Below are positions 1 to 64,000 of a stretch of DNA of 64,000 nucleotides, one piece after another. Both the position numbers and the translations under genes were made by a program. Where the stretch lies: the NCBI GenBank assembly GCA_947478845.1, contig CANJXC010000003.1:62001-126000 (forward strand), in the 5' to 3' direction. Each line of letters starts with the position of its first letter. Positions within the stretch are counted from its first letter, which is position 1. Source of the DNA: Spirochaetales bacterium (lineage in GTDB: Bacteria; Spirochaetota; Spirochaetia; JABEVK01). Under the pieces are notes generated by a model. It was not told the origin of the DNA and did not search any database. It worked only from the letters and a program-made list of their open reading frames with translations.

Positions 1-1602
1 TACTTCGGTGTCGCACAAGGAATGCCCGATTTGTCCAAGATCGGATGGGAGAACGGTCGGTATGTTGCTTCAGAATTGGACATCAAGTTGAGTTCGGATC
101 TCTTTGCGGACGCCGTGAACCAGGCCTTAGGTCGGGTGATCGCAGTACCCTGCCAGATGCGAGCTTTGGGATTCTGTACGAGCATCCACCAAGCACAGTT
201 CCTTTGTTCTTGGTTTGGAAAACATGGACTCTCAGCGGTATGGGTAAGCGGGGGCTCGAGTCCACTCGAACGACAGCAAGCAATTAGTGATCTAGAGTCA
301 GGAGAACTCAACTTATTGTTCACGGTCGATCTGTTCAACGAAGGGGTGGATATTCCCAATGTTGACACTGTCCTATTTCTTAGGCCAACCGAAAGTCTCA
401 CGATCTTCCTGCAGCAACTTGGGCGAGGGTTGCGCTTAGCTCCTGGGAAGAACCTCCTTACGGTCTTGGACTTCGTCGGACAGGCAAACCGCCACTATGA
501 CTTCACTCACAAGTTTCAGGCCATGCTGGGCGTTGGTAAGACCGACGTGAAGCGGGAAATCGAGAACTCGTTTCCCTCGCTTCCGCCCGGTTGTGCCATC
601 ATCCTCGAACGTCAGGCCGAAAAGGAGATCTTGGCACACATTGCTGCACAAATACCGAGCCAGCGCAAGAAACTTCTTGACGCGGTACGTGAGAACCTTC
701 ACTTGGGTGTTCATGAGTTTCTGAATAAAACCGGCTGGTCTGCCGAGTACCTCGTCGAAAAGGGGGGGCTTTGGTACCAAATGAAAGATGAGATTCAGAG
801 TGGGGTACTTACGGTGGATCCGCGCGAAGTGGCCCTAAAGGACTGGGTCTTCTCTGTCCTCCTCGTCGCTGACAGCCCGGATCTCCTCCGTCTTCAGTTG
901 GAGGCGCTCGAAAAGGTGGCGGAAGAACATCCAGCAATCTCCTTGATAACTCAGCAACTGGGAAGATTCGGAGACACCCCTGCTTGGCAGTCGGAAGAGG
1001 CTTGCTGGGACTGGCTGAGGTCCTCGGAACTCCGACGGTTGGAGGTTATGGGGTGGATTCGATGGCGTGACAACCAACTAGATTCTCGTGGTCTGCCGAT
1101 TCTCGGAATCCAGCTTCGACAGTTTTGCTCTTACGACTTCAAGACGATTGCTTGGGGTCAAGGACGTGCCGTATGGGGAAACAAGAATGTCTCCCAATCG
1201 GGTGTGCTTCGCATCTCCGATTCCAGTGGCCGAACGCTGCACTGGAACCTTATGGTCACTGTTAGGAAGTCCGAGTCCGAGTACAGTCGAGAAACTCTCT
1301 ATCGGGACTGGGCACTTACTCAGGAAGTATTCCACTGGGAGTCACCAAACAATTGGATACCGGGGGCCAGAAGTGGCCAAAGGTTCCTCGAGGAAATTGA
1401 AGGGGCTGTCCCAGTTTACCTGTTTGTACGTGAGTCGAAAAAAGATCGACTTGGTCGGACCGCGCCGTATCTACTCATGGGTTCAGTTCATCTTGTCGAA
1501 GGCTCGGCACAAGGCGAACGCCCGATCGCGATGAAGTTCAAGCTCTCGGCCAAACTTCCGATGGCCCACTTTAGGGTACTCTGCCAAGAAGCGGTGAGTT
1601 AG
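1..1602 (+). CDS. DUF3427 superfamily II helicase (5' truncated)
   Basis: The reading frame is open from base 1, so the N-terminal part (probably a PLD-like nuclease and the first RecA lobe) lies outside the window. What is visible is the second RecA-like lobe: a GFCTSIHQA segment (motif IV region), LFTVDLFNEGVDIPNVDTV (motif V) and QQLGRGLRLAPGK (motif VI with the arginine finger). The C-terminal half, with YRDWALTQEVFHWES and a GQRF segment, matches the DUF3427 domain. Such proteins are ATP-driven nucleic-acid translocases often found in restriction or defence islands. The vsr fragment just downstream supports that setting. Family call is firm; the biological role is inferred. Confidence 0.88.
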   Translation, partial: YFGVAQGMPDLSKIGWENGRYVASELDIKLSSDLFADAVNQALGRVIAVPCQMRALGFCTSIHQAQFLCSWFGKHGLSAVWVSGGSSPLERQQAISDLESGELNLLFTVDLFNEGVDIPNVDTVLFLRPTESLTIFLQQLGRGLRLAPGKNLLTVLDFVGQANRHYDFTHKFQAMLGVGKTDVKREIENSFPSLPPGCAIILERQAEKEILAHIAAQIPSQRKKLLDAVRENLHLGVHEFLNKTGWSAEYLVEKGGLWYQMKDEIQSGVLTVDPREVALKDWVFSVLLVADSPDLLRLQLEALEKVAEEHPAISLITQQLGRFGDTPAWQSEEACWDWLRSSELRRLEVMGWIRWRDNQLDSRGLPILGIQLRQFCSYDFKTIAWGQGRAVWGNKNVSQSGVLRISDSSGRTLHWNLMVTVRKSESEYSRETLYRDWALTQEVFHWESPNNWIPGARSGQRFLEEIEGAVPVYLFVRESKKDRLGRTAPYLLMGSVHLVEGSAQGERPIAMKFKLSAKLPMAHFRVLCQEAVS

Positions 1603-1654
1603 CTCGATTAGGCCACCCACCGTCGTCTGGCCTCCGGCCACCGGCGTGCCGTAG

Positions 1655-1867
1655 CTCGCCTGCCGCCGGGTGCGGGACGTCCACCGGACGTCCCGCGACC
1701 ATGACGACGTCGCCCGCCTGCTCGACCAGGGCTGGCGCGTGGCCATCGTGTGGGAATGCGCGATCAAGGGCCCCAAGAGGGCCGACCCCCTCCCCGCGAC
1801 CATCGCTGACCTGCGGTCGCCTTACGCCTCGGGGAAGTCTTTCCCCCTCCCTGCTATTCCGGACTGA
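1655..1867 (+). pseudogene. vsr: vsr endonuclease C-terminal fragment
   Basis: This stretch encodes a peptide containing RDHDDVARLLDQGWRVAIVW followed by ECAIKG. That is the C-terminal beta-strand region of very-short-patch-repair (Vsr) mismatch endonucleases. An in-frame TAG at 1652-1654 and lack of homology upstream show that the catalytic N-terminal two thirds are missing. The fragment ends in a tail read through a REP-like repeat (1808-1848), so even the C-terminus is altered. Vsr normally sits beside a cytosine-5 methyltransferase and nicks T:G mismatches; no methyltransferase is present here. It is best read as a relic of a deleted restriction-modification island. Confidence 0.75.
1808..1848. 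repeat. REP-like repeat, copy 1
   Basis: About 40 bp repeated at 2782-2821 with only a few mismatches. It holds two small inverted repeats: GACC-tgc-GGTC and GGGGAA-gtct-TTCCCC. Paired mini-hairpins in a dispersed repeat are typical of REP/BIME-like elements. The copy lies at the 3' end of the vsr fragment. Confidence 0.6.
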
Positions 1868-2060
1868 GCACCTTGAGCCTGGGATAAGCTGTCGCCACGC
1901 GGCGAGGGTCACGGGTGAGCAGAGGCACACCGAGAATGGCCGCATGGGCGCCAATGAAGAAATCCGGCAGCGGCGAGGTCTTGGTGCCGCCACGCAATTT
2001 GTATTGCTGAAAGGCTTTGCCGGCCAAAAAGGCGGCTTCCCGGGGGCTGGGCAGGCTAAG
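1854..2060 (-). pseudogene. PIN-domain toxin (VapC-type) C-terminal fragment
   Basis: Reading the minus strand gives a peptide with EAAFLAGKAFQQYKLRGG followed by LPDFFIGAHAAILGVPLLTR and DPRRV, ending at a TAG (1856-1854). This is the C-terminal half of a PIN-domain ribonuclease toxin, including the conserved acidic PDFFIGAHA segment. The N-terminal half with the first catalytic Asp is absent; the frame upstream runs into unrelated sequence near hicB. It should be inactive. A partner antitoxin is not adjacent in the expected position; the Phd-type gene at 2874 is on the opposite strand. Confidence 0.75.
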
Positions 2061-2066
2061 CCTAAC

Positions 2067-2095
2067 GGGTGAGCCTGAGGATCTGTTCTGTGGTC
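2067..2095. repeat. 29-bp repeat coding for TTEQILRLTR, copy 1
   Basis: The sequence matches 3146-3174 with two mismatches in 29. On the minus strand both copies read TTEQILRLTR and then a stop within one or two codons, so both look like the last codons of the same lost gene. Here it sits between the hicB stop and the PIN fragment. Confidence 0.65.
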
Positions 2096-2097
2096 GA

Positions 2098-2514
2098 CTA
2101 CACCAGCACCAGCTGCTGTCCAAAAACCACTTCGAGTTTCTTGAGTGTTTTGAGAGTGGGATTCGCGGTCGCGGGGTTTTCGAGCTTTTGGTAGACTTGA
2201 TACTTCACACCCAGCCGTGTTGCGACGTCGGTGAGCGTCAGACCGGACTTTTGGCGTTCCCTGCGCAACCAGAAGGCGAAGGCGACGTTGGCGTTGGGTT
2301 CCACGCTGACAAGATCGGGGCGGCTGGAAGGTTCGCAGAAGGGGACCTCTCGGGCGAGCACCGATTCCAGCCACGCACTCAAGGCTTCGCTTGCCGCCTG
2401 AGCGGCCTCTGACTGGTTGGCCCCTTCGGTGAGACAACCGGGAAGATCAGGAAACTCAACAAGCCAGGTTCCGTCGGCCTGCGCACTGAAGTGGGCGGGG
2501 TAACTGAGTCTCAT
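2098..2514 (-). CDS. hicB: HicB-type antitoxin with XRE helix-turn-helix
   Basis: The 138-residue product starts with the partial RNase-H-like HicB fold (VEFPDLPGCLTEGANQSEA, then an alpha-helical AASEALSAWL stretch). It ends with an XRE-type helix-turn-helix (LTLTDVATRLGVKYQVYQKL). HicB binds and neutralises the mRNA interferase HicA and represses the operon through its DNA-binding domain. The ATG overlaps the TGA of the upstream hicA remnant (ATGA), as in an intact hicAB operon. The gene itself looks full length, but its partner toxin is internally deleted, so it is probably an orphan antitoxin or a repressor kept for another target. Confidence 0.9.
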   Translation of the reverse strand: MRLSYPAHFSAQADGTWLVEFPDLPGCLTEGANQSEAAQAASEALSAWLESVLAREVPFCEPSSRPDLVSVEPNANVAFAFWLRRERQKSGLTLTDVATRLGVKYQVYQKLENPATANPTLKTLKKLEVVFGQQLVLV

Positions 2515-2626
2515 GGTCGATCGGCCTCCTTGAGCAGTTTATGGAGCAGACCCGTTCCCAAGTCGCGGCCCGCATGAACCGGTATCAAAAGCGTTCGAGC
2601 AAGGCAACGAGGGCTTTTCCAGTCAT
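2511..2626 (-). pseudogene. hicA: hicA toxin, internally deleted and frameshifted
   Basis: The minus strand begins ATG with MTGKALVALLER, the standard HicA N-terminus. It then jumps, out of frame, to LLIPVHAGRDLGTGLLHKLL and KEADRP-stop, the standard C-terminus. The 116-bp span is not a multiple of three. The middle third, with the catalytic His of the GSHHxY motif, has been lost at the junction CTCGAACG/CTTTTG near 2590-2595. A Shine-Dalgarno-like AAAGG precedes the ATG. The stop overlaps the hicB start. No functional toxin can be made from this locus. Confidence 0.85.
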
Positions 2627-2849
2627 CGAACTATACACCTTTCACGGTGTGCGGTCAAGTTTCCATGCATAGTGAACAAACACGCATTGAGGGGCTTTTG
2701 CTTGCGACTTTGGTGAAGATTCTGACAATCGCCTTGATATTCGCCTCGTTGGCGGAGCTCGGAGAAGGGATAGGCGACGTCGACCTGCGGTCGCCTTACG
2801 CCTCTGGGAAGGCTTTCCCCTGAAGCAAACTTGCAATAAACTAAGTCTA
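2627..2849. other. intergenic region with REP-like copy, no intact gene
   Basis: Between the hicA remnant and the Phd operator I see no convincing gene. Short minus-strand frames exist but show no family motif. The region contains the second REP-like copy (2782-2821). Its content is consistent with further decayed toxin-antitoxin DNA. Confidence 0.5.
2782..2821. repeat. REP-like repeat, copy 2
   Basis: Near-identical to 1808-1848, with the same two mini-hairpins (the GACC/GGTC stem is fully conserved; the second stem has GGGAA and TTCCC arms). It lies directly upstream of the Phd-type antitoxin promoter region. Confidence 0.6.
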
Positions 2850-2864
2850 TTGAACTAAGTTCAA
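2850..2864 (+). promoter_or_regulatory. palindromic operator upstream of phd-type antitoxin
   Basis: TTGAACTAAGTTCAA is a perfect 7-1-7 palindrome ending at the AGGAG ribosome-binding site and 9 bp before the ATG at 2874. A second ACTAAGT lies 14 bp upstream (2840-2846), nearly one and a half helical turns away. Phd/YefM antitoxins repress their own operon by binding such short palindromes, so this is the likely autoregulatory site. Confidence 0.65.
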
Positions 2865-2873
2865 GGAGTTCGC

Positions 2874-3113
2874 ATGACTGCCATCAACATTCACGAGGCC
2901 AAGACGCATCTGTCTCGGCTGGTCGACAAGGCCGTTGCGGGAGAGCCGTTCATCATTGCCAAGGCGGGAAAGCCGCTGGTCGTGGTGCAGGCGCTGGCTC
3001 AAGCCGCACCTCAGCCCAAGCGCCGAGGCTTTTTGCCCGACCTGGTGGTGCCCGATAACTTTGACACCTGGGCGGCCGACGAGGTGGCGGGCTTGTTCGA
3101 AGGTCGTCCGTGA
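2874..3113 (+). CDS. Phd/YefM-type antitoxin, toxin partner missing
   Basis: The 79-residue product opens with MTAINIHEAKTHLSRLVDKA and continues GEPFIIAKAGKPLVVV, the N-terminal DNA-binding Phd/YefM fold. The C-terminal part (DNFDTWAADEVAGLFEG) is the flexible toxin-neutralising tail seen in antitoxins of PIN toxins. A strong AGGAG precedes the ATG. Normally a PIN toxin gene overlaps or follows directly. Here the next 160 bp hold only a C-terminal coding scrap on the other strand (3146-3179). It is therefore an orphan antitoxin unless it acts on a distant toxin. Confidence 0.9.
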   Translation: MTAINIHEAKTHLSRLVDKAVAGEPFIIAKAGKPLVVVQALAQAAPQPKRRGFLPDLVVPDNFDTWAADEVAGLFEGRP

Positions 3114-3145
3114 GCTAGCGGTTCGGACCCACTAGCTTCAGCCGC

Positions 3146-3179
3146 GGGTGAGCCTGAGAATCTGTTCGGTGGTCATGCC
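3146..3179 (-). repeat. repeat coding for MTTEQILRLTRG-stop, copy 2
   Basis: The first 29 bp repeat 2067-2095 with two mismatches. On the minus strand the reading is DQYPADSGMTTEQILRLTRG followed by TGA, with no intact gene upstream. It is probably the 3' end of a lost toxin-antitoxin gene duplicated at both edges of this decayed block. Confidence 0.6.
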
Positions 3180-3264
3180 GGAATCGGCCGGGTATTGGTC
3201 ACTTGACCCTTGCTTGTCATGTTCCCTCATCAAGGTCTGCTGAATACGAGAATCAACTTTCCGT

Positions 3265-3270
3265 TATACT
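3265..3270 (+). promoter_or_regulatory. -10 element of HAD gene (leaderless type)
   Basis: TATACT (5 of 6 to TATAAT) ends 7 nt before the ATG at 3278. There is no Shine-Dalgarno in between. A start about 7 nt downstream would put the transcript's 5' end at or next to the initiation codon. No clear -35 was seen. Confidence 0.5.
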
Positions 3271-3277
3271 CACCGCT

Positions 3278-3931
3278 ATGAAAGCTGTTTTATTCGACAT
3301 GGACGGCGTACTAGCCGACTCGGAAGAGTTCATCGCCGAGGCCGCCAAAGAGATGTTCCAACGCACCTACGGGCTGACGGTGGAATTAAGCGACTTTGTG
3401 CCCTTCGTGGGTGCGGGTGAAGACCGTTACCTCGGCGGTGTGGCGGCCCAATACGGCGTAACCCCCAACCTACCTCGCGACAAGGCTACCACCTACGCCA
3501 TTTACGGTGAATTGATTCAGGGTAGGCTGAAAGCCTTGCCCGGTGCGGTGAGTTTTGTGCGCGCCAGTCGTGCTGCAGGTCTGAAGACCGCCCTAGCCAC
3601 CAGTGCCGACAAGCCCAAAATGCTCTCGACGCTGGCGGCTATCGGGCTCTCGGAAGCCGATTTCGACGCCACGGTAAACGGCCTGGACGTAGCACGCAAG
3701 AAGCCTTTTCCCGATATTTTTTTAGAAGCCGCCCGCCGGGTGGGCATAGCTCCCCAGGATTGCCTGGTCATCGAAGACGCCACCAACGGGGTGAAGGCTG
3801 CTTTGGCTGCAGGGTGTCAGTGTTTGGCCCTTCTCACCACGTTTACCGAGGCCGAACTGCGGGCCGCCGGGGCTACCGACCTCATTCCCGACCTTTCTTA
3901 CGCGGGGCCCCGCCTCAAGGGTCTTGGCTGA
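3278..3931 (+). CDS. HAD-family phosphatase, beta-phosphoglucomutase-like
   Basis: The start is placed at ATG 3278 because the product then begins MKAVLFDMDGVLADS, with the HAD motif I aspartates at residues 7 and 9. Motif II (LATSADK), the motif III lysine (ARKKPFPDIF) and motif IV (CLVIEDATNG) follow in order. The 217-residue length and helical cap between motifs I and II fit subfamily IA phosphatases or phosphomutases such as beta-phosphoglucomutase and phosphoglycolate phosphatase. The substrate cannot be told from sequence. A -10 element lies just upstream and no ribosome-binding site is present. DUF3820 follows after 6 bp and is likely cotranscribed. Confidence 0.9.
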   Translation: MKAVLFDMDGVLADSEEFIAEAAKEMFQRTYGLTVELSDFVPFVGAGEDRYLGGVAAQYGVTPNLPRDKATTYAIYGELIQGRLKALPGAVSFVRASRAAGLKTALATSADKPKMLSTLAAIGLSEADFDATVNGLDVARKKPFPDIFLEAARRVGIAPQDCLVIEDATNGVKAALAAGCQCLALLTTFTEAELRAAGATDLIPDLSYAGPRLKGLG

Positions 3932-3937
3932 ACGGCG

Positions 3938-4186
3938 TTGGCGCAAGCGCCCTTGCCGGAAGATCCCAACCCGCTCCTCGAGCTCGCCCACGCCCGCATG
4001 CCCTTCGGAAAGTACTCTGGCCGGTACCTGAGCGACCTGCCGGAGGCGTATGTGTTGTGGTTCAAACAAAAGGGCTACCCGCCGGGCAAACTCGGCGATC
4101 AGCTGCGTGAGCTCGAAACCATCAAAGTGAACGGACTGGAAAGCCTGATTCGCGAACTAAGGGAACGGTATCCCAGGTGGGGATGA
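3938..4186 (+). CDS. DUF3820 family small protein
   Basis: The 82-residue product carries MPFGKYSGRYLSDLPEAYVL then WFKQKGYPPGKLG, the hallmark of the DUF3820 (putative quorum-sensing-regulated virulence factor) family. The start chosen is TTG 3938, six bases after the HAD stop; an internal ATG at the MPFGKY segment is an alternative. No molecular function is established. The very short spacing suggests translational coupling with the phosphatase. Confidence 0.8.
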   Translation: MAQAPLPEDPNPLLELAHARMPFGKYSGRYLSDLPEAYVLWFKQKGYPPGKLGDQLRELETIKVNGLESLIRELRERYPRWG

Positions 4187-4231
4187 GCGCCAGCTTGCCC
4201 TCTCCCCGGCCCGGCGGTACCTTTCAGCCTC

Positions 4232-4762
4232 ATGAAGAAACCCATGAAGTGGATTGAAAAAATGCGCGAGGCCCGCGAAGCCCGGGCTTACACCCAAAGT
4301 GGGTTACTTCGCCGTGCGGAGGAAAACGCGGCCCCCGGTGGCGTAACGCCCGAGGGCTTTCTCGGCCGAGATGCGCGGCGCCTAGGCCACATCATTCGTG
4401 CAGACGAAATGGAGTTTCAGAACCTCGGCCTCGATTGGGAAAAAACCGCCGACATCCTCGACGACCTGCTTCTGCGTGGCTCTGCCGGCCTTGGTGATGC
4501 CGTTACCCTCGGTGGGTTTTTGGTGCGGGTGTCGGAAACCCGCGGTTCGTTTCCCTGCCCCTGGGAAGACGGCCTCTACCGCAAACGAAGCGCCTCGGTA
4601 ATCCGGCTCGTTGACGGCCAGCGTCATGGGGAAGAAATCCTGATCAGCGACCTAGGGATTCATCTGCTGCGGGCCCACCATTTCCTTCAGGGTAAGGGCA
4701 GCCCTTTCCGCCTAGAACCTCAGGCCCTTAAAAACCTCTTGTTGGGCGCCAAGGGGAACTAA
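4232..4762 (+). CDS. hypothetical protein, 176 residues
   Basis: I do not recognise this family. The N-terminus is short, basic and helical (MKKPMKWIEKMREAREARAY) and there is no signal peptide or membrane span. The middle has a DWEKTADILDDLLLRGS helix and later a predicted beta-rich segment ending HLLRAHHFLQGKGSPFRLEP. Codon use resembles the neighbours and the frame is clean. It follows DUF3820 by 45 bp, so it may share its transcript. It converges on the ATPase gene at 4787. Confidence 0.7.
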   Translation: MKKPMKWIEKMREAREARAYTQSGLLRRAEENAAPGGVTPEGFLGRDARRLGHIIRADEMEFQNLGLDWEKTADILDDLLLRGSAGLGDAVTLGGFLVRVSETRGSFPCPWEDGLYRKRSASVIRLVDGQRHGEEILISDLGIHLLRAHHFLQGKGSPFRLEPQALKNLLLGAKGN

Positions 4763-4786
4763 GAAAGCCTCGAGTGCCTAGGCTTA

Positions 4787-5911
4787 CTACGTGCTTCCCA
4801 ACTCTTCCAGCCAATCGAGCGCCCGTCGGACCTTGAGGTGGCCGGCCTCGTTTTCCTGCGGCAAATCAGCAACCACCTGCACCCCAGGCAGTCCATAGGT
4901 GGCGTGAAAGTACTTCAAGCCAGAAGACAACTGACGTTCCTGCGCCTTCACCTCTACCATGAGCAACGGGACTTCCTCCTCCGTGACCACAAAGTCGACT
5001 TCTTTCCCTTCGCGGGTCCGTAGGTAGCGCACCGACCTCGATTTTCCGTCTCGGTCTTCCGCCCAGCAGGCCTGCCTCAGCAACGACAAAGCCACGAGGT
5101 TCTCAAGGCGCTTTCCGTCTTCGCCCTGCACCAACCCGGTGTCGAAAAAGTACACTTTAGGCTGCTGAACTAAAGCACGGGCAATGGAACGGTGGTGAGG
5201 ATACACCCGGAACACGATGTACAAAGCCTCGAGGATCTCCAAGTAGTGCTTTACGGTATTGGGCGAGAGTCCCAGGTCTTCCGAAAGACCTTGGTAGCTC
5301 ACCGGCGAGGCAACCCGCTGCCGTAACAACTCCACGAGGAGGTTCATGGCCTTGAGCTGATGGATGTTCTCAAAACTCAGGATGTCCTCGCGGATCAGGC
5401 CATCGAGGTACTGCCTTCGCCATCGTCCCGCGTCAGCGTCGGTTGTAGCCAGCCAAGGCTCGGGAAACCCGCCGCGCAACAGGTAGTGGTCAAGACTTCG
5501 CTGCTCACCGGCCCATTTGGCCTCGGTAGGAGTCAGAGGGAACAGCCGGTGGTGAAAGTAACGCCCCGCCAGGCTGTCCCCGGACTTTCGGAAGGTCTCC
5601 AGACGGGCACTCCCGGTAACGAGAATCGACATGCCTTCCGGACGGGTATCCCAGATGCCCTTGAGGTAGTTTTTCCACTGCGGCATCTTATGGATTTCAT
5701 CTAAGACCAGCAAATCGGTGCCCCTACTCCAGCCCGTCGCCGAGATCACTCTAAGGTCTTCGGCGCTGTCGTAGTTCAGGTACCGTGGCCGCTTGGCAGA
5801 CTTCTGAAGTTCCCGCGAAAGCCAGGACTTGCCCACTTGGCGAGGGCCGGAAAGAAACACCATTTTCTTCCGGAGGTCACTCTGAAGAGCTTGCATGAGC
5901 TGGCGCTGCAT
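4787..5911 (-). CDS. AAA ATPase with DUF4143 domain
   Basis: The 374-residue product has a Walker A (LSGPRQVGKSWL, about residues 20-31), a Walker B (DLLVLDEIHKMPQW) and sensor-like TGSARLETFRKSGDS. A DUF4143 C-terminal region follows, with winged-helix features (SYQGLSEDLGLSPNTVKHYL) and a PD-(D/E)XK-like strand (GKEVDFVV...VEVKA). This is the widespread archaeal-type AAA family of unknown function, sometimes proposed as a toxin-antitoxin or mobile-element-linked ATPase. The gene stands alone. A TTGACA (5945-5940 on the minus strand) 16 bp before CAGTAT, which is 6 nt from the ATG, may be its promoter; no Shine-Dalgarno is evident. Confidence 0.88.
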   Translation of the reverse strand: MQRQLMQALQSDLRKKMVFLSGPRQVGKSWLSRELQKSAKRPRYLNYDSAEDLRVISATGWSRGTDLLVLDEIHKMPQWKNYLKGIWDTRPEGMSILVTGSARLETFRKSGDSLAGRYFHHRLFPLTPTEAKWAGEQRSLDHYLLRGGFPEPWLATTDADAGRWRRQYLDGLIREDILSFENIHQLKAMNLLVELLRQRVASPVSYQGLSEDLGLSPNTVKHYLEILEALYIVFRVYPHHRSIARALVQQPKVYFFDTGLVQGEDGKRLENLVALSLLRQACWAEDRDGKSRSVRYLRTREGKEVDFVVTEEEVPLLMVEVKAQERQLSSGLKYFHATYGLPGVQVVADLPQENEAGHLKVRRALDWLEELGST

Positions 5912-6121
5912 TCGCTAATACTGCAATTCATTGCGGAATTGTCAAGACAAGTCCGCAACGGCTTGCGGTTTTTATGAAGAAACTACCCCTGCACCCGAAC
6001 AGGGTAGGCCCCGATCAGCCAATTTGGAGTGAGAAGAACCAGAACCTCATTGACAGGATGACTGAGCAGACTTAGCCTCTGGAAGCGATTGGCCGAAAAA
6101 TACCGCCTTGAGGGAGCACAT

Positions 6122-6661
6122 ATGGATCCGGTTTTTGACATTGTTTCAACAGTCATCTTTCTGTTCGCAGACCTTCTCATAGGTGTCTTGGCTACCGTGC
6201 TGATCTCGAAGTCCTTCGCCCCTATGTTTCTCAAATCCAAGGGACTCGAGTTCCTCAAGAAGGGAAACGCGGCTGCGGCCCTCTTGTTGGTATCCATCAT
6301 CGTTTCGGCCGCTTTGCTGTGCTCGGACACCATTATGACTGTGCAGCAGAATCTCCATTTGGCCGCCCAAACTCCCGAACCGGAACGTACGGGATTTGTT
6401 GCCAGCATCGCGTTTTTTGGGTTTTTGCAGGTTTTGGCGTCTATTGGCCTTGGGCTTGGGGTGGCCTTCCTCTCGGCCAAGCTGTTCGACCTACTTACAA
6501 AGGACATCAGTGAATTGAAGGAAATACAGGAGGGTGGCAACATCGCAGCCGGCCTTCTGTTGGCAGGAATCATCCTGAGCCTGACAATCTTCGTCAAATA
6601 TCCCTTTTCGTCGCTTGTGGCTTTCCTGGTGCCCATGCCGTCTTATTCGGTGCCGCTGTAG
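6122..6661 (+). CDS. DUF350 integral membrane protein
   Basis: ATG 6122 is preferred over an upstream in-frame start because GAGGGAG lies 6 nt before it. The 179-residue product has four hydrophobic segments and an internal duplication: KKGNAAAALLLVSIIVSAALL and later EGGNIAAGLLLAGIILSLTI carry the same Gly-Asn-x-Ala-x-Ala/Gly pattern, which defines DUF350. Function is unknown; DUF350 proteins are small inner-membrane proteins often next to enzymes of the periplasm or polyamine metabolism. A transglutaminase gene starts 10 bp downstream and is probably cotranscribed. Confidence 0.8.
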   Translation: MDPVFDIVSTVIFLFADLLIGVLATVLISKSFAPMFLKSKGLEFLKKGNAAAALLLVSIIVSAALLCSDTIMTVQQNLHLAAQTPEPERTGFVASIAFFGFLQVLASIGLGLGVAFLSAKLFDLLTKDISELKEIQEGGNIAAGLLLAGIILSLTIFVKYPFSSLVAFLVPMPSYSVPL

Positions 6662-6671
6662 GGGCTCAGGT

Positions 6672-7991
6672 ATGCGCCGCCTTTTCGTCAAAGCCTTTTT
6701 TATGGCCAATGCCTTAGCTCTTTTTGCGCCCCTCGCCATGGCGGAGAACAGTGTGGTTCAGGGCGAAGAGGTTTGGCAAATCATTCTTACCCCGGTAGCC
6801 GGTGTCTTCAAAGACCTAGAGTATTTCAAGGATTACAGTAACGAGTCCAATAGCCAGCGCATCCTCGAAGCCACCCCGAAAAGGGTAGTCCTAGAGCGCA
6901 AGGTGAATTATGCCCCGTTCCACCACACGCTTGCGTTGGCCGATACGGGAATCTATGCCAGCAACCCGGAGTGCACCCCCTACTTGGATAAGCCGATCTC
7001 AGAAATCCTTTTAGCTCGTGCGGAGGTTCTGGCTCAGGGCTTAAGTACGCAAGTCGAGTATGTGGACGCCGCCATGTACGAAGTTCGCAACCGCCTGGAA
7101 TGGCGCTCGAGTCCGGTGGTGGAGGCTGAGGAGGTTTATAAGGCTGGCTACACCATGTGCGGCGGCTTCGCCAACCTCGCCGTCGCCTTTCTTCGCGCCA
7201 AGGGTATTCCGGCACGGGTAGACCACGTGCTTACCCTACGTCATCCGAGCTGGGACGCAGGCAGCCATGCAGAAGTTGAGGTCTACTACCAAGGTCTTGG
7301 TTGGGTGTCGTACGACCCGCAGTTCCACGAACACCATGGCCCCTTTCCGCGGATCTACTACGGCCACGGCAAGGAGTCCGCTATTTGGAGCGACAACAAG
7401 GCTTTGTGGAACGCGTTCCTGTACTTCAATCTCCTGCGTTATAACGTCCAATACCGGCAGGTCAAAAACGATGTCAGGCTCGTGGCCCTACGGGACAAAC
7501 CCACCAAATCTGACTTTGTCAGCCGTGAAGACGGCACCGGATCGCGCATACCCACCCTTGGAGGCACAGTCTACGACGGCAAGGGGAAGCCTACCCAAAG
7601 CCAATACATCTTTTCCACCCTTGAATCCTCCGGCGACTCCTACAATAGCTCTGAGCTCAGGAATGGGAGTTTCATCATCAAGAACGACGCCGATGGAGGA
7701 GAACTCTACCTCAACGAAAAGGGTTTTGTGGTCAAATATGACTTTCCCGGCTTCCAAACCGAGGCGGTGATAAAGCACGATATCCGCTTTGACGAAACCG
7801 ATTCCATCATCGTGAAGACGGGCAAGCCCGATTCAACGGTGAAATGGTACAACACGCCAGATACCTACTATGAGTTCACCACCGACAGTGCCGGCATTTT
7901 GAGGCTGCACGTCAATCCCGTCGCCGGTGGCTACAGGGTCGACGACGCTACCTACAAGTTTCAGGATGGAAAGTGGAAGAAAACCAGCTAA
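6672..7991 (+). CDS. exported transglutaminase-like cysteine protease family protein
   Basis: ATG 6672 gives a clear signal peptide (MRRLFVKAFFMANALALFAP then LAMAEN) in a 439-residue product. The transglutaminase core is intact: Cys163 in YTMCGGFANLAVAFLRAKGI, His199 in AGSHAEVEVYY and Asp215 in VSYDPQF form the expected triad. The C-terminal 180 residues are beta-rich and repetitive in feel, perhaps an Ig-like or carboxypeptidase-regulatory domain (VYDGKGKPTQSQYIF). The protein should act in the periplasm or at the surface, on peptide or cell-wall substrates. It follows the DUF350 gene closely. Confidence 0.85.
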   Translation: MRRLFVKAFFMANALALFAPLAMAENSVVQGEEVWQIILTPVAGVFKDLEYFKDYSNESNSQRILEATPKRVVLERKVNYAPFHHTLALADTGIYASNPECTPYLDKPISEILLARAEVLAQGLSTQVEYVDAAMYEVRNRLEWRSSPVVEAEEVYKAGYTMCGGFANLAVAFLRAKGIPARVDHVLTLRHPSWDAGSHAEVEVYYQGLGWVSYDPQFHEHHGPFPRIYYGHGKESAIWSDNKALWNAFLYFNLLRYNVQYRQVKNDVRLVALRDKPTKSDFVSREDGTGSRIPTLGGTVYDGKGKPTQSQYIFSTLESSGDSYNSSELRNGSFIIKNDADGGELYLNEKGFVVKYDFPGFQTEAVIKHDIRFDETDSIIVKTGKPDSTVKWYNTPDTYYEFTTDSAGILRLHVNPVAGGYRVDDATYKFQDGKWKKTS

Positions 7992-8159
7992 GTTAGCTTC
8001 TGGGCGTCAGCGACGGAGATCGGTCCTTCCTTGGCCCCGCTGGCGCCGCAGATCGGCGTTATGGCTAAGTCGAGGGGGAGCCGAAGCGCACAGCCGTACT
8101 GGAAAGTACGGTGAGCACCGGAGGCCCCCCGAGACGACGCCAGAACGTCGAGATGCAAG
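7992..8159. other. structured intergenic element with nested inverted repeats
   Basis: This gap between convergent genes is unusually rich in base pairing. Outer arms TTCTGGGCGTC (7998-8008) and GACGCCAGAA (8136-8145) pair with one bulge. Inside, GGGGG (about 8074-8078) faces CCCCC (about 8125-8130). At the centre CCGTACT-ggaa-AGTACGG (8094-8111) is a perfect 7-bp stem with a GGAA tetraloop. It could be a bidirectional terminator, a small structured RNA or a remnant of a mobile recombination site. There is no T-run typical of intrinsic terminators. I cannot assign it to a known RNA family. Confidence 0.5.
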
Positions 8160-9620
8160 CTAGCTGACGATCGCTTTCATCGCGGTCATATATCCTCTGA
8201 GCTTCTTCCCGACGTGTTCCACCGGGTGATTGCTAATCAACTCGTTCACCTGGTTCAGGCGCGCGTTGCTGGTCTTCCCGGTCAAACCCTTACCGATGAT
8301 GTCGGTCTCTACCTTGGCCATGAAGCCCTTGAGGAGAGGGCGACTAGCGTTGTCGAACAAATAGCAACCGTACTCGGCGGTGTCGCTGATCACCTTGTTC
8401 ATTTCATACAGTTTCTTGCGGGAAATGAGGTTGGCGATGAGCGGAACTTCGTGCAGCGACTCGTAATAGGCGCTTTCGGCCTTGATACCTGCGTCGGTCA
8501 TGGTTTCAAAAGCGAGCTCCACCCCTGCCTTCACCATGGCCACCATCAAAATGCCCTTGTCGAAGTATTCCTGCTCGCTGATGTCAGCCTTGGCCGGAGC
8601 CTGCTTTTCGAAGGCTGTGGCTCCGGTAGCTTCGCGCCAGGCCAAAAGGTCCTTGTCGCCAGCTTTCCAGTCTTTCATCATACCCTCGCTGAAGCGGCCG
8701 GCTATGATGTCGTCCTGATGCTTGTGGTAGAGCGGGGTCATTAGGGTCTTGAGTTCTTCGGCGAGCTCGTAGGCTTTGATTTTTGCGGGGCCCGAAAGCC
8801 GGTCCATCATCAGGGTGATGCCACCAAACTTGAGGGCCTCGGTAATGGTCTCCCAGCCGTACTGAATGAACTGCGCGGCCCAAGCTTTGTCGATTCCCTT
8901 CTCCACCATTTTGTCGAAGCATAGTAGCGAACCGGTTTGAAGCATTCCGCAGAGAATAGTCTGCTCGCCCATGAGGTCGGATTTCACTTCAGCAACAAAG
9001 CTCGACTGCAGAACCCCCGCGCGGCTGCCACCGGTGCCCACGGCCAGAGCCTTCGAGAAAGCCCAGCCCTTTTTTTCAGGGTCGTTGACCGGGTGGACAG
9101 CAATGAGAGTAGGAATGCCAAAACCGCGTTTGTACTCTTCGCGCACTTCGGAGCCCGGTCCCTTGGGCGCCATCATGATAACGGTGATGTCTTTGCGGAT
9201 CTCGGTGCCTTCCTCGACGATGTTGAAGCCGTGGCTGTACCAGAGTACCGAGCCTTTTTTCATCAGCGGTTGGACGGCGGCGACTACCGAGGAGTGCTGC
9301 TTGTCGGGGGTGAGGTTGCCTACGACGTCGGCAGAAGGAATCAGCTCTTCGTAGGTGCCCACTTTGAAGCCGGCATCGGTGGTGTTTTTCCAGCTCGCCC
9401 GCTTCTCGGAGATCGCTTCCTTGCGTAGTGCGTAGCTGACATCGAGGCCGCTGTCGCGGAGGTTGAGGCCTTGGTGGAGACCCTGGGCACCGGCACCGAT
9501 GATGACGATCTTTTTGCCCTTGAGGACGTTCACGCCGTCAAATTCGTTCTTGTCCATGAAACGGCACTGGCCGAGCTGGAGCAGTTGTTCGCGCAGATTG
9601 AGGGTGTTGAAATAGTTCAT
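8160..9620 (-). CDS. ilvC: ketol-acid reductoisomerase, class II (long form)
   Basis: IlvC converts acetolactate to dihydroxyisovalerate (and acetohydroxybutyrate likewise) with NADPH and Mg2+ in branched-chain amino acid synthesis. The 486-residue length, and the start [20 protein letters not shown] with FMDKNEF, match the long class II enzymes of enterobacteria rather than the short ~330-residue class I. The Rossmann motif [19 protein letters not shown] and the [10 protein letters not shown] segment are present, and two knotted helical domains follow. ATG 9620 is chosen because upstream in-frame sequence is not conserved in character and a promoter sits there. No other ilv genes are nearby. 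Confidence 0.96.
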
Positions 9621-9626
9621 CCGTCT

Positions 9627-9656
9627 GTTATAGACCTCAGCGCGCCAGTGCGTAAA
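9627..9656 (-). promoter_or_regulatory. ilvC promoter, leaderless type
   Basis: On the minus strand TTTACG (9656-9651) and TATAAC (9632-9627) are separated by 18 bp. The -10 ends just 6 nt before the ilvC ATG, with no Shine-Dalgarno between. The expected start site falls at the initiation codon. Confidence 0.5.
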
Positions 9657-9691
9657 GTGAGGGTGGCCGAACCGGCGGCGAGAACTTGGGC

Positions 9692-9720
9692 TTGACGACC
9701 AGAAAGAAAAAGACTGGAAT
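9692..9720 (+). promoter_or_regulatory. promoter of thioredoxin-like gene, leaderless type
   Basis: TTGACG (9692-9697) and TGGAAT (9715-9720) are spaced by 17 bp. The -10 ends 5 nt before ATG 9726 and there is no Shine-Dalgarno. The -35 is strong and the -10 is weak. Confidence 0.45.
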
Positions 9721-9725
9721 GGCTC

Positions 9726-10622
9726 ATGCACCGTTTTGTTCTTACCACCGTTGTGTGCTTGTTTCTGGGATTACCAGCCTTCTCGCAGGTAAAGTGGCTA
9801 GAAGACTGGACCGCTGCCTTGCGGGCAAGCGCCTCCTCGGGAAAACTGGTGCTAGTGGACGTAACCGGGAGCGATTGGGCCCCACCGGCGCGCCGTCAGG
9901 ACCTAGAGGTTTTTTCGCAGCCCGAGTTTGCCAAAGCGGCCGAAACCTACATCCTTCTCAGGCTCGACTTTCCCCACAACGCCAGCCAAAGCGAGAAGAC
10001 CAGGGCCCAAAATGCCCAACTGGCCAAACGGTTTCCGCTCGACAACGTTCCGACAACCCTGCTGGTCGATAAGTTCGGGTTTGTATGGGGCCTCCACGAG
10101 GGCGCCGTCGACGGGGGACCGCAGGCGTATTTGGACCTCGCAGCCGAATTAGTGAAGCAGAAAGCCGACTTGGAAGCCCTCAAAAAAACCGCCGACGCAG
10201 CTGCCACGGCAACCTCAGTCGACAAGGCAACGGCGTTTCACGCGCTTTTCGACCGCGCCGACAAGGCCGGTTTAGCTTGGGAATTCTCGGAACTTCCCGC
10301 TCAGATTATTGCCCTCGATAAAGGAAACAAGTTGGGGCTGGCCAACCGTTACCAGGTGTACAACCGCTACACCCGCTTGCTGGCCACTTGGGCAGGCCGC
10401 GAAGACTACACCACCGTGGTGAAAGACCTCGACGACCTGGCCAAAGCGGCCAAAGACCAAGCCGACCTCAAGCAAAAAATTGTGTTCACTCGCGCCATGG
10501 TGCAACTCAACGCTCTGCGAGACGAGCTGGGCGCACGCGCAAGCTTCCGCGAAGCGTTGTCGCTGGGTGCCGAAACCTTCGAGGGAAAGCGCTCGCTTAG
10601 GCTGTTGTCAGAACTCCCTTAG
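9726..10622 (+). CDS. exported thioredoxin-like protein lacking the CxxC
   Basis: A signal peptide ([20 protein letters not shown]) precedes a thioredoxin-fold domain of about 130 residues: [20 protein letters not shown], then a strand-helix run and [12 protein letters not shown] with the cis-proline. Relatives usually read GSDWCxxC; here both cysteines are alanine (Ala52 and Ala55), so disulfide chemistry is not possible at this site. The C-terminal half is helical (about residues 145-298) and could hold TPR-like hairpins. The protein is likely periplasmic and structural or binding rather than redox-active. It overlaps the sthA 3' end by 4 bp, tail to tail. Confidence 0.82.
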
Positions 10623-12034
10623 GCTTTTGTCAGCACTCCCTGAGCGTTGGCTATGGCATCGTAGGCGGCGTACTTGTACAGCTCGTGCAAACTCGGGCAG
10701 TTGTAAACGGCGGAACTAAGGTCGCTGAGCGTGTCGCCAAAATTGATGGCCGCCACTCCGAAGTGGATGAGCTCGCTGGCGAGGTTACCTATCACGTGGA
10801 CGCCGAGCACCTTCTGCGTGCTCTTTTCATAAACAATCTTCATGAAGCCTTCGGTGGCACCCATGATTTTGCCACGGGGCATATCGCGCATGTAGGCCTT
10901 GCCAACACCGTAATCAAGGCCTTTCTTTTGGGCGTCTTCCTCCGACATCCCTACCATCGACACTTCGGGAATAGTGTAGATGCCGTAGGGGAACACCCGG
11001 GCCAATTTGTCGTAACCCTCGATTTTGAACATCTGCGTAACCGCGACCCGGCCTTGGTCCATCGAAGTGCTCGCCAACGAGGGGAAGCCGATGACATCGC
11101 CCACGGCATAGATGTGCGGAATCTTGGTTTGGTAGGTTGAGTTGACCTCGATGAGACCGCGGGAGTTTTTTTCGAGGCCTACGGCACTCAGGTAAAGGGC
11201 GTCGGTGCGACCGCTTCGGCCGGCCGCATAAAGGAGCATGTCGGCTTCAATCACGTTGCCGCCAGCCAGTTTGATTTTCAGCATCTCTTCCGTGGTTTTG
11301 GGCACCTCGACACCCTCGACCGTGGTGTTGAACCTGAAGTCGACCCCGGATTCGTGCATTTGGCGAATGAGGTCGTGGGTCAGCTCGGTGTCGAGGAAGG
11401 GAAGGATGTTGTCGCGGCCTTCGAGCAATGTGACCTTCGTGCCTACAGTTTGGAAAATCGTCGTGTATTCGCAGCCAATAACCCCAGCTCCGATGACCAC
11501 CAGCGACTTGGGAAAGCGGGACAGCTTAAGAATACTGTTGGAGTCGTGCACGCGATCGCCATCGAAAGGAATGTGCGCCGGGTGGAAGGGGTAGCTTCCG
11601 GTAGCAATCAGGATAAAGTCGGCGCTGATGTGGATGGGCTCGGGGATATCCTTGCCGTAGATTTGAATGGTGTGCTCATCCACAAAACCGCCACGCCCCT
11701 GATAATACTCCACGCCGTGGTTTTTGAGGTTTTCGTTGATCGTCAGCACCTCGCTGCGGGTCACGGCATGATTTCGGAAGTAGAAGTCGTCGATGGTGAA
11801 GGTTTTGGTGAGTTGGCGCTCTACGCCATAAAGGCCGTGTTCGGCTTTTCCTGACATAAACAGGGCGGTTTCCTTGAGGGCTTTCGACGGAAGGGTGCCG
11901 TTGTGAACGGTGGAGCCGCCTGGTTCCGAATACCGCTCTATCAGGGCAACGGTCTTGCCATGGGTTCCTGCTTTTACAGCAGCCTTTTCGCCGGCAGGGC
12001 CGCCGCCAATAACGATGAGGTCGTAGTGCTTCAT
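10619..12034 (-). CDS. sthA: soluble pyridine nucleotide transhydrogenase-like flavoprotein
   Basis: The 471-residue product is a class I pyridine-nucleotide disulfide oxidoreductase homologue: FAD motif YDLIVIGGGPAGEKAA at the N-terminus, NAD(P) motif VVIGAGVIGCEY in the middle, the second FAD strand IYAVGDVIG and a C-terminal dimerisation domain. The usual redox CxxxxC is replaced by GGSTVHNGTLPSKALKE with no cysteine, which points to SthA rather than lipoamide dehydrogenase or mercuric reductase. SthA moves hydride between NADPH and NAD+. Start ATG 12034 begins the FAD motif at the usual distance. Confidence 0.88.
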   Translation of the reverse strand: MKHYDLIVIGGGPAGEKAAVKAGTHGKTVALIERYSEPGGSTVHNGTLPSKALKETALFMSGKAEHGLYGVERQLTKTFTIDDFYFRNHAVTRSEVLTINENLKNHGVEYYQGRGGFVDEHTIQIYGKDIPEPIHISADFILIATGSYPFHPAHIPFDGDRVHDSNSILKLSRFPKSLVVIGAGVIGCEYTTIFQTVGTKVTLLEGRDNILPFLDTELTHDLIRQMHESGVDFRFNTTVEGVEVPKTTEEMLKIKLAGGNVIEADMLLYAAGRSGRTDALYLSAVGLEKNSRGLIEVNSTYQTKIPHIYAVGDVIGFPSLASTSMDQGRVAVTQMFKIEGYDKLARVFPYGIYTIPEVSMVGMSEEDAQKKGLDYGVGKAYMRDMPRGKIMGATEGFMKIVYEKSTQKVLGVHVIGNLASELIHFGVAAINFGDTLSDLSSAVYNCPSLHELYKYAAYDAIANAQGVLTKA

Positions 12035-12042
12035 AGTGTACA

Positions 12043-12071
12043 AGTCTAGTTCAGCGTTCCCGAATTGTCTA
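12043..12071 (-). promoter_or_regulatory. sthA promoter, leaderless type
   Basis: Minus-strand TAGACA (12071-12066) and TAGACT (12048-12043) are 17 bp apart, and the -10 ends 8 nt before the ATG at 12034. No Shine-Dalgarno is present. Confidence 0.45.
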
Positions 12072-12080
12072 CGATTGTTC

Positions 12081-12107
12081 TTGACAGGCACCTTGGGGCA
12101 GTATATT
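12081..12107 (+). promoter_or_regulatory. candidate promoter of exported hypothetical gene
   Basis: A consensus TTGACA (12081-12086) is followed after 15 bp by TATATT (12102-12107). GGAGG at about 12114 and ATG at 12125 follow. The spacing is short, so the true -10 could be shifted by two bases. Confidence 0.45.
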
Positions 12108-12124
12108 CGCTGCGGAGGATGTTC

Positions 12125-12655
12125 ATGAAGACCCGTAGTTCGTTGATTCTTGCTCTGGCCGTTGTAGCCTTGTTGGCGGTGGTACTCCCCTTGGGGGCCC
12201 AAGCCGCCATCCCGGGTACCGTGGATTTCCGTACCGGCGACACCTCCCTCGACTACGCTCTCCAAGAGGCCGAGGACCTTTCAGCAACCGACCCTGCTGG
12301 CTTCCTCAAGTCGGTGGCCACCAGCTACGGTCTGCCCGTCAAAGAATTGCAGGCACTCAAGGATTTGGGCCTCAAAGCCGGTGAAGTTCTACTCACGGTT
12401 AACCTTTCTCAGGTAACGAAAAAGTCGCTTTCTGAAGTGGCGGCCAATTGGAAACTCAACAAAGGCAAGGGCTGGGCCCAAATTGCCAAGGAGCTCGGGG
12501 TGAAACCGGGCTCGGCCACCTTTCAAACCCTGAAGAAGAACGCCATCGCTGAAATCGACCGCCTCAAGATCGAGGATGCGAAGAAACCGGCTGGCGATTC
12601 GATGATGAAAACGAGCGAAAAGAACAAAGACGCCAGCGGTATGAAAAAGCCCTGA
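12125..12655 (+). CDS. exported hypothetical protein
   Basis: ATG 12125 is chosen because GGAGG lies at the right distance and the product then opens with a signal peptide (MKTRSSLILALAVVALLAVV, cleavage near AQA-AIP). The mature part of about 147 residues is helical and carries NKGKGWAQIAKELGVKPGS, a short motif also known from uncharacterised secreted proteins. The C-terminus is lysine-rich and low-complexity (KKPAGDSMMKTSEKNKDAS). No enzymatic motif is visible. It lies 9 bp before the SRAP gene. Confidence 0.72.
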   Translation: MKTRSSLILALAVVALLAVVLPLGAQAAIPGTVDFRTGDTSLDYALQEAEDLSATDPAGFLKSVATSYGLPVKELQALKDLGLKAGEVLLTVNLSQVTKKSLSEVAANWKLNKGKGWAQIAKELGVKPGSATFQTLKKNAIAEIDRLKIEDAKKPAGDSMMKTSEKNKDASGMKKP

Positions 12656-12664
12656 GGCCGCTGC

Positions 12665-13411
12665 ATGTGCTTAGCCGTCAATCAACGAAACGAGGGTCCG
12701 CTACAGGCAATGTTTGAGCATTGGGCCGGAGGGGGTCTGCTGCTCGAGGGCTGGAACCCCGCGGCGAAATTGCGCGCCCACGAGTTTCCGCGGCTTCCCC
12801 TGTTGGCAGACCCCCAGAGCCCGCTGGGGAGAACGGGCATGGGGCCTTGTTTCCTTGGCACGTGGGGCCTAGTTCCGAGCTACCTGCCAGCGCGGGATGC
12901 GGCCGACGCCCTGAAAGCCGACGAACTCCGCCGGATGACCTTCAACGCACGCATCGAGACCATCTTTGAAAAGCCGTCTTTCCGAGCGGCCGCGCCCAAG
13001 CAGCGGTGCCTGCTCCCCGTGAACGCGTTTTGGGAGTATCAACACCTCGACCGCCATGGGAACCCGGACCCCTTTGGCAAGGTGACCAAACCTTATTTGG
13101 TACGCCTAGCGGACTCGGAGGTCATGCTACTTGCAGGCCTTTGGTCGGTGTGGAACACAGAGGTGACGTTCACCATCGTGACCAAACCGGCGAACACTCT
13201 GATGACGCGCATCCACAACGCCAAGCAGCGGATGCCAGTGGTTCTGCGCCCCGGCGAACCCGCCGCCGAACTTTGGCTATCTGGAGGAGGCCCGGGGGAA
13301 CTGGAAAGTTTTGCCCAGCCCCGAGACGATGACGGGCTGGTCGCCGACGAGGTTTTGGCGACCACCGCCCCAAAATCCCTGAAGCCTACGCAAGGGGATT
13401 TGTTCGGCTAA
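12665..13411 (+). CDS. SRAP-domain protein (HMCES/YedK family)
   Basis: SRAP proteins form a covalent thiazolidine link through Cys2 to abasic sites in single-stranded DNA and so protect them. The product begins Met-Cys (Cys2 freed by Met removal). It has the FNARIETIFEKPSFR segment, the active-site Glu in NAFWEYQHL, and the active-site His in TRIHNAKQRMPVVL. Length 248 is normal. AlkZ-like and UvrC genes converge on it from the other side, making a DNA-repair neighbourhood. The start follows the upstream gene by only 9 bp. Confidence 0.93.
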   Translation: MCLAVNQRNEGPLQAMFEHWAGGGLLLEGWNPAAKLRAHEFPRLPLLADPQSPLGRTGMGPCFLGTWGLVPSYLPARDAADALKADELRRMTFNARIETIFEKPSFRAAAPKQRCLLPVNAFWEYQHLDRHGNPDPFGKVTKPYLVRLADSEVMLLAGLWSVWNTEVTFTIVTKPANTLMTRIHNAKQRMPVVLRPGEPAAELWLSGGGPGELESFAQPRDDDGLVADEVLATTAPKSLKPTQGDLFG

Positions 13412-13433
13412 GGGCCTGGCTCGGGGGCAAGGA

Positions 13434-14597
13434 CTATTCGGTAAAAACCCTAGGGTTGCCCTCAATCCCTTTATTCCACCAGTGGTGATGTCGGAAGAAT
13501 ACTCTCCTGTCTCGGGCCCTGAGGAACTTCAGCAGCGCTTTTGCTTCGTGAGCTACCCCCTCCCATTGCTCATCGCTGAGCTTGTGAAAAGCTGTCACTT
13601 CTAAACCGCCTTCGAGCACCCGCCACACCCCGGCCACCCAGCCGTCGACGAGTACTGTAGGGAGCAGGTCCCCGTTCACCCGCGAGACGCGTGGACGATA
13701 CTCGGCAGGAAGAACTCGCGAGGAGTGCACGTGCCCCAAGAGCAAGTTGTCGAAAAGGGGAAGCAGCCTGGCCGGCGCTGGGGTCTCGGGGTCTGGCAAC
13801 GTCGCTTCGGTAAGGTCGTACAGGGTTTGGCCTTCGGCTCCATGGTAAGTCACTAAGCGGTCGGCCGAGGCCTTAAGCGCCGCAGTGACAACCGGCGACC
13901 TCAGCAGGGTGAAGCGAGCGAAGTCTTGCGCCGACGATGGCCCATAGGCGGCCAAAAAACGCAACAGCAAATGCTGAACCGCAACCTCGTAGGCCACAGC
14001 GGCCTCGGGGGAAGCTGCCAGCGTGTACTGTTCCCCCGGGTAACGCCAAGGTCGCTCAGGGCTGAAGTCCGCAGGTACACGTGTCCAAGGGCCAAAGGTT
14101 TTGAGCGCCCACCAGGCGATCTTAGCGTCTCCCTTTACCCATTGCGAATTGGCCGCGCTCGCTAGCCAAGCCACGACGTCGGCTTCGGTGCGTTCCTGCT
14201 CCAAAAAGCGACAGGTTTCGCGCAGTAAGGCCTGGGCGTCGGGGAGGCTCACGCCAGCGGGTACAAACCGCTTATCGTATACCCTCGACAAGCGCAAGCT
14301 CGGGGCCATTGCGGCATAAAACAGCGGGTAGTCTTCGGCAACCACGTTGTGCAAGGTGATGCGCATCAATGTCGATTTGAGCACCGCTCGTTCGGTAAGT
14401 AGCCGGTCGAACTCGATAGCCTCGAACTCCTGCAGCCTAGTCCAAAGCGCCAAATACGGCGAAGCCGGCTCCTGAGCTTGCAGGCCGATCAGCTTGCAGA
14501 TAGCCTGCCGCGGTGTCTGTGGCTCGCGGCGCAACAACAGCTGGCGTTCCAGCGTCGCTCGATTGAGGGTAGTGGCGTCCAGCAACCGCGGCTTCAC
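13434..14597 (-). CDS. AlkZ-like winged-helix protein (HTH_42 family)
   Basis: The 387-residue product belongs to the winged-helix HTH_42 family typified by the interstrand-crosslink glycosylase AlkZ (Streptomyces) and YcaQ. The N-terminal KLIGLQAQEPASPYLALWTR holds the Q-x-Q motif known to be catalytic in AlkZ. The C-terminal LVDGWVAGVWRV strand is also conserved. It likely excises alkylated or crosslinked bases. Its GTG start overlaps the uvrC TGA (GTGA), so the two are translationally coupled. That links a glycosylase to nucleotide-excision repair. The family is certain; the substrate is inferred. Confidence 0.85.
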   Translation of the reverse strand: MKPRLLDATTLNRATLERQLLLRREPQTPRQAICKLIGLQAQEPASPYLALWTRLQEFEAIEFDRLLTERAVLKSTLMRITLHNVVAEDYPLFYAAMAPSLRLSRVYDKRFVPAGVSLPDAQALLRETCRFLEQERTEADVVAWLASAANSQWVKGDAKIAWWALKTFGPWTRVPADFSPERPWRYPGEQYTLAASPEAAVAYEVAVQHLLLRFLAAYGPSSAQDFARFTLLRSPVVTAALKASADRLVTYHGAEGQTLYDLTEATLPDPETPAPARLLPLFDNLLLGHVHSSRVLPAEYRPRVSRVNGDLLPTVLVDGWVAGVWRVLEGGLEVTAFHKLSDEQWEGVAHEAKALLKFLRARDRRVFFRHHHWWNKGIEGNPRVFTE

Positions 14598-16444
14598 GAC
14601 CGGCGGGTCCTCTTCATTTCTTTCACCGTTTGGGTGCGGTTTTGCTTCTCCACCAAATAGGTCTTCACAGTTTCGGCCAACGCCTCGCCAATGCCGCCCC
14701 GCAGGGCAATCTCGCTGGGGTCGGCTAGCGAAAGGGCTTCGAGCGAGCCAAACTCCTGCAGAAGTTTTCGGCTTCTCACCTCGCCGATTCCCGGGACCCC
14801 TTCGAGAGTGGAAAGCTTGAGCGTTTTGGCGCGCAGCTTCTGGTTGAAGCCGGTCGCAAACCGGTGGGTCTCGTCGCGCACGGCCTGAAGCACGCGCAAG
14901 GCCGAGTTGCCCCGGGGCAGCAGGATGGGTTCGGAGGTATGCGGAAGAAACAATTCCTCCTCGCGTTTGGCCAAACCGACCAAGGGAATGCTCAGGCCCA
15001 AGGCCTCAAGAACGGCGTGGGCCGCATTCACCTGACCCTTGCCACCGTCGACCATGATGAGGTCGGGAAGTTCCTTGCCCTCGTTGAGCAACCGGCTGTA
15101 CCGGCGCGCCACAACTTCTTTCATAGCCTGGAAATCATCGATGGCCCCGTCGAGGCTTTTGATGTGGAACTTGCGGTAGTTTTTGCGGTCGGGGTTACCG
15201 TTCCAAAAGCTAATTAACGAAGCCACCGGGTTGGTGCCGTCGAGTTGGGCAATATCGAAGCCCTCGATGCGCTGGGGCATTTTGGGCAGGTTCAGCACTT
15301 TCTTCAGCTCCACCAACGCGTGCTGATTTCCACCCGTCTCAAGGCGCTTTTTAAGGTCCATGAGCGCATTCTCGGTGGCCATTTTGAGAATCGACAAGTG
15401 GCGCCCCCCCTCGGGAAAATGGATTTGCGGGCCTGGTTGCTCCCCCCTATCGAAAAACTGCCGCAGAGCGGCCACATCAAACACCTTCGAGAGGTACACG
15501 GCGCTGCCGGGAACGGCGTGGTCGCTGTAGTACTGGATGAGGAACTCCTCAAAAGCCTCGTCGTCGGTGCTATAAATCTCAGTGGGAAACAGGTCGCGGC
15601 CGAGGAGCTTCCCGCCGCGCATCTGCAACACCACAAAGGTCGCCTGATTGCTGTCGCTGACCATAGCCACGTAGTCCCGCTGTTCGGGGTTGAGGTCGAT
15701 AATTTTCTGGGCACTTTCGAGTTCCACCAAGGCCTTCAGGGTGTCGCGCAGTTCGGCGGCCGCCTCGAAGCGCAGGTTGGTGCTCGCGAGGCGCATCTGA
15801 GCCGTGAGGGCCCTTTGAAGGCCTACGGTACGCCCGGAGAGGAGACCCCGCACCCTGTTTACCTGTTTGCGGTAGAGGGGTTCCTCCACCTTACCAACGC
15901 ACGGACCAAGACACTGCCCCAGGTGATAGTACAGGCAGGGCTCCTTTCGCTTTTTGAGGGGCCCCTTGCACTTGCGCAGGGGAAAAAGCTTGTCGGCAAC
16001 TTCCAGAGACAGGTCTAGGTGCTTGAGGTTGGGGAAAGGCCCGAAGTAGTCGCTCCCGTCGTCTACCATGCGCCGGGTTTTGAACACGCGCGGAAACTCC
16101 TCTTTCGTGAGGCGTATCATTGGGTAGCTTTTGTCGTCTTTGAGGCGGATATTGAAGCGAGGATGATGTTCCTTGATCAAGACGTTTTCCAAGAGGAGGG
16201 CCTCGTACTCGTTGCCGGCTACAATAAACTCCATCGAGGCAATGCGCCGGACCAGATTACGGGTTTTGATGTCTTTTTCGCCGGTGAAGTACGACTTGAC
16301 CCGATTGACCAACACCTTGGCTTTGCCCACATAAATAATGGTCCCCGTGACGTCGCGCATGAGGTAAACACCGGGCTCTTGGGGAAACCCTTTTGCCCGT
16401 TCTTTGAGTTCATCGAAACTGAGGGGTTCTTGAGGCGCTGTCAT
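14594..16444 (-). CDS. uvrC: excinuclease ABC subunit C
   Basis: UvrC makes both incisions in nucleotide excision repair. The 616-residue product has the N-terminal GIY-YIG nuclease (PGVYLMRDVTGTIIYVGKAK), a Cys-containing stretch (CKGPLKKRKEPCLYYHLGQC), a UvrB-binding UVR region, the RNase H-like second nuclease (GFDIAQLDGTNPVASLISFW; LIMVDGGKGQ) and a terminal helix-hairpin-helix (LSTLEGVPGIGEVRSRKLLQ). ATG 16444 gives MTAPQEPLSFDELKERA. Upstream, TTCACA and GATTAT could form its promoter, overlapping that of the divergent LamG gene. Confidence 0.96.
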   Translation of the reverse strand: MTAPQEPLSFDELKERAKGFPQEPGVYLMRDVTGTIIYVGKAKVLVNRVKSYFTGEKDIKTRNLVRRIASMEFIVAGNEYEALLLENVLIKEHHPRFNIRLKDDKSYPMIRLTKEEFPRVFKTRRMVDDGSDYFGPFPNLKHLDLSLEVADKLFPLRKCKGPLKKRKEPCLYYHLGQCLGPCVGKVEEPLYRKQVNRVRGLLSGRTVGLQRALTAQMRLASTNLRFEAAAELRDTLKALVELESAQKIIDLNPEQRDYVAMVSDSNQATFVVLQMRGGKLLGRDLFPTEIYSTDDEAFEEFLIQYYSDHAVPGSAVYLSKVFDVAALRQFFDRGEQPGPQIHFPEGGRHLSILKMATENALMDLKKRLETGGNQHALVELKKVLNLPKMPQRIEGFDIAQLDGTNPVASLISFWNGNPDRKNYRKFHIKSLDGAIDDFQAMKEVVARRYSRLLNEGKELPDLIMVDGGKGQVNAAHAVLEALGLSIPLVGLAKREEELFLPHTSEPILLPRGNSALRVLQAVRDETHRFATGFNQKLRAKTLKLSTLEGVPGIGEVRSRKLLQEFGSLEALSLADPSEIALRGGIGEALAETVKTYLVEKQNRTQTVKEMKRTRRS

Positions 16445-16476
16445 GATTTGCCGATAATCGAATCTACAAGGGAACT

Positions 16477-18084
16477 GTGAAAAAACCAACACTGCAAATC
16501 CATCTACCGCCCAAACTCCGGCTCCTGTTTCCCGTGCTGATGGGTTTGTTTTGGCTGGTTCCTGCCTTGGTAGCGCAGACCACTCCTGCGGCGTCGACGC
16601 TCCGGTTTGGCCTGTCGAACGGCTGGAAGGATTTCCCGTCGCTCACGGGCATCGGTTTCGAACGGGCCCGAGACGGCTTTCTCGACCTGACCCTTCAAGC
16701 CGCCGAATATACCGGCGACGACAACACCGATATGCTGTTTCATTTCAACGACCGCCTACGCGACGACGCCAGCCGCTACCAGGCCGCCACCTCCACAGCG
16801 CCCGACCTTGCCTCGGTGATCAAGCGTGGCTTTGCGGCCTTGGGTGGTGGAAGCGCCGTGTTTCGCGGTGATAATCCTGTGGTTTTGCAGGCCACCCCCG
16901 GGGCGCTGTTTTCGGCCAAGCAGGGGTGGGGCGACTTCACCGTGGAGTTTTGGCTCTACCCTTCCGAAGTTCAGGACGGTGAGTCAGTGTTGAAGTGGCA
17001 GGGCGGCCGCACCTCCTCGGGCGCCTTTGAAACCCAGCTGTTTCAGGTGAGCTTTGCTGGTTCACGCCTGGTTTGGACGCTTCAAAACCTGTTTGCCACC
17101 ACGCCCTCTGCCAAGGCGGTGACGATTCAGCTCTCGGGAGACAAAACCCTCATTCCCCGTCAGTGGCACCACCACCTGCTCCGCTACCAAGCTTCTACCG
17201 GACTGCTCGAATACACCCTCGACGGCCTCACCGAGGCGCTCACCCATGCCACACCCTCCGCCACCGAAGACGGACAAGTCTATGGACTTGTGACGGGGAG
17301 CCAAACCAAAGGGGAGGTGGTACTCGGCGACAAGTACAACGGAGCCCTCGACGAACTGCGGATGAGCCGCGACTTTGTCGACAGCCCCCAGACCGACCGT
17401 TACCTCACCGGGTTCGCCACCAAAGGCACCGCCATCAGCCGGATTTTCGACCTGAGGTTTGCTGGTTCGTTTATCGAGACCATCACAGTCAGAGCCACCC
17501 GCGCCGGTGATACGGCCTTGGTTTATAGCTACCGCATGGCCGAAACCATCCGCTACCAGTGGAACTTCGACGGCACCACCGATAAATCTCTCGCGCAGGC
17601 GCCTGAGGAAGAGCAAGACAGCTGGACCCGCTTTGAACCCGGCGACAAGCTGTTCTCAGGGCTCTCGGGTCGGTATCTGCAACTGCGCATCGATCTGCTA
17701 CCCTCCGGCACGGGCAAACAGACCCCGCGGCTTACCGAACTCACCGTCAACGCCTCGCCCAACCTTCCGCCGCCTTCACCTTCAGGGTTGGAAGTTACTG
17801 CGGGAAATGGAACCCTCGAGTTGCGCTGGAAACCGGTGATGCAAGGAAAGGTCGATGGCTACCTGGTGTTTTTCGGAACCCGACCGGGCCAGTACCTCGA
17901 CACCAAGTCCAATCAGGGTGCGAGTCCGCTCAAGTTGGGCAACGTCACCTCCGTCACCCTCAGCGGCCTTGCCAACGACCAGATCTACTACGTGAGTGTC
18001 GCTACCTATCAAGCAACCAACATCAGCGTGAACAGTCGGGAATTGGCCTCCCGTCCGTCCCGTGACGCGAGGAAACAACCATGA
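16477..18084 (+). CDS. exported LamG-like and fibronectin type III protein
   Basis: A GTG start (AAGGGA 6 nt upstream) gives a 535-residue product with a hydrophobic leader (about residues 13-33, ending VAQ). Residues about 110-290 resemble a concanavalin/LamG fold (GDFTVEFWLYPSEVQDGESV, then LDELRMSRDFV), a carbohydrate- or protein-binding module. Residues about 435-525 are a fibronectin type III domain (PSGLEVTAGNGTLELRWKPV, YYVSVATY). It is probably a periplasmic or surface protein. It is the first gene of a five-gene plus-strand chain; its stop overlaps the ATG of the TPR gene. Confidence 0.8.
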   Translation: MKKPTLQIHLPPKLRLLFPVLMGLFWLVPALVAQTTPAASTLRFGLSNGWKDFPSLTGIGFERARDGFLDLTLQAAEYTGDDNTDMLFHFNDRLRDDASRYQAATSTAPDLASVIKRGFAALGGGSAVFRGDNPVVLQATPGALFSAKQGWGDFTVEFWLYPSEVQDGESVLKWQGGRTSSGAFETQLFQVSFAGSRLVWTLQNLFATTPSAKAVTIQLSGDKTLIPRQWHHHLLRYQASTGLLEYTLDGLTEALTHATPSATEDGQVYGLVTGSQTKGEVVLGDKYNGALDELRMSRDFVDSPQTDRYLTGFATKGTAISRIFDLRFAGSFIETITVRATRAGDTALVYSYRMAETIRYQWNFDGTTDKSLAQAPEEEQDSWTRFEPGDKLFSGLSGRYLQLRIDLLPSGTGKQTPRLTELTVNASPNLPPPSPSGLEVTAGNGTLELRWKPVMQGKVDGYLVFFGTRPGQYLDTKSNQGASPLKLGNVTSVTLSGLANDQIYYVSVATYQATNISVNSRELASRPSRDARKQP

Positions 18085-20483
18085 CCGATGACCGTCGTGA
18101 TGACCTGCTCGAGCGGGCTCTGGCCGCTTATCGGTCTACCGACAACGAACTGGCTGAGTCGCTGGTCAAAGAACTCCTCGTGCTCGATGAAAACGACGCC
18201 GAGGCCCATATGCTTCTGGGAAGCCTTTACGGCCGGGAAGGGCACTTCAGTCTGGCCATCAACCAGTTCTACAAGGTGCTGGAAGGTAGCAGCGACCACC
18301 CTGAAGCCTGGAACAACATTGGAGCCATGCACCGCTCACTGGGGCAGTTGGACCAATCCTTGGAGGCCCTCGAAAAGGCTCGCTCTATCGACCCGGAGAA
18401 CGCTGGGGTGCACTACAATCTGGGCAACGTCTACAAACAGCTCGACCGAAAAACCGAAGCTGCTTCGGCCTACGAAATCAGCCTGAAACTCAACCATCGC
18501 AATTTGGCCGCCTACAACAACCTCGGCAACATTTACGAGGCCCAGGGTGACCTCGACAAGGCCCACGATACCTACCGTCGCGGGCTGGAAATTGACACCA
18601 ATCATCCGACGCTCCGCTACAACCTAGGGCTGGTCTACCAAAAAAAGAACGACTTCAAGCAGGCGCGGCAGGCCTTCGAAGCAGCCCTGAAGGGAAAACC
18701 CGGCTGGAAACCAGGCCTGAACAACTTGGGAATAACCCTTCAGAAGCTAGGCAATAAAGAAGAGGCCAGGGCCCTTTTTCAAGAAATGGTGGCCAACAAT
18801 CCTGAAAATCCCGAAGCCTTTAACAACTTGGGAATGCTCCATGTCGAAGCCGGCCGCTTCAAGGAAGCTGAGACTCAGTTTGTGCAAGCCATCAAAATCA
18901 ACCCCCGCTACGCCCGCGCCGTGCTGAATCTCGACGTCCTGTTTCACAAGGATGGACGCCTCGAGGATGCCCACGAACTGCTCTCGCGCTTCAGCCTGTT
19001 GGAACCAGGCAACCTCACGGTTCGTTTGCAGCTTGCTAAAGTTCGGCTGCTGCTGAACAAGACGGAAAAAGCAGAGGAAGACTTACTGGCGGTGCTGAAC
19101 AAGGAACCCAGCAACGTCGACGCCCTGCGTACCCTTGGCAACCTGTACCTCAAAACAAAACGATCGCCTTTGGCCCAAAAAGTGGCCAAACGCATCGAGC
19201 GTGTTGACCCTTCTAACGTGGAACTTCACATGGACATGGCCTTGTTTGCGATGGGCGAAGGCGACAACCGTGTCGCGGAAGACGAGGTGAAACTCTACCT
19301 GATGGCACGGCCGGCCGATACCAACGCGCGGCTGTTGTTGGCGAATCTCACCAACCAACAAGGAAGAATCGACGACGCCCGCGAAATCCTCGGGACGCTC
19401 CGTTTGGAAGACGGAAAAAACACCGGTGTTCTGGGTGCGCTGGCGCGTATTTACCAGCAAACAGGCGACCAGAAAGGCGCTCTCCAACTCGCTGATGAAA
19501 TCCTCCGGGTGCAAGGCCACACATCGGCCGAGGACGAGCTTTCCCTCATGGTGGAGACTCTTGAGTTGTACGAAAAGTCGGCACAGTCTATCGGCGAGGA
19601 TATGAAAGAAACGTGGTCGCGGAATCTGAGGGCACTGGCCGATACCTTGCCGGCGGCCGAAGAAGAACCCGGGGCCATCGAAGACCAGACCCCTCTCGTG
19701 GAGGAGCCTAGCTGGATGCAGCTCCAGGACGAGCCCTCAAAAACTTCACTGCTGTCCCTTGGCGACCTCAATCCAGCCATCATCATCGACGAAGAAGAGC
19801 ACTCGATGATCCTCCAAGAGGAAGAAGAAATCCTTTACCGGCCTGAGTCCGAGGAACCGCCGAGGCCCGGTTCAACCAGTGAAAATCCCCAAGGCCCACC
19901 GCCTATCGTTATCCAGTTTCATAACGCGCCCTTTTCGCCAGTGACCGAAACACCCGGAAACGATTCGGGTCAAAAACAGAACACGGAACCTCAGACAATC
20001 AGCGACTCCCAGGCTCAACCACCCCAAAGGGCGATGCGGGTTTTCGAGCCGCTCCCCGAGCGAGAACCAGACCCAACACCCTGGGTTCCCGTGCCGCGGC
20101 GCGACACCGAAGAACCGGTTGAGCTCGAGGAACAGCTTCCTCTCCACCCGCAAGAGGGGCTCATAGCTCGTTCTAACGACTATAGTCCCCCACCACAACA
20201 GCTCGTTTCCGCAAAAGAAGGCGTAGAGCAAGCCAAAGCACGGATGGCATCCGAAGCAAACCAACCGTTGGTGCGGCGCCCCGAAAAAGTGGCCGAACTG
20301 ATAAACTTCCTCGATAGCTTGAGCGGGTTCCTCCCTGAGGAAAAGCTCGACCTGCTCCAATCAGACGAAATTCACTTGAAACTGGACCAGATACGTCGTA
20401 GTCTTTCCAGCGGTGACACAATCGACCTGCCAGAAAACCTACCTTTGCCCGAGAACGGCGAAGATGCGGATACAGCACAGTAA
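18081..20483 (+). CDS. tetratricopeptide-repeat protein, 800 residues
   Basis: The first ~500 residues are tandem TPR hairpins, easily seen as repeated units such as AWNNIGAMHRSLGQLDQSLE, AAYNNLGNIYEAQGDLDKAH and AFNNLGMLHVEAGRFKEAE; at least ten repeats. From about residue 530 the chain becomes acidic and proline-rich (EEEEILYRPESEEPPRPGS), likely disordered, with a short helical C-terminus (KVAELINFLDSLSGFLPEEK). No signal peptide or membrane span is seen, so it is a cytoplasmic scaffold. It overlaps the LamG gene by 4 bp and is followed after 44 bp by the HDOD gene. Confidence 0.87.
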   Translation: MTDDRRDDLLERALAAYRSTDNELAESLVKELLVLDENDAEAHMLLGSLYGREGHFSLAINQFYKVLEGSSDHPEAWNNIGAMHRSLGQLDQSLEALEKARSIDPENAGVHYNLGNVYKQLDRKTEAASAYEISLKLNHRNLAAYNNLGNIYEAQGDLDKAHDTYRRGLEIDTNHPTLRYNLGLVYQKKNDFKQARQAFEAALKGKPGWKPGLNNLGITLQKLGNKEEARALFQEMVANNPENPEAFNNLGMLHVEAGRFKEAETQFVQAIKINPRYARAVLNLDVLFHKDGRLEDAHELLSRFSLLEPGNLTVRLQLAKVRLLLNKTEKAEEDLLAVLNKEPSNVDALRTLGNLYLKTKRSPLAQKVAKRIERVDPSNVELHMDMALFAMGEGDNRVAEDEVKLYLMARPADTNARLLLANLTNQQGRIDDAREILGTLRLEDGKNTGVLGALARIYQQTGDQKGALQLADEILRVQGHTSAEDELSLMVETLELYEKSAQSIGEDMKETWSRNLRALADTLPAAEEEPGAIEDQTPLVEEPSWMQLQDEPSKTSLLSLGDLNPAIIIDEEEHSMILQEEEEILYRPESEEPPRPGSTSENPQGPPPIVIQFHNAPFSPVTETPGNDSGQKQNTEPQTISDSQAQPPQRAMRVFEPLPEREPDPTPWVPVPRRDTEEPVELEEQLPLHPQEGLIARSNDYSPPPQQLVSAKEGVEQAKARMASEANQPLVRRPEKVAELINFLDSLSGFLPEEKLDLLQSDEIHLKLDQIRRSLSSGDTIDLPENLPLPENGEDADTAQ

Positions 20484-20527
20484 CAAATGCAGGCCTTAAT
20501 ACAGTGGTTGAAGGAAAAATTGGGCGA

Positions 20528-21397
20528 ATGAAAGGCCAAGAGCTTAAACATGCCCTAACAGGCTACATCGATCAAATGCCCCCTCTGCCAACCAGCATCG
20601 GCAAAGTCCTTGAGATTTGTCAGCGCCCCAATGCCCAGCCGGCAGACCTCAACCGCGTCATAACCCTCGATCCGGTACTTCTGGCCCGTGTCATGAGGCT
20701 CATCAATTCCGCCTATTACGGGCTTAACCAAGAGGTTACGAGTTTGGTCCGGGCCATCATCATGTTGGGCCTCAACACCGTCAAGAATCTCGCTCTCAGC
20801 ACCGCCATTCTCGGAACCGTGAAAACCAGCGGCGAAAAAAGCTCGGCCCTGAGCCTAGACGGCTTTTGGCTCCATTCCTTGTGCGTGGGTGTGGCCGCGA
20901 AGCATATCGCGCGCCTGCGAAATGTGTCTTCCAACGACGTAGAGAACTACTTTTTTTGTGGCCTCCTTCACGACATCGGAAAAGTTCCCCTGAACAATCG
21001 GGCCCCGGAAGAGTACCTTACCGCGCTTTCGGCCAGTGCCGACCAGCGTATTCCTCTTTTTGAGGCGGAAAGCCAGTTGCTTGAACTCACCCATTGCGAC
21101 GCGGGCGCTCTGATCATCAAGACCTGGAGGCTTTCCAGCGACATTTTGGACGTTGTAACCTGGCATCACGACCCCGAGTCGTACACTGGAACCAACACAG
21201 AACTGGTGCACACGGTGATTCTGGCCGACTACTTCGCCAACATTCAGGAAATCGGGTTTTCCGGCAACCGCTTTCCCTCCCTACCTTCGCCCGCCATCTA
21301 CCAGTCCCTGGGTCTGACTTGGGGTCAGATCGAAGCACTGGAACCGCAAGTGAGGCAGGAAATCGAAAAAGCCAAAATTTTCCTGAAACTAGTATGA
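20528..21397 (+). CDS. HDOD-domain signalling protein
   Basis: ATG 20528 begins MKGQELKHALTGYIDQMPPL; an in-frame GTG at 20504 is an alternative. The 289-residue product is almost entirely an HDOD domain: PPLPTSIGKVLEICQRPNAQ, VLLARVMRLINSAYYGLNQE, RAIIMLGLNTVKNLALSTAI and FFCGLLHDIGKVPLNNRAP. HDOD proteins are HD-related regulators that usually lack phosphodiesterase chemistry and act in chemotaxis, motility or stress signalling by binding partners or nucleotides. The stop overlaps the ATG of the metallo-beta-lactamase gene, so the two are coupled. Confidence 0.92.
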   Translation: MKGQELKHALTGYIDQMPPLPTSIGKVLEICQRPNAQPADLNRVITLDPVLLARVMRLINSAYYGLNQEVTSLVRAIIMLGLNTVKNLALSTAILGTVKTSGEKSSALSLDGFWLHSLCVGVAAKHIARLRNVSSNDVENYFFCGLLHDIGKVPLNNRAPEEYLTALSASADQRIPLFEAESQLLELTHCDAGALIIKTWRLSSDILDVVTWHHDPESYTGTNTELVHTVILADYFANIQEIGFSGNRFPSLPSPAIYQSLGLTWGQIEALEPQVRQEIEKAKIFLKLV

Positions 21398-22317
21398 GTG
21401 GTCTAACAGCGACTTTATGGGGTGTTCGCGGGTCAATTCCGTGCCCTGGGCCGGAAACTGTCCGTTATGGCGGTAATACGCTGTGCCTGGAGCTTCGTTA
21501 CGGCCCCGATCATGAACTGCTCATCGTCGATGCCGGTTCAGGAATCCGGGCGCTTGGCGTCCATCTCATGAAGACGCAGCTGCCCAAGGGCCCCATCAAG
21601 GCCAAGATGCTTTTCAGCCACACCCACTGGGACCATATCATGGGTTTTCCGTTTTTTACCCCCCTTTTCGTACCGTCCACCGAATTGGAAATCTACGGTC
21701 CGGTCACGTTCGAAGAAGACAGCCTCGACAAGGTTATCGGCGGACAATTGCAGTACCGGTATTTCCCAGTCACTATGGCAGACCTCGCGGCCAAAATGAG
21801 CTACCACAGGCTTCAGGAAACGACCCTGGAGTTTGAGCCGGGCCTACATATCCAAACGAAGTACCTCAATCACCCGATTACGACTCTGGGCTACCGATTC
21901 ACCTACGGTGGAAAAGTCATCGCCACCCTTTTCGACCATGAGCCCTTCCGAAATCTGTTCGCTGCCTCGGCGGATGATCTGGATTACGATGCTGAGGTGG
22001 TGGAAGAAGGCGCCCTGGCGGCAGCCGAAGAAAACTTGCGCATCGAGGAGTTTGTCCGTGGTGCCGATGTGGTCATCCAGGATGCACAGTACAGCATGAA
22101 AGAATACCGGAAAGGGCGCATGGGGTGGGGTCACTCGCCCATGGAAACCGCCATCAACACCTGTGCGCGGGCCGGAGTGCGGAAACTAGTCATCATTCAC
22201 CACGACCCCGAGCGAACCGACGCCCAAATCGACGAGCTGCAGGCCACCTACCGGGCGCACATCGCCGGAAAAACCACCATGGAACTGGTCTTTGCTGTAG
22301 AAGGCATGGTAGTCTAG
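21394..22317 (+). CDS. metallo-beta-lactamase-fold hydrolase
   Basis: The 307-residue product begins MSGLTATLWGVRGSIPCPGP, with GGNTLCLELR and LLIVDAGSGIRALG, typical of the RNase Z/PhnP-like branch. The metal-binding HTHWDH motif (FSHTHWDHIMGF), a later DHEPFR and HHDPERTD with DVVIQDAQY supply the remaining ligands. Proteins of this branch hydrolyse phosphodiesters, including cyclic nucleotides in some relatives. Coupling to an HDOD gene raises the possibility of a nucleotide-second-messenger role, which is inference. Confidence 0.9.
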   Translation: MSGLTATLWGVRGSIPCPGPETVRYGGNTLCLELRYGPDHELLIVDAGSGIRALGVHLMKTQLPKGPIKAKMLFSHTHWDHIMGFPFFTPLFVPSTELEIYGPVTFEEDSLDKVIGGQLQYRYFPVTMADLAAKMSYHRLQETTLEFEPGLHIQTKYLNHPITTLGYRFTYGGKVIATLFDHEPFRNLFAASADDLDYDAEVVEEGALAAAEENLRIEEFVRGADVVIQDAQYSMKEYRKGRMGWGHSPMETAINTCARAGVRKLVIIHHDPERTDAQIDELQATYRAHIAGKTTMELVFAVEGMVV

Positions 22318-22322
22318 ATTCT

Positions 22323-24680
22323 GTGTCTGAAGAGTTAAAACCTCCTATTGACCCCACTCCCACGCCTTCGCAGCTTCGGAGTTCTTCCCGGTTTGTTCCG
22401 GCCGAAGCCAGCTACACGGTTGTCCGCAAGTTGAACCCTCTCGAAGAGGGCCTCCCGAGGATGAAATGGCTGGATAGAATCAAAACCGACTTCCTCTTTA
22501 CCCGGCCCGACTACGCCGCCAAGACGCTCGAACAGGCCATCGTGTCGGTCTTTTCGTTTTCCAAAAATGCCCCCGACCTTGTGAGCCCCAAGTTCATTCT
22601 TGACGGCGACTCCTACTACGCCAGGGGCGTCGAGAACCTTGTTCTTGCCGTGCGGGGCCTGTCGGCGAAGAAGTTTGAAACAGCCCTGCAGACCATGAGG
22701 CGCATCCCGTTGTTCAATTCCATCATTTTGGTTCTTCGCGAGTGGGACGTTGAGGCGGTGGGCCGGGAGTTGGCTTTGCTGCAGCGCGAGCCTCGTGAAC
22801 GAAGCTTTGCCGACTTCGGGCCTGTGTTAATGGTGCTTCTCAAGCCCTACTACAGGCTCTCCCACCTCAGCCTGAACGTTCATCTTTTGCCCGCGATCAC
22901 CAAGATGTACGAGCTTGCCCGCCTGCACGCCAAGACTTCCGACGAGCGCTACCAGCTTCACCGCTATTACACCGTTGCCCGCGAAGAGCTGCAGTTAACC
23001 GACGTTGCCCTCCGCAACCGCCTCTTTCCCGTGCTGCTGAAACTGCTTTCGGATACCTATCTCGAAGCAGATCAGTTTTACCTTGACTACAGCGAAGAAA
23101 TCCTTGCCCTTGTCGGGGTGGCCGATTCCGAACTTCTGCGCGACACACCAGGATCTCTCGAGGCCAGCGAAGGCAATACCTCACCTTTGGGGCCAAAAGA
23201 ATACCAGGCGCCCCCGCCCAAGCTTGCCCAGCAAGGCTTTGTGCTCCTCGACCAACTTTTCCCGAAGGCGGGCTTTTTGGTGCTAGACGAAAAACCAGAC
23301 CTTTACAGCTACTTTCAAACGGTGCTGAGCCTACCCAAGGGGAGCGATTTAATTTCAGCGGACGACCCCATCCAGGTCATTCTGCTGGTGTCTGAAATCT
23401 TGCAGAACCTTTTCTTTGGGTTCCAAAATATGGAATGGGGCAACCTGCTCAATCAGGACGGAGAGGTGGTACGGTTGCAGGAAGAAATCGATAGGATAGT
23501 CTCACGCTGGCATTTCTTTATCGAAGAGTACTTCGTGAAGAATTACCTACCCCCGCTGGCCGAGTACTGCCGTGAAATCGAGCGTTCAGGCTCTTTGTCG
23601 CCCGACGCCAAGCGCTGTGAGCTTCAATTGTTGTGGATGAAACGCAACTACCTGATGCCTCACCTCATCATACCTGTTATGGAGGATGTAAGGCCCAAAA
23701 CCCTTGGTTATCCCAATTTTTCCTTCCAGGTGAAAGAGATGATGGATCTGCTCTCACCCGTGGCCGTCGAGGCGGAGCAAAAGGGAAAGAAACTGACGGC
23801 TCTGATCAACCCTGAAGCAAAAGTGGTGTTCTCCGCTGAAAACATCGTTTCCCAGCGCTTCCAGAATGTCCTCAGGGCGATAGAACTGAACGACAAGGAA
23901 GACAAGCGCCCGGTTGACCAGGCCACCAACAAGACCTTGTTGTTCTACACCCTGTCGATCCTGACGGCACTCTACTACAACCTTTCGCAGCTCACCAGCC
24001 CCCTGTATCAGCGCAAACCCAAGTTTCTTTACCGCACCAGTGAAGACTCCAGCGACGAAAAGCCCAATTACACTGCGCCACCCAAGGCTTCCTTGCAGCT
24101 GTTGACGAAGTTGAACGAGCTTCCGCCTCCCCTGGTCACCAACGCGTTTCCTTGGATGACGAACCTTCGAGAGCTCTACGGGCAATTCATCTCGAACGAG
24201 GAAATCAAAGCGCGCATCCACGAGTTTCACGCCGATCATGTGCCGTTCTGCATCGTGGCCTTCCGGGTCACCGAGGAAAGGTTTGCCCAAACCTTTCCTA
24301 CCCTTTTGAAACCATTGCTCGGTGCGAAAACCGAAATGCATCCGCAAGACGACGGCAGTTGGTTCTGCATCCTGCGCCGCACCCTCGTCGAAGAGGCAGA
24401 GGAGTTGGCTCGCAAGGTTTTAGATTCCGTCGGGCAAGGGAATCCCCCCCTCGCGCTGGCCGCGCTGGTGATTCCTTTTTATGCGACCTGGACTTTCGAC
24501 AAGATGATGACCATACCGTCCTTGGGCTGGAGGCAAGCTTCCAGCATTCCACCCCAGGCGCTAGGAGTCTTTTCCACGGCTCTGCAGACCTTTCAGTTTA
24601 GAACCGATACGGTAGCGTTCCGGGAAGTTCCTCAGGCAAAAGAGTCAGTCCTTAGAGTTGACGCCCCTCCCGGAGCTTAG
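22323..24680 (+). CDS. large hypothetical protein, 785 residues
   Basis: I do not recognise the family. The chosen GTG start follows the hydrolase stop by 5 bp. There is no signal peptide or clear transmembrane span. The sequence is mostly helical with repeated Tyr/Phe/Leu-rich helices (FGPVLMVLLKPYYRLSHLSL, DQFYLDYSEEILALVGV, WHFFIEEYFVKNYLPPLAEY). A basic N-terminal segment precedes MKWLDRIKTDFLFTRPDY. The size, coupling and cytoplasmic character suggest a scaffold or regulator working with the TPR, HDOD and hydrolase proteins. Its 3' end overlaps thyX by 29 bp tail to tail. Confidence 0.75.
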   Translation: MSEELKPPIDPTPTPSQLRSSSRFVPAEASYTVVRKLNPLEEGLPRMKWLDRIKTDFLFTRPDYAAKTLEQAIVSVFSFSKNAPDLVSPKFILDGDSYYARGVENLVLAVRGLSAKKFETALQTMRRIPLFNSIILVLREWDVEAVGRELALLQREPRERSFADFGPVLMVLLKPYYRLSHLSLNVHLLPAITKMYELARLHAKTSDERYQLHRYYTVAREELQLTDVALRNRLFPVLLKLLSDTYLEADQFYLDYSEEILALVGVADSELLRDTPGSLEASEGNTSPLGPKEYQAPPPKLAQQGFVLLDQLFPKAGFLVLDEKPDLYSYFQTVLSLPKGSDLISADDPIQVILLVSEILQNLFFGFQNMEWGNLLNQDGEVVRLQEEIDRIVSRWHFFIEEYFVKNYLPPLAEYCREIERSGSLSPDAKRCELQLLWMKRNYLMPHLIIPVMEDVRPKTLGYPNFSFQVKEMMDLLSPVAVEAEQKGKKLTALINPEAKVVFSAENIVSQRFQNVLRAIELNDKEDKRPVDQATNKTLLFYTLSILTALYYNLSQLTSPLYQRKPKFLYRTSEDSSDEKPNYTAPPKASLQLLTKLNELPPPLVTNAFPWMTNLRELYGQFISNEEIKARIHEFHADHVPFCIVAFRVTEERFAQTFPTLLKPLLGAKTEMHPQDDGSWFCILRRTLVEEAEELARKVLDSVGQGNPPLALAALVIPFYATWTFDKMMTIPSLGWRQASSIPPQALGVFSTALQTFQFRTDTVAFREVPQAKESVLRVDAPPGA

Positions 24681-25512
24681 CCCAGAAGCGCTCCTTGGGT
24701 TTGGAACTCAGGTCCGTTCCGAGCGCCGCCTCTACGGTCGCTGGGTGAGCTTCGGCCACCTTTCGCAGGGCGTCAATTTCCTGCTTGTTGAACCGCACAC
24801 CGCCGAGCATATTGTTCTCAAAACTCTCGGTGGCCACGGGGGCTACTTTGCGGGTTATTTCTAGCAGGGCCTCGGCGTAGACCCGAATTTCCATCTGTGC
24901 GTGGGCATCGAGTCGCAATTGCAGGAAGTGAAACAAGTTGTGGAGGTCGATTGTCCAATACCATTCGGTGTAGAGGCTCAAGGGAAGGTTGATGCGGGCC
25001 AGCTCGCGGGCTAGGCCTTCCTCAAGGAGGGCCTCATAGTCGGAGTAGGCCTGTTTCTGGCCAGCTTCCAGGTTTTCCAGGGCACGCTGGCGCACTTCGT
25101 CGGAAACTTCTTCGGTGGAACGTCCCTGCTTGTTGTCGTCACTTTGGTAGCTCACCGCTTCGGGGCTTGGCACATAGAACTCGTCTTTCATCACGCTGTA
25201 GCGCCCCGAGATTTCATTGAGTTTGGCCGTGCGGTGGCGCACCCACTGGCGCGCCACGAAAATGGGCATTTTGCAGTGAAAGGTGAGGCTCACCTGCTCA
25301 AAGGGAGAGGTGTGCTGGTTGCGAAGCAAATAGTCGATCAGGCCTTTGTCTTCGCGGAAGGTCTTGGTGCCCTCGCCGTAACTCACACGCGCTGACTGAA
25401 CAATGCGCTGGTCGCCACCTAAGTAGTCAACAAGCCTCACAAAGCCTTTATCGAGAACAGGATGAACAAGGTCGAGAATCGCATCGGCTTCGGGGACTAT
25501 CGAACGCGCCAT
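24652..25512 (-). CDS. thyX: FAD-dependent thymidylate synthase
   Basis: ThyX methylates dUMP to dTMP using methylene-tetrahydrofolate and FAD/NADPH, in place of ThyA. The signature RHRTxxxNExSxRY is intact (WVRHRTAKLNEISGRYS, about residues 90-106). NQHTSPFEQVSLTF and the later LFHFLQLRLDAHAQMEIRVY segment are also standard. Length 286 is normal. GGAGG precedes the ATG. The use of ThyX implies that tetrahydrofolate is not oxidised during dTMP synthesis, so a dihydrofolate reductase may be dispensable. Confidence 0.96.
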   Translation of the reverse strand: MARSIVPEADAILDLVHPVLDKGFVRLVDYLGGDQRIVQSARVSYGEGTKTFREDKGLIDYLLRNQHTSPFEQVSLTFHCKMPIFVARQWVRHRTAKLNEISGRYSVMKDEFYVPSPEAVSYQSDDNKQGRSTEEVSDEVRQRALENLEAGQKQAYSDYEALLEEGLARELARINLPLSLYTEWYWTIDLHNLFHFLQLRLDAHAQMEIRVYAEALLEITRKVAPVATESFENNMLGGVRFNKQEIDALRKVAEAHPATVEAALGTDLSSKPKERFWAKLREGRQL

Positions 25513-25625
25513 GGGGCCTCCAGAACACTCAAGGGGGATTTACAAACCTGAGTCCACCGATCTTATCAGAGTGAGCGTCCATGGTCACCTGCTCAAGCGA
25601 CTTCCTCAGGGCCCCGGTTTTTTGG

Positions 25626-25631
25626 TACAAT
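25626..25631 (+). promoter_or_regulatory. glnS -10 element
   Basis: TACAAT lies 19 nt before the ATG at 25651, with AGGAAGG in between as the ribosome-binding site. No good -35 was seen, so confidence is modest. Confidence 0.4.
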
Positions 25632-25650
25632 TGGCCATAGGAAGGCCTTC

Positions 25651-27330
25651 ATGAAACCGCTCGCCGCCACCCAGACTTGGAAACTCGAAACGAGTAACTT
25701 CATCACCGAAATCGTCGAGAAGAATATCGCTGGCGGCCAGAGTCACATCGTAACGCGCTTCCCTCCTGAGCCCAACGGCTACCTCCACATTGGGCACGGC
25801 AAGGCGCTGGTGCTCAATTTTGGCATCGCGGCCCGTTACAACGGGAAGTGCAACCTGCGCTTTGACGACACTAACCCTGCCCGCGAGGAAATGGAGTACG
25901 TCAACGGCATCATAGGCGACGTGAAATGGCTGGTTGGCCACGAGGCCTTTGAGGTGCTGTGGAGCAGCGACTACTTTCAGTTCATCTACGACCGCGCGGT
26001 TGACCTCGTGAAGCGTGGGCTGGCCTACATCGACGACGATTCGAGCGAGGAGATCAGCAAAAAACGCGGGGCTCCCACCGAGAAGGGCACCCCCAGCCCG
26101 TACCGCAACCGCAGTGTCGAGGAGAACCTCCGGCTTTTCCAAGTCATGACCGACGGCCACTTCGACGAGGGTGCCTGTTGTCTGCGCGCCAAAATCGACA
26201 TGGACAGCCCCAACCTCAACTTGCGCGATCCGATCTTGTACCGCATCAAAAAGGTTCCCCACCACAACACCGGTACCAAGTGGTGCGTGTATCCGATGTA
26301 CGACTGGGCCCACGGCTGGGAAGACTCGCTCGAAGGAGTTACCCACTCGTTGTGTTCGCTCGAGTACGACAACCACCGCCCCCTCTACGACTGGTTCCTC
26401 GACCAGTTTCCTGAATACCACCACCCCCGCCAATACGAGTTCAACCGCCTGAACATCACCAACACCGTGCTCTCAAAGCGAAAGCTCCTTCAACTGGTCA
26501 AGGAAAACAAAGTTTCAGGATGGGACGACCCGCGCATGCCCACGCTGTGCGGCTTAAGGCGTCGGGGCTACACCCCCGCCGCGTTGCGAAGGTTTATTGA
26601 AGCCGCCGGCTGTTCTCGCACCGATGGCATCATCGAGTTGGGCATGCTCGAGTGGTTTATTCGCGACGAGCTGAACAAGACTGCTCCCCGGGTGATGGCG
26701 GTGTTTAACCCGATTCGCGTCACCGTGACCAACTACCCCGAAGGAAAGTCGGAACTAGTGGCTGTGGAAAATAACCCCGAGCAACCCGAAACCGGCAGCC
26801 GTGAGGTGCCCTTTGGCCGCCACCTGCTCATTGATGGAGAGGACTTCGCCGAAGTACCGGCCAAAGGCTGGTTCCGACTGGCCCCCGGCGCCGAGGTAAG
26901 GCTCAAGGGTGCCTATTTCGTTACCTGTCAGGAGTTTGTTAAAGACGAACAAGGCAACGTAGTCGAGCTGAAATGCACCTACGACTCACAAAGCCGAGGT
27001 GGTGATAGCCCCGATGGGCGCAAAGTGAAAGGTACCATCCAATGGGTGAGCGCAGACCACGGAGTTGAGCTCGAAACCCGCCTCTACGGGCCCCTGCTGA
27101 GCGTGGAAAACCCCGCTAGCATCCCTGAAGACCAGAACTGGCTTGAGGCCATCAATCCGGAGAGCTTGGTGACCGCAACAGCTTGGTGTGAGCCCGGCCT
27201 GGCTAAAGCCGAAGTGGGGGTTGGGTATCAGTTCATGCGCAAGGGCTATTTCACCCTTGACAGCGACTCAACTCCCGGCAAACCCGTGTTCAACCGCATC
27301 GTGACCCTCAAGGACCCGTGGAAGAAGTAA
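25651..27330 (+). CDS. glnS: glutaminyl-tRNA synthetase
   Basis: GlnRS charges tRNA-Gln directly. The 559-residue class I synthetase has the HIGH motif in FPPEPNGYLHIGHGKAL and the KMSKS equivalent VLSKRK. The GlnRS-specific LRFDDTNPAREEMEYV and WCVYPMYDWAHGWEDSLEG are present, and the C-terminal anticodon-binding beta-barrels begin near NPIRVTVTNYPEG. Direct glutaminylation by GlnRS is present in some but not all bacteria, so a GatCAB route for tRNA-Gln may be unnecessary here. Start ATG follows AGGAAGG. Confidence 0.97.
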   Translation: MKPLAATQTWKLETSNFITEIVEKNIAGGQSHIVTRFPPEPNGYLHIGHGKALVLNFGIAARYNGKCNLRFDDTNPAREEMEYVNGIIGDVKWLVGHEAFEVLWSSDYFQFIYDRAVDLVKRGLAYIDDDSSEEISKKRGAPTEKGTPSPYRNRSVEENLRLFQVMTDGHFDEGACCLRAKIDMDSPNLNLRDPILYRIKKVPHHNTGTKWCVYPMYDWAHGWEDSLEGVTHSLCSLEYDNHRPLYDWFLDQFPEYHHPRQYEFNRLNITNTVLSKRKLLQLVKENKVSGWDDPRMPTLCGLRRRGYTPAALRRFIEAAGCSRTDGIIELGMLEWFIRDELNKTAPRVMAVFNPIRVTVTNYPEGKSELVAVENNPEQPETGSREVPFGRHLLIDGEDFAEVPAKGWFRLAPGAEVRLKGAYFVTCQEFVKDEQGNVVELKCTYDSQSRGGDSPDGRKVKGTIQWVSADHGVELETRLYGPLLSVENPASIPEDQNWLEAINPESLVTATAWCEPGLAKAEVGVGYQFMRKGYFTLDSDSTPGKPVFNRIVTLKDPWKK

Positions 27331-27357
27331 GTTAGGGAGTTGGCCACTCAAGCCTTG

Positions 27358-27384
27358 CCGGGACACCGTTGGTTAGGTGTCGGC
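27358..27384. terminator. hairpin between convergent glnS and MFS genes
   Basis: GACACC-gttggtta-GGTGTC is a perfect 6-bp stem with flanking CC/GG that may extend it. It lies 30 bp past the glnS stop. There is no long T-run, so this is a weak or factor-assisted terminator candidate. Confidence 0.35.
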
Positions 27385-27420
27385 CCTGCACTGGCACCCT
27401 ACCCTCTTGGAAATGTTCGG

Positions 27421-28656
27421 CTAAGCGCCCTTCGGCTCAGGCTTGTGCAATTCCCTCAGCGCGACCAGTTGAGGAAAGCCTTTCCACACGGCCACGACCA
27501 CCAGTAGGGTTCCGACGCCCCCTAGCACGACGGCTGCAACAGGACCAATCAATCCTGCCACCACGCCGCTCTCGAAGTCGCCCAACTCGTTGCTGCTGCT
27601 GATAAACACCGTGTTGACCGCCGAGGTCCGTCCTCGCATTTCATCGGGCACCTGGGTCAACATCAGGGTTTGCCTAATCACCACACTGACGTTGTCGAAC
27701 ACTCCCAGGAGGAACAGCATGGCCAGCGACAACGGGAACCAGGTGGAGAGTCCAAACACAATGGTCCCGACGCCAAAGCCGGCTACACAGAGCAGGAGCG
27801 TGACACCAGCGTTGCGGAAGGGGGGCCTGTGCGCCAAAAACACCGCGATCAGTAGCGCCCCGACCGAGGGCGCGGAGCGCAGCAAACCTAATCCCCACGG
27901 CCCCACGTGCAGAATGTCGGTGGCATAAATGGGGAGCAGCGCCACCGCTCCACCCAAGAGCACAGCGAAAAGATCAAGCGTTATTGCCGAAACCAAAACC
28001 GGGGTGGTCCGTAGGAAGGCAATACCTTCCTTCAGGCTCTGCAGGGCCTTGACTCCCACCGAACGGACTAAGGGGCGAGCACGAATGAGGGCCACGAGGA
28101 TCACCTGCGAACTGAGAAACAGAAAGCCCAGCCCATAAACCTCGACCACGCTTCCACCAAAAAAGCCCACCATGAGCCCTGCGAGGGTGGGGCCCGAAAT
28201 GATGGCGATTTGGAAGGTGCTCGAACTCCAGGTGGCCGCTTGGGTGAAGTGCTCCTGCGGTACAACGAGGGGAATGTAGGCCGACGCCGAGGGGTCGCTG
28301 AAGGCGCGGGCCAGCCCCAGAAAAAACAGGCAGACGTAAATGGCCCAAATGGGCCCGTGCAGCACGGCGACCAGCGTGAGAAGCAGCGAGGTCAGCGCTG
28401 CGGCCGATTGTGCTGTCAACAAGATGGTGCGCCGGTTGCGGCGGTCGGCCAGCACCCCGGCGGGAAGGGCAAAGGCTAGGATGGGCAGCACTTCGGCCAG
28501 CCCTACCAACCCTAGGGCGAAGGCGCTATGGGTTTGGGTCCAAACGTCCCAGGCGACCGCAAAGGTGAGCATCTGGCCACCAAAGGCCGAAAGCAGCCGC
28601 CCGGTCAGCAACAGCCGGAAATCGCGGAATCGAAAAACAGCGTAGTTGTCATTCAT
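27421..28656 (-). CDS. MFS transporter (EntS/MFS_3-type exporter)
   Basis: The product (411 residues from ATG 28656) has about 11-12 hydrophobic helices. It has the MFS signature regions AGVLADRRNRRTILLTAQS (loop 2-3) and FLGLARAFSDPSASAYIP, characteristic of the MFS_3 group (EntS, macrolide and siderophore exporters). Substrate is unknown. The start is one of two close ATGs (28662, 28656); the second has better spacing from GGAG. The start overlaps the end of the upstream exported-protein gene, so they are cotranscribed. Confidence 0.87.
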   Translation of the reverse strand: MNDNYAVFRFRDFRLLLTGRLLSAFGGQMLTFAVAWDVWTQTHSAFALGLVGLAEVLPILAFALPAGVLADRRNRRTILLTAQSAAALTSLLLTLVAVLHGPIWAIYVCLFFLGLARAFSDPSASAYIPLVVPQEHFTQAATWSSSTFQIAIISGPTLAGLMVGFFGGSVVEVYGLGFLFLSSQVILVALIRARPLVRSVGVKALQSLKEGIAFLRTTPVLVSAITLDLFAVLLGGAVALLPIYATDILHVGPWGLGLLRSAPSVGALLIAVFLAHRPPFRNAGVTLLLCVAGFGVGTIVFGLSTWFPLSLAMLFLLGVFDNVSVVIRQTLMLTQVPDEMRGRTSAVNTVFISSSNELGDFESGVVAGLIGPVAAVVLGGVGTLLVVVAVWKGFPQLVALRELHKPEPKGA

Positions 28657-29338
28657 GGCCATGGGCTCCAGCCGCCGCGGAAACTTCGGCAAGGCGCTGG
28701 TGCACCGTCAACTGGGCTCGGAACGATTCGAGATGCTCGAGTACGAACTCGATAGGATAAGTGCGGTTAGTAAGCACGAAAACCGCTTGCTGGACTTCCA
28801 GCGGGCTTAGAGTGGCCAGATCCTTTTGCACGATTTGGCGCCGGTCGAGGGTGATGAACCATTGACCCCACTCATTCTGATTTTGGATGTAGCCCGGGTC
28901 CCACAACACAAGCTCGGGGTCAAACAAATCTTCCTGATGGTGCACTGCCGGCAATTCGCGGCTCACCACGAACTCGGCCAATTTTTCGCGCCAGGCCTGG
29001 GTCAGCTCGTCGTTACCCCCGTGCCCGAAGCGGCTCAGTTTGAGGTCTGTCCCCGAAAGGGCCTGGTAGATGTGCATCAAGTCCCAGGGGCTGAGGTCCT
29101 CGATCAGGGCAACCGTGATGGGCTCTTTTTTCCAAATCAAGTAGGCCCGACCTTGGGAGTCGAGCTTTACAGCCCGCGCATCGAGAGGCAGGGCACGCTC
29201 CTGCGGACTGAGCGGACTTTCTGCGGCGGGTGACTCACCCGCGGGTGCTTCTCCGTGCGCTGGCTGATTCGCAGCGAGCGGGCACAGACTTGAGGCAAAC
29301 AGACATGCGGTTAGCAGACAAAAAGGGAGCGACTTCAT
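28649..29338 (-). CDS. exported hypothetical protein, 229 residues
   Basis: A signal peptide (MKSLPFCLLTACLFASSLCP, cleavage near LAA-NQ) starts the product. An Ala/Glu/Pro-rich linker follows (about residues 28-45), then a compact domain with YLIWKKEPITVALIEDLSPW and NEWGQWFITLDRRQIV. I do not recognise a family. It may also be a lipoprotein, since a cysteine (Cys19) lies near the end of the leader, but the lipobox is poor. It overlaps the MFS gene and is divergent from mtgA across only 30 bp, so their promoters must overlap. Confidence 0.68.
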   Translation of the reverse strand: MKSLPFCLLTACLFASSLCPLAANQPAHGEAPAGESPAAESPLSPQERALPLDARAVKLDSQGRAYLIWKKEPITVALIEDLSPWDLMHIYQALSGTDLKLSRFGHGGNDELTQAWREKLAEFVVSRELPAVHHQEDLFDPELVLWDPGYIQNQNEWGQWFITLDRRQIVQKDLATLSPLEVQQAVFVLTNRTYPIEFVLEHLESFRAQLTVHQRLAEVSAAAGAHGHE

Positions 29339-29368
29339 TTTCTTGAGTATCGGCAGTAAGATGCGCCT

Positions 29369-30025
29369 ATGAGAGGCTTGTTGCGGGTATTGAAGTGGGG
29401 AACCCTTACCGTTACCGGCTTTTTCGCCGCTGTGCTGGTTTGCATCGTCGTGTTTGTGTGGGTAGATCCGCCCGCCTCGAGCCTGATGCTCTTCCGGACA
29501 CTACAGGGTAGGCACGTCGTTGCTCCCCGACCTCTGGCCCTCAAACTGATTCCCGGCTATGCGCGCAGCGGGATTATCTACCTCGAAGACCACAACTTCC
29601 GCACCCATTTTGGCATCGTTTGGGGGGCCATCGTCGAGGCTTGGGACGCCAACCAGCGGCTGGGCTACGAGGCCTACGGTGGAAGCACCATTACCCAACA
29701 GTTGGCGCGGACGCTGTTCCTCATTCCGGAGAAAAACTGGGTGCGAAAGGGCGCAGAGGCCCTCATCGCGGTGTTGCTCGAGGCCGTTCTCTCAAAAGAC
29801 CGCATTCTGGAGCTGTACCTCAACAACATCGAGTGGGGTCCGGGGGTTTTTGGAATCGAGGCGGGTTCTCGGTACCAGTTTGGTACCGGTGTACGCAATC
29901 TCAGCAAGGAGCAGTTGGCGCGACTGCTTGCCATCATTACCAGCCCGGTGAAATATTCGGTAAAAACCTACTCGCGCAACCCGGGAATGTCTGCGCGGTA
30001 CAAGGCGCTGATGGGGAAGCCGTGA
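29369..30025 (+). CDS. mtgA: monofunctional peptidoglycan transglycosylase
   Basis: MtgA polymerises lipid II into glycan strands. The 218-residue product has an N-terminal transmembrane anchor (about residues 12-33) and a GT51 domain. Motif 1 is IYLEDHNFRTHFGIVWGA, with the catalytic Glu. Motif 2 is GGSTITQQLARTLFL and motif 4 is ILELYLNNIEWGPGVFGIE. No transpeptidase domain follows, so it is monofunctional. A TAAGAT sits 6 nt before the ATG, another possible leaderless start. Confidence 0.95.
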   Translation: MRGLLRVLKWGTLTVTGFFAAVLVCIVVFVWVDPPASSLMLFRTLQGRHVVAPRPLALKLIPGYARSGIIYLEDHNFRTHFGIVWGAIVEAWDANQRLGYEAYGGSTITQQLARTLFLIPEKNWVRKGAEALIAVLLEAVLSKDRILELYLNNIEWGPGVFGIEAGSRYQFGTGVRNLSKEQLARLLAIITSPVKYSVKTYSRNPGMSARYKALMGKP

Positions 30026-30037
30026 TCCATTTTCGGC

Positions 30038-32392
30038 TTATTGGGGCGAAGATTTCGGCCTAGGTTTGGCGGTGGGCTCGGCCTCTAGGGGGTTTTCTGG
30101 CCAGTAGTGGCGCGGGTATTGGCCCCGCATCGCCTTGCGCACTTCCTGATAAGTGGTGGCCCAAAAACTGGCGAGGTCGGTGGTGATTTGCAGGGGTTTA
30201 TGGCCGGGACTGAGCAAGTGGAGAACCACGGCCACGCCTGCGACTCGGGGGGATGCTGCCAAGCCAAAAACTTCCTGGATGCGGACTTCCATGTGAACAG
30301 AGAACTGACCGGGCTCGCTACCGTCCTCGCGGTATTCGAGTTTGCGTCGGCTCCCGCTGGGGACAACCAAGCTCTCCGGGGCCCGGGATTCCAATTGCTG
30401 CCGAACCTGGAACGGCAGTTGACCAGCTAGGGCCCTGGTCAAGGAGGCTTCTGAGTAGAGCTCTGGGCCAGACCTGAGGTCTAAGCCCGACCAATCGGCG
30501 AACTCGGCGAGCCAACCCCAGTCGACTGGCCCGTCGGCCTCGACGAAACTGAGCCGAACCAGGAGTTGACGGGAGGTCTGTCCCCACGGCAGCTTTCTGT
30601 GGTCGGTGGCTAGTCGGTGACGCAGCGAAGCCAGAACGGCTTCTTTCGCGTCGCTAACGGCCAAACCGGTGCGCTCAAACTCCAGCGCCCCCCACCGGCG
30701 CACGCGGAACACTCGCGGCCGCCAGCCGGCCCATTCCACTTCGAGGACCTCCTCGATGAGCGAACCCAGTACGGCGCGGGCCGCACCCCGGCCTAGCGGT
30801 GCGGCCAGCCACACAGTACCCACCCCCGCCGTGCCGGCATCGGCTTCCGCCACCACAAGGGTTTCTTCAGCGGCCAAGGCACCCCGAACCCTCACCATGC
30901 GCCCTGAGGGAAGCTGGAACTGCGCTGAGACACCGGTGGTTTGGGCGCGGAAGGCAATCCGGTCCGGGTAAGCCCAGGCCAAAAGCCCCCCAACCTCTTC
31001 AGGATTGCTCTGAGCAGCTACTGCGAGCCGAGCCCTGACATCCGGGTCGGTACTTACAGCGCGATCCCGCTGCTCCAGCAGTTCCACGATTAGCTCGGCC
31101 AACCGCTTCTGTTGGGGGGCGGCCCGGAGAACCATCCGTCCCCAGCGCGGTCCGGTCCCTAAGCGGGTGATCGCCTTGCCAAGCTCTGTGACGGCCCCGC
31201 CTGAGTCGAGGGCTTCGAGCGACCGCAACTGAGTGCGGGCAGCTTCCCAAGCTGGTTGCGAGGGTTCGGTCATCCACGGAAGTCCGGAAACTTCCCTCAC
31301 TCCCCACACCGCACATTCCAGCACCAATGGCCCTAGGTCTGCCCGGCGAATTTCGGGGTCGGTTTCTGGCACCAAGGCCTCGCGTTCGGTCCACAGGCGC
31401 CAGCAGAGTCCCGGCCCCGTGCGTCCGGCCCGTCCGCGCCTTTGATCGGCAGAGGCCTGGCTCACGGCTTCAGTGACCAGACGGTTGAGCGCCCGGCCCT
31501 GGTCGTAGCGGCCCAACCGGGCCCATCCCGCATCAATCACCAGCTCCACTCCGGGAATGGTGACGCTGGTTTCGGCTACCGACGTGGACAAAACTGTTTT
31601 TCGGCTGCCGGCAGGCAAACCCTCGAGCACCTTGGCCTGTTCTTCGGGGGAAAGGCCGCCATAAAGGAGTTCTATGCTCTCACCTTCTCGACGGGCGGCC
31701 TCGGCAAGCGCTGAATGGACCGACCTTATTTCGTACCCACCGGGAAGAAACACCAAAAGGCTTCCGCTAACGGCCTTCCAGCCCTCCTGCACTTGTTGGG
31801 CCACCCAAGCCCAGGGGTCAGTTCCCCCGGGAGCCGGCCGGTAAACGGTGGTCACCGGAAACAGCCTGCCCGGAGCGTGCACGGCCACCGCCCCCGGCAA
31901 GCGGTTCATTACGGTTTCAAGATTCAGCGTCGCCGAAAACACACCCAGCCTCAGGTCCGGACGGAGCACCTTGCGCACATCGAGGCACAGGGCCAGCCCC
32001 AAGTCGGCGTGAAGCGACCTCTCGTGGTACTCGTCGAAAATCACCAGGCCAACACCGCTGAGTTCGGGGTCACTTTGAATTATCCGCGTCAGTACGCCTT
32101 CGGTGATCACCTCGAGGCGGGTAGACGGCCCCACGCGGGTGTCGTCGGCCATGCGCCAGCCAAAGGTTTTGCCTGGAGGCTCGCCGTGCAGGAAGGCCAT
32201 GCGCGAGGCGGCTGCCCTGGTGGCCACCCGCCGGGGTTCCAGAAGCAGGATTTTGCTGCCGCCAAGCCACGGTTCGTTCAGCAATGCCGGAGGAATCAAG
32301 GTCGTTTTTCCCGTGCCCGGTTCCGCAGTAAGGACCAAAATCGAGTTTTGAGCTAGGGTGCTGCGGATGGCGGGGAGGTAGGTCTCAAGCAC
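30038..32392 (-). CDS. hrpB: ATP-dependent helicase HrpB
   Basis: The 784-residue product is a DEAH-box RNA-helicase-like protein of the HrpB family. It has Walker A LTAEPGTGKTTLIPPALL, DExH box GLVIFDEYHERSLHADLGL, motif III FSATLN, and motif VI QRRGRAGRTGPGLCWRLW. Residues about 430-784 contain the HrpB-specific C-terminal region (WPENPLEAEPTAKPRPKS at the end). Its cellular role in most bacteria is not well defined. GTG start. It converges on mtgA with a 12-bp gap. A small membrane-protein gene ends 15 bp upstream, so they may be cotranscribed. Confidence 0.94.
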   Translation of the reverse strand: MLETYLPAIRSTLAQNSILVLTAEPGTGKTTLIPPALLNEPWLGGSKILLLEPRRVATRAAASRMAFLHGEPPGKTFGWRMADDTRVGPSTRLEVITEGVLTRIIQSDPELSGVGLVIFDEYHERSLHADLGLALCLDVRKVLRPDLRLGVFSATLNLETVMNRLPGAVAVHAPGRLFPVTTVYRPAPGGTDPWAWVAQQVQEGWKAVSGSLLVFLPGGYEIRSVHSALAEAARREGESIELLYGGLSPEEQAKVLEGLPAGSRKTVLSTSVAETSVTIPGVELVIDAGWARLGRYDQGRALNRLVTEAVSQASADQRRGRAGRTGPGLCWRLWTEREALVPETDPEIRRADLGPLVLECAVWGVREVSGLPWMTEPSQPAWEAARTQLRSLEALDSGGAVTELGKAITRLGTGPRWGRMVLRAAPQQKRLAELIVELLEQRDRAVSTDPDVRARLAVAAQSNPEEVGGLLAWAYPDRIAFRAQTTGVSAQFQLPSGRMVRVRGALAAEETLVVAEADAGTAGVGTVWLAAPLGRGAARAVLGSLIEEVLEVEWAGWRPRVFRVRRWGALEFERTGLAVSDAKEAVLASLRHRLATDHRKLPWGQTSRQLLVRLSFVEADGPVDWGWLAEFADWSGLDLRSGPELYSEASLTRALAGQLPFQVRQQLESRAPESLVVPSGSRRKLEYREDGSEPGQFSVHMEVRIQEVFGLAASPRVAGVAVVLHLLSPGHKPLQITTDLASFWATTYQEVRKAMRGQYPRHYWPENPLEAEPTAKPRPKSSPQ

Positions 32393-32407
32393 CCGAACTG
32401 AGTTGCC

Positions 32408-32842
32408 TCAAACCTTCCAGAGACAAGTTCCGACGGCTACAAACAGAAGAACGCGGAAGACAAGCGAAAACCCGGCGTGAACCGCCAGGCGTCGCTCGGG
32501 CCGCTTGCGGATCTTCACCCAGGGCAGGTCGGTGATGGCCATCCCAAGAAGGGGTACCAGAAGGCTGATGTAGGTGGTCATCGAAAGGAAATCGAACACA
32601 TTGGTCCAAGTGGCGCCGATCCAGTGTTGGGTTAACAGCTCAAAGGCCACCCAGCAGAACCACGCTGCCGAAATCCAACCCGACACCATATTGACCGTTT
32701 TGAGAGGCCCATGGGTTTCCTTGCGGTAGAGCACAAAGAGCTCCGTCGCACCGGAGATCGTTCCAAAGCCGAGGGGAATGGCAAAATAAAACAACACGTT
32801 CCAAGGACTGTTTGAGATGATGAGTTCGAGAAGTTGGGTCAA
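32408..32842 (-). CDS. small integral membrane protein
   Basis: The 144-residue product has four hydrophobic segments (about residues 16-40, 54-74, 86-106, 120-140) joined by short basic loops (LYRKETHGP, KIRKRPERR), so a four-helix inner-membrane protein is likely. I do not recognise the family. The start is a TTG at 32842 whose GGAGG ribosome-binding site is the 3' arm of the upstream terminator hairpin. Translation of read-through transcripts from efp may therefore depend on hairpin opening. Confidence 0.65.
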   Translation of the reverse strand: MTQLLELIISNSPWNVLFYFAIPLGFGTISGATELFVLYRKETHGPLKTVNMVSGWISAAWFCWVAFELLTQHWIGATWTNVFDFLSMTTYISLLVPLLGMAITDLPWVKIRKRPERRLAVHAGFSLVFRVLLFVAVGTCLWKV

Positions 32843-32847
32843 AAAAA

Positions 32848-32897
32848 GCCTCCGGAAGCAACGCAGGTTTTCACGTGCATTGTTGCGCCGGAGGCTA
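32848..32897 (-). terminator. intrinsic terminator after efp
   Basis: On the minus strand GCCTCCGG-c-GCAAC, a 17-19 nt loop and GTTGC-tt-CCGGAGGC form a long stem (8 + 5 bp) followed by seven T. This is a textbook Rho-independent terminator, about 47 bp past the efp stop. The 3' arm contains GGAGG, the presumed ribosome-binding site of the TTG-initiated membrane-protein gene. Confidence 0.85.
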
Positions 32898-32944
32898 GTT
32901 TAGTCAATCAGATGACGCATCTGTCATCTTGGGGATTTTGTCGG

Positions 32945-33514
32945 TTACTTGGTGACCTTGACGCGCTCTTTGTACGAGCCGTCGCGGGTGTCGACGCGCA
33001 CCCATTCGCCTTGGTCAACGAAAATCGGAATCATGATATCGAAGCCGGTGTCGAGTTTGGCAGGCTTCATCGCGCGGCCGGAAGTGTCTCCCTTGATGCC
33101 GGGCTCGCAATACACCACCTGGCGGTCGACCAAAATGGGAAGCTTTACGCTCACGGGTTTGCCTTCGTAGAACACGATTTCGACATCCATCCCTTCGGCC
33201 ATGTAGTGGGGCGCGTCCCCGAGGTCTTCGCGATCGATTTCCGACTGCTCAAAGCTCTCGTTGTCCATGAAGTTGAAGGTATCGCCGGTGAGGTACTGGA
33301 AGTTCATCTTCTTGATGTCGAGCAGAATCTCTTCGAAGTTGTCGCTCAACCGGTAGGCAGCCGCCGCGGTGACGCCGGTAAGAAGGTTCTTGACCCGCAA
33401 CTGGGTAACGGACATGTTGCGTCCGGTTTTGGTCCCTTCCAATTTTTGGACGACCAGGACTTCAGTACCGACTTTGAACACGGTCCCGACTTTTAATTCC
33501 GAAGCTGTCAGCAT
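32945..33514 (-). CDS. efp: elongation factor P, arginine type
   Basis: EF-P relieves ribosome stalling at polyproline. The 189-residue product has the usual KOW-like domain I and two OB domains (GDTSGRAMKPAKLDTGFDIM and VDQGEWVRVDTRDGSY are diagnostic). The domain I loop reads LEGTKTGRNMSV, so the residue at the tip is Arg32 in place of the lysine modified by EpmA. Arg32 is the residue rhamnosylated by EarP in Pseudomonas and Neisseria, and an earP gene lies directly upstream. A perfect TATAAT (33551-33546) and AGAGGA precede the ATG, so efp has its own promoter. Confidence 0.96.
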   Translation of the reverse strand: MLTASELKVGTVFKVGTEVLVVQKLEGTKTGRNMSVTQLRVKNLLTGVTAAAAYRLSDNFEEILLDIKKMNFQYLTGDTFNFMDNESFEQSEIDREDLGDAPHYMAEGMDVEIVFYEGKPVSVKLPILVDRQVVYCEPGIKGDTSGRAMKPAKLDTGFDIMIPIFVDQGEWVRVDTRDGSYKERVKVTK

Positions 33515-33545
33515 AATTCGATTCCTCTAAAAGTGATGTTCGCGG

Positions 33546-33551
33546 ATTATA
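33546..33551 (-). promoter_or_regulatory. efp -10 element
   Basis: A perfect TATAAT on the minus strand overlaps the earP stop codon and lies 31 nt before the efp ATG, with AGAGGA between. No clear -35 was seen. Confidence 0.5.
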
Positions 33552-34743
33552 CCTGAAAGCCGTTCAAGAAATCCAGAAGGCGACGGCTCAATTTGTGCGA
33601 TTTCCGGAGTTCGAGGGCCCAGTTGCCGAGAACTCCGGAGAGAACGGCGTGGTGTTCGAAGAAGGCGGCGTAGTGTTCAGCCGGTGGGTCGGTAGCGGAA
33701 TTACGAAGCGGAGTTGCCTCCGGCCGCTTGTTGAACGCGCGGAACTCTTGGGCAAGGCGGGCGAAAACCTCAGCTCCCCAACTCCCCTCGGCAGTGAAGC
33801 GGGGCTCGAACACTTCGAGGAAGGCGTTCACTTTGACCAGCTGGTGGTTTTCCTCTTGCAGGTAGGCGTGCCACAAAAAGGGTTTGCCACTGAGCACGGC
33901 CGTCACCCACGACTCTTCGCCTCGCACCACGTTGAAGTCGGCCTGATTGACCAGCGCCGTGTAGGTGTCCTGATCCACAAACGGAACCAACTGAAGCGCG
34001 ATGCGCTTGAGTCCTGGTGCGAGGTCGGGCCGCGACGCGTTTACCCGCTCCCATGAGGCGAGGGCCCCCTCGCGCTGGCGTCCCTCGAACACCTGCACCC
34101 GGGCCTTGAGGTCTGTCCCCCGCAGATGGTTGCCAAGGTCGGTCCACAGGTTCTCGAAATCGTGCTCGTAGCTGAACAGGGTGATCAGCAGGTCCTCGTC
34201 GCCACGCGACAAGTCGGGGGACAGACCTTGCGGGTTAGTCACGCCCGAGGCGTTAGTGAACACCAGCCCACCGGTGCGCTCGCGGAAGCCGGGAACAAAG
34301 AACACCCTTTCGACGCCGGGTTTGCCCAGCGGCGAGGGCAAAAGGTGGTAGCTTTCCGACCAAGCTTCGGCGGTGAGGTACTCGAGGTGAACCAGCAACA
34401 GCGCGCGCAGGCCCTTAGCCTGGGCCGAACCCGCGGCACCGGAAATAAAAAAAGCCTCCAGGCGCTCCACGGGAGTGGGCGCACCGAAGGCTTCTATTAT
34501 GACCTCAGGAAGAGGGACATACCTCAAGGCCGCAGCATCGAGGGAAGGCACCACCTGCACCGCACCGGTATTTCCGCTCGGATTCAGCGCGCGAAAGGCA
34601 GTCAGGTCGTCGACGAGAATACGGACTTGCCACTCACCATGGTGGCCCGTCGAAAGGTCTTCCACCAGAGCCTGCGCCAAGCGCCACACCACGGCGATGT
34701 CGCCGTAGTTGTCGACCACCTGGCAGACAATTTCGAGGGTCAC
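33547..34743 (-). CDS. earP: EF-P arginine rhamnosyltransferase EarP
   Basis: EarP (formerly DUF2331) is an inverting GT-B enzyme that transfers rhamnose from dTDP-L-rhamnose to Arg32 of EF-P. The 398-residue product begins with the conserved EIVCQVVDNYGDIAVVWRLA, including the Asp-rich DNYGD motif. It has the donor-site segment FNVVRGEESWVTAVLSGKPF followed by LWHAYLQEENHQLVKVNAFL. efp follows after 32 bp. All four dTDP-rhamnose genes are in the window, rfbD only about 3 kb upstream on the same strand. GTG start; it is 6 bp after the barrel-protein stop. Confidence 0.93.
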   Translation of the reverse strand: MTLEIVCQVVDNYGDIAVVWRLAQALVEDLSTGHHGEWQVRILVDDLTAFRALNPSGNTGAVQVVPSLDAAALRYVPLPEVIIEAFGAPTPVERLEAFFISGAAGSAQAKGLRALLLVHLEYLTAEAWSESYHLLPSPLGKPGVERVFFVPGFRERTGGLVFTNASGVTNPQGLSPDLSRGDEDLLITLFSYEHDFENLWTDLGNHLRGTDLKARVQVFEGRQREGALASWERVNASRPDLAPGLKRIALQLVPFVDQDTYTALVNQADFNVVRGEESWVTAVLSGKPFLWHAYLQEENHQLVKVNAFLEVFEPRFTAEGSWGAEVFARLAQEFRAFNKRPEATPLRNSATDPPAEHYAAFFEHHAVLSGVLGNWALELRKSHKLSRRLLDFLNGFQV

Positions 34744-34749
34744 CGGCTA

Positions 34750-36360
34750 TTACCAGCGGGAACCGACATGGATGGTCGCGTACAGGTGCGAGGCAAACAC
34801 GCCAGACACCAGAGCGTCGTTCCACACCAACTCTCCGGTAAGCGAAGCACCCCAGGTTGCCGCTAACGGCTGACCAAAAAGGCTCGCAAAGCTGGGCTCC
34901 CAAGAGCCGTTCCAGGAGGCCCCTGCTTGCAGGCGGGTCTCGATAACACTCTGCGTGAGGAACCTTGTGTAGGGTTGGCCGGTAGGATCGACAAACGGAC
35001 GCTGAAAAGTGGGAGTCCCATTCAGCCAGCCCGGATCGTTGATGGTGCCGTCACCGCCTGGAATGATGCCAGTGCTCGCGTTTCCATGACGCTGCAGCGT
35101 CACGGTGGCGTCGGCACTGTGCCATACTGCTTTGAAGCGAAGGCGGTCGCTGTTGGGCTGCAGCGCGGAGCCGAGGAGCGAGTCTCCGTTGGTATACACC
35201 TCGTAATTGGGACCCAGATCGCCCAGTGAGTTCATGTGAGTATAGGTGTACGGCATGATGGCCGTGTACGAGGTGGTCATCAGGGGCATCCACGGCGAAG
35301 ATCCTGGGCCCCCTGCATACTGCAATTCTCCCTGGAAGGCCACTTTCCATTTGGTATTGAGCTGGAGGGCGGCCATGTCGTTGAACTGGAGGTCGTCCAT
35401 GTAAAGGACGCCCGCGGCCCTCCATCCGGGTTGGAAGCGCCAAACTGCCGACAGCCCCATGAAGCTGTTGTCGCCGTAATTGCTCAGCCCTTGGCTGTTG
35501 AAGTAGATCGACATCGGCAGGAAATAGAGCAGGTTGAGGCTCCCTCCGCCTATCACCGACTCGAAGAACGAAAGGTCAAGTTGCGGAATGGGTGTGCCAA
35601 TGATCTCATGGTAGTACAGATACTTATCTGAACGACCCGAGACCCCGTTGTTGTAACGGGAAGCCAGAACCAGCATGTACTGCAGGTATTGGACGCCGTT
35701 GCCTTGGTAGTTGACTCCCAAGTGTCCTGTGTCGGGCGAAGTGCTGCCCACAATAAGGCCGTCGTCGGAAATCGGGCCGAAAGAATTGCGCGAAAAACCC
35801 AACTGCGCCGAAAATCCCGTGCCGCCGGCCCCACCAACGGCGGCCTCGCCTCTCGGGTCACGCCAGAGGTTCCAAGTTCGCCCTCCCACAACGACATGAC
35901 CGTCGTCGGGGGTGTAATCGTAGGGTGCGCCGGAACCGGGAACGGCGAGCGCCGCGGTGGCGGTATCCGCAGCGCGGACGTCCATGGCGGCAACGGTAGA
36001 CAAGTTCGCATCCACCAAATGCGTAGTGATAAAACTCCCGTGGGGTACCGCGGCAACGCTGGAGCCCAGCACCCAAGTCGAAACCTCCGCCTCGAAATGG
36101 ATGGATTCGGTCAAATCTTTCCGCCACGATTGGGCGAGTTGGTGGTCCTCGGCCGTCGCCTCGGGGCAATTTTCGAGCTCATCGAGCCTGGCAAGCACCA
36201 ATTGGACGCTGAAGGGACGGAAAGACGGAAGCGGGCTGATCATGGCGCGAACTTGCCAGGTATCAAGCTGCCGGTAAAGCGGGTCCTCGAGGTTGAGAAT
36301 ATCGCCGGAGGCCAGAGTGGCCACACCAAGCCCGAAAAATAGGACGAGAAGTCGCCTCAC
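34750..36360 (-). CDS. outer-membrane barrel protein, Wzi/capsule-assembly-like
   Basis: A GTG at 36360, overlapping the metK stop (GTGA), gives a 536-residue product with signal peptide [19 protein letters not shown]. After an acidic N-terminal helical part ([16 protein letters not shown]) the chain is rich in alternating aromatic and polar residues with Gly/Asn turns, and ends in Trp (HVGSRW), as outer-membrane barrels do. [13 protein letters not shown] and [10 protein letters not shown] resemble capsule assembly protein Wzi. It probably anchors or exports the rhamnose-containing polysaccharide. A second protein of similar architecture lies at 38464. Confidence 0.72.
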
Positions 36361-37520
36361 CCCACCGCCTTTTTTAGTGCCTCCACTTTGTCGGTGGCCT
36401 CCCAAGGAAATCCCTCGCGTCCGAAGTGGCCGTAGGCAGCGGTCTGGGCAAAAATGGGGCGGCGGAGGCCCAGAGTTTCGATAATTCCCGCCGGTGTCAG
36501 GTCGAACACCTCGGCTACGGCCTTTTCAATGCGCTGCTCGGAAACGGTGCCGGTGCCAAAGGTATCCACCATCACGCTCACCGGAAACGGCACGCCGATG
36601 GCGTAGCTGAGCTGGATTTCGCAGCGCTCTGCCAGGCCTGCGGCCACGATGTTCTTGGCCGCATAACGAGCCATGTAGGCGGCTGAGCGGTCCACTTTGG
36701 TGGCGTCCTTGCCGCTGAAGGCTCCCCCACCGTGACGGCCCATGCCGCCGTAGGTGTCGACGATGATTTTTCGGCCCGTGAGGCCCGAGTCGCCGTGAGG
36801 ACCACCTATGACAAACCGCCCGGTGGGGTTGATGAAGTACTTCGTGTCTTTGCTCAGCAATCCTGTCGGTTCCAGCACCGGTCGGATGATTTTGGCGAGG
36901 AGCTCTTCCTTGAGCCGGTCGTAGGTTACATCGCCATCGTGCTGATGGCTGAGCACCACCGTGTCGATGCCCACCGGTTTGTGGCCTTCATAAAGAATGG
37001 TGACCTGGCTCTTCGCATCGGGCCTAAGCCAGCTGATGCCCCCCGACTTGCGCAGCTCCGCCGCCTTCCGCAGCAAGTTGTGGGCAAACATAATGGGTGC
37101 AGGCATCAGCTCCGGCGTCTCGCGGCAAGCAAAACCGAACATCATGCCTTGGTCGCCAGCGCCTTGTTGGCCTTTGTAGAGGCCCTCACCCGAGACTCCC
37201 TGGCTGATGTCGGGGCTTTGCGCGTGGATGACGTTCATCACGCTCATGGAGTTGTAGTCGAGGCCAAACTCGGGGTTGTCGTACCCGATGCGCCGAGCCA
37301 CGCCGCGCGCGATTTCCTGAAGGTCCACATAGGCATGCGTGGTGAGCTCGCCGCCGACGAGAATCATTCCGGTGGTGGTAAAGGTTTCGCAGGCCACGCG
37401 GCTTTGCGGGTCCTCGGCTAGGCAGGCGTCGAGCACGGCGTCGCTCACCTGGTCGGCAAGTTTGTCGGGGTGGCCTTCGGAAACAGATTCGCTGGTGAAC
37501 AGATGTCGTCGGGTGGTCAT
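36357..37520 (-). CDS. metK: S-adenosylmethionine synthetase
   Basis: MetK makes SAM from methionine and ATP. The 387-residue product has the hallmark [35 protein letters not shown] (GAGDQGxMFGYA motif) and [20 protein letters not shown]. It sits inside a polysaccharide operon with 4-bp overlaps on both sides (rfbD stop/metK ATG; metK stop/barrel GTG), which is unusual for this housekeeping gene. The arrangement could supply SAM for a methylated sugar or simply reflect operon reshuffling. Confidence 0.97.
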
Positions 37521-38446
37521 GGAATGAGCATTCCTTTGGAATGGATTTCTTGCAGAAACTTATTAAGACTTGCTTTCCACGGTGGCATTTCAAGTCCGAA
37601 GTTCTGCTTGAGCTTTTCTTTTGAAAGCACCGACCAGGCGGGACGCTTTGCCTTAGTCGGGTATTGGTCAGTGGTCAGGGGGTTCAAGGTGAGAGGCTTG
37701 GCGGGGTCGAGCAGGCCTTCTGCTTGGCCGCCTTTGAGAATTGCTGAGGCAAACTCGAACCAGGTAGACTGCCCCTCCCCGCTCACATGGTAAACACCCC
37801 ACGTTGGGTGGTTTGCCTCGGGTGCGGGCTGGGCAAGCACTTCAGCCATTACGCTGGCTAAGTCTCGCGTCCAAGTGGGCGAACCGAACTGGTCGGCCAC
37901 CACGCCCAACGCTTGCTTGGTTTTCATGAGGCGAAGCATTGTGAACACGAAGTTAGGACCCGCAGCGCCGTATAGCCAAGCGGTACGAAAAATGATGTGC
38001 CGGGCGCAATGTGCGGTGATGCGGGCCTCCCCTTCGGCCTTGGTGCGTCCATACACGCCTTGCGGACCCACGTGGTCGGTCTCGACATAGGGTCGAAGTG
38101 TTGCTTTCGGGCCGGCGACTCCTCTCCCATCGAATACATAGTCGGTGCTTACGTGCAGCAGGGCGGCTCCCAGTCGATCTGCCAATCGAGCGAGGTTTTC
38201 GGCTCCATTGACGTTGAGGCGGGTGCAGGCCTCCACCTCGTCTTCGGCTTTGTCGACGAAGGTGTACGCCGAACAGTTGACGATCCATGTCGGTGGCTTA
38301 GAAAGTTTCGCGGCAAAAACCTCTAACCTAGATGCATCTCCAACGTCCACGTCTCGGCTACTACCCACCCATGGAAGGCCACGGGCCGTGAGACCTTCGC
38401 AAAGCTCGGTACCGAGCATACCATTTTGACCAACAAGCCAGATCAT
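37517..38446 (-). CDS. rfbD: dTDP-4-dehydrorhamnose reductase
   Basis: RfbD carries out the last step of dTDP-L-rhamnose synthesis. The 309-residue short-chain dehydrogenase fold has an N-terminal nucleotide motif ([18 protein letters not shown]), [12 protein letters not shown], the YGRTKAEGE active-site Tyr-x-x-x-Lys and [15 protein letters not shown]. It is about 16 kb away from rfbABC, though on the same strand; the stretch between holds an IS remnant, pseudogenes and a sulfation module. Its stop overlaps the metK ATG. Confidence 0.95.
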
Positions 38447-38463
38447 AGGAGAATCCTACTTCA

Positions 38464-40146
38464 CTAGAAGCTGTTGGTCCACGAGAGAACCGACTGCCAG
38501 TCCCAGGTCATCGGCGAGGCGACGTGGGATTTGTTCCAAATCAAGCTGAACGTAGACTGAAGCCCCAAATTGCCTTTCCATGGCAGGCTCAGCTCACCAG
38601 CTAGCATCAAGCCCTGTTTCCACTCGGGAGTGCCGGTGGGCGTCACCCAAGGCAAGTAGACCTCGGGGTGGTCAAATAAGGGGTTAAGTATCGCATTCGC
38701 CGGAACGGTCCAAGCATACTGCTGCAAGGGGTGGATGGTTCTGATGGTGTTCTCGCCGCGAACCTGGAAAGGGAAACCTACCTCTGCGCGCCACGCTCCG
38801 GGCGCCTCGAGGCGTAATACCGACCGGACAGCAATGGTATCGGGTCCCAGTTCGAAGCCTAAGGGGGTGTCGATGATACGACGCCCAGGCGAACCCGAGT
38901 TGCTCAGATACCTAGTTGTTTTCAACATGTTGACATGTTGGTTAAGGTAAAGAAACGGGTCGGTATACACTCCCTCAATTTCAAATGTCGCGATACTGCC
39001 AGCAAACTCAGTGACCAACCGGGTACCGCCGAGGTAACCCATGGAACCCGGGGTTGGATCTTTGTACAACTCGTCTTTAATCGCGGTTTTGACGTAATCA
39101 GCATAGACCTGGCCCCAAACAGACCAACCGTTTGTTAAGGAACCCTCGATTTCTAGTGAGATATCCGAGTTTGCAGCATCATGCACAAACCAGTTGTGAC
39201 CGATGACCATCGGATTGAAATAGCGAGGATCAAAAACCGCAGACTCAATCATCAAGATCTCGGAAATCGCAACTGACCAACTGGGAGTGGGTCGAACCTG
39301 AAGCCTATGAACCACAAAGCTTTTGCTCTGGTCGTAGGGAACCACATTCAGGGAATCATTTTCGGCGGTACCGAAGTACCCGTAAGTCTGATTTGGGGAA
39401 ATCCAGGTATTGTCGAGCGGAATCCACAGAAAAGAGTAGCTAAAGTTGTTCCACCAAGTGTTTAGGCTCAACTGATCAACTTCGCCCGCGTCCTGCGAGA
39501 GGATGAGGTTCCATTTAGACACCGCAAAGCTGGCCTTTGAGCGGAAGAACCGAGCGTCCCAATGAGCACCGCCTATTACCACGCCTGCCCAGTAGGGCCA
39601 CTGGAAGTCAGCCTGAACTACCTGCAAGGGCAAGTTCGAGACGGGTTGGCTCTCGTTAAACACGGTGAAAGGTTCCTTTTTCAACACCGCATCCATCGTT
39701 CCATAGAGCCACGATAACACCCAAGCCTCGGACAGGAGGCGGAAAGCGGGAAGGCGGCTGAAGTAGCCGTAATCCCATTTTTGGAACTCTGGGCCAAGCC
39801 CCAGATAAAACTCAGGGTTGATTTCAGTGGTGATTTTGGCAGTCAGACCAGAATCCGGGGTGACATCTGCCTCAATGTAGGTTGGCTTTACTGTCAGGGC
39901 TGCCCGAATGGCCTCGTCAAGGGGGCCTTGGTCTCCCATTTGGTCGAGGAGCTGCAGAATCTGCCCAGCGGTATAGGGTGCTGACCGTGAAGCCGAGACA
40001 ACACCATGTTGGGTTTCCAGTGCTCCTAGCCAGCGGTACACCGGAGAATCAACCGCTACAGGATTTTCCCCATTTTGTGCTAACACAGCAACCGCCATGA
40101 AGGCCATCGTGAGAATCGCTAAACCTGACCGAAAGCGCACAAACAC
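38464..40146 (-). CDS. predicted outer-membrane barrel protein
   Basis: The 560-residue product has a signal peptide (MFVRFRSGLAILTMAFMAVA, cleavage near LAQ) and an early helical part (LGALETQHGVVSASRSAPYT). A long region of alternating aromatic/polar strands follows, ending in a terminal Phe (SVLSWTNSF), an outer-membrane barrel signature. Its N-terminal layout parallels the Wzi-like protein at 34750 (DSPVYRWL here, DPLYRQL there, both followed by helices and the barrel). A role in polysaccharide export or anchoring is inferred from context between wecA-like and rfbD genes. Confidence 0.68.
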   Translation of the reverse strand: MFVRFRSGLAILTMAFMAVAVLAQNGENPVAVDSPVYRWLGALETQHGVVSASRSAPYTAGQILQLLDQMGDQGPLDEAIRAALTVKPTYIEADVTPDSGLTAKITTEINPEFYLGLGPEFQKWDYGYFSRLPAFRLLSEAWVLSWLYGTMDAVLKKEPFTVFNESQPVSNLPLQVVQADFQWPYWAGVVIGGAHWDARFFRSKASFAVSKWNLILSQDAGEVDQLSLNTWWNNFSYSFLWIPLDNTWISPNQTYGYFGTAENDSLNVVPYDQSKSFVVHRLQVRPTPSWSVAISEILMIESAVFDPRYFNPMVIGHNWFVHDAANSDISLEIEGSLTNGWSVWGQVYADYVKTAIKDELYKDPTPGSMGYLGGTRLVTEFAGSIATFEIEGVYTDPFLYLNQHVNMLKTTRYLSNSGSPGRRIIDTPLGFELGPDTIAVRSVLRLEAPGAWRAEVGFPFQVRGENTIRTIHPLQQYAWTVPANAILNPLFDHPEVYLPWVTPTGTPEWKQGLMLAGELSLPWKGNLGLQSTFSLIWNKSHVASPMTWDWQSVLSWTNSF

Positions 40147-40151
40147 CTGAC

Positions 40152-41237
40152 TCAGCCTTCTTTGCTCACAAACGCCTTGTGAGTGTAATGCAAGAACGAG
40201 AACAGGGCGACGATAACTATACCGCTCAATAGGCTAGCGAGCCAGGAAATGTCGGGTGAACTGACCACACCTGCCAAGACAACTGGCGCTGCAGTTACCA
40301 ACGTAGCCAAGTAAACGAGGACCAGAACCTGCTTCGTTGTGAGGCCCATAGCAAGCAATTTATGGTGCATGTGCGCCTTGTCGGGGCTCCAGATAGGCCT
40401 GTTTTCGCGCAGTCGCCGTAGGATGGCAGCCATGGTATCCGACATCGGTACCAGCATCAGCACCACTGGCAGAAGCCAGCAGTGCGCCATCAGAGAGTGT
40501 TCACCGCCCCACAGGGGGAGCACGGCTAGCAGGTAGCCGAGGGTAAGGCTGCCTGAGTCGCCCATGAACAGTTTTGCGGGGGGAAAGTTGAACAGCAGAA
40601 AGGCCAAGACTGCACCGCCGGCGACGAAACTCACGATGGCAGGGAGTTCCTGACCAGTCAGGAGCGCAAAAGTACCGACCGAGGCTAGGCTTATGAGGCT
40701 GAAGCCGCCAGCCAACCCATCCATTCCATCGATGAGGTTAACCGCGTTGGTGATACCTACCACCCACAGCAGGGTGACAAAGGGAGCAAACGAACCTAAT
40801 TCAAGTTTGATCGTTGTGAAGGGAATCTGTAAATGGTCGAAACTGAGGCCCGCACCGATGGCTAGCAACGCTCCGAGCAATTGAAGGAGCAGTTTGTAGA
40901 TGGCCCTCAGTTCGACGAAGTCGTCCAACAATCCCAGTGAGTGGGTTGAACCGAGACCAAGGAGCAAAAGCAACGCCGACAACGTCCAAGAACCCGCTGG
41001 GACAAACCCCGGCCACAGTTGATCGGTGGCGAAGAGGCCCACGAGTACCACCGCAATCGAAAAAAACAGGCCCACCCCACCAAGGCGCGGCACAGGGTCC
41101 TTATGTACAGTACGGTGGTTGGGTTCATCCACCCAGTTCTTTCTGCGGGACACCTGAACGATCAACGGCGTCACCAACGTATTGAGCACGAAGGCTACCA
41201 AAGCAGCCATCCCGGCTACAAGCCAAAGCTTGGTCAT
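40152..41237 (-). CDS. WecA/TagO-like polyprenyl-phosphate sugar-1-phosphate transferase
   Basis: This enzyme starts polysaccharide synthesis by moving a sugar phosphate (often GlcNAc-1-P from UDP-GlcNAc) to undecaprenyl phosphate. The 361-residue protein has about 10-11 membrane helices and the family motifs in order: VPRLGGVGLFF, LGLLDDFVELRAIYK (Asp-Asp), AVNLIDGMDGLAGGF, LFMGDSGSLTLGYLL and KAHMHHKLLAMG (HxHH). It is closer to WecA/TagO than to MraY by the HMHHKL loop. It lies in the rhamnose-polysaccharide region and is the likely initiating enzyme. Confidence 0.9.
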   Translation of the reverse strand: MTKLWLVAGMAALVAFVLNTLVTPLIVQVSRRKNWVDEPNHRTVHKDPVPRLGGVGLFFSIAVVLVGLFATDQLWPGFVPAGSWTLSALLLLLGLGSTHSLGLLDDFVELRAIYKLLLQLLGALLAIGAGLSFDHLQIPFTTIKLELGSFAPFVTLLWVVGITNAVNLIDGMDGLAGGFSLISLASVGTFALLTGQELPAIVSFVAGGAVLAFLLFNFPPAKLFMGDSGSLTLGYLLAVLPLWGGEHSLMAHCWLLPVVLMLVPMSDTMAAILRRLRENRPIWSPDKAHMHHKLLAMGLTTKQVLVLVYLATLVTAAPVVLAGVVSSPDISWLASLLSGIVIVALFSFLHYTHKAFVSKEG

Positions 41238-41357
41238 AGAAGGTTATTGTAGCAAGAATTTCCTGTTTTTTCCAGCACCTGAGGCAACTAGGCTGCCTTT
41301 CACGTCAAAGCCATTTGGGCCAAACTGCTTCAAGGCGCCCACCACAAGTGAGGTTCT

Positions 41358-42506
41358 TTAGAATGCATCTGAGCTAAATCCGCCCGATAGGTCGATCTTG
41401 AGGGCAAGTGCCCAGGCTTCATGGTAGGTGGCAATCGTGCTTTTCACCCAGCGCGAGTTGGCAGTGCCCCAACTCACCGGCATGCCCAATGTTACATGAA
41501 TATGCAAAAAAGGATCGGCCTCGAGGCCCAAGATCAACTGGCCAGAACTGTCGGCAAAGGAATGGGTAACCCTCGCTGAGGGCTTGATTCCTGTACCGGG
41601 GATGTTGGACCAACTGGCAGCCAAGGCGACGCTCTGGTCACTCCAGCCGAGTGCCGGAGAGTCAATCAGCCATTCACCCTGCACACGTAGCTTGGGTTCA
41701 AAACCCTCCCAGTACACTCCCGCCAGAGCTTGCACCTGCACATTTGACAACGGATTGACACTGCCTGCTAGGGTAACTTTGCTTTCGGCGAACACATCGG
41801 CACCCCACAGTACTGTCTTGGCCCAAAGGTCAAACTTAGGCGCTGCCGAGGCCGCATACCAGCCGGCTAGGTTAGCGGTGAATGGCCCTAGGTTGCCTTC
41901 AGTCTGTGCAGCCCACTGGAGTTGTGCCAAAGTCGTGGCGACTGGTGGCAAAATCATCACCCCTGTAAAGCCGAGCGGCCCCAACGGGGTGAAAGCTTTA
42001 ATGGAAAGGTCGTCTGCGGCACTAGCGACCAGATCGTTCACTCCAAACAGTCGACCTGCGCCCCAACTCATGCCGAACTTTCCCAAGGTGATGAACACTC
42101 GGTCGGCCAGCGTGTAGTCAAGGTACATGGAGCCTATGCTGGGCGTGCTCCAAGTGACGTTTCCTGCTGGAATTGCCGTCGAGAAGGATGCACTCCAGTG
42201 AAAGGTCGGGTCGGGTTTGTAATCAAAGGACAGGCTGCTGCTGAGGTCGTAACCGAAGCCCTTGTCGAAGTTGCTCGCCAAGTCTGCCGGGTTTGGAGTT
42301 TGCGACCAACCCGCGTATCCAACGCCGCTCATGGTGATGCTACCACTCAGTGCGGGTTTAGGATTGGCCAAGATTGGGCTTAGATCAACCTTTGGGCCTT
42401 CGGGGGCAACGGAGTCGGCGGCCGGGTTGTCAAAAAGGGTGTCCGACTCCTGAGCGTGGACAGCAGTTGCAAGAACCAGCGCGCACATCAGCGCAGCGAT
42501 TCTCAA
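41358..42506 (-). CDS. predicted outer-membrane barrel linked to a LolA-like protein
   Basis: Signal peptide MRIAALMCALVLATAVHA starts a 382-residue product. The rest is beta-rich with repeated aromatic-Gly strands (SITMSGVGYAGWSQTPN, DRVFITLGKFGMSWGAGRLF, LDYTLADRV) and ends in Phe. The GKFGMSWGAGRLFGVNDLV segment is typical of porin-like barrels whose strands carry KxxxxWG patterns. Its ATG overlaps the stop of the LolA-like gene, so it is the last gene of the FtsX/LolA operon and may be the outer-membrane end of that transport route. Confidence 0.68.
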   Translation of the reverse strand: MRIAALMCALVLATAVHAQESDTLFDNPAADSVAPEGPKVDLSPILANPKPALSGSITMSGVGYAGWSQTPNPADLASNFDKGFGYDLSSSLSFDYKPDPTFHWSASFSTAIPAGNVTWSTPSIGSMYLDYTLADRVFITLGKFGMSWGAGRLFGVNDLVASAADDLSIKAFTPLGPLGFTGVMILPPVATTLAQLQWAAQTEGNLGPFTANLAGWYAASAAPKFDLWAKTVLWGADVFAESKVTLAGSVNPLSNVQVQALAGVYWEGFEPKLRVQGEWLIDSPALGWSDQSVALAASWSNIPGTGIKPSARVTHSFADSSGQLILGLEADPFLHIHVTLGMPVSWGTANSRWVKSTIATYHEAWALALKIDLSGGFSSDAF

Positions 42507-43255
42507 CGCGCTTTTTCCAAGTACGCCTGCGTGAAAAGCAAGTCGGGTTGTTTGCCCAGACTGGGCTTTGAAATGGTCACTTGGGTCTTCTCTTTCACCA
42601 ACTGCCCGTTCACGTTTTTGCCGCGAAGCTCATCTACAATGAGCATGCTGACGGGCACCCACCTCTGCCCCACTTTTTGGTAGCTAGGAATGGCGGTGGT
42701 TCGCAAGAGTTGTTTTGACAGGCTGTAGTCTTCCATTTTACGCACGAGGTTGTCGCCCGCGCTCACCCAGATTTTGCGCAATGGGAACACCACGGTGTCT
42801 AGGGTGGCCTCAAGTTCCAACACTGTGGTTTCAAACTTTCCCAGCTTCACTTGACTAGTCGACGTGATGCGGTAGTCGGTAGCCATGCTCGAGCGGGTAA
42901 AGTCAGAATTGCGCGCACTTGAGTTCTGAAAACGGTCGCGGGCACTGGTAACGGTGTAGCGTCGTGCCACGGGGTCCCACAGCCAGAGGCTGTTGTCAAC
43001 CTTGAGGTAGCCTTTTCCCTTGTCTGCGTCGGGTTGCAAGATGAGAATGAGGTACCGGTTGTCCTTGTCGCGCCTGAACATTGCCGCCACCGTGACACTT
43101 TGCCCCTCGCCAGGTGAGTCTTTCACAATGGTGTATTCGGCAGAGAAGTCAGAGTCGAGAAAGCTCACCTGTGCGTCGATTTGCGCTAACGTGGGCTCGG
43201 TGAAGGCAAGGATCGGCAAGAAGACGAGAGCGAGGGTAGAAGGTAGTCTCTTCAT
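42503..43255 (-). CDS. outer-membrane lipoprotein-sorting protein (LolA-like)
   Basis: The 250-residue product has a signal peptide (MKRLPSTLALVFLPILAFTE, cleavage near LAQ). It has the half-barrel LolA-like fold seen in 'outer membrane lipoprotein-sorting protein' family members: DSDFSAEYTIVKDSPGEGQS, YLKVDNSLWLWDPVARRYT and LELEATLDTVVFPLRKIWVS. Such proteins ferry a lipid or lipoprotein across the periplasm. Two FtsX-type permeases precede it and a barrel follows. The start overlaps the HEPN stop by 4 bp. Confidence 0.85.
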   Translation of the reverse strand: MKRLPSTLALVFLPILAFTEPTLAQIDAQVSFLDSDFSAEYTIVKDSPGEGQSVTVAAMFRRDKDNRYLILILQPDADKGKGYLKVDNSLWLWDPVARRYTVTSARDRFQNSSARNSDFTRSSMATDYRITSTSQVKLGKFETTVLELEATLDTVVFPLRKIWVSAGDNLVRKMEDYSLSKQLLRTTAIPSYQKVGQRWVPVSMLIVDELRGKNVNGQLVKEKTQVTISKPSLGKQPDLLFTQAYLEKAR

Positions 43256-43749
43256 CGAAGTCGATCCGATCCGGCCTGGCGAGCAGTTGTATACAGGAGA
43301 AAGAACTCTTCGACATCTTCGAAAAGGGTATTGATCGTGGCAATGGTCTTCACCACAGATTCAGGGTACTCATAGGCAATGTTGTTGCGAAGTTCCCGAA
43401 ACTTCTGCCACGACTCCTGACTTTTCACCACGCCCAATTGCTCGAGCCTATTGAGGACGTCGAGAAAAGGCCGTGGGTTATCGTCGCCTTCCAAGAAGTT
43501 GTAGAGGGTGGGCAGCAGTCGGGTCCCCATTGAGTCCTGAATCTTTGTGAAGCGGTACAGGAACTGATCCAGGATCGCCCGCTTCTCGTCCGAGAGACCG
43601 GCGAGCCTGCCTTCATCGAGGGGGAAGTGTCCCGAAAGCGCTGTTCGCGCCCAGCGCATCCTTCCTAGGTGAGAATCGTTTTCGGCAATCGCCGATTCTA
43701 CGGTTGACTTCAAAGTGTCATTCAAGCAGTACTCCCTGGGCGCGAGCAT
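43252..43749 (-). CDS. HEPN/HI0074-like protein of an MNT-HEPN pair
   Basis: The 165-residue all-helical product belongs to the HI0074/HepT-like HEPN group. In HepT toxins an R-x4-H-x-Y motif cuts RNA. Here the corresponding site reads ELRNNIAYEYPE, so the His is replaced by Tyr and RNase activity is doubtful. The gene overlaps the nucleotidyltransferase gene (ATG 43749, or a TTG at 43725 that overlaps its stop) and its own stop overlaps the LolA-like start. The pair is therefore embedded in a transport operon. It could be inert, or a regulator. Confidence 0.8.
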   Translation of the reverse strand: MLAPREYCLNDTLKSTVESAIAENDSHLGRMRWARTALSGHFPLDEGRLAGLSDEKRAILDQFLYRFTKIQDSMGTRLLPTLYNFLEGDDNPRPFLDVLNRLEQLGVVKSQESWQKFRELRNNIAYEYPESVVKTIATINTLFEDVEEFFLLYTTARQAGSDRLR

Positions 43750-44026
43750 TTCTCGTGATCAGCAGCGTCTCGCATTCGGGGCTGCCGTCTGTGACAACAA
43801 GGTCAATCTTCTGTTCGCCGATTCTTCGCTGAATGAGGCCCAGAGCCCGAAGCTTCTGTCGAGTTGCTTGAGCCAAGTTTGCCTTTGCCTCAACCAGCAA
43901 GTCGATATCGCCACCACGCTTGTGGTCGTCGACGCGCGACCCAAACAGCCAAACCTTCGCCTCGGTGCCGAAAGATTCTTGGACTGATTCGACGATGGCG
44001 GTTCGCTGAACCTGCGATAGTCTCAT
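43718..44026 (-). CDS. MntA-type minimal nucleotidyltransferase
   Basis: MntA antitoxins AMPylate the tyrosine of the HepT R-x4-H-x-Y motif. The 102-residue product has the nucleotidyltransferase signature VWLFGSRVDDHKRGGDIDLL, with the Gly-Ser and Asp-x-Asp metal ligands, plus the third acidic residue in EQKIDLVVTDG. It precedes and overlaps the HEPN gene, the standard order. It starts 9 bp after the FtsX-like gene, with no own promoter visible. Confidence 0.88.
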   Translation of the reverse strand: MRLSQVQRTAIVESVQESFGTEAKVWLFGSRVDDHKRGGDIDLLVEAKANLAQATRQKLRALGLIQRRIGEQKIDLVVTDGSPECETLLITRNARAQGVLLE

Positions 44027-44035
44027 CCCTCTATA

Positions 44036-45319
44036 TTAACCATTATCGTTCAGGGCATCCACGGGGCGCATCCGGGCGGCACTGCTGGCGGGGCGCCACA
44101 CGCCAAGAAAACAGCTGGTAAACATCACTGCAACGCTGACTAGCATCCACACCGGATCGAGGTACCAGTCCGGCCGACCTTGCTTGAGGAACATTAGCAG
44201 TGCGCCGTAGTTCGAGAGGTCAAGCAAGGTCGCGCCGAACAAGAACACTAAACCTAGCAACAGCCCGCCGCCGATTCCTGTGAGCGCAAGCAGCACCGCC
44301 TCCCAAAGGAAGAGGCTCCGCACCGCTCTGGCTTGCATGCCGATAGCTCGCAAAGTGCCGATTTCGCGCACCCGCTCACGCACGATCATACGGTAGGTGT
44401 TTGATACCCCCACCACGATGATCACTAAAAAAAACACCAGCACAAAGGCGGTGACGAGGTTGACAGCATCGAGAACGTCGGCGATCACGCTTAAGTGCGC
44501 GCGAAGGGTCATTACCGCGTATTTGCGGCCGTCCCAGTTCTCGGCCATCGCGGTGTTTTGTGCCTCCCGCGTATCAATGGCCGTAAACACCTGCAGGCTC
44601 TGCTCGGCCAAGGCAGAGCGAAGGCGCTCGGCGGCACTGGCAGGTAGTAAACCTGGGGCCAGCATCACGCCCATGTCGGTGGCAGAACCGGGTTTTTGAC
44701 CGTACAACCGGTTGAGAGTCTCAATATCCAGATAGGCCGTGCTCCCGAAAAACGAGCTTTCGCGGTACACGCCTTTTACGACTAAGTTGGCAGTGTTTTG
44801 TGCTCCGCCTCGGGTGCTCAGGAGCAAAAGAATTTGGTCTCCGGTTCTCACGCCCGTCCGGTTTGCCACTTGTGTGCTTACCAAAATGCCGTCGCTGTTC
44901 TCAAGGCCCTCTAGGCCTCCGCTGACAAAGTCCATATCGGAAAAGTTGGGGGACTCCAGCTTCCAGTCAACTCCAACCAAGCGGCGCTGACGCACCGAGC
45001 TTCCGTTGAAGAACAACGTGGAGTCGAGGCTGTTGTAATTGGTGCGGCGCGTTACACCTAAGGTAGGGATTCGCGAGGCGGCAATGGCGGCGAGCACTTC
45101 TGTTTGGTGGTCGATCGAGTCGTAGCGGACTTTGGAGTACCCCGTAATGCTCAGGTCGCCGGCAAAGTAGCGCGCAGCTTTGTGTTCCAAATTGCGAGTC
45201 ATCCCGCTGGTTAGCCCAAGCACCAACATTACAACGGCAAAGCCGAAGATGAGGGTCGCCATTAATACCCTGTAACGCCGAAACTGCCGAGTCAGGTTGC
45301 GAAACGCCAAGCCGACCAA
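44036..45319 (-). CDS. FtsX/MacB-type ABC transporter permease (second)
   Basis: The 427-residue protein has an N-terminal membrane helix (about residues 19-40), a large periplasmic domain (residues about 45-280) and three C-terminal helices with FLVIIVVGVSNTYRMIVRER and VREIGTLRAIGMQARAVRSL, the FtsX/LolC/E signature. LolC/E-type permeases release lipids or lipoproteins from the inner membrane to a LolA-like carrier. It follows the first permease with a 1-bp gap. No ATPase gene accompanies the pair in this window. Confidence 0.88.
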   Translation of the reverse strand: MVGLAFRNLTRQFRRYRVLMATLIFGFAVVMLVLGLTSGMTRNLEHKAARYFAGDLSITGYSKVRYDSIDHQTEVLAAIAASRIPTLGVTRRTNYNSLDSTLFFNGSSVRQRRLVGVDWKLESPNFSDMDFVSGGLEGLENSDGILVSTQVANRTGVRTGDQILLLLSTRGGAQNTANLVVKGVYRESSFFGSTAYLDIETLNRLYGQKPGSATDMGVMLAPGLLPASAAERLRSALAEQSLQVFTAIDTREAQNTAMAENWDGRKYAVMTLRAHLSVIADVLDAVNLVTAFVLVFFLVIIVVGVSNTYRMIVRERVREIGTLRAIGMQARAVRSLFLWEAVLLALTGIGGGLLLGLVFLFGATLLDLSNYGALLMFLKQGRPDWYLDPVWMLVSVAVMFTSCFLGVWRPASSAARMRPVDALNDNG

Positions 45320-45320
45320 A

Positions 45321-46778
45321 CTAGGCCTCTTTTTCCATGGCGTTCACAGGCGAGACCTCCAAGGCAACTCGTAGGGGCAAGAGCAGCGCCAGGCCGCCCA
45401 TCAGCAACGCAAGCACCATGTGCCAGCCCACAAGGTCCCAAAGTACAGAGGGCCGGATCAGGCTGGTGCCAAACAATGCCGCGATAAGCGGATTATCCAG
45501 CCGGATGCCGACCCTGCCTAGCGCCTCAAGCACCGCCGCACCGAGGGCCAGCCCGACGGCACCGGCCCCGGCCACCAAAATGAGCGTTTCGAGGGTTATC
45601 AACTGGGCCACAAACGACCTAGTAGCCCCCAAAGCACGCATGGTGCCGATTTCGCGAGTCCGCTCGTACACGCTAAGGGCTAGGGCGTTGGTCATCACGA
45701 AGATGGCGATGAGGACGACAAGGATCATTCCGACGTTGAACAAGAGGCGCACAAAGAACACCAGTTGAGCATCGCCACCAGCCGTACCCCGCCAGTCGCG
45801 CAACTGCACGTCGGCCCCGCCAAGAGGCAACCCGGCCTTCAGGAAGCCGGCCTCCCACCCTGCATTGGCACCGGGTTTAAGGCGCACAAGTAGAAAGTTC
45901 CATGCGCCCTCTATCGTCGTCGCGGCCGCAGAATCTCTCGTTGCCAGCACTTTGTTGATGGCCGTGAGCGAAAGGGAATCCGCCTCTGACGAGGTGGTAT
46001 CGGCCGGCTCGCCAAACAGTTCGTCCACGTTGGCGGTGTTGTTCAGGAGTTGGGTCTGGTTGGCTTGGGTGGTTACCACACGACGGCCCCCATACACGTA
46101 GCCAGCAAGGGCGCGGGCAGTATCGGCATCGACCAGCACGATGCGGTTGAGAAGCTCATTGCTCACGGGGTATTGGTAGGCACCGGCGTAGGTGACTTCT
46201 CGGATAGTGAAGCCGCCAGCGTTTGTCGAAACGAGCTTAAGAGCTTCGCCGAGTGTAAGTTTTCGCCCCAGACCGGCTTCGAGGTCAGCTTTCCGCTTTG
46301 AATTGATGAGAATGGAATGGGAACCGTTAGTGGGTAGGGCTCCGTCGACGAGTTTCAGCGCCGGGAAGAACGCTAGGTACTCGGCAAAATCGACACCAAA
46401 AAGGAGGGTCGCCTTTTGCAGCCCACCGATTTGCAGGTAGCCCGCCACAGATACCTGATGCGCCACGGTAACTACCGAGCTCTGCTTCATCAGTGCCGCC
46501 TCGAGTCCCTTGGGGTCGGCGAGAACGGGCAACACCTCATAGTCGCCCACCAAAGGCAGCTCATTGCCAAACACTGTGAACGAGGTTCCGCTCGCAACAG
46601 ACACCGAGAGGTCTCCACTGAAGCTATTGCGGTAGGTCTGCTGTATGCCGCTCTCGGTGCTCTGAAAGGTGGTGTTACCGACGAGCAGGAGTGCCAAAGT
46701 CAGAGCGATCACCAAGGCCACGATCCAGCGTCGGGACAACGAAAGAACAACATTCCTCAGCGCAAGTTGGAACAGCAT
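45321..46778 (-). CDS. FtsX/MacB-type ABC transporter permease (first)
   Basis: The 485-residue permease has an N-terminal helix (about residues 17-37), a MacB-like periplasmic domain and three C-terminal helices with ALSVYERTREIGTMRALGAT, the FtsX-family cytoplasmic loop. It likely pairs with the next gene as a heterodimer. A promoter TTGAAA-16 bp-TATGAT (46815-46788, minus strand) lies 9 nt from its ATG, so this operon is probably transcribed separately from cysNC. The matching ATPase must be encoded elsewhere. Confidence 0.88.
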   Translation of the reverse strand: MLFQLALRNVVLSLSRRWIVALVIALTLALLLVGNTTFQSTESGIQQTYRNSFSGDLSVSVASGTSFTVFGNELPLVGDYEVLPVLADPKGLEAALMKQSSVVTVAHQVSVAGYLQIGGLQKATLLFGVDFAEYLAFFPALKLVDGALPTNGSHSILINSKRKADLEAGLGRKLTLGEALKLVSTNAGGFTIREVTYAGAYQYPVSNELLNRIVLVDADTARALAGYVYGGRRVVTTQANQTQLLNNTANVDELFGEPADTTSSEADSLSLTAINKVLATRDSAAATTIEGAWNFLLVRLKPGANAGWEAGFLKAGLPLGGADVQLRDWRGTAGGDAQLVFFVRLLFNVGMILVVLIAIFVMTNALALSVYERTREIGTMRALGATRSFVAQLITLETLILVAGAGAVGLALGAAVLEALGRVGIRLDNPLIAALFGTSLIRPSVLWDLVGWHMVLALLMGGLALLLPLRVALEVSPVNAMEKEA

Positions 46779-46787
46779 GGAGCTTTC

Positions 46788-46815
46788 ATCATAGCCTAGT
46801 TGTGGCGATTTTCAA
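46788..46815 (-). promoter_or_regulatory. promoter of FtsX/LolA-like operon
   Basis: Minus-strand TTGAAA (46815-46810), a 16-bp spacer, and TATGAT (46793-46788) match the sigma-70 pattern well (5 of 6 at each box). The -10 ends 9 nt before the permease ATG; no Shine-Dalgarno is obvious. Confidence 0.6.
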
Positions 46816-46833
46816 CTGGTAGGCATGTTTCCA

Positions 46834-48702
46834 TCACCCGTTCCCCTGGACTTCCGCCGAGTACAATCTCTGGAGGACATAGTCATGGAGACGCTCGATA
46901 CTCGAGCGCACTGGCTCGTTCTCGGTGTCGACCACAAGATCGGGCGTTAGGGGCACCTCGTAGAGTGAGTCGATGCCCGTCATGTGCTTAATGAGGCCAA
47001 GTCGGGCTTTGCGGTACAGCCCCTTGGGATCGCGGATCTCGCACACCGCCAGCGAGGCCCTAACGTAGACTTCGACAAAGTCACCCTCGAGATATTGCTC
47101 CTTCGCTTCATTCCTTTCGGCCTCAAGCGGAGAAATAAAGGAGCAAAGGACAATGTGTCCCGTCTCGAACAGGAACTTCGCTACGTGTCCAGCTCGCCTT
47201 AGGTTTTCGCGCCGGTCAGCGTCCGTGAAGCCGAGATCGCCGTTAAGTCCGTGACGCAAGTTGTCTCCATCCAGCCGGACGACCGAGATGCCCGACTGGT
47301 GAAGGAGTCTCTCGAGCATGCCGGCCAACGTTGACTTGCCACTCCCCGAAAGCCCGGTCATCCAGACAACCAGAGGCCGGTGTCCGTTACGCTCGATACG
47401 CTCTTCCAATGACACACCGGAGCCATCCCAAAGTGTGTTGGGTGAGTGTTCTTCGGAGCTGGAAGGGGCGAGAAATCGCAGCATCCCGACGGCGACGGTG
47501 GCGAGCGTCAGCTCGTCGACCAGGAGAAAACTTCCTGTTTCCCTATTGACGCGGTACTCATCGTAGAAGATCGGTTCGGCCGTTTGGAGGGTGATCCTGC
47601 CAATCTCGTTGAGCTGAAGTGACCTGACGTCTTCTCGATGGAGAGAGTCGACCGAAATACGGTGGCGGATTCTTTCGATGGAGACTTTAGTCTTGCGAGT
47701 TGTGTGCAGAAGCAGGTAGGAGGCGCCCTTGGTGAGGTTCCTCCTTTCGTCCATCCAACAGACGACTGCGTCGAGGGTCTTGGCAACCATGGGCTGATTG
47801 CCCGGTCTCACGAGCATGTCGCCGCGGCCCAAGTCGATGTCATTCTCCAGCGCCACCACTACCGACTGACCATGGAGCGCCTCGGCTACTTTGCGTCCCG
47901 AATGCGTAAGCCCGCTGACGATCGAACGCCGACGAGAAGGCAGGGCCAAAACCTCATCGCCGACTCGAAGGTGCCCCGAGCAAATGCGCCCGGCGTAACC
48001 GCGGAATTCGGCGTCGGGGCGAAGGGCTAACTGAATGGGAAGCCGAAAGTCGATCTGGTTCCGCTTCGAAGCGACATGGACCGTCTCGAGGTGGCCCAGT
48101 ATCGTCGGGCCCGTGTACCAAGGGCAGTGAGAACTCCTCACGACAATATTGTCACCGTCCAAGGCCGACACCGGCACGATCACAAGTTCGTGCACAGTCA
48201 GCTTCTGACAGAACTCACGGCACTCGTCAGCTATCCGCTGGAAGACCTCCGAAGACCACCGAACAAGATCCATCTTGTTGACAGCAATCACCACGTGACT
48301 GATCCCCAACAGCGTTGCCAAAAAAAGGTGCCTTCGTGTCTGGACCAAGAGGCCCTGGGTTGCATCGATGAGAAGAACTGCTAAGTCGGCGGTTGACGCC
48401 CCCGTGACCATGTTGCGTGTGTACTGCTCGTGGCCTGGGGTGTCGGCGATGATGAATTTTCGGTGGGCTGTCGCGAAGTAACGGTAGGCGACGTCAATGG
48501 TGATTCCCTGCTCGCGCTCGCTCTTAAGGCCATCGGTTACTAATGCGAGGTCGAAGCCGGTTTGCCCGCGGCGCTGATTATAGCTGACCAGCGAGGCGAT
48601 GGTGTCCTCATAAAGGTTGCTGCTGTCGTAGAGCAGCCGTCCGATGAAAGTGCTCTTCCCGTCATCGACGCTACCGGCGGTGATAAAGCGTAGCAGTTCC
48701 AT
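46834..48702 (-). CDS. cysNC: bifunctional sulfate adenylyltransferase subunit 1/APS kinase
   Basis: CysN is the GTPase subunit of ATP sulfurylase; CysC phosphorylates APS to PAPS. The 622-residue fusion has the GTPase P-loop ITAGSVDDGKSTFIGRLLY (residues 10-18 core), IADTPGHEQYTRNMVTGAST and VNKMDLV. At about residue 450 comes the APS kinase P-loop WMTGLSGSGKSTLAGML, then VVRLDGDNLRHGLNGDLGFT. It overlaps cysD by one base. The fusion resembles NodQ. No PAPS or sulfite reductase is near, so PAPS is probably made for sulfation. Confidence 0.95.
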   Translation of the reverse strand: MELLRFITAGSVDDGKSTFIGRLLYDSSNLYEDTIASLVSYNQRRGQTGFDLALVTDGLKSEREQGITIDVAYRYFATAHRKFIIADTPGHEQYTRNMVTGASTADLAVLLIDATQGLLVQTRRHLFLATLLGISHVVIAVNKMDLVRWSSEVFQRIADECREFCQKLTVHELVIVPVSALDGDNIVVRSSHCPWYTGPTILGHLETVHVASKRNQIDFRLPIQLALRPDAEFRGYAGRICSGHLRVGDEVLALPSRRRSIVSGLTHSGRKVAEALHGQSVVVALENDIDLGRGDMLVRPGNQPMVAKTLDAVVCWMDERRNLTKGASYLLLHTTRKTKVSIERIRHRISVDSLHREDVRSLQLNEIGRITLQTAEPIFYDEYRVNRETGSFLLVDELTLATVAVGMLRFLAPSSSEEHSPNTLWDGSGVSLEERIERNGHRPLVVWMTGLSGSGKSTLAGMLERLLHQSGISVVRLDGDNLRHGLNGDLGFTDADRRENLRRAGHVAKFLFETGHIVLCSFISPLEAERNEAKEQYLEGDFVEVYVRASLAVCEIRDPKGLYRKARLGLIKHMTGIDSLYEVPLTPDLVVDTENEPVRSSIERLHDYVLQRLYSAEVQGNG

Positions 48703-49628
48703 CAGAAGTACCCTTCTCGTTTGCGGTCTTCCATGGCGGCCTCGGACTTTCGGTCGTCGGCTCTGGTACCGCGTTCTGTTGTGCTGGTGTGTGTCAGTTC
48801 AGCAATGACCGCGCGACTATCTCGGGCCTGAGATTCGACCGCCCCGGTACACGTGATGTCCCCGATTGTGCGAAACCTCACCGTTTTGCGTTCAAACGAC
48901 CCTCCTTGGCCAAGGGTGACAAAGGGACTCCGGGCAAGGAGCATGCCTTCACGGGTCACCACATCTCGCTCATGGGCGAAGTACAAGGAGGGTAAGGAAA
49001 TCTCCTCGGCAAGAGCATAGTTCCACACGTCGAGCTCTGTCCAGTTGCTGAGGGGAAAAACCCGGAAGTGCTCTCCGGGTCGCTTCAGCCCGTTGAATAA
49101 GTTCCAGAGTTCGGGTCGCTGATTCTTGGGGTCCCACTGACCCGAACGGTTGCGAAACGAAAAGAACCTCTCCTTGGCGCGGGCTTTTTCCTCGTCGCGA
49201 CGAGCGCCACCCAAGAGCGCGTCAAACTTCAGCTCACCTATGGCGTCCAAAAGAGTAACGCTTTGCAACGCGTTGCGACTGGGGTTCGTAGAGGTGTCGT
49301 CAGCAATTCTCCCCGAATCAATCGACTCCTGTACCTTACGCACGAGTAAGGTGGCTGTGAGTTTCTCACACCACTGGTCGCGAAACGCCAGTGTTTCCGT
49401 GAAGTTATGACCTGTGTCGATGTGAAGCAGGGGAAAGGGAATCCCTCCGCGCAGAAAGGCTTTCCGCACAAGCCACGACAGGACTATGGAGTCCTTACCC
49501 CCGGAGAAGAGAAGTCCTAGGCGCTCGGTCTGTGTGTAGGCCTCCCTAATGACGAAAATGGCTTCGTCTTCGAGCTGCGAGAGGTGTTCCTCAGCCAAGA
49601 TTAAACTGCTCCCGGATGCGGCGTTCAA
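48702..49628 (-). CDS. cysD: sulfate adenylyltransferase subunit 2
   Basis: CysD is the catalytic subunit of ATP sulfurylase. The 308-residue product has the PP-loop LGLLFSGGKDSIVLSWL (SGGKDS at residues 42-47), LLHIDTGHNFTETLAFRD, FDALLGGARRDEEKARAKER and FPLSNWTELDVWNYALAEE, all diagnostic for CysD/NodP. The ATG at 49628 overlaps ssuC by 38 bp; a TTG at 49598 is a possible shorter start. It is coupled to cysNC downstream. Confidence 0.95.
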   Translation of the reverse strand: MNAASGSSLILAEEHLSQLEDEAIFVIREAYTQTERLGLLFSGGKDSIVLSWLVRKAFLRGGIPFPLLHIDTGHNFTETLAFRDQWCEKLTATLLVRKVQESIDSGRIADDTSTNPSRNALQSVTLLDAIGELKFDALLGGARRDEEKARAKERFFSFRNRSGQWDPKNQRPELWNLFNGLKRPGEHFRVFPLSNWTELDVWNYALAEEISLPSLYFAHERDVVTREGMLLARSPFVTLGQGGSFERKTVRFRTIGDITCTGAVESQARDSRAVIAELTHTSTTERGTRADDRKSEAAMEDRKREGYF

Positions 49629-50346
49629 GGGGTTGGAACACCCCTCGTTCGAAAATGAGTCCGAAAACGATGATGATTATCATGACGGCGACGACCAAGC
49701 TCATATCGTTAAGCTCTCTTCCTTGACTGAGTCGCTGACCCAGCCCCACTCCATAGTAGAGAAGTTCGCCGGCCATGAGTGAACGCCAAGCAAAAGACCA
49801 TCCGAGCTTCATGCCGGTAATCATCGAAGGAAGTGAGGCCGGCAACAGCACTTGTATTGTCAAGAATAAACTGTTCGCTCCCAGCGTGCGTGCAGAACGA
49901 ATGGAATTCGCTGGCACACTCTGGATGCCGTCACGCGTGGCGATGGCAATGGCCCAGACGGCCCCCATGAAGACGACGAAAATCACGGCCATTTCAGAGA
50001 GTCCGAACCATAGTAGCGCAATGGGGAGCCAAGTGATGCTAGGCAGAGCCTGCAATCCGATCATGAGGACGCCGACAGTGTCTTGGACTAGTCGTGATCG
50101 CCCCCAGATGAGGCCGAGTGGAACTCCCACGAGTAGGGAAATAGCATAGCCCACACCCAAACGCGCAAGACTGGAAACGGTGGCCTCCAGCAGGGTGCCA
50201 TCGGCGATTCCTGCGGTGTATACCTCCAAAACTTCGGCTGGTGATGGGAAAAGGTAGTTCGGCCAAAGTTGCAGGCCTGCCAAGACTTGCCAAAGCGCCA
50301 GAACCACAAAAAGAAAACTGAACTTGGTAGCAAAACGTCGATTCAA
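49591..50346 (-). CDS. SsuC/TauC-type ABC importer permease
   Basis: The 251-residue inner-membrane permease has about six helices and the EAA loop region AIATRDGIQSVPANSIRSAR followed by TLGANSLFLTIQVLLPASLP, typical of the nitrate/sulfonate/taurine importer group. TTG start overlapping the ssuB stop (TTGA). Gene context with cysD and cysNC, and the lack of an SsuD/TauD-type desulfonation enzyme, suggests that the substrate may be sulfate or another sulfur oxyanion; this is inference. Confidence 0.88.
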   Translation of the reverse strand: MNRRFATKFSFLFVVLALWQVLAGLQLWPNYLFPSPAEVLEVYTAGIADGTLLEATVSSLARLGVGYAISLLVGVPLGLIWGRSRLVQDTVGVLMIGLQALPSITWLPIALLWFGLSEMAVIFVVFMGAVWAIAIATRDGIQSVPANSIRSARTLGANSLFLTIQVLLPASLPSMITGMKLGWSFAWRSLMAGELLYYGVGLGQRLSQGRELNDMSLVVAVMIIIIVFGLIFERGVFQPLERRIREQFNLG

Positions 50347-51092
50347 TGGGCTGCCTTTCGCAGTTCGTGAAGCACACCGCGAGCCAGCTCGGCAATCCCC
50401 GGATCCTCAAAGTGCCGAGGTCGTGGCAGATCCACCGGGAAGACTCGTTGAATGCGTCCTGGCCGGGGCCTTAAAACCGCCACCCGGTCTCCCAAAATAA
50501 GCGCCTCTCGCACATTGTGGGTAACAAAGACGATGGTCGCCTTCGTCGCGAGCCAGATACGCTGCAGTTCTTCATGCAGAAGGTCGCGGGTCATGGCATC
50601 GAGGGAGGCAAATGGCTCATCCATCAACAGGATCTCGGGCTTCAGGCAAAGAGCGCGGGCGAGAGCGACCCGCTGCCGCATACCACCCGATAGCTGATAA
50701 ACTTTTGCTCGCCGAAAATCATGAAGCCCAACGAGTTCAAGATATTCGGCGGCGACTCGGCGTCGTTGAGGCTTGGGCATTTGTTGGGCTGCCAGGCCAA
50801 AAGCGACGTTGTCTTCCACCGAAAGCCAGGGGAACAGGGTGGCGTCTTGGAAAAGCAATACGGCTCGGGCAGCCGGCTGGCCCGGGCTTCGCCCATTGAC
50901 GATGACGGTTCCCGAACTGGGACTCTCGAAGCCTGCGAGTAGATTGAGCAATGTAGACTTTCCACACCCCGACGGCCCGAGCAGGCAGACAAACTCGGCC
51001 CGCTGCACTTCCAATTCGATGTGTTCGAGCACCTGAACGGATGCCCCTCGCGACGAAAAGGCCTTGGAAACGTTCTGCAGGTGAATAGACAT
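50343..51092 (-). CDS. SsuB/TauB-type ABC importer ATPase
   Basis: The 249-residue ATPase has Walker A CLLGPSGCGKSTLLNLLAG (residues about 39-47), Q-loop VLLFQDATLFPWLSVEDNVA, signature QLSGGMRQRVALARAL, Walker B EILLMDEPFASLDAMTRDLL and the H-loop VFVTHNVREAL. The FPWL sequence after the Q-loop is characteristic of the SsuB/TauB/NrtD family. It lies 2 bp after the binding-protein gene and overlaps the permease gene. Confidence 0.93.
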   Translation of the reverse strand: MSIHLQNVSKAFSSRGASVQVLEHIELEVQRAEFVCLLGPSGCGKSTLLNLLAGFESPSSGTVIVNGRSPGQPAARAVLLFQDATLFPWLSVEDNVAFGLAAQQMPKPQRRRVAAEYLELVGLHDFRRAKVYQLSGGMRQRVALARALCLKPEILLMDEPFASLDAMTRDLLHEELQRIWLATKATIVFVTHNVREALILGDRVAVLRPRPGRIQRVFPVDLPRPRHFEDPGIAELARGVLHELRKAAH

Positions 51093-51094
51093 CG

Positions 51095-52060
51095 TCAGAA
51101 AGATCCCTTAGAGAATAGGCCGCTAAGGTCAGTGTTGCCACGAAGAAATAGCAGAGCCTTCGCGTTGTCCGCGAGCTTCTGGAACTTGATTGGTTCAAGA
51201 TCACTGGTGACTTCAAAGCGCTTCCAAGCCTCAGACAGAACGTTCTGACCCAAGGGCCGACCAGTGATCGAAGCCAGCGCAGAATTGACCGCGCCTTGTG
51301 CCTGCTCGGGATAGGCGCCGATCCATTCTGTCAACAGGCGGTGGCTCGAGACAAAACTTGCTACGGCCTGTGGGTGGGCAGTGGCGAAGGCTGTTGCTAC
51401 TACTACTACGGTAGTCGGGAACCGGGAATTGGACCAAAGGTCTCTCTCGTCGACAACACGAGTCCCGCCACCCTCGAGAACGAGCCGCGTTGCCCAAGGC
51501 TCCGGTACCCACGCTCCCGCCAGGTCACCCCGTTGGAAGGCAGGCAGAATCAGTGAGTTTTCGGTGGGAAGAACTGTGGCCTTGAGTTCGTGCACCCTCA
51601 AGTACGTTCTCAGGGCCACGTCTTGAGTGTTCCCGAGTTGGGGAGAGGCGATTCTGCCACCGACCATCGACCCGGGAAACCCTGGAGCCAAGTTTCTCTG
51701 CACCACCAGAGACGCGCCTCCCTCGGTGGCACCGGCAACTATCGTAAACGCTTTACCTTTACTTTTGAGAAAGCCATTGATCGCGGGGCTTGGTCCAAGA
51801 TAGGCAACATCGATTTTACCTGCAAAGAGTGCCTCGACTATGGAAGGGCCGGCGTTGAACACCACAGTGACAAGCTTCGTACCGGCACCGAGCGCCGCGG
51901 CAAAGTCTCCTCGTGCGACGCCTATCAACGCTTGGGTGTGGGTGAGGTTGGCCATATAGCCAAGACGAAAGTCAGTGGGAAAAATCTGGGCTGTCAATAG
52001 AGGTGACCCGCAAAAGGTTAACACTAAGACCGCGAATAGGGTGCAAGTGCGGACTTTCAT
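51095..52060 (-). CDS. SsuA/TauA-type periplasmic binding protein
   Basis: The 321-residue product has a signal peptide (MKVRTCTLFAVLVLTFCGSP, cleavage near LTAQ). It has the two-lobe binding fold of the NMT1/SsuA family: FRLGYMANLTHTQALIGVAR, FNAGPSIVEALFAGKIDVAY, YLGPSPAING and GAWVPEPWATRLVLEGGG. The YLGPSPAING loop is the usual anion-contact region. Its ATG overlaps the sulfotransferase stop (ATGA), so the importer is coupled to that gene, which supports delivery of sulfur for sulfation. Confidence 0.9.
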   Translation of the reverse strand: MKVRTCTLFAVLVLTFCGSPLLTAQIFPTDFRLGYMANLTHTQALIGVARGDFAAALGAGTKLVTVVFNAGPSIVEALFAGKIDVAYLGPSPAINGFLKSKGKAFTIVAGATEGGASLVVQRNLAPGFPGSMVGGRIASPQLGNTQDVALRTYLRVHELKATVLPTENSLILPAFQRGDLAGAWVPEPWATRLVLEGGGTRVVDERDLWSNSRFPTTVVVVATAFATAHPQAVASFVSSHRLLTEWIGAYPEQAQGAVNSALASITGRPLGQNVLSEAWKRFEVTSDLEPIKFQKLADNAKALLFLRGNTDLSGLFSKGSF

Positions 52061-53283
52061 CTAGTAACAACAAGTTGGCGCAAAGCCCGAAGGGGAGCGG
52101 TGAGACGCCACGAGGCGCTGAGCTGGAATTTCTGAAGTCGTCCTTCTTGGACTGCCAACTCGTTTCTCGAAGCCGAGACTTCTAACCGTTCTCGTTCTAG
52201 TTCGGCCTTCAATTTTCTAAGCTCGCCACTGTAGATCGCGAGTTCAGCTTGCCGTCGGAGCAACAGTTCGCGCAAGCGGGGTGGTTCGCGCTCTTGGCCA
52301 AGGACTCGTATGGGCTGGTGAGCGAGCCGAAGGGCAGAATCGACCGACTCCGCCGTATAGCCATGGTCTCGAAACAGTTCGCCGACTGCTTGCTCGGAGC
52401 TGAAAAACCGCTGCCGTTCTTGGGGAGTGAACTCGGCAACGGGGCTGCGACAGTCGGCAAAATCGAGACCCTCCAAGCCCAAAGAGGCCAGCTCAACGGA
52501 CTTTTGGGTTCGGTACTCCCGCGACGCGCTGAGTTCATCGATCGAAATCTCGGCACTACAAAGTGGTCTCGCTTCGAGCACGGCGTGCAACCAAAGCGCG
52601 AAGAAAAGACGGTAACTCTGCTCGGGGTTCAGGCAGTAAGCATCAAAGTGCTGAAGTTCTCGTTCGAGGTCGGTATCGTGAAACTCGGCTATTCCCAACT
52701 TGGAACGTAGTTCCACGAAGATCGCAGGAGCACTGGCGGCATTGAGGATGAGCAGATTGGCCCGATCGAAGTAGCCATCAACCCGGTAGGACCACCATTG
52801 GTCGTGAGGATTACGCCATAGGAAGAGGTGAGTACCTCCGAAGTTTCTCTGTAACCAAGCTACCCGCCCGGCTGATCGGCATTCCTGAAAGACCGCACGG
52901 CCTTTGGCGCCCGACGCGAGTAGGCGAAAGTAGGCAAGGAAGTTGGGGCTAAGCGACTCGGGGCCCAGAAAGTACTGGTCGTAACAGATCGACTTATCAA
53001 AAACCTCGTCGATCTGACTCGCCAAGTGGTGAAACTCGTAGAAGTAGGGCTTCTGGAGGTGGGGGTGGCGAAGGTACGCGCTCATCTGGTGGTCGATGGC
53101 AAGCAGTTGGTCAGGTTTGCCCTTGCTGTTCAGGAGATGCTAATTGAGAGGCTCTTGGTAAGCCCAATAGCGGTTGCTAGAATTGCGGAATACTTCGAAG
53201 AGGTAGGTGCTACCGGCGCGGAAGAGCGAGTGAAGGAAGATGCAGCCGACAGGGTTATTCGATGTCGAAGGTGTGGTCGTCAC
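52057..53283 (-). pseudogene. sulfotransferase interrupted by in-frame TAG
   Basis: A GTG at 53283 with AGGATC upstream starts an N-terminal part containing CIFLHSLFRAGSTYLFEVFR, the PAPS 5'-phosphosulfate-binding loop of sulfotransferases. After AYQEPLN the frame meets TAG at 53142-53140, then continues in the same frame as HLLNSKGKPDQLLAIDHQMS and on for a further 340 residues to 52057, including a second PAPS-site region (LFLWRNPHDQWWSY, cf. RDPR) and a C-terminal coiled coil. A single G-to-T change of a Glu codon would explain the stop. Without suppression the enzyme is split. It heads the ssu-cys operon. Confidence 0.8.
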
Positions 53284-53290
53284 GGTGATC

Positions 53291-53772
53291 CTACAGAAAA
53301 TCGCAGCGAACGGTCCGCTCGATTCTTTCGGCCAACGAGAACGGGAGGCGAAAGGTGGGGAACATCGGCTGCGCGGTGGTAACCCGAGAAACGAAGTTGG
53401 CAAACAGGGTTGCGGTGTTAGAAGTCGCGCCCCCCAGCAAGTCCATGGGTGACGGGCCTGACTTGCAAAGGTGCTGGGGGCTTCTGTCGATATTGCGGAC
53501 CAAGGCCATCAACTCACCCCCTTAAGGGTGGTTTTGCAGGTACTCCGTGATGGATTCGAGGTCCTCGCCTCGAAGTTGATGTCTGGATTTAGCACAAGAT
53601 GAAAGTTGCAGCCTTGGGTTTCGGTGTCGTGAACGGACAAATTGCGCGCTCTCTCGTGACCGAGGTTCTTGCCAGATAGCCTGTAATTGACTCTTGAGTC
53701 CTTGTTCAGATCGATGAACAGAGAATGTCTATTTCCCATAGATTTAGTAAGGTATTTGCTTTCGAGTCTCAC
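53291..53772 (-). pseudogene. WbbL-like GT2 glycosyltransferase remnant
   Basis: Three consecutive pieces of one family 2 glycosyltransferase are readable on the minus strand. Piece one contains VNYRLSGKNLGHERARNLSV and CNFHLVLNPDINFE, close to rhamnosyltransferases of the WbbL type. A one-base deletion near 53569 shifts the frame, and piece two continues GEDLESITEYLQNHP then TAA. Piece three, same frame, has MALVRNIDRSPQHLCKSGPS and PMDLLGG. The N-terminal catalytic start is missing. It lies between the IS remnant and the broken sulfotransferase. Confidence 0.75.
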
Positions 53773-53866
53773 GTCAACACAAAGCTAGCGACTATTTTCA
53801 GGTAATTCCTTCGGCCTTTGATCAGGCTGTGGCTTCCTGGGACCGGACGTTCTGGAAGCGGGCCTC

Positions 53867-54262
53867 TTAGATTTTAGTCGGGGTGGCGTCGTGCAGCGAC
53901 TGGTGGTAGCGCACATTGTGGAACCGGAAGTATCGGTGAAGCTCGGTTTTTAGTTCGGCCATGGACTGGCCTCCTTGGTCCGTGCTAATTATCGCCGGAA
54001 AGCCCCAGCGGGCGATGGCTTCTGCAAGGGCAGCTAAGCAGAAACTGGCGTCCAGCGTGTTGAAGAGTTTCCACGACAGCACCTCGCGGCTAAACAGATC
54101 CAGAATCGCGACCAGATCGCCTTTAATACCGCCCTGCGCATGATCCGGCGAATCTGTTTGGAGGGTATCACTGAACCTGTGTTTGTGGCGCAGTTCCAAG
54201 GCCAATTTGCGGCAGCCGTAGAGCGGGAACTTGTTTAGAACATCAACGACTAGTTGAAGGAC
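53867..54262 (-). mobile_element. IS3-family transposase remnant
   Basis: The minus strand reads VDVLNKFPLYGCRKLALELR (helix-turn-helix linker of IS3 OrfB), then VAILDLFSREVLSWKLFNTL, GFPAIISTDQGGQ and finally LHRYFRFHNVRYHQSLHDAT. The first Asp of the DDE triad (normally in a DITY segment) and the whole stretch between the second Asp and the C-terminus, including the Glu, are deleted. No OrfA and no terminal inverted repeats were identified. It is a dead rve-domain transposase at the boundary between the rfb genes and the sulfation module. Confidence 0.85.
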
Positions 54263-54424
54263 CTAAAGCTCGCAGTTAACGTCCTTCTGCCGCATTGTCA
54301 ATAAGCGGCTTCGTCCACTGATTGATCAAGCAACCTTCAAGCCGTGCGGTACCTTGCGATGCGCATTTTACGACAGATACCGCGAAGTCAGTGTTCACGA
54401 AAATACTTTCCGAATGGAAACAGC
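54263..54424. other. intergenic DNA between IS remnant and rfbB
   Basis: About 160 bp with no convincing gene on either strand. Probably debris of the insertion event and the rfbB 3' flank. I see no terminator hairpin with a T-run. Confidence 0.4.
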
Positions 54425-55492
54425 TCAGCGGCGAGCGTAGTTGGCGTCGACCCACTTTCGGTAGTCGCCACTGGTCACCTGGGCCACCCAAGCTTGGTTG
54501 TCGAGGTACCACTGGACGGTCTTCTCAATTCCTTGCTCAAAAGTCACCGATGGCGCCCAACCGAGTTCGGTTTTGAGCTTGTGGCAGTTGATCGCGTAGC
54601 GCCGATCATGGCCGGGGCGGTCTTTCACGTAGGTGATCAGGTTGCGAAGGTCAGCCAAGTTGCGGCCGGCAAGGCGGGCAACGGTTTCAATGAGTACCTC
54701 GAGCAGTTGGATGTTTTGCCACTCGTTTTCGCCGCCGACGTTGTAGGTTTCGCCGATCGAACCCTTGGTCACGATGGCCCAGATGGCGTTCGCATGGTCT
54801 TCGACGTAGAGCCAGTCGCGCACATTCTTTCCGTCGCCGTAAACAGGGAGCGTCTTGCCGGTCAGCAGGTTATTTATCATGAGGGGAATGAGCTTCTCGG
54901 GAAAGTGATAGGGGCCATAGTTGTTCGAGCAGTTGCTCATGGTGATGGGCAGGCCGTAGGTGTGGTGCCAGGCCTGCACGAGGTGATCGCTAGAGGCCTT
55001 GCTGGCGCTGTAGGGACTACGGGGGTCGTAGGCGGTGGTCTCGAGGAACTTGCCCGTGTCGCCCAGGCTTCCATACACCTCGTCGGTGCTCACGTGATGA
55101 AACAGCACGTCTTTGCGGTCACCCCAAAGTTCGCGGGCAGCTTGGAGCAAAGTAAATGTGCCCAGAATGTTTGTCCGAATGAAATCTCCGGGGCCGTGGA
55201 TGGACCGGTCCACGTGGCTTTCAGCGGCAAAATGGATTATGGCATCGACCTCATGGTCGCGTAGGGCTGCCGCCACTTGGGTGGACTCGGCAATGTCACC
55301 ACGGACAAAGTGGTAGCGCTCCCCATATGCCGATGCGATGTCGGCCAGGCTGTGGGGATTGCCGGCGTAGGTCAGTTTGTCGAAGTTAACCATCCGGCCA
55401 GCAAACGAAGTCTTGGTGAACACGTACCGGATGAAGTTGCTGCCGATGAAGCCGGCGCCGCCGGTCACGAGGATGTTGTGAAAGGTTCTCAT
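54425..55492 (-). CDS. rfbB: dTDP-glucose 4,6-dehydratase
   Basis: RfbB makes dTDP-4-keto-6-deoxyglucose. The 355-residue short-chain dehydrogenase has [53 protein letters not shown], the catalytic [12 protein letters not shown] and [19 protein letters not shown], all diagnostic. The ATG overlaps the rfbC stop. It is the last intact gene of the upstream rfb operon before the IS3 remnant. Confidence 0.97.
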
Positions 55493-56028
55493 GGTTTATC
55501 CTTCAGAAAGGGCAATTGCTGATCTTTGTCGCTGACTTGCACGTCAGTGATGGGCCAGCGAATGGCCAGCTCGGGGTCATCCCAGCGAAGTCCGCCCTCG
55601 CTGGCTTTGTTGTATTCTGCCGTGCATTTATAGACGAACTCGGCATGGTCACTCAAGGTGACGAAGCCATGGCCGAAGCCTTCGGGCAAGTAGAGCTGGG
55701 TGCGGTTGTCTTCGCTGAGCTCCAGAGCAAACCACTGGCCAAAGGTGGGGCTTTGGGGCCGCAGGTCGACGGCGACGTCCCAAACTCGACCTCGCACCAC
55801 CCGGACAAGTTTACCTTGGGCAAACGGAGGGCTCTGGAAGTGGAGGCCTCTGAGGACTCCAGCAACGCTGACACTGTGGTTGTCTTGCACAAAGTTGCTC
55901 GGCACGCCGTTGGCGGCGTATTCGCTAGCTTTGAAGGTTTCAAAGAAGCTACCGCGTCCGTCCGGGAACACCCTAGGCTGTATGAGGACCAAGCCCTCAA
56001 GTGGACCTTGGCGAAACTCAGCTGGCAT
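55489..56028 (-). CDS. rfbC: dTDP-4-dehydrorhamnose 3,5-epimerase
   Basis: RfbC epimerises C3 and C5 of the keto sugar. The 179-residue cupin has the catalytic His in [20 protein letters not shown], plus [20 protein letters not shown] and [20 protein letters not shown]. Length is typical. It follows rfbA by 9 bp and overlaps rfbB by 4 bp. Confidence 0.97.
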
Positions 56029-56037
56029 GCGCCTCCC

Positions 56038-56904
56038 TTAGTCCTTGGCGACCTTGAACAGGTACTCACCGTAGGTGGACTTCTTGAGCGCCTCGGCCAA
56101 CACGAGGAATTGCTCTTTGGTGATGAACCCCTGACGGTAGGCAATCTCCTCGATGCAGGCGATCTTCATGCCCTGCCGGTCCTCGATGGCTTTAACGAAG
56201 TTGGTGGCGTCGACCAGGCTTTCATGGGTACCGGTATCAAGCCAGGCAAACCCCCGCCCCATCAGCTCCACGCTCAACAAGCCTCGCTTGAGGTACTCCC
56301 GGTTGACGTCGGTAATCTCATATTCTCCACGGGCCGAGGGCTTAAGGTGTCTCGCGATTTCGACAACTTGGTTGTCGTAAAAGTACAACCCCACGACGGC
56401 ATAGTTGCTCTTCGGCTTGGCTGGTTTCTCCTCGATCGAGAGCACACGGCCCGCTTTGTCAAACTCCGCTACGCCGTAGCGTTCTGGGTCGGCCACCTGA
56501 TAGCCAAACACCGTGGCTCCGACACTTTTTCGCTTGGCGTTGTCCAGCAGACTGGTAAAATCGTGACCAAAGAAAAGGTTGTCGCCCAGCACCAAGCAAA
56601 CCGAATCGTCTCCTATAAAGTCTCTACCCAACACAAAGGCCTGCGCTAACCCATTAGGTACAACCTGCACCACGTAAGACAAGCGCAAGCCTAGCTCGTG
56701 CCCTTCGCCGAACAGCTCACGGAACCTAGGAGTGTCGGCAGGCGTGCTGATGATCAGGATATCCCGAATCCCGGCGAGCATGAGTGTGCTCAGAGGGTAG
56801 TAGATCATAGGCTTGTCGTAAACGGGCAGGAGCTGCTTACAGACCACTCGGGTAGCCGGGTAGAGGCGGGTTCCCGCCCCGCCTGCAAGAATGATTCCTT
56901 TCAT
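56038..56904 (-). CDS. rfbA: glucose-1-phosphate thymidylyltransferase
   Basis: RfbA makes dTDP-glucose from dTTP and glucose-1-phosphate. The 288-residue nucleotidyltransferase has [52 protein letters not shown] and [20 protein letters not shown], which identify RmlA. The ATG overlaps the wzz-like stop. With rfbC and rfbB it supplies dTDP sugar; rfbD is about 16 kb downstream. Confidence 0.97.
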
Positions 56905-57602
56905 GAGTTCTCCTTGTTTCGGTTACGGACGAGGTAAAGAGCAAGTGAGCTAAAAAAGACCAAGAGTGTGACAAACTCCGCATACAGGAGGCGCCGGTCG
57001 GGCATGGACTCCGGCTGGTTTGACACTCCACCGATTGGGACGTAATCTTCGTCTAAATATCGGAGCAGCGCCTTGCGCACATCTGCCGTCTTCTTTTTGT
57101 CAAACTCCAGCCCCGACTTCTCGGCAGCGGTGGTGACCTCTTCTATTTGCAATAGCTTGAGTCTGGCTTCGTCCTTCAGGCCAATTTTGGCAGTGTCAAG
57201 CGACTTGATCAGCACGTCGTTCAAGAGGGAAGCTTGCCGGCTCGAATCGATGGACCTGAGCTCTACAATAAACTGCCCGGTTTCCGGAGATACATAGGCT
57301 GTAGCGCCGGAAACTTCGCGTTGCGACAGAACGACTGCCGCTACGTAGTCGGCCGGTGTTCTCTGGAGAAGCCCTGCTAGGACGTCAGATGTCGGGTCAA
57401 GGTTCATCACAAGACGGTGCACCTTGACTTTTGAGTACATCGAAGGGACGAGATCGGGGGGACAAACGGCAACGAGGATTGACACCACTAGTGCCGCCAA
57501 AAGGGTGGGAATCAAAATCGCAGTTCTGGTGCGCCACAGAAACCCGGCTAACCTAGTCCAAGTAAACTCTTGTGGGGTCGCTGGTACGTCGTTCAAGGGC
57601 AT
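56901..57602 (-). CDS. Wzz-like chain-length determinant
   Basis: The 233-residue product has two membrane helices, near residues 27-48 and 208-228, flanking a periplasmic domain with coiled-coil potential ([20 protein letters not shown]). This topology, and the final basic tail [11 protein letters not shown], fit a short Wzz/polysaccharide co-polymerase that sets O-antigen chain length. The canonical Pro-rich motif before helix 2 is weak ([11 protein letters not shown]). It overlaps the glycosyltransferase gene by 10 bp and rfbA by 4 bp. Confidence 0.78.
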
Positions 57603-58725
57603 ACCTGGCAGTACACATTGGCCGTGGCTTCAGCGCAGCGTTCCCAAGTACGTTTGGCGGCAAGTTCCCTGCCCCTACGAGCCGAATGCGCCCGCCAAGA
57701 AGTATCATTCAGCGCAACTTCCAAACTCTGGGTTAGTGCTCCTTGATCTGCCGGGTCGAATAACTTGGCGGAACCTTCGCATACTTCAGGTAGCGATGAA
57801 GCATTCGAGACGACGCAGGGTACTCCCGAAGCCATAGCCTGCAACACGGGCAGCCCGTAGCCTTCGTACCAGGAGGGGAACACAAAGGCGGCGGCACCTG
57901 AAAAGAGGTGAGGCAAGTCTGAGTCCGAAACATAGCCCAAATACTGGACCCACCCCTCCTCAACAGCCATTGCCAGTGTTCCATGGATTTGTTTGCTGTT
58001 CCAGCCTTTATGGCCGGCGAGAACCAGCGGATACCGATGCTGCAAGTCGCGGTCGAGTTTGCGGTAGGCCTCAAGAAGACCCAAGATGTTCTTCCGCGGC
58101 TCCATGGTTGCGACGCAAAGCAGGTACTGACCATGTGGGACCCCGAGGCGAGTTAGGGCCTCACGGGTTTCGTCGGTTGTACGTGGCTTAAACTCGTTTT
58201 GCACTCCGAGTTCGATGGCTGTTACCCGGCTCTCCGGAAGTTGAAAAGTTTCCAGAAGTTCCTTTCGGGTAAACTCGGAGTCTGTAATCAAGTGGTTCGC
58301 CCTTTTGATCACTTTCGGAATAACATCTTTGAGGTGCGTTACACGCTCAGGAGGATGAAACTCTGGAAACTTGAGGATAGACAAGTCGTGCACGGTGACG
58401 ACGGTTCTGCCGGGATAGGCAGGCAAGTAGAAGTTGGTCGAGTGGAACAGGGCTTCGCTTTCGGCTCGCAACACCCAGGCCTGCCAAGCCGGAGCGACCA
58501 TGCGGTAGGCCGCGCGCAGGGCCCTCGAGGTGAAGGTTCCCAGGGGCACTACGAAACCACCCCCTCGAGCCAACAAGTCCTCAGGCTGGGCAACCCAGCG
58601 CCCTCGGTCGAACAAGCGCAGGTCTTCGATTCCGGGGAGTTGACCCAAGCGGGTAGCCAGCTCCCAGGTGTAGCGGCCAATTCCGGTCAGCGGAGGCTTC
58701 ACCGAGTCGACGGTAAGGATGATCT

Positions 58726-58729
<4 letters not shown>
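57593..58729 (-). CDS. GT4-family glycosyltransferase
   Basis: The 378-residue GT-B enzyme has a retaining GT4 C-terminal domain: CVATMEPRKNILGLLEAYRK, the nucleotide-sugar site FVFPSWYEGYGLPVLQAMAS with the E-x7-E pattern, and a DP/SxL tail. The N-terminal lobe has SVKPPLTGIGRYTWELA and TVVTVHDLSILKFPEFHPPE, typical of mannosyl- or rhamnosyltransferases in O-antigen loci. With gmd and the reductase next to it, GDP-deoxyhexose is a likely donor, but this is inferred. Confidence 0.9.
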
Positions 58730-60632
<1,903 letters not shown>

Positions 60633-60683
60633 TCAAATTGAGTTTGGTTTGTAACAGATTGCTGTCGTAGTTGAAAGCGCTTC

Positions 60684-62777
60684 CTAACGGAAGACAAAAA
60701 GGTCAAGGGTGTCGATTGTTGTGGTTCCACCCATGGGCACCACTTCGTTGTGCTCCCGGTCGTAGTGGGTTAGGGGTATAGGGAACTTTCCAACCGGCGT
60801 TGCCTCTTTGGGGGTGGAACCTCGGGAAATCCAGTAGACCGCGTCCCAGTGGGCCTGCAGCACCTCCAGGTTGGACTGGAGTTCGTCTTCAGTCAAGACG
60901 GTCGAGTCGACATCGAAATAGTAGGACAATGTGGTGCGATACACCATGTCTCCGTCGCTCTTTCCTTCGAATACGACCAAACTATGAGGCTCTAGTCCTT
61001 TGACTAGAGACGCGAATGACTGTTCCGTTCCCAGTAGCTCTCCTCCTGCCTTCTGGAGCGCAGTAACAGTTAGGTTGAGGCAGATACCAGACACGACCAG
61101 ACTTGCAAGGAGCCCCTTGGCGAGACGAGACGGGACCTTCGGCAGGGCTTCATGCACCAGCACGGCAAGAAAAACAATGGAATAGGGAACAAGTTCGGAA
61201 CCCAGGTACCGCGCATAGTAATAGTAGTAGGTGATGTCGTTCACAATAACACGGATGCATAAGAATAGCAGTACAGTGCCCGCGAGCAGGAGTTGCCCCG
61301 CATTGGGTCTGGATCGCAACAGGAACGGAACACTAAACAAGAGGACGGCCTGAGGGACGCCAAAATACAGAAGGAAAGTGATGAAGGAACCATGAAGCGC
61401 GCCGAACTTTCCTGTATGGCTTAAGTGGTAGTTCAAGTCTGCAAACGAATCCCCGGAATAGGTGTCGGTATAACCAAGTTGGTAGGCCTTGAATACTCCC
61501 CACAAGGCTAAAACCCCCGCGAGGAGACCAAAAACCAGCCAAAAACTGCGACCTGAAGCGAGGCATCTGTACCATTTTCGACCCTTGGAAAGAGGTCGTC
61601 GCAAGACTAGCACCAATAACCACGCAGACAGCATCAGGGCTATGAGCACCGCAGAGAACACTACGGGTTGACGGACTAACAGATCACCCAGGTCTGCACC
61701 AAGCGAAGCTCGATAGATGTCGCGGGAATACGGAAAGGAAAACACGATTCCGTACACATATGACAGCCACCAAACAAAGGCCGAAGCAAGACCGAAGATG
61801 ACGACGGCTCTGGCATGTCGGCCTGTTTCTTGTGTCAAGCAAACTACAAAGAGGAAGATCTGCAAGAAAGCAATCCAAAGAAAACCTGAAATATGGTTTA
61901 GAAACAGACCACAAAGGCTCAGCAGCGAAAGCCAGAACGAGCGCTGATTCAAAGACTTTGAAGTCCGCAGCCACCTCAGAAGGAAGAGCAATCCGAGCGA
62001 CGAGAGCAACCAAGACAATGATTCTGTTACGGGAAATCGCCCGAGAAATGCCATGAGTGGATTGGCTGCCATCAGGCATCCCGCGAGTGCGCCAACCCAC
62101 CACTGCGTCCTCCCAGTAATTTCCCATACGAGGACAATACTTGTGAATACACCTGCAATGGATATCAAGGTCAGCATCCAACCGCGATTTTCAGGACCGA
62201 AAAGGGCTCCTCCGATCGCCAAGAGGGCCGGAAAGGCTGGATAGAATTGGAATACCAGTTCAGAGCGATCGAGGTCTTGAATGTAGACCCCTGGAAGATG
62301 TGATCCGGTAAGTCTTCCATCGACATCCGAGACAGAAACTAAACGATGTTCGTGCTGATCGAGAATGCCCTTCACCTTGCTTCCGACTAGACTTCGTACG
62401 GTGTCGGTGGGTGAAAGGTTCCCCTCTCTCTCGAAGTAACTCGACATGTTGTAGTAGATGCCTTCGTCTTGTCCACCTAGGACGTAGGCGAACGGCTCCC
62501 AGCGTAGCAACACTGCAGCGAGAAGCACAAGTCCAACGCAAGTCGTCATCCTTCGATTCCATGCTGGTAGACGAAGACCAAATACCGTCCCCATGACGAC
62601 CACGGTGGTGACGCTTAAGCCAACAGTGAGGAGGGGGCTGAACTCTCGAAGAACCAAAAGCAAGACAGATAAATGCGTAATGGACACCAAGCAGAGCGCT
62701 CCGATTTCGAAAAGCGACCACGGATGACGCTGAAACTTGGTTGATTGATCACGAGACAGGCTTAGGGAGAGTTTCAT
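60684..62777 (-). CDS. multi-pass membrane glycosyltransferase-like protein
   Basis: ATG 62777 (GAGGAG upstream) gives a 697-residue protein with about 12-13 membrane helices. The first large external loop holds YVLGGQDEGIYYNMSSYFER, an Asp-Glu motif like that of GT-C/GT39-type glycosyltransferases which use polyprenyl-linked sugars. The C-terminal ~110 residues form a soluble periplasmic domain (LVVFEGKSDGDMVYRTTLSY). It is paralogous to the next upstream gene. Likely role: adding a sugar to the polysaccharide on the periplasmic face; this is inferred. Confidence 0.75.
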   Translation of the reverse strand: MKLSLSLSRDQSTKFQRHPWSLFEIGALCLVSITHLSVLLLVLREFSPLLTVGLSVTTVVVMGTVFGLRLPAWNRRMTTCVGLVLLAAVLLRWEPFAYVLGGQDEGIYYNMSSYFEREGNLSPTDTVRSLVGSKVKGILDQHEHRLVSVSDVDGRLTGSHLPGVYIQDLDRSELVFQFYPAFPALLAIGGALFGPENRGWMLTLISIAGVFTSIVLVWEITGRTQWWVGALAGCLMAANPLMAFLGRFPVTESLSWLLSSLGLLFLLRWLRTSKSLNQRSFWLSLLSLCGLFLNHISGFLWIAFLQIFLFVVCLTQETGRHARAVVIFGLASAFVWWLSYVYGIVFSFPYSRDIYRASLGADLGDLLVRQPVVFSAVLIALMLSAWLLVLVLRRPLSKGRKWYRCLASGRSFWLVFGLLAGVLALWGVFKAYQLGYTDTYSGDSFADLNYHLSHTGKFGALHGSFITFLLYFGVPQAVLLFSVPFLLRSRPNAGQLLLAGTVLLFLCIRVIVNDITYYYYYARYLGSELVPYSIVFLAVLVHEALPKVPSRLAKGLLASLVVSGICLNLTVTALQKAGGELLGTEQSFASLVKGLEPHSLVVFEGKSDGDMVYRTTLSYYFDVDSTVLTEDELQSNLEVLQAHWDAVYWISRGSTPKEATPVGKFPIPLTHYDREHNEVVPMGGTTTIDTLDLFVFR

Positions 62778-62803
62778 AGTCCGCGGCTCCTCAAGGTGTC
62801 TGA

Positions 62804-64000
62804 TCACAACCGCGACACATAGAAGGTGTCGACCCACTGGACGCTACCCTTCGGCACAATATCGGTTTTGCCCCGCGCGTAGCGGCTGCCGAGGACCTGG
62901 AATCCACCGACAAACTTGGCACTTTCCTCTTGGAATTGGGGGGTGACGACGTAGATGTTGGCCCAATGTTTCCTGAGGAGCTCGGTGTTTTGCCGAATTT
63001 CCTCCGAAGTCAGTTCCAAGGTGGTGATGCCAAAAGTGAAGGAAAAGGCCGTACGAACTGCCGAGTCCGATGCACCTACGCCTTCGAAGATCAGTAAGTT
63101 ACCTGGGCCAACGGCCTGTGCGATGGCGCCCAGTCCTTTCTCGGTGCCGGCGAGCTCGGATCCCTGCCGTTGAAGAGTGAGCAGGTACCCGTTACCGACC
63201 AGAGTGCACACGAAAACCCCCGCGAGGGCCGCCGTCTTCAGGCGACTTGTCCAATCTTTGGTTTCACCCAGAAAAAGTCCAAGACAAACGAGTGCATACG
63301 GAACCAACTCTGAACCCAAGTATCGGGAGTAGTAGTAGTAGTAAGTCACATCATTGGGAACGGTTCTGAGGAACAGGAAGACCAGGAAGATGACAATGGC
63401 CATCACGCGATAGCGATCGGGTCGGTTGGAGAACCAGAAGGGTGCCGAGACGAGAAACACGAGGACGGCAGGCCCCACATTGAGGATGAAAACAGCCCAA
63501 CTGGAGTGCAAGACGCCTCGTAGACCGGACTGATTGAGGTGGTAGATGGTCGCAGCGAAGGCGTCATGGTCGTAGGCGGAAGTGTAGGCAAGCCGATAGG
63601 CCACCCAAGTCCCAAGGGCCAGTACGAGGATCATCACGCCCCCCAGAGCCAGCCAAACGGAGCGCGTGACCAACGCCGAGGGACGGTCGAATCCGGACCA
63701 CTTCACATATGGTCGCAATGCGACTGCTCCCGCGAGGACGGCGACCAGACCTATGAAGAACAACGTTGTGAAAAGGGGAGCCTGGTCGATGACCAATCGT
63801 CCAAGCGTCGGCCCAAAGGTTCCGTAGTAGATGTCATGCGTGTACGGAAAGGAAAAGACCATTCCATAGAGGTAGGACAGCCACCACAACACGCCGAACA
63901 AACCAGCCCAGACCGCCAAGCGCTTTGCTATCCGCGAATCCGTGGCCCGAACGATGGCGTACAGGAGGAAAACGGTGACAAGGGCTGCCCAAAAGAACCC
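62804..64000 (-). CDS. paralogous membrane glycosyltransferase-like protein (5' truncated)
   Basis: The frame stays open to base 64000, so the N-terminal half lies beyond the window. The visible part begins in a membrane helix and continues LFGVLWWLSYLYGMVFSFPY, matching VWWLSYVYGIVFSFPYSRDI of the neighbour. NDVTYYYYYSRYLGSELVPY and the periplasmic C-terminus (NLLIFEGVGASDSAVRTAFS) are also shared. The two genes are tandem duplicates that have diverged, perhaps with different acceptor or sugar use. It ends 26 bp before the neighbour's start. Confidence 0.75.
   Translation of the reverse strand, partial: GFFWAALVTVFLLYAIVRATDSRIAKRLAVWAGLFGVLWWLSYLYGMVFSFPYTHDIYYGTFGPTLGRLVIDQAPLFTTLFFIGLVAVLAGAVALRPYVKWSGFDRPSALVTRSVWLALGGVMILVLALGTWVAYRLAYTSAYDHDAFAATIYHLNQSGLRGVLHSSWAVFILNVGPAVLVFLVSAPFWFSNRPDRYRVMAIVIFLVFLFLRTVPNDVTYYYYYSRYLGSELVPYALVCLGLFLGETKDWTSRLKTAALAGVFVCTLVGNGYLLTLQRQGSELAGTEKGLGAIAQAVGPGNLLIFEGVGASDSAVRTAFSFTFGITTLELTSEEIRQNTELLRKHWANIYVVTPQFQEESAKFVGGFQVLGSRYARGKTDIVPKGSVQWVDTFYVSRL

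Follow-up and report, generated by a model that had tools for sequence, protein, structure and literature searches.

The window, as we call the whole 64-kb stretch of spirochaete DNA analyzed here, encodes elongation factor P (EF-P) and EarP, the EF-P arginine rhamnosyltransferase, at the end of a series of closely spaced minus-strand genes (Table 1). From wecA (41237) to efp (32945), all genes lie on one strand at intervals of 5, 17, −4, −49, 6, and 32 bp, and the last five of them, rmlD-metK-orf551-earP-efp, form a tight run (the last four intervals) that is followed by a strong terminator. The original prediction that earP directly precedes efp was borne out, with 32 bp between the two genes. 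Given the packing of the genes and the terminator after efp, a single transcript from wecA to efp is possible. We rejected a candidate promoter serving the whole run, as a sigma-70 scan returned a weak site just ahead of wecA and the number of sites was at chance level.

Table 1. Features of the rhamnose and EF-P genes in the window
Feature	Positions	Strand	Description	Basis
rmlA	56038..56904	minus	glucose-1-phosphate thymidylyltransferase	above TIGR cutoff
rmlC	55489..56028	minus	dTDP-4-dehydrorhamnose 3,5-epimerase, sole copy	above TIGR cutoff
rmlB	54425..55492	minus	dTDP-glucose 4,6-dehydratase, sole copy	above TIGR cutoff
wecA	40152..41237	minus	WecA/MraY-type undecaprenyl-phosphate sugar phosphotransferase, start of close-packed run	profile matches, spacing
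560-aa ORF	38464..40146	minus	likely outer-membrane protein, part of wecA-efp run	
rmlD	37517..38446	minus	dTDP-4-dehydrorhamnose reductase, sole genome copy	TIGR01214
metK	36357..37520	minus	4-bp overlap with rmlD	
orf551	34750..36405	minus	551 aa, likely outer-membrane protein, no family match, 6 bp before earP	
earP	33547..34743	minus	EF-P arginine rhamnosyltransferase, 398 aa	PF10093, residue mapping
TATAAT	33546..33551	minus	−10-like, over earP TAA stop codon, candidate private efp promoter	
efp	32945..33514	minus	elongation factor P, 189 aa, loop KTGRNMS with Arg32	profile matches and alignment
Arg32 codon	33419..33421	minus	CGC, predicted rhamnosylation site	aligns with KSGRN loop of P. 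aeruginosa EF-P
Terminator	32841..32895	minus	intrinsic, after efp, hairpin then seven T	−26.2 kcal/mol, z −4.4, 68-nt piece

Large reading frames resembling outer-membrane proteins (34750-36405, 38464-40146, and 41358-42506) are interspersed with the envelope sugar genes, and none matched a Pfam family even at an E value of 1. The first of these has alternative starts at 36360 or 36324, and distant homologues of it are found, divergent, beside earP at two loci of genus g3 (L003 and L004). Elsewhere in the window (46834-52060), a cysN/C fusion, encoding a bifunctional sulfate adenylyltransferase subunit 1/APS kinase, and cysD lie downstream of a sulfonate/taurine-type ABC transporter.

EF-P acceptor residue and EarP active site

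The efp product contains all three EF-P domains (Pfam PF08207, PF01132, and PF09285) and scores 196.7 bits against the equivalog profile TIGR00038 (cutoff, 185.8). Its loop tip reads GTKTGRNMS, and Arg32 aligns with the modified-arginine loop of Pseudomonas aeruginosa EF-P. The protein is thus an Arg-type EF-P, as originally predicted, and the objection anticipated at that time, a loop residue other than Arg32, does not apply. Every earP-linked efp that was read in our survey likewise pairs a loop-tip arginine with EarP, and in all EarP-positive genomes of the window's family earP adjoins an efp encoding Arg32.

EarP matches PF10093 (GT104) over its full length (231 bits over residues 4 to 393; cutoff, 25) and is related to EarPs with solved structures. 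Its score against TIGR03837, 221 bits, falls below the equivalog cutoff of 347, a result to be expected had that model been built mainly on proteobacterial sequences. To compare active sites, we aligned 68 EarP sequences, transferred residue positions from Pseudomonas putida EarP, and took the roles of the residues from published work (PMC5615199). The invariant catalytic acids D13, D17, and E273 correspond to D11, D15, and E276 in the window protein. Also identical are R271, F191, Y193, and F252 (R274, F190, Y192, and F255 in the window EarP) and Q255, S275, and Y291 (Q258, S278, and Y294). Five of the seven residues of the dTDP-rhamnose pocket (F191, Y193, F252, Q255, F258, R271, and D274) are therefore retained. 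The other two are F258, replaced by Tyr261, the commonest residue here among sampled non-spirochaete EarPs, and D274, replaced by Glu277, a substitution present in 11 of 36 spirochaete sequences; a further donor-side difference is R278, which is Thr281 in the window EarP. With its catalytic and nearly all of its donor-site residues kept, the enzyme looks functional, and the other objection anticipated in the original prediction, an EarP lacking its donor-site residues, does not apply either.

Rhamnose supply and the position of rmlD

All four enzymes of dTDP-L-rhamnose synthesis are encoded in the window, each scoring above its TIGR cutoff (for RmlD, 290 bits against TIGR01214; cutoff, 224), and a genome search found RmlB, RmlC, and RmlD once each. 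The expected distance of about 3 kb between rfbD (rmlD) and the downstream earP was measured as 2.8 kb, and rfbABC (rmlABC), also foreseen in the window, lie as rmlACB about 16 kb beyond rmlD on the same strand. Because RmlB, RmlC, and RmlD are single copy, a single dTDP-L-rhamnose pool very likely supplies both EarP and the envelope polysaccharides, in agreement with the earlier proposal that EF-P and the surface polysaccharide would draw on a common supply. Such sharing is to be anticipated for EarP bacteria as a rule, and EF-P activation was shown in a reporter strain to need rmlC and rmlD (PMC8184846).

Beyond a shared metabolite, rmlD-metK-orf551-earP-efp could be read as a working operon in which EF-P activation is linked to the supply of envelope rhamnose, so that polyproline translation is tuned by envelope sugar status. 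The one-strand spacing of −49 to 32 bp from wecA to efp, the strong terminator, and the likelihood of one dTDP-rhamnose pool are compatible with that reading. So is the arrangement in a member of the window's genus (L002), where earP-efp also ends an envelope sugar run: a glycosyltransferase gene, the end of which earP overlaps, lies downstream of ugd, metK, and a sugar-transferase gene; LolA-like and OMP-like genes belong to the same run, and rmlD is absent from it. However, rmlD stands beside earP only in the window genome. The adjacency is missing from the other family genomes and from the listed EarP-positive genomes of the phylum; where coordinates were listed for other EarP-positive genomes, earP and rmlD are on different contigs or separated by 64 kb or more, and relatives (G381, G395, and G394) keep rmlD with rmlC and/or rmlB. 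A conserved rmlD-earP linkage was accordingly rejected. The rmlD neighborhood of earP is a genome-specific rearrangement and bears no sign of EF-P regulation.

Also weighing against such an operon is a −10-like box, TATAAT, that covers the earP stop codon and in the window lies 31 bp ahead of efp. All five EarP-positive family genomes retain the box, yet the EarP proteins of the family share only 38 to 58% identity with the window EarP. TATAAT occurs only twice in the 64-kb window, and its placement over the stop requires the last earP codon to end in TA, as do 2.3% of codons (NTA). Inspection by eye revealed no clear −35 element near it. The conserved box suggests that efp has a private promoter at the earP stop codon, which argues against strict coregulation of efp and rmlD. 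The neighboring proteins, moreover, are without triple-proline stretches: EarP, RmlD, MetK, and the products of adjacent genes contain isolated PP pairs only, and we rejected polyproline autoregulation on the same grounds. Taken with the genome-private position of rmlD, these observations make the coupling operon quite unlikely, and the suggestion that the closeness of rmlD links envelope sugar status to polyproline translation is not supported.

The expression of earP itself could still follow that of the envelope run. If earP were transcribed with envelope sugar genes (rmlD in the window, the glycosyltransferase gene in the genus member) and efp from its own promoter, the rhamnosylated fraction of EF-P would follow expression of the envelope locus, and EF-P modification state would be tied to envelope rhamnose in this lineage. 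We consider this quite unlikely.

At one locus in the window's genus (G394, L070, 1401-3350), RmlD and RmlB form one in-frame protein of approximately 650 aa, an apparent RmlD-RmlB fusion.

EarP within the family and across Spirochaetota

The family sample comprised seven genomes, five in genera g1 and g3 (the window genome included) and two in g2. All five of the former encode EarP, an Arg32 EF-P, one RmlD, and one RmlC, and their other four EF-Ps are 80 to 86% identical to that of the window. The two g2 genomes are without EarP, RmlC, and RmlD and instead have an EpmA-like gene immediately ahead of a Lys-tip efp (594-2070 of L079 in G096 and 6103-7615 of contig C43 in G286), the product of which has the loop TPGKGTA and is 33% identical to the window EF-P. 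RmlB occurs in both EarP-positive and EarP-negative family genomes. The two groups thus contrast in EF-P and modifier jointly, and also in whether the final two enzymes of rhamnose synthesis (RmlC and RmlD) are encoded. In the literature searched, we found no report of an EarP/EpmA switch within a family; what is new is a genus with EpmA and a Lys-tip EF-P that jointly is without EarP, RmlC, and RmlD. The family thus offers a natural experiment in which an Arg-plus-EarP cassette is swapped for a Lys-plus-EpmA cassette, with RmlC and RmlD accompanying only the former. Here one can test whether retention of the rhamnose pathway is constrained by EF-P modification and not by surface polysaccharide.

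Of the 393 Spirochaetota genomes sampled, 61 (about a sixth) encode EarP. RmlD is present in 58 of these 61, compared with 133 of the 332 EarP-negative genomes (Fisher P = 3e-17, uncorrected for phylogeny); at the genus level, 12 of the 14 genera with EarP include EarP-positive genomes that encode RmlD. For a few EarP-positive genomes, profile scores alone do not separate EpmA from lysyl-tRNA synthetase.

Three EarP-positive genomes with Arg-tip EF-Ps (G306, G322, and G354, at loci L049, L063, and L047), estimated to be 94 to 99% complete, are without RmlB and RmlD, and two of the three are also without RmlC. The donor rule may have exceptions in which EarP uses another donor, or these assemblies may be incomplete. 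Such genomes, and the D274E and R278T differences of the window EarP, would be accommodated if the EarP of this lineage used another dTDP- or nucleotide sugar and the rml genes were irrelevant to it. We regard this as very unlikely, because the dTDP pocket is otherwise intact and RmlC and RmlD track EarP within the family, as RmlD does in nearly all EarP-positive genomes of the phylum.

Other earP loci vary in layout. At L045 (41209-44262 of contig C15 in G191), two earP genes, one per strand, flank one efp. Long open frames at some loci had raised the suspicion of fused EarP/EF-P proteins; this was rejected, because the checked loci that contain EF-P have it as its own match after earP, and the long frames seem to be open sequence surrounding earP.

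The original prediction described EarP systems as best studied in beta- and gammaproteobacteria. Their occurrence outside those classes is not new, EarP having already been listed in Spirochetes, Fusobacteria, and Planctomycetes (PMC5615199). It had also called for the EarP phylogeny to be set against taxonomy, and this comparison places both the window EarP and its EF-P inside spirochaete clades. The closest EarPs are from spirochaete metagenome assemblies. In an unrooted tree of 67 EarPs, for which sampling started from the window EarP, all 36 spirochaete sequences form one clade (98/86) and 29 proteobacterial sequences form another (100/99), with the window EarP in a family subclade (100/98). 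Among 82 EF-Ps in a second unrooted tree, the Arg-type spirochaete proteins group together as a clade (100/99), apart from the Lys-type spirochaete proteins (100/100). Recent horizontal acquisition of EarP and EF-P from beta- or gammaproteobacteria might be suspected from the betaproteobacterial origin proposed for EarP (PMC5615199) and from the prevalence of the other EF-P type in the spirochaete class, but the spirochaete EarPs and Arg EF-Ps each stand as one clade apart from the proteobacterial sequences. Both trees led us to reject such a transfer, which we judge to be extremely improbable. As the trees are unrooted and sampling started from the window EarP, they would be compatible with one ancient transfer in either direction. 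These results firmly assign a deep spirochaete lineage to the EarP group and mark EarP as an established, clade-forming spirochaete trait.

Comparison with known EF-P modification systems

Judged from sequence, the window very probably encodes a canonical spirochaete system for arginine rhamnosylation of EF-P by EarP. In it, RmlA, RmlB, RmlC, and RmlD would produce dTDP-beta-L-rhamnose, EarP would move the rhamnose onto the guanidine group of EF-P Arg32, and the rhamnosylated EF-P would relieve ribosome stalling at consecutive prolines. We infer the modification of Arg32, its dependence on rmlD, and the sharing of the pool with surface polysaccharide; the mechanism would be that of the known EarP pathway, and a sensing link is unsupported beyond the expected sharing of a metabolite.

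Arginine rhamnosylation of EF-P by EarP (CAZy family GT104) is known from P. putida, P. aeruginosa, Neisseria meningitidis, and Shewanella oneidensis. The window resembles these systems in its Arg32 acceptor, the position of earP beside efp, the catalytic acids, the dTDP pocket, and a complete rml pathway. It differs in its loop, KTGRNMS in place of KSGRN(A/S)A, and in its EarP, which carries D274E and R278T and scores below the TIGR03837 cutoff. Unlike its relatives, it has rmlD in the same gene run as earP. EpmA-type beta-lysylation, known from Escherichia coli and represented here by g2, targets the same loop position, and in g2 the EpmA-like gene likewise directly precedes efp; the g2 system is set apart from that of the window by its TPGKGTA Lys tip, its distant EF-P, and the absence of EarP, RmlC, and RmlD.
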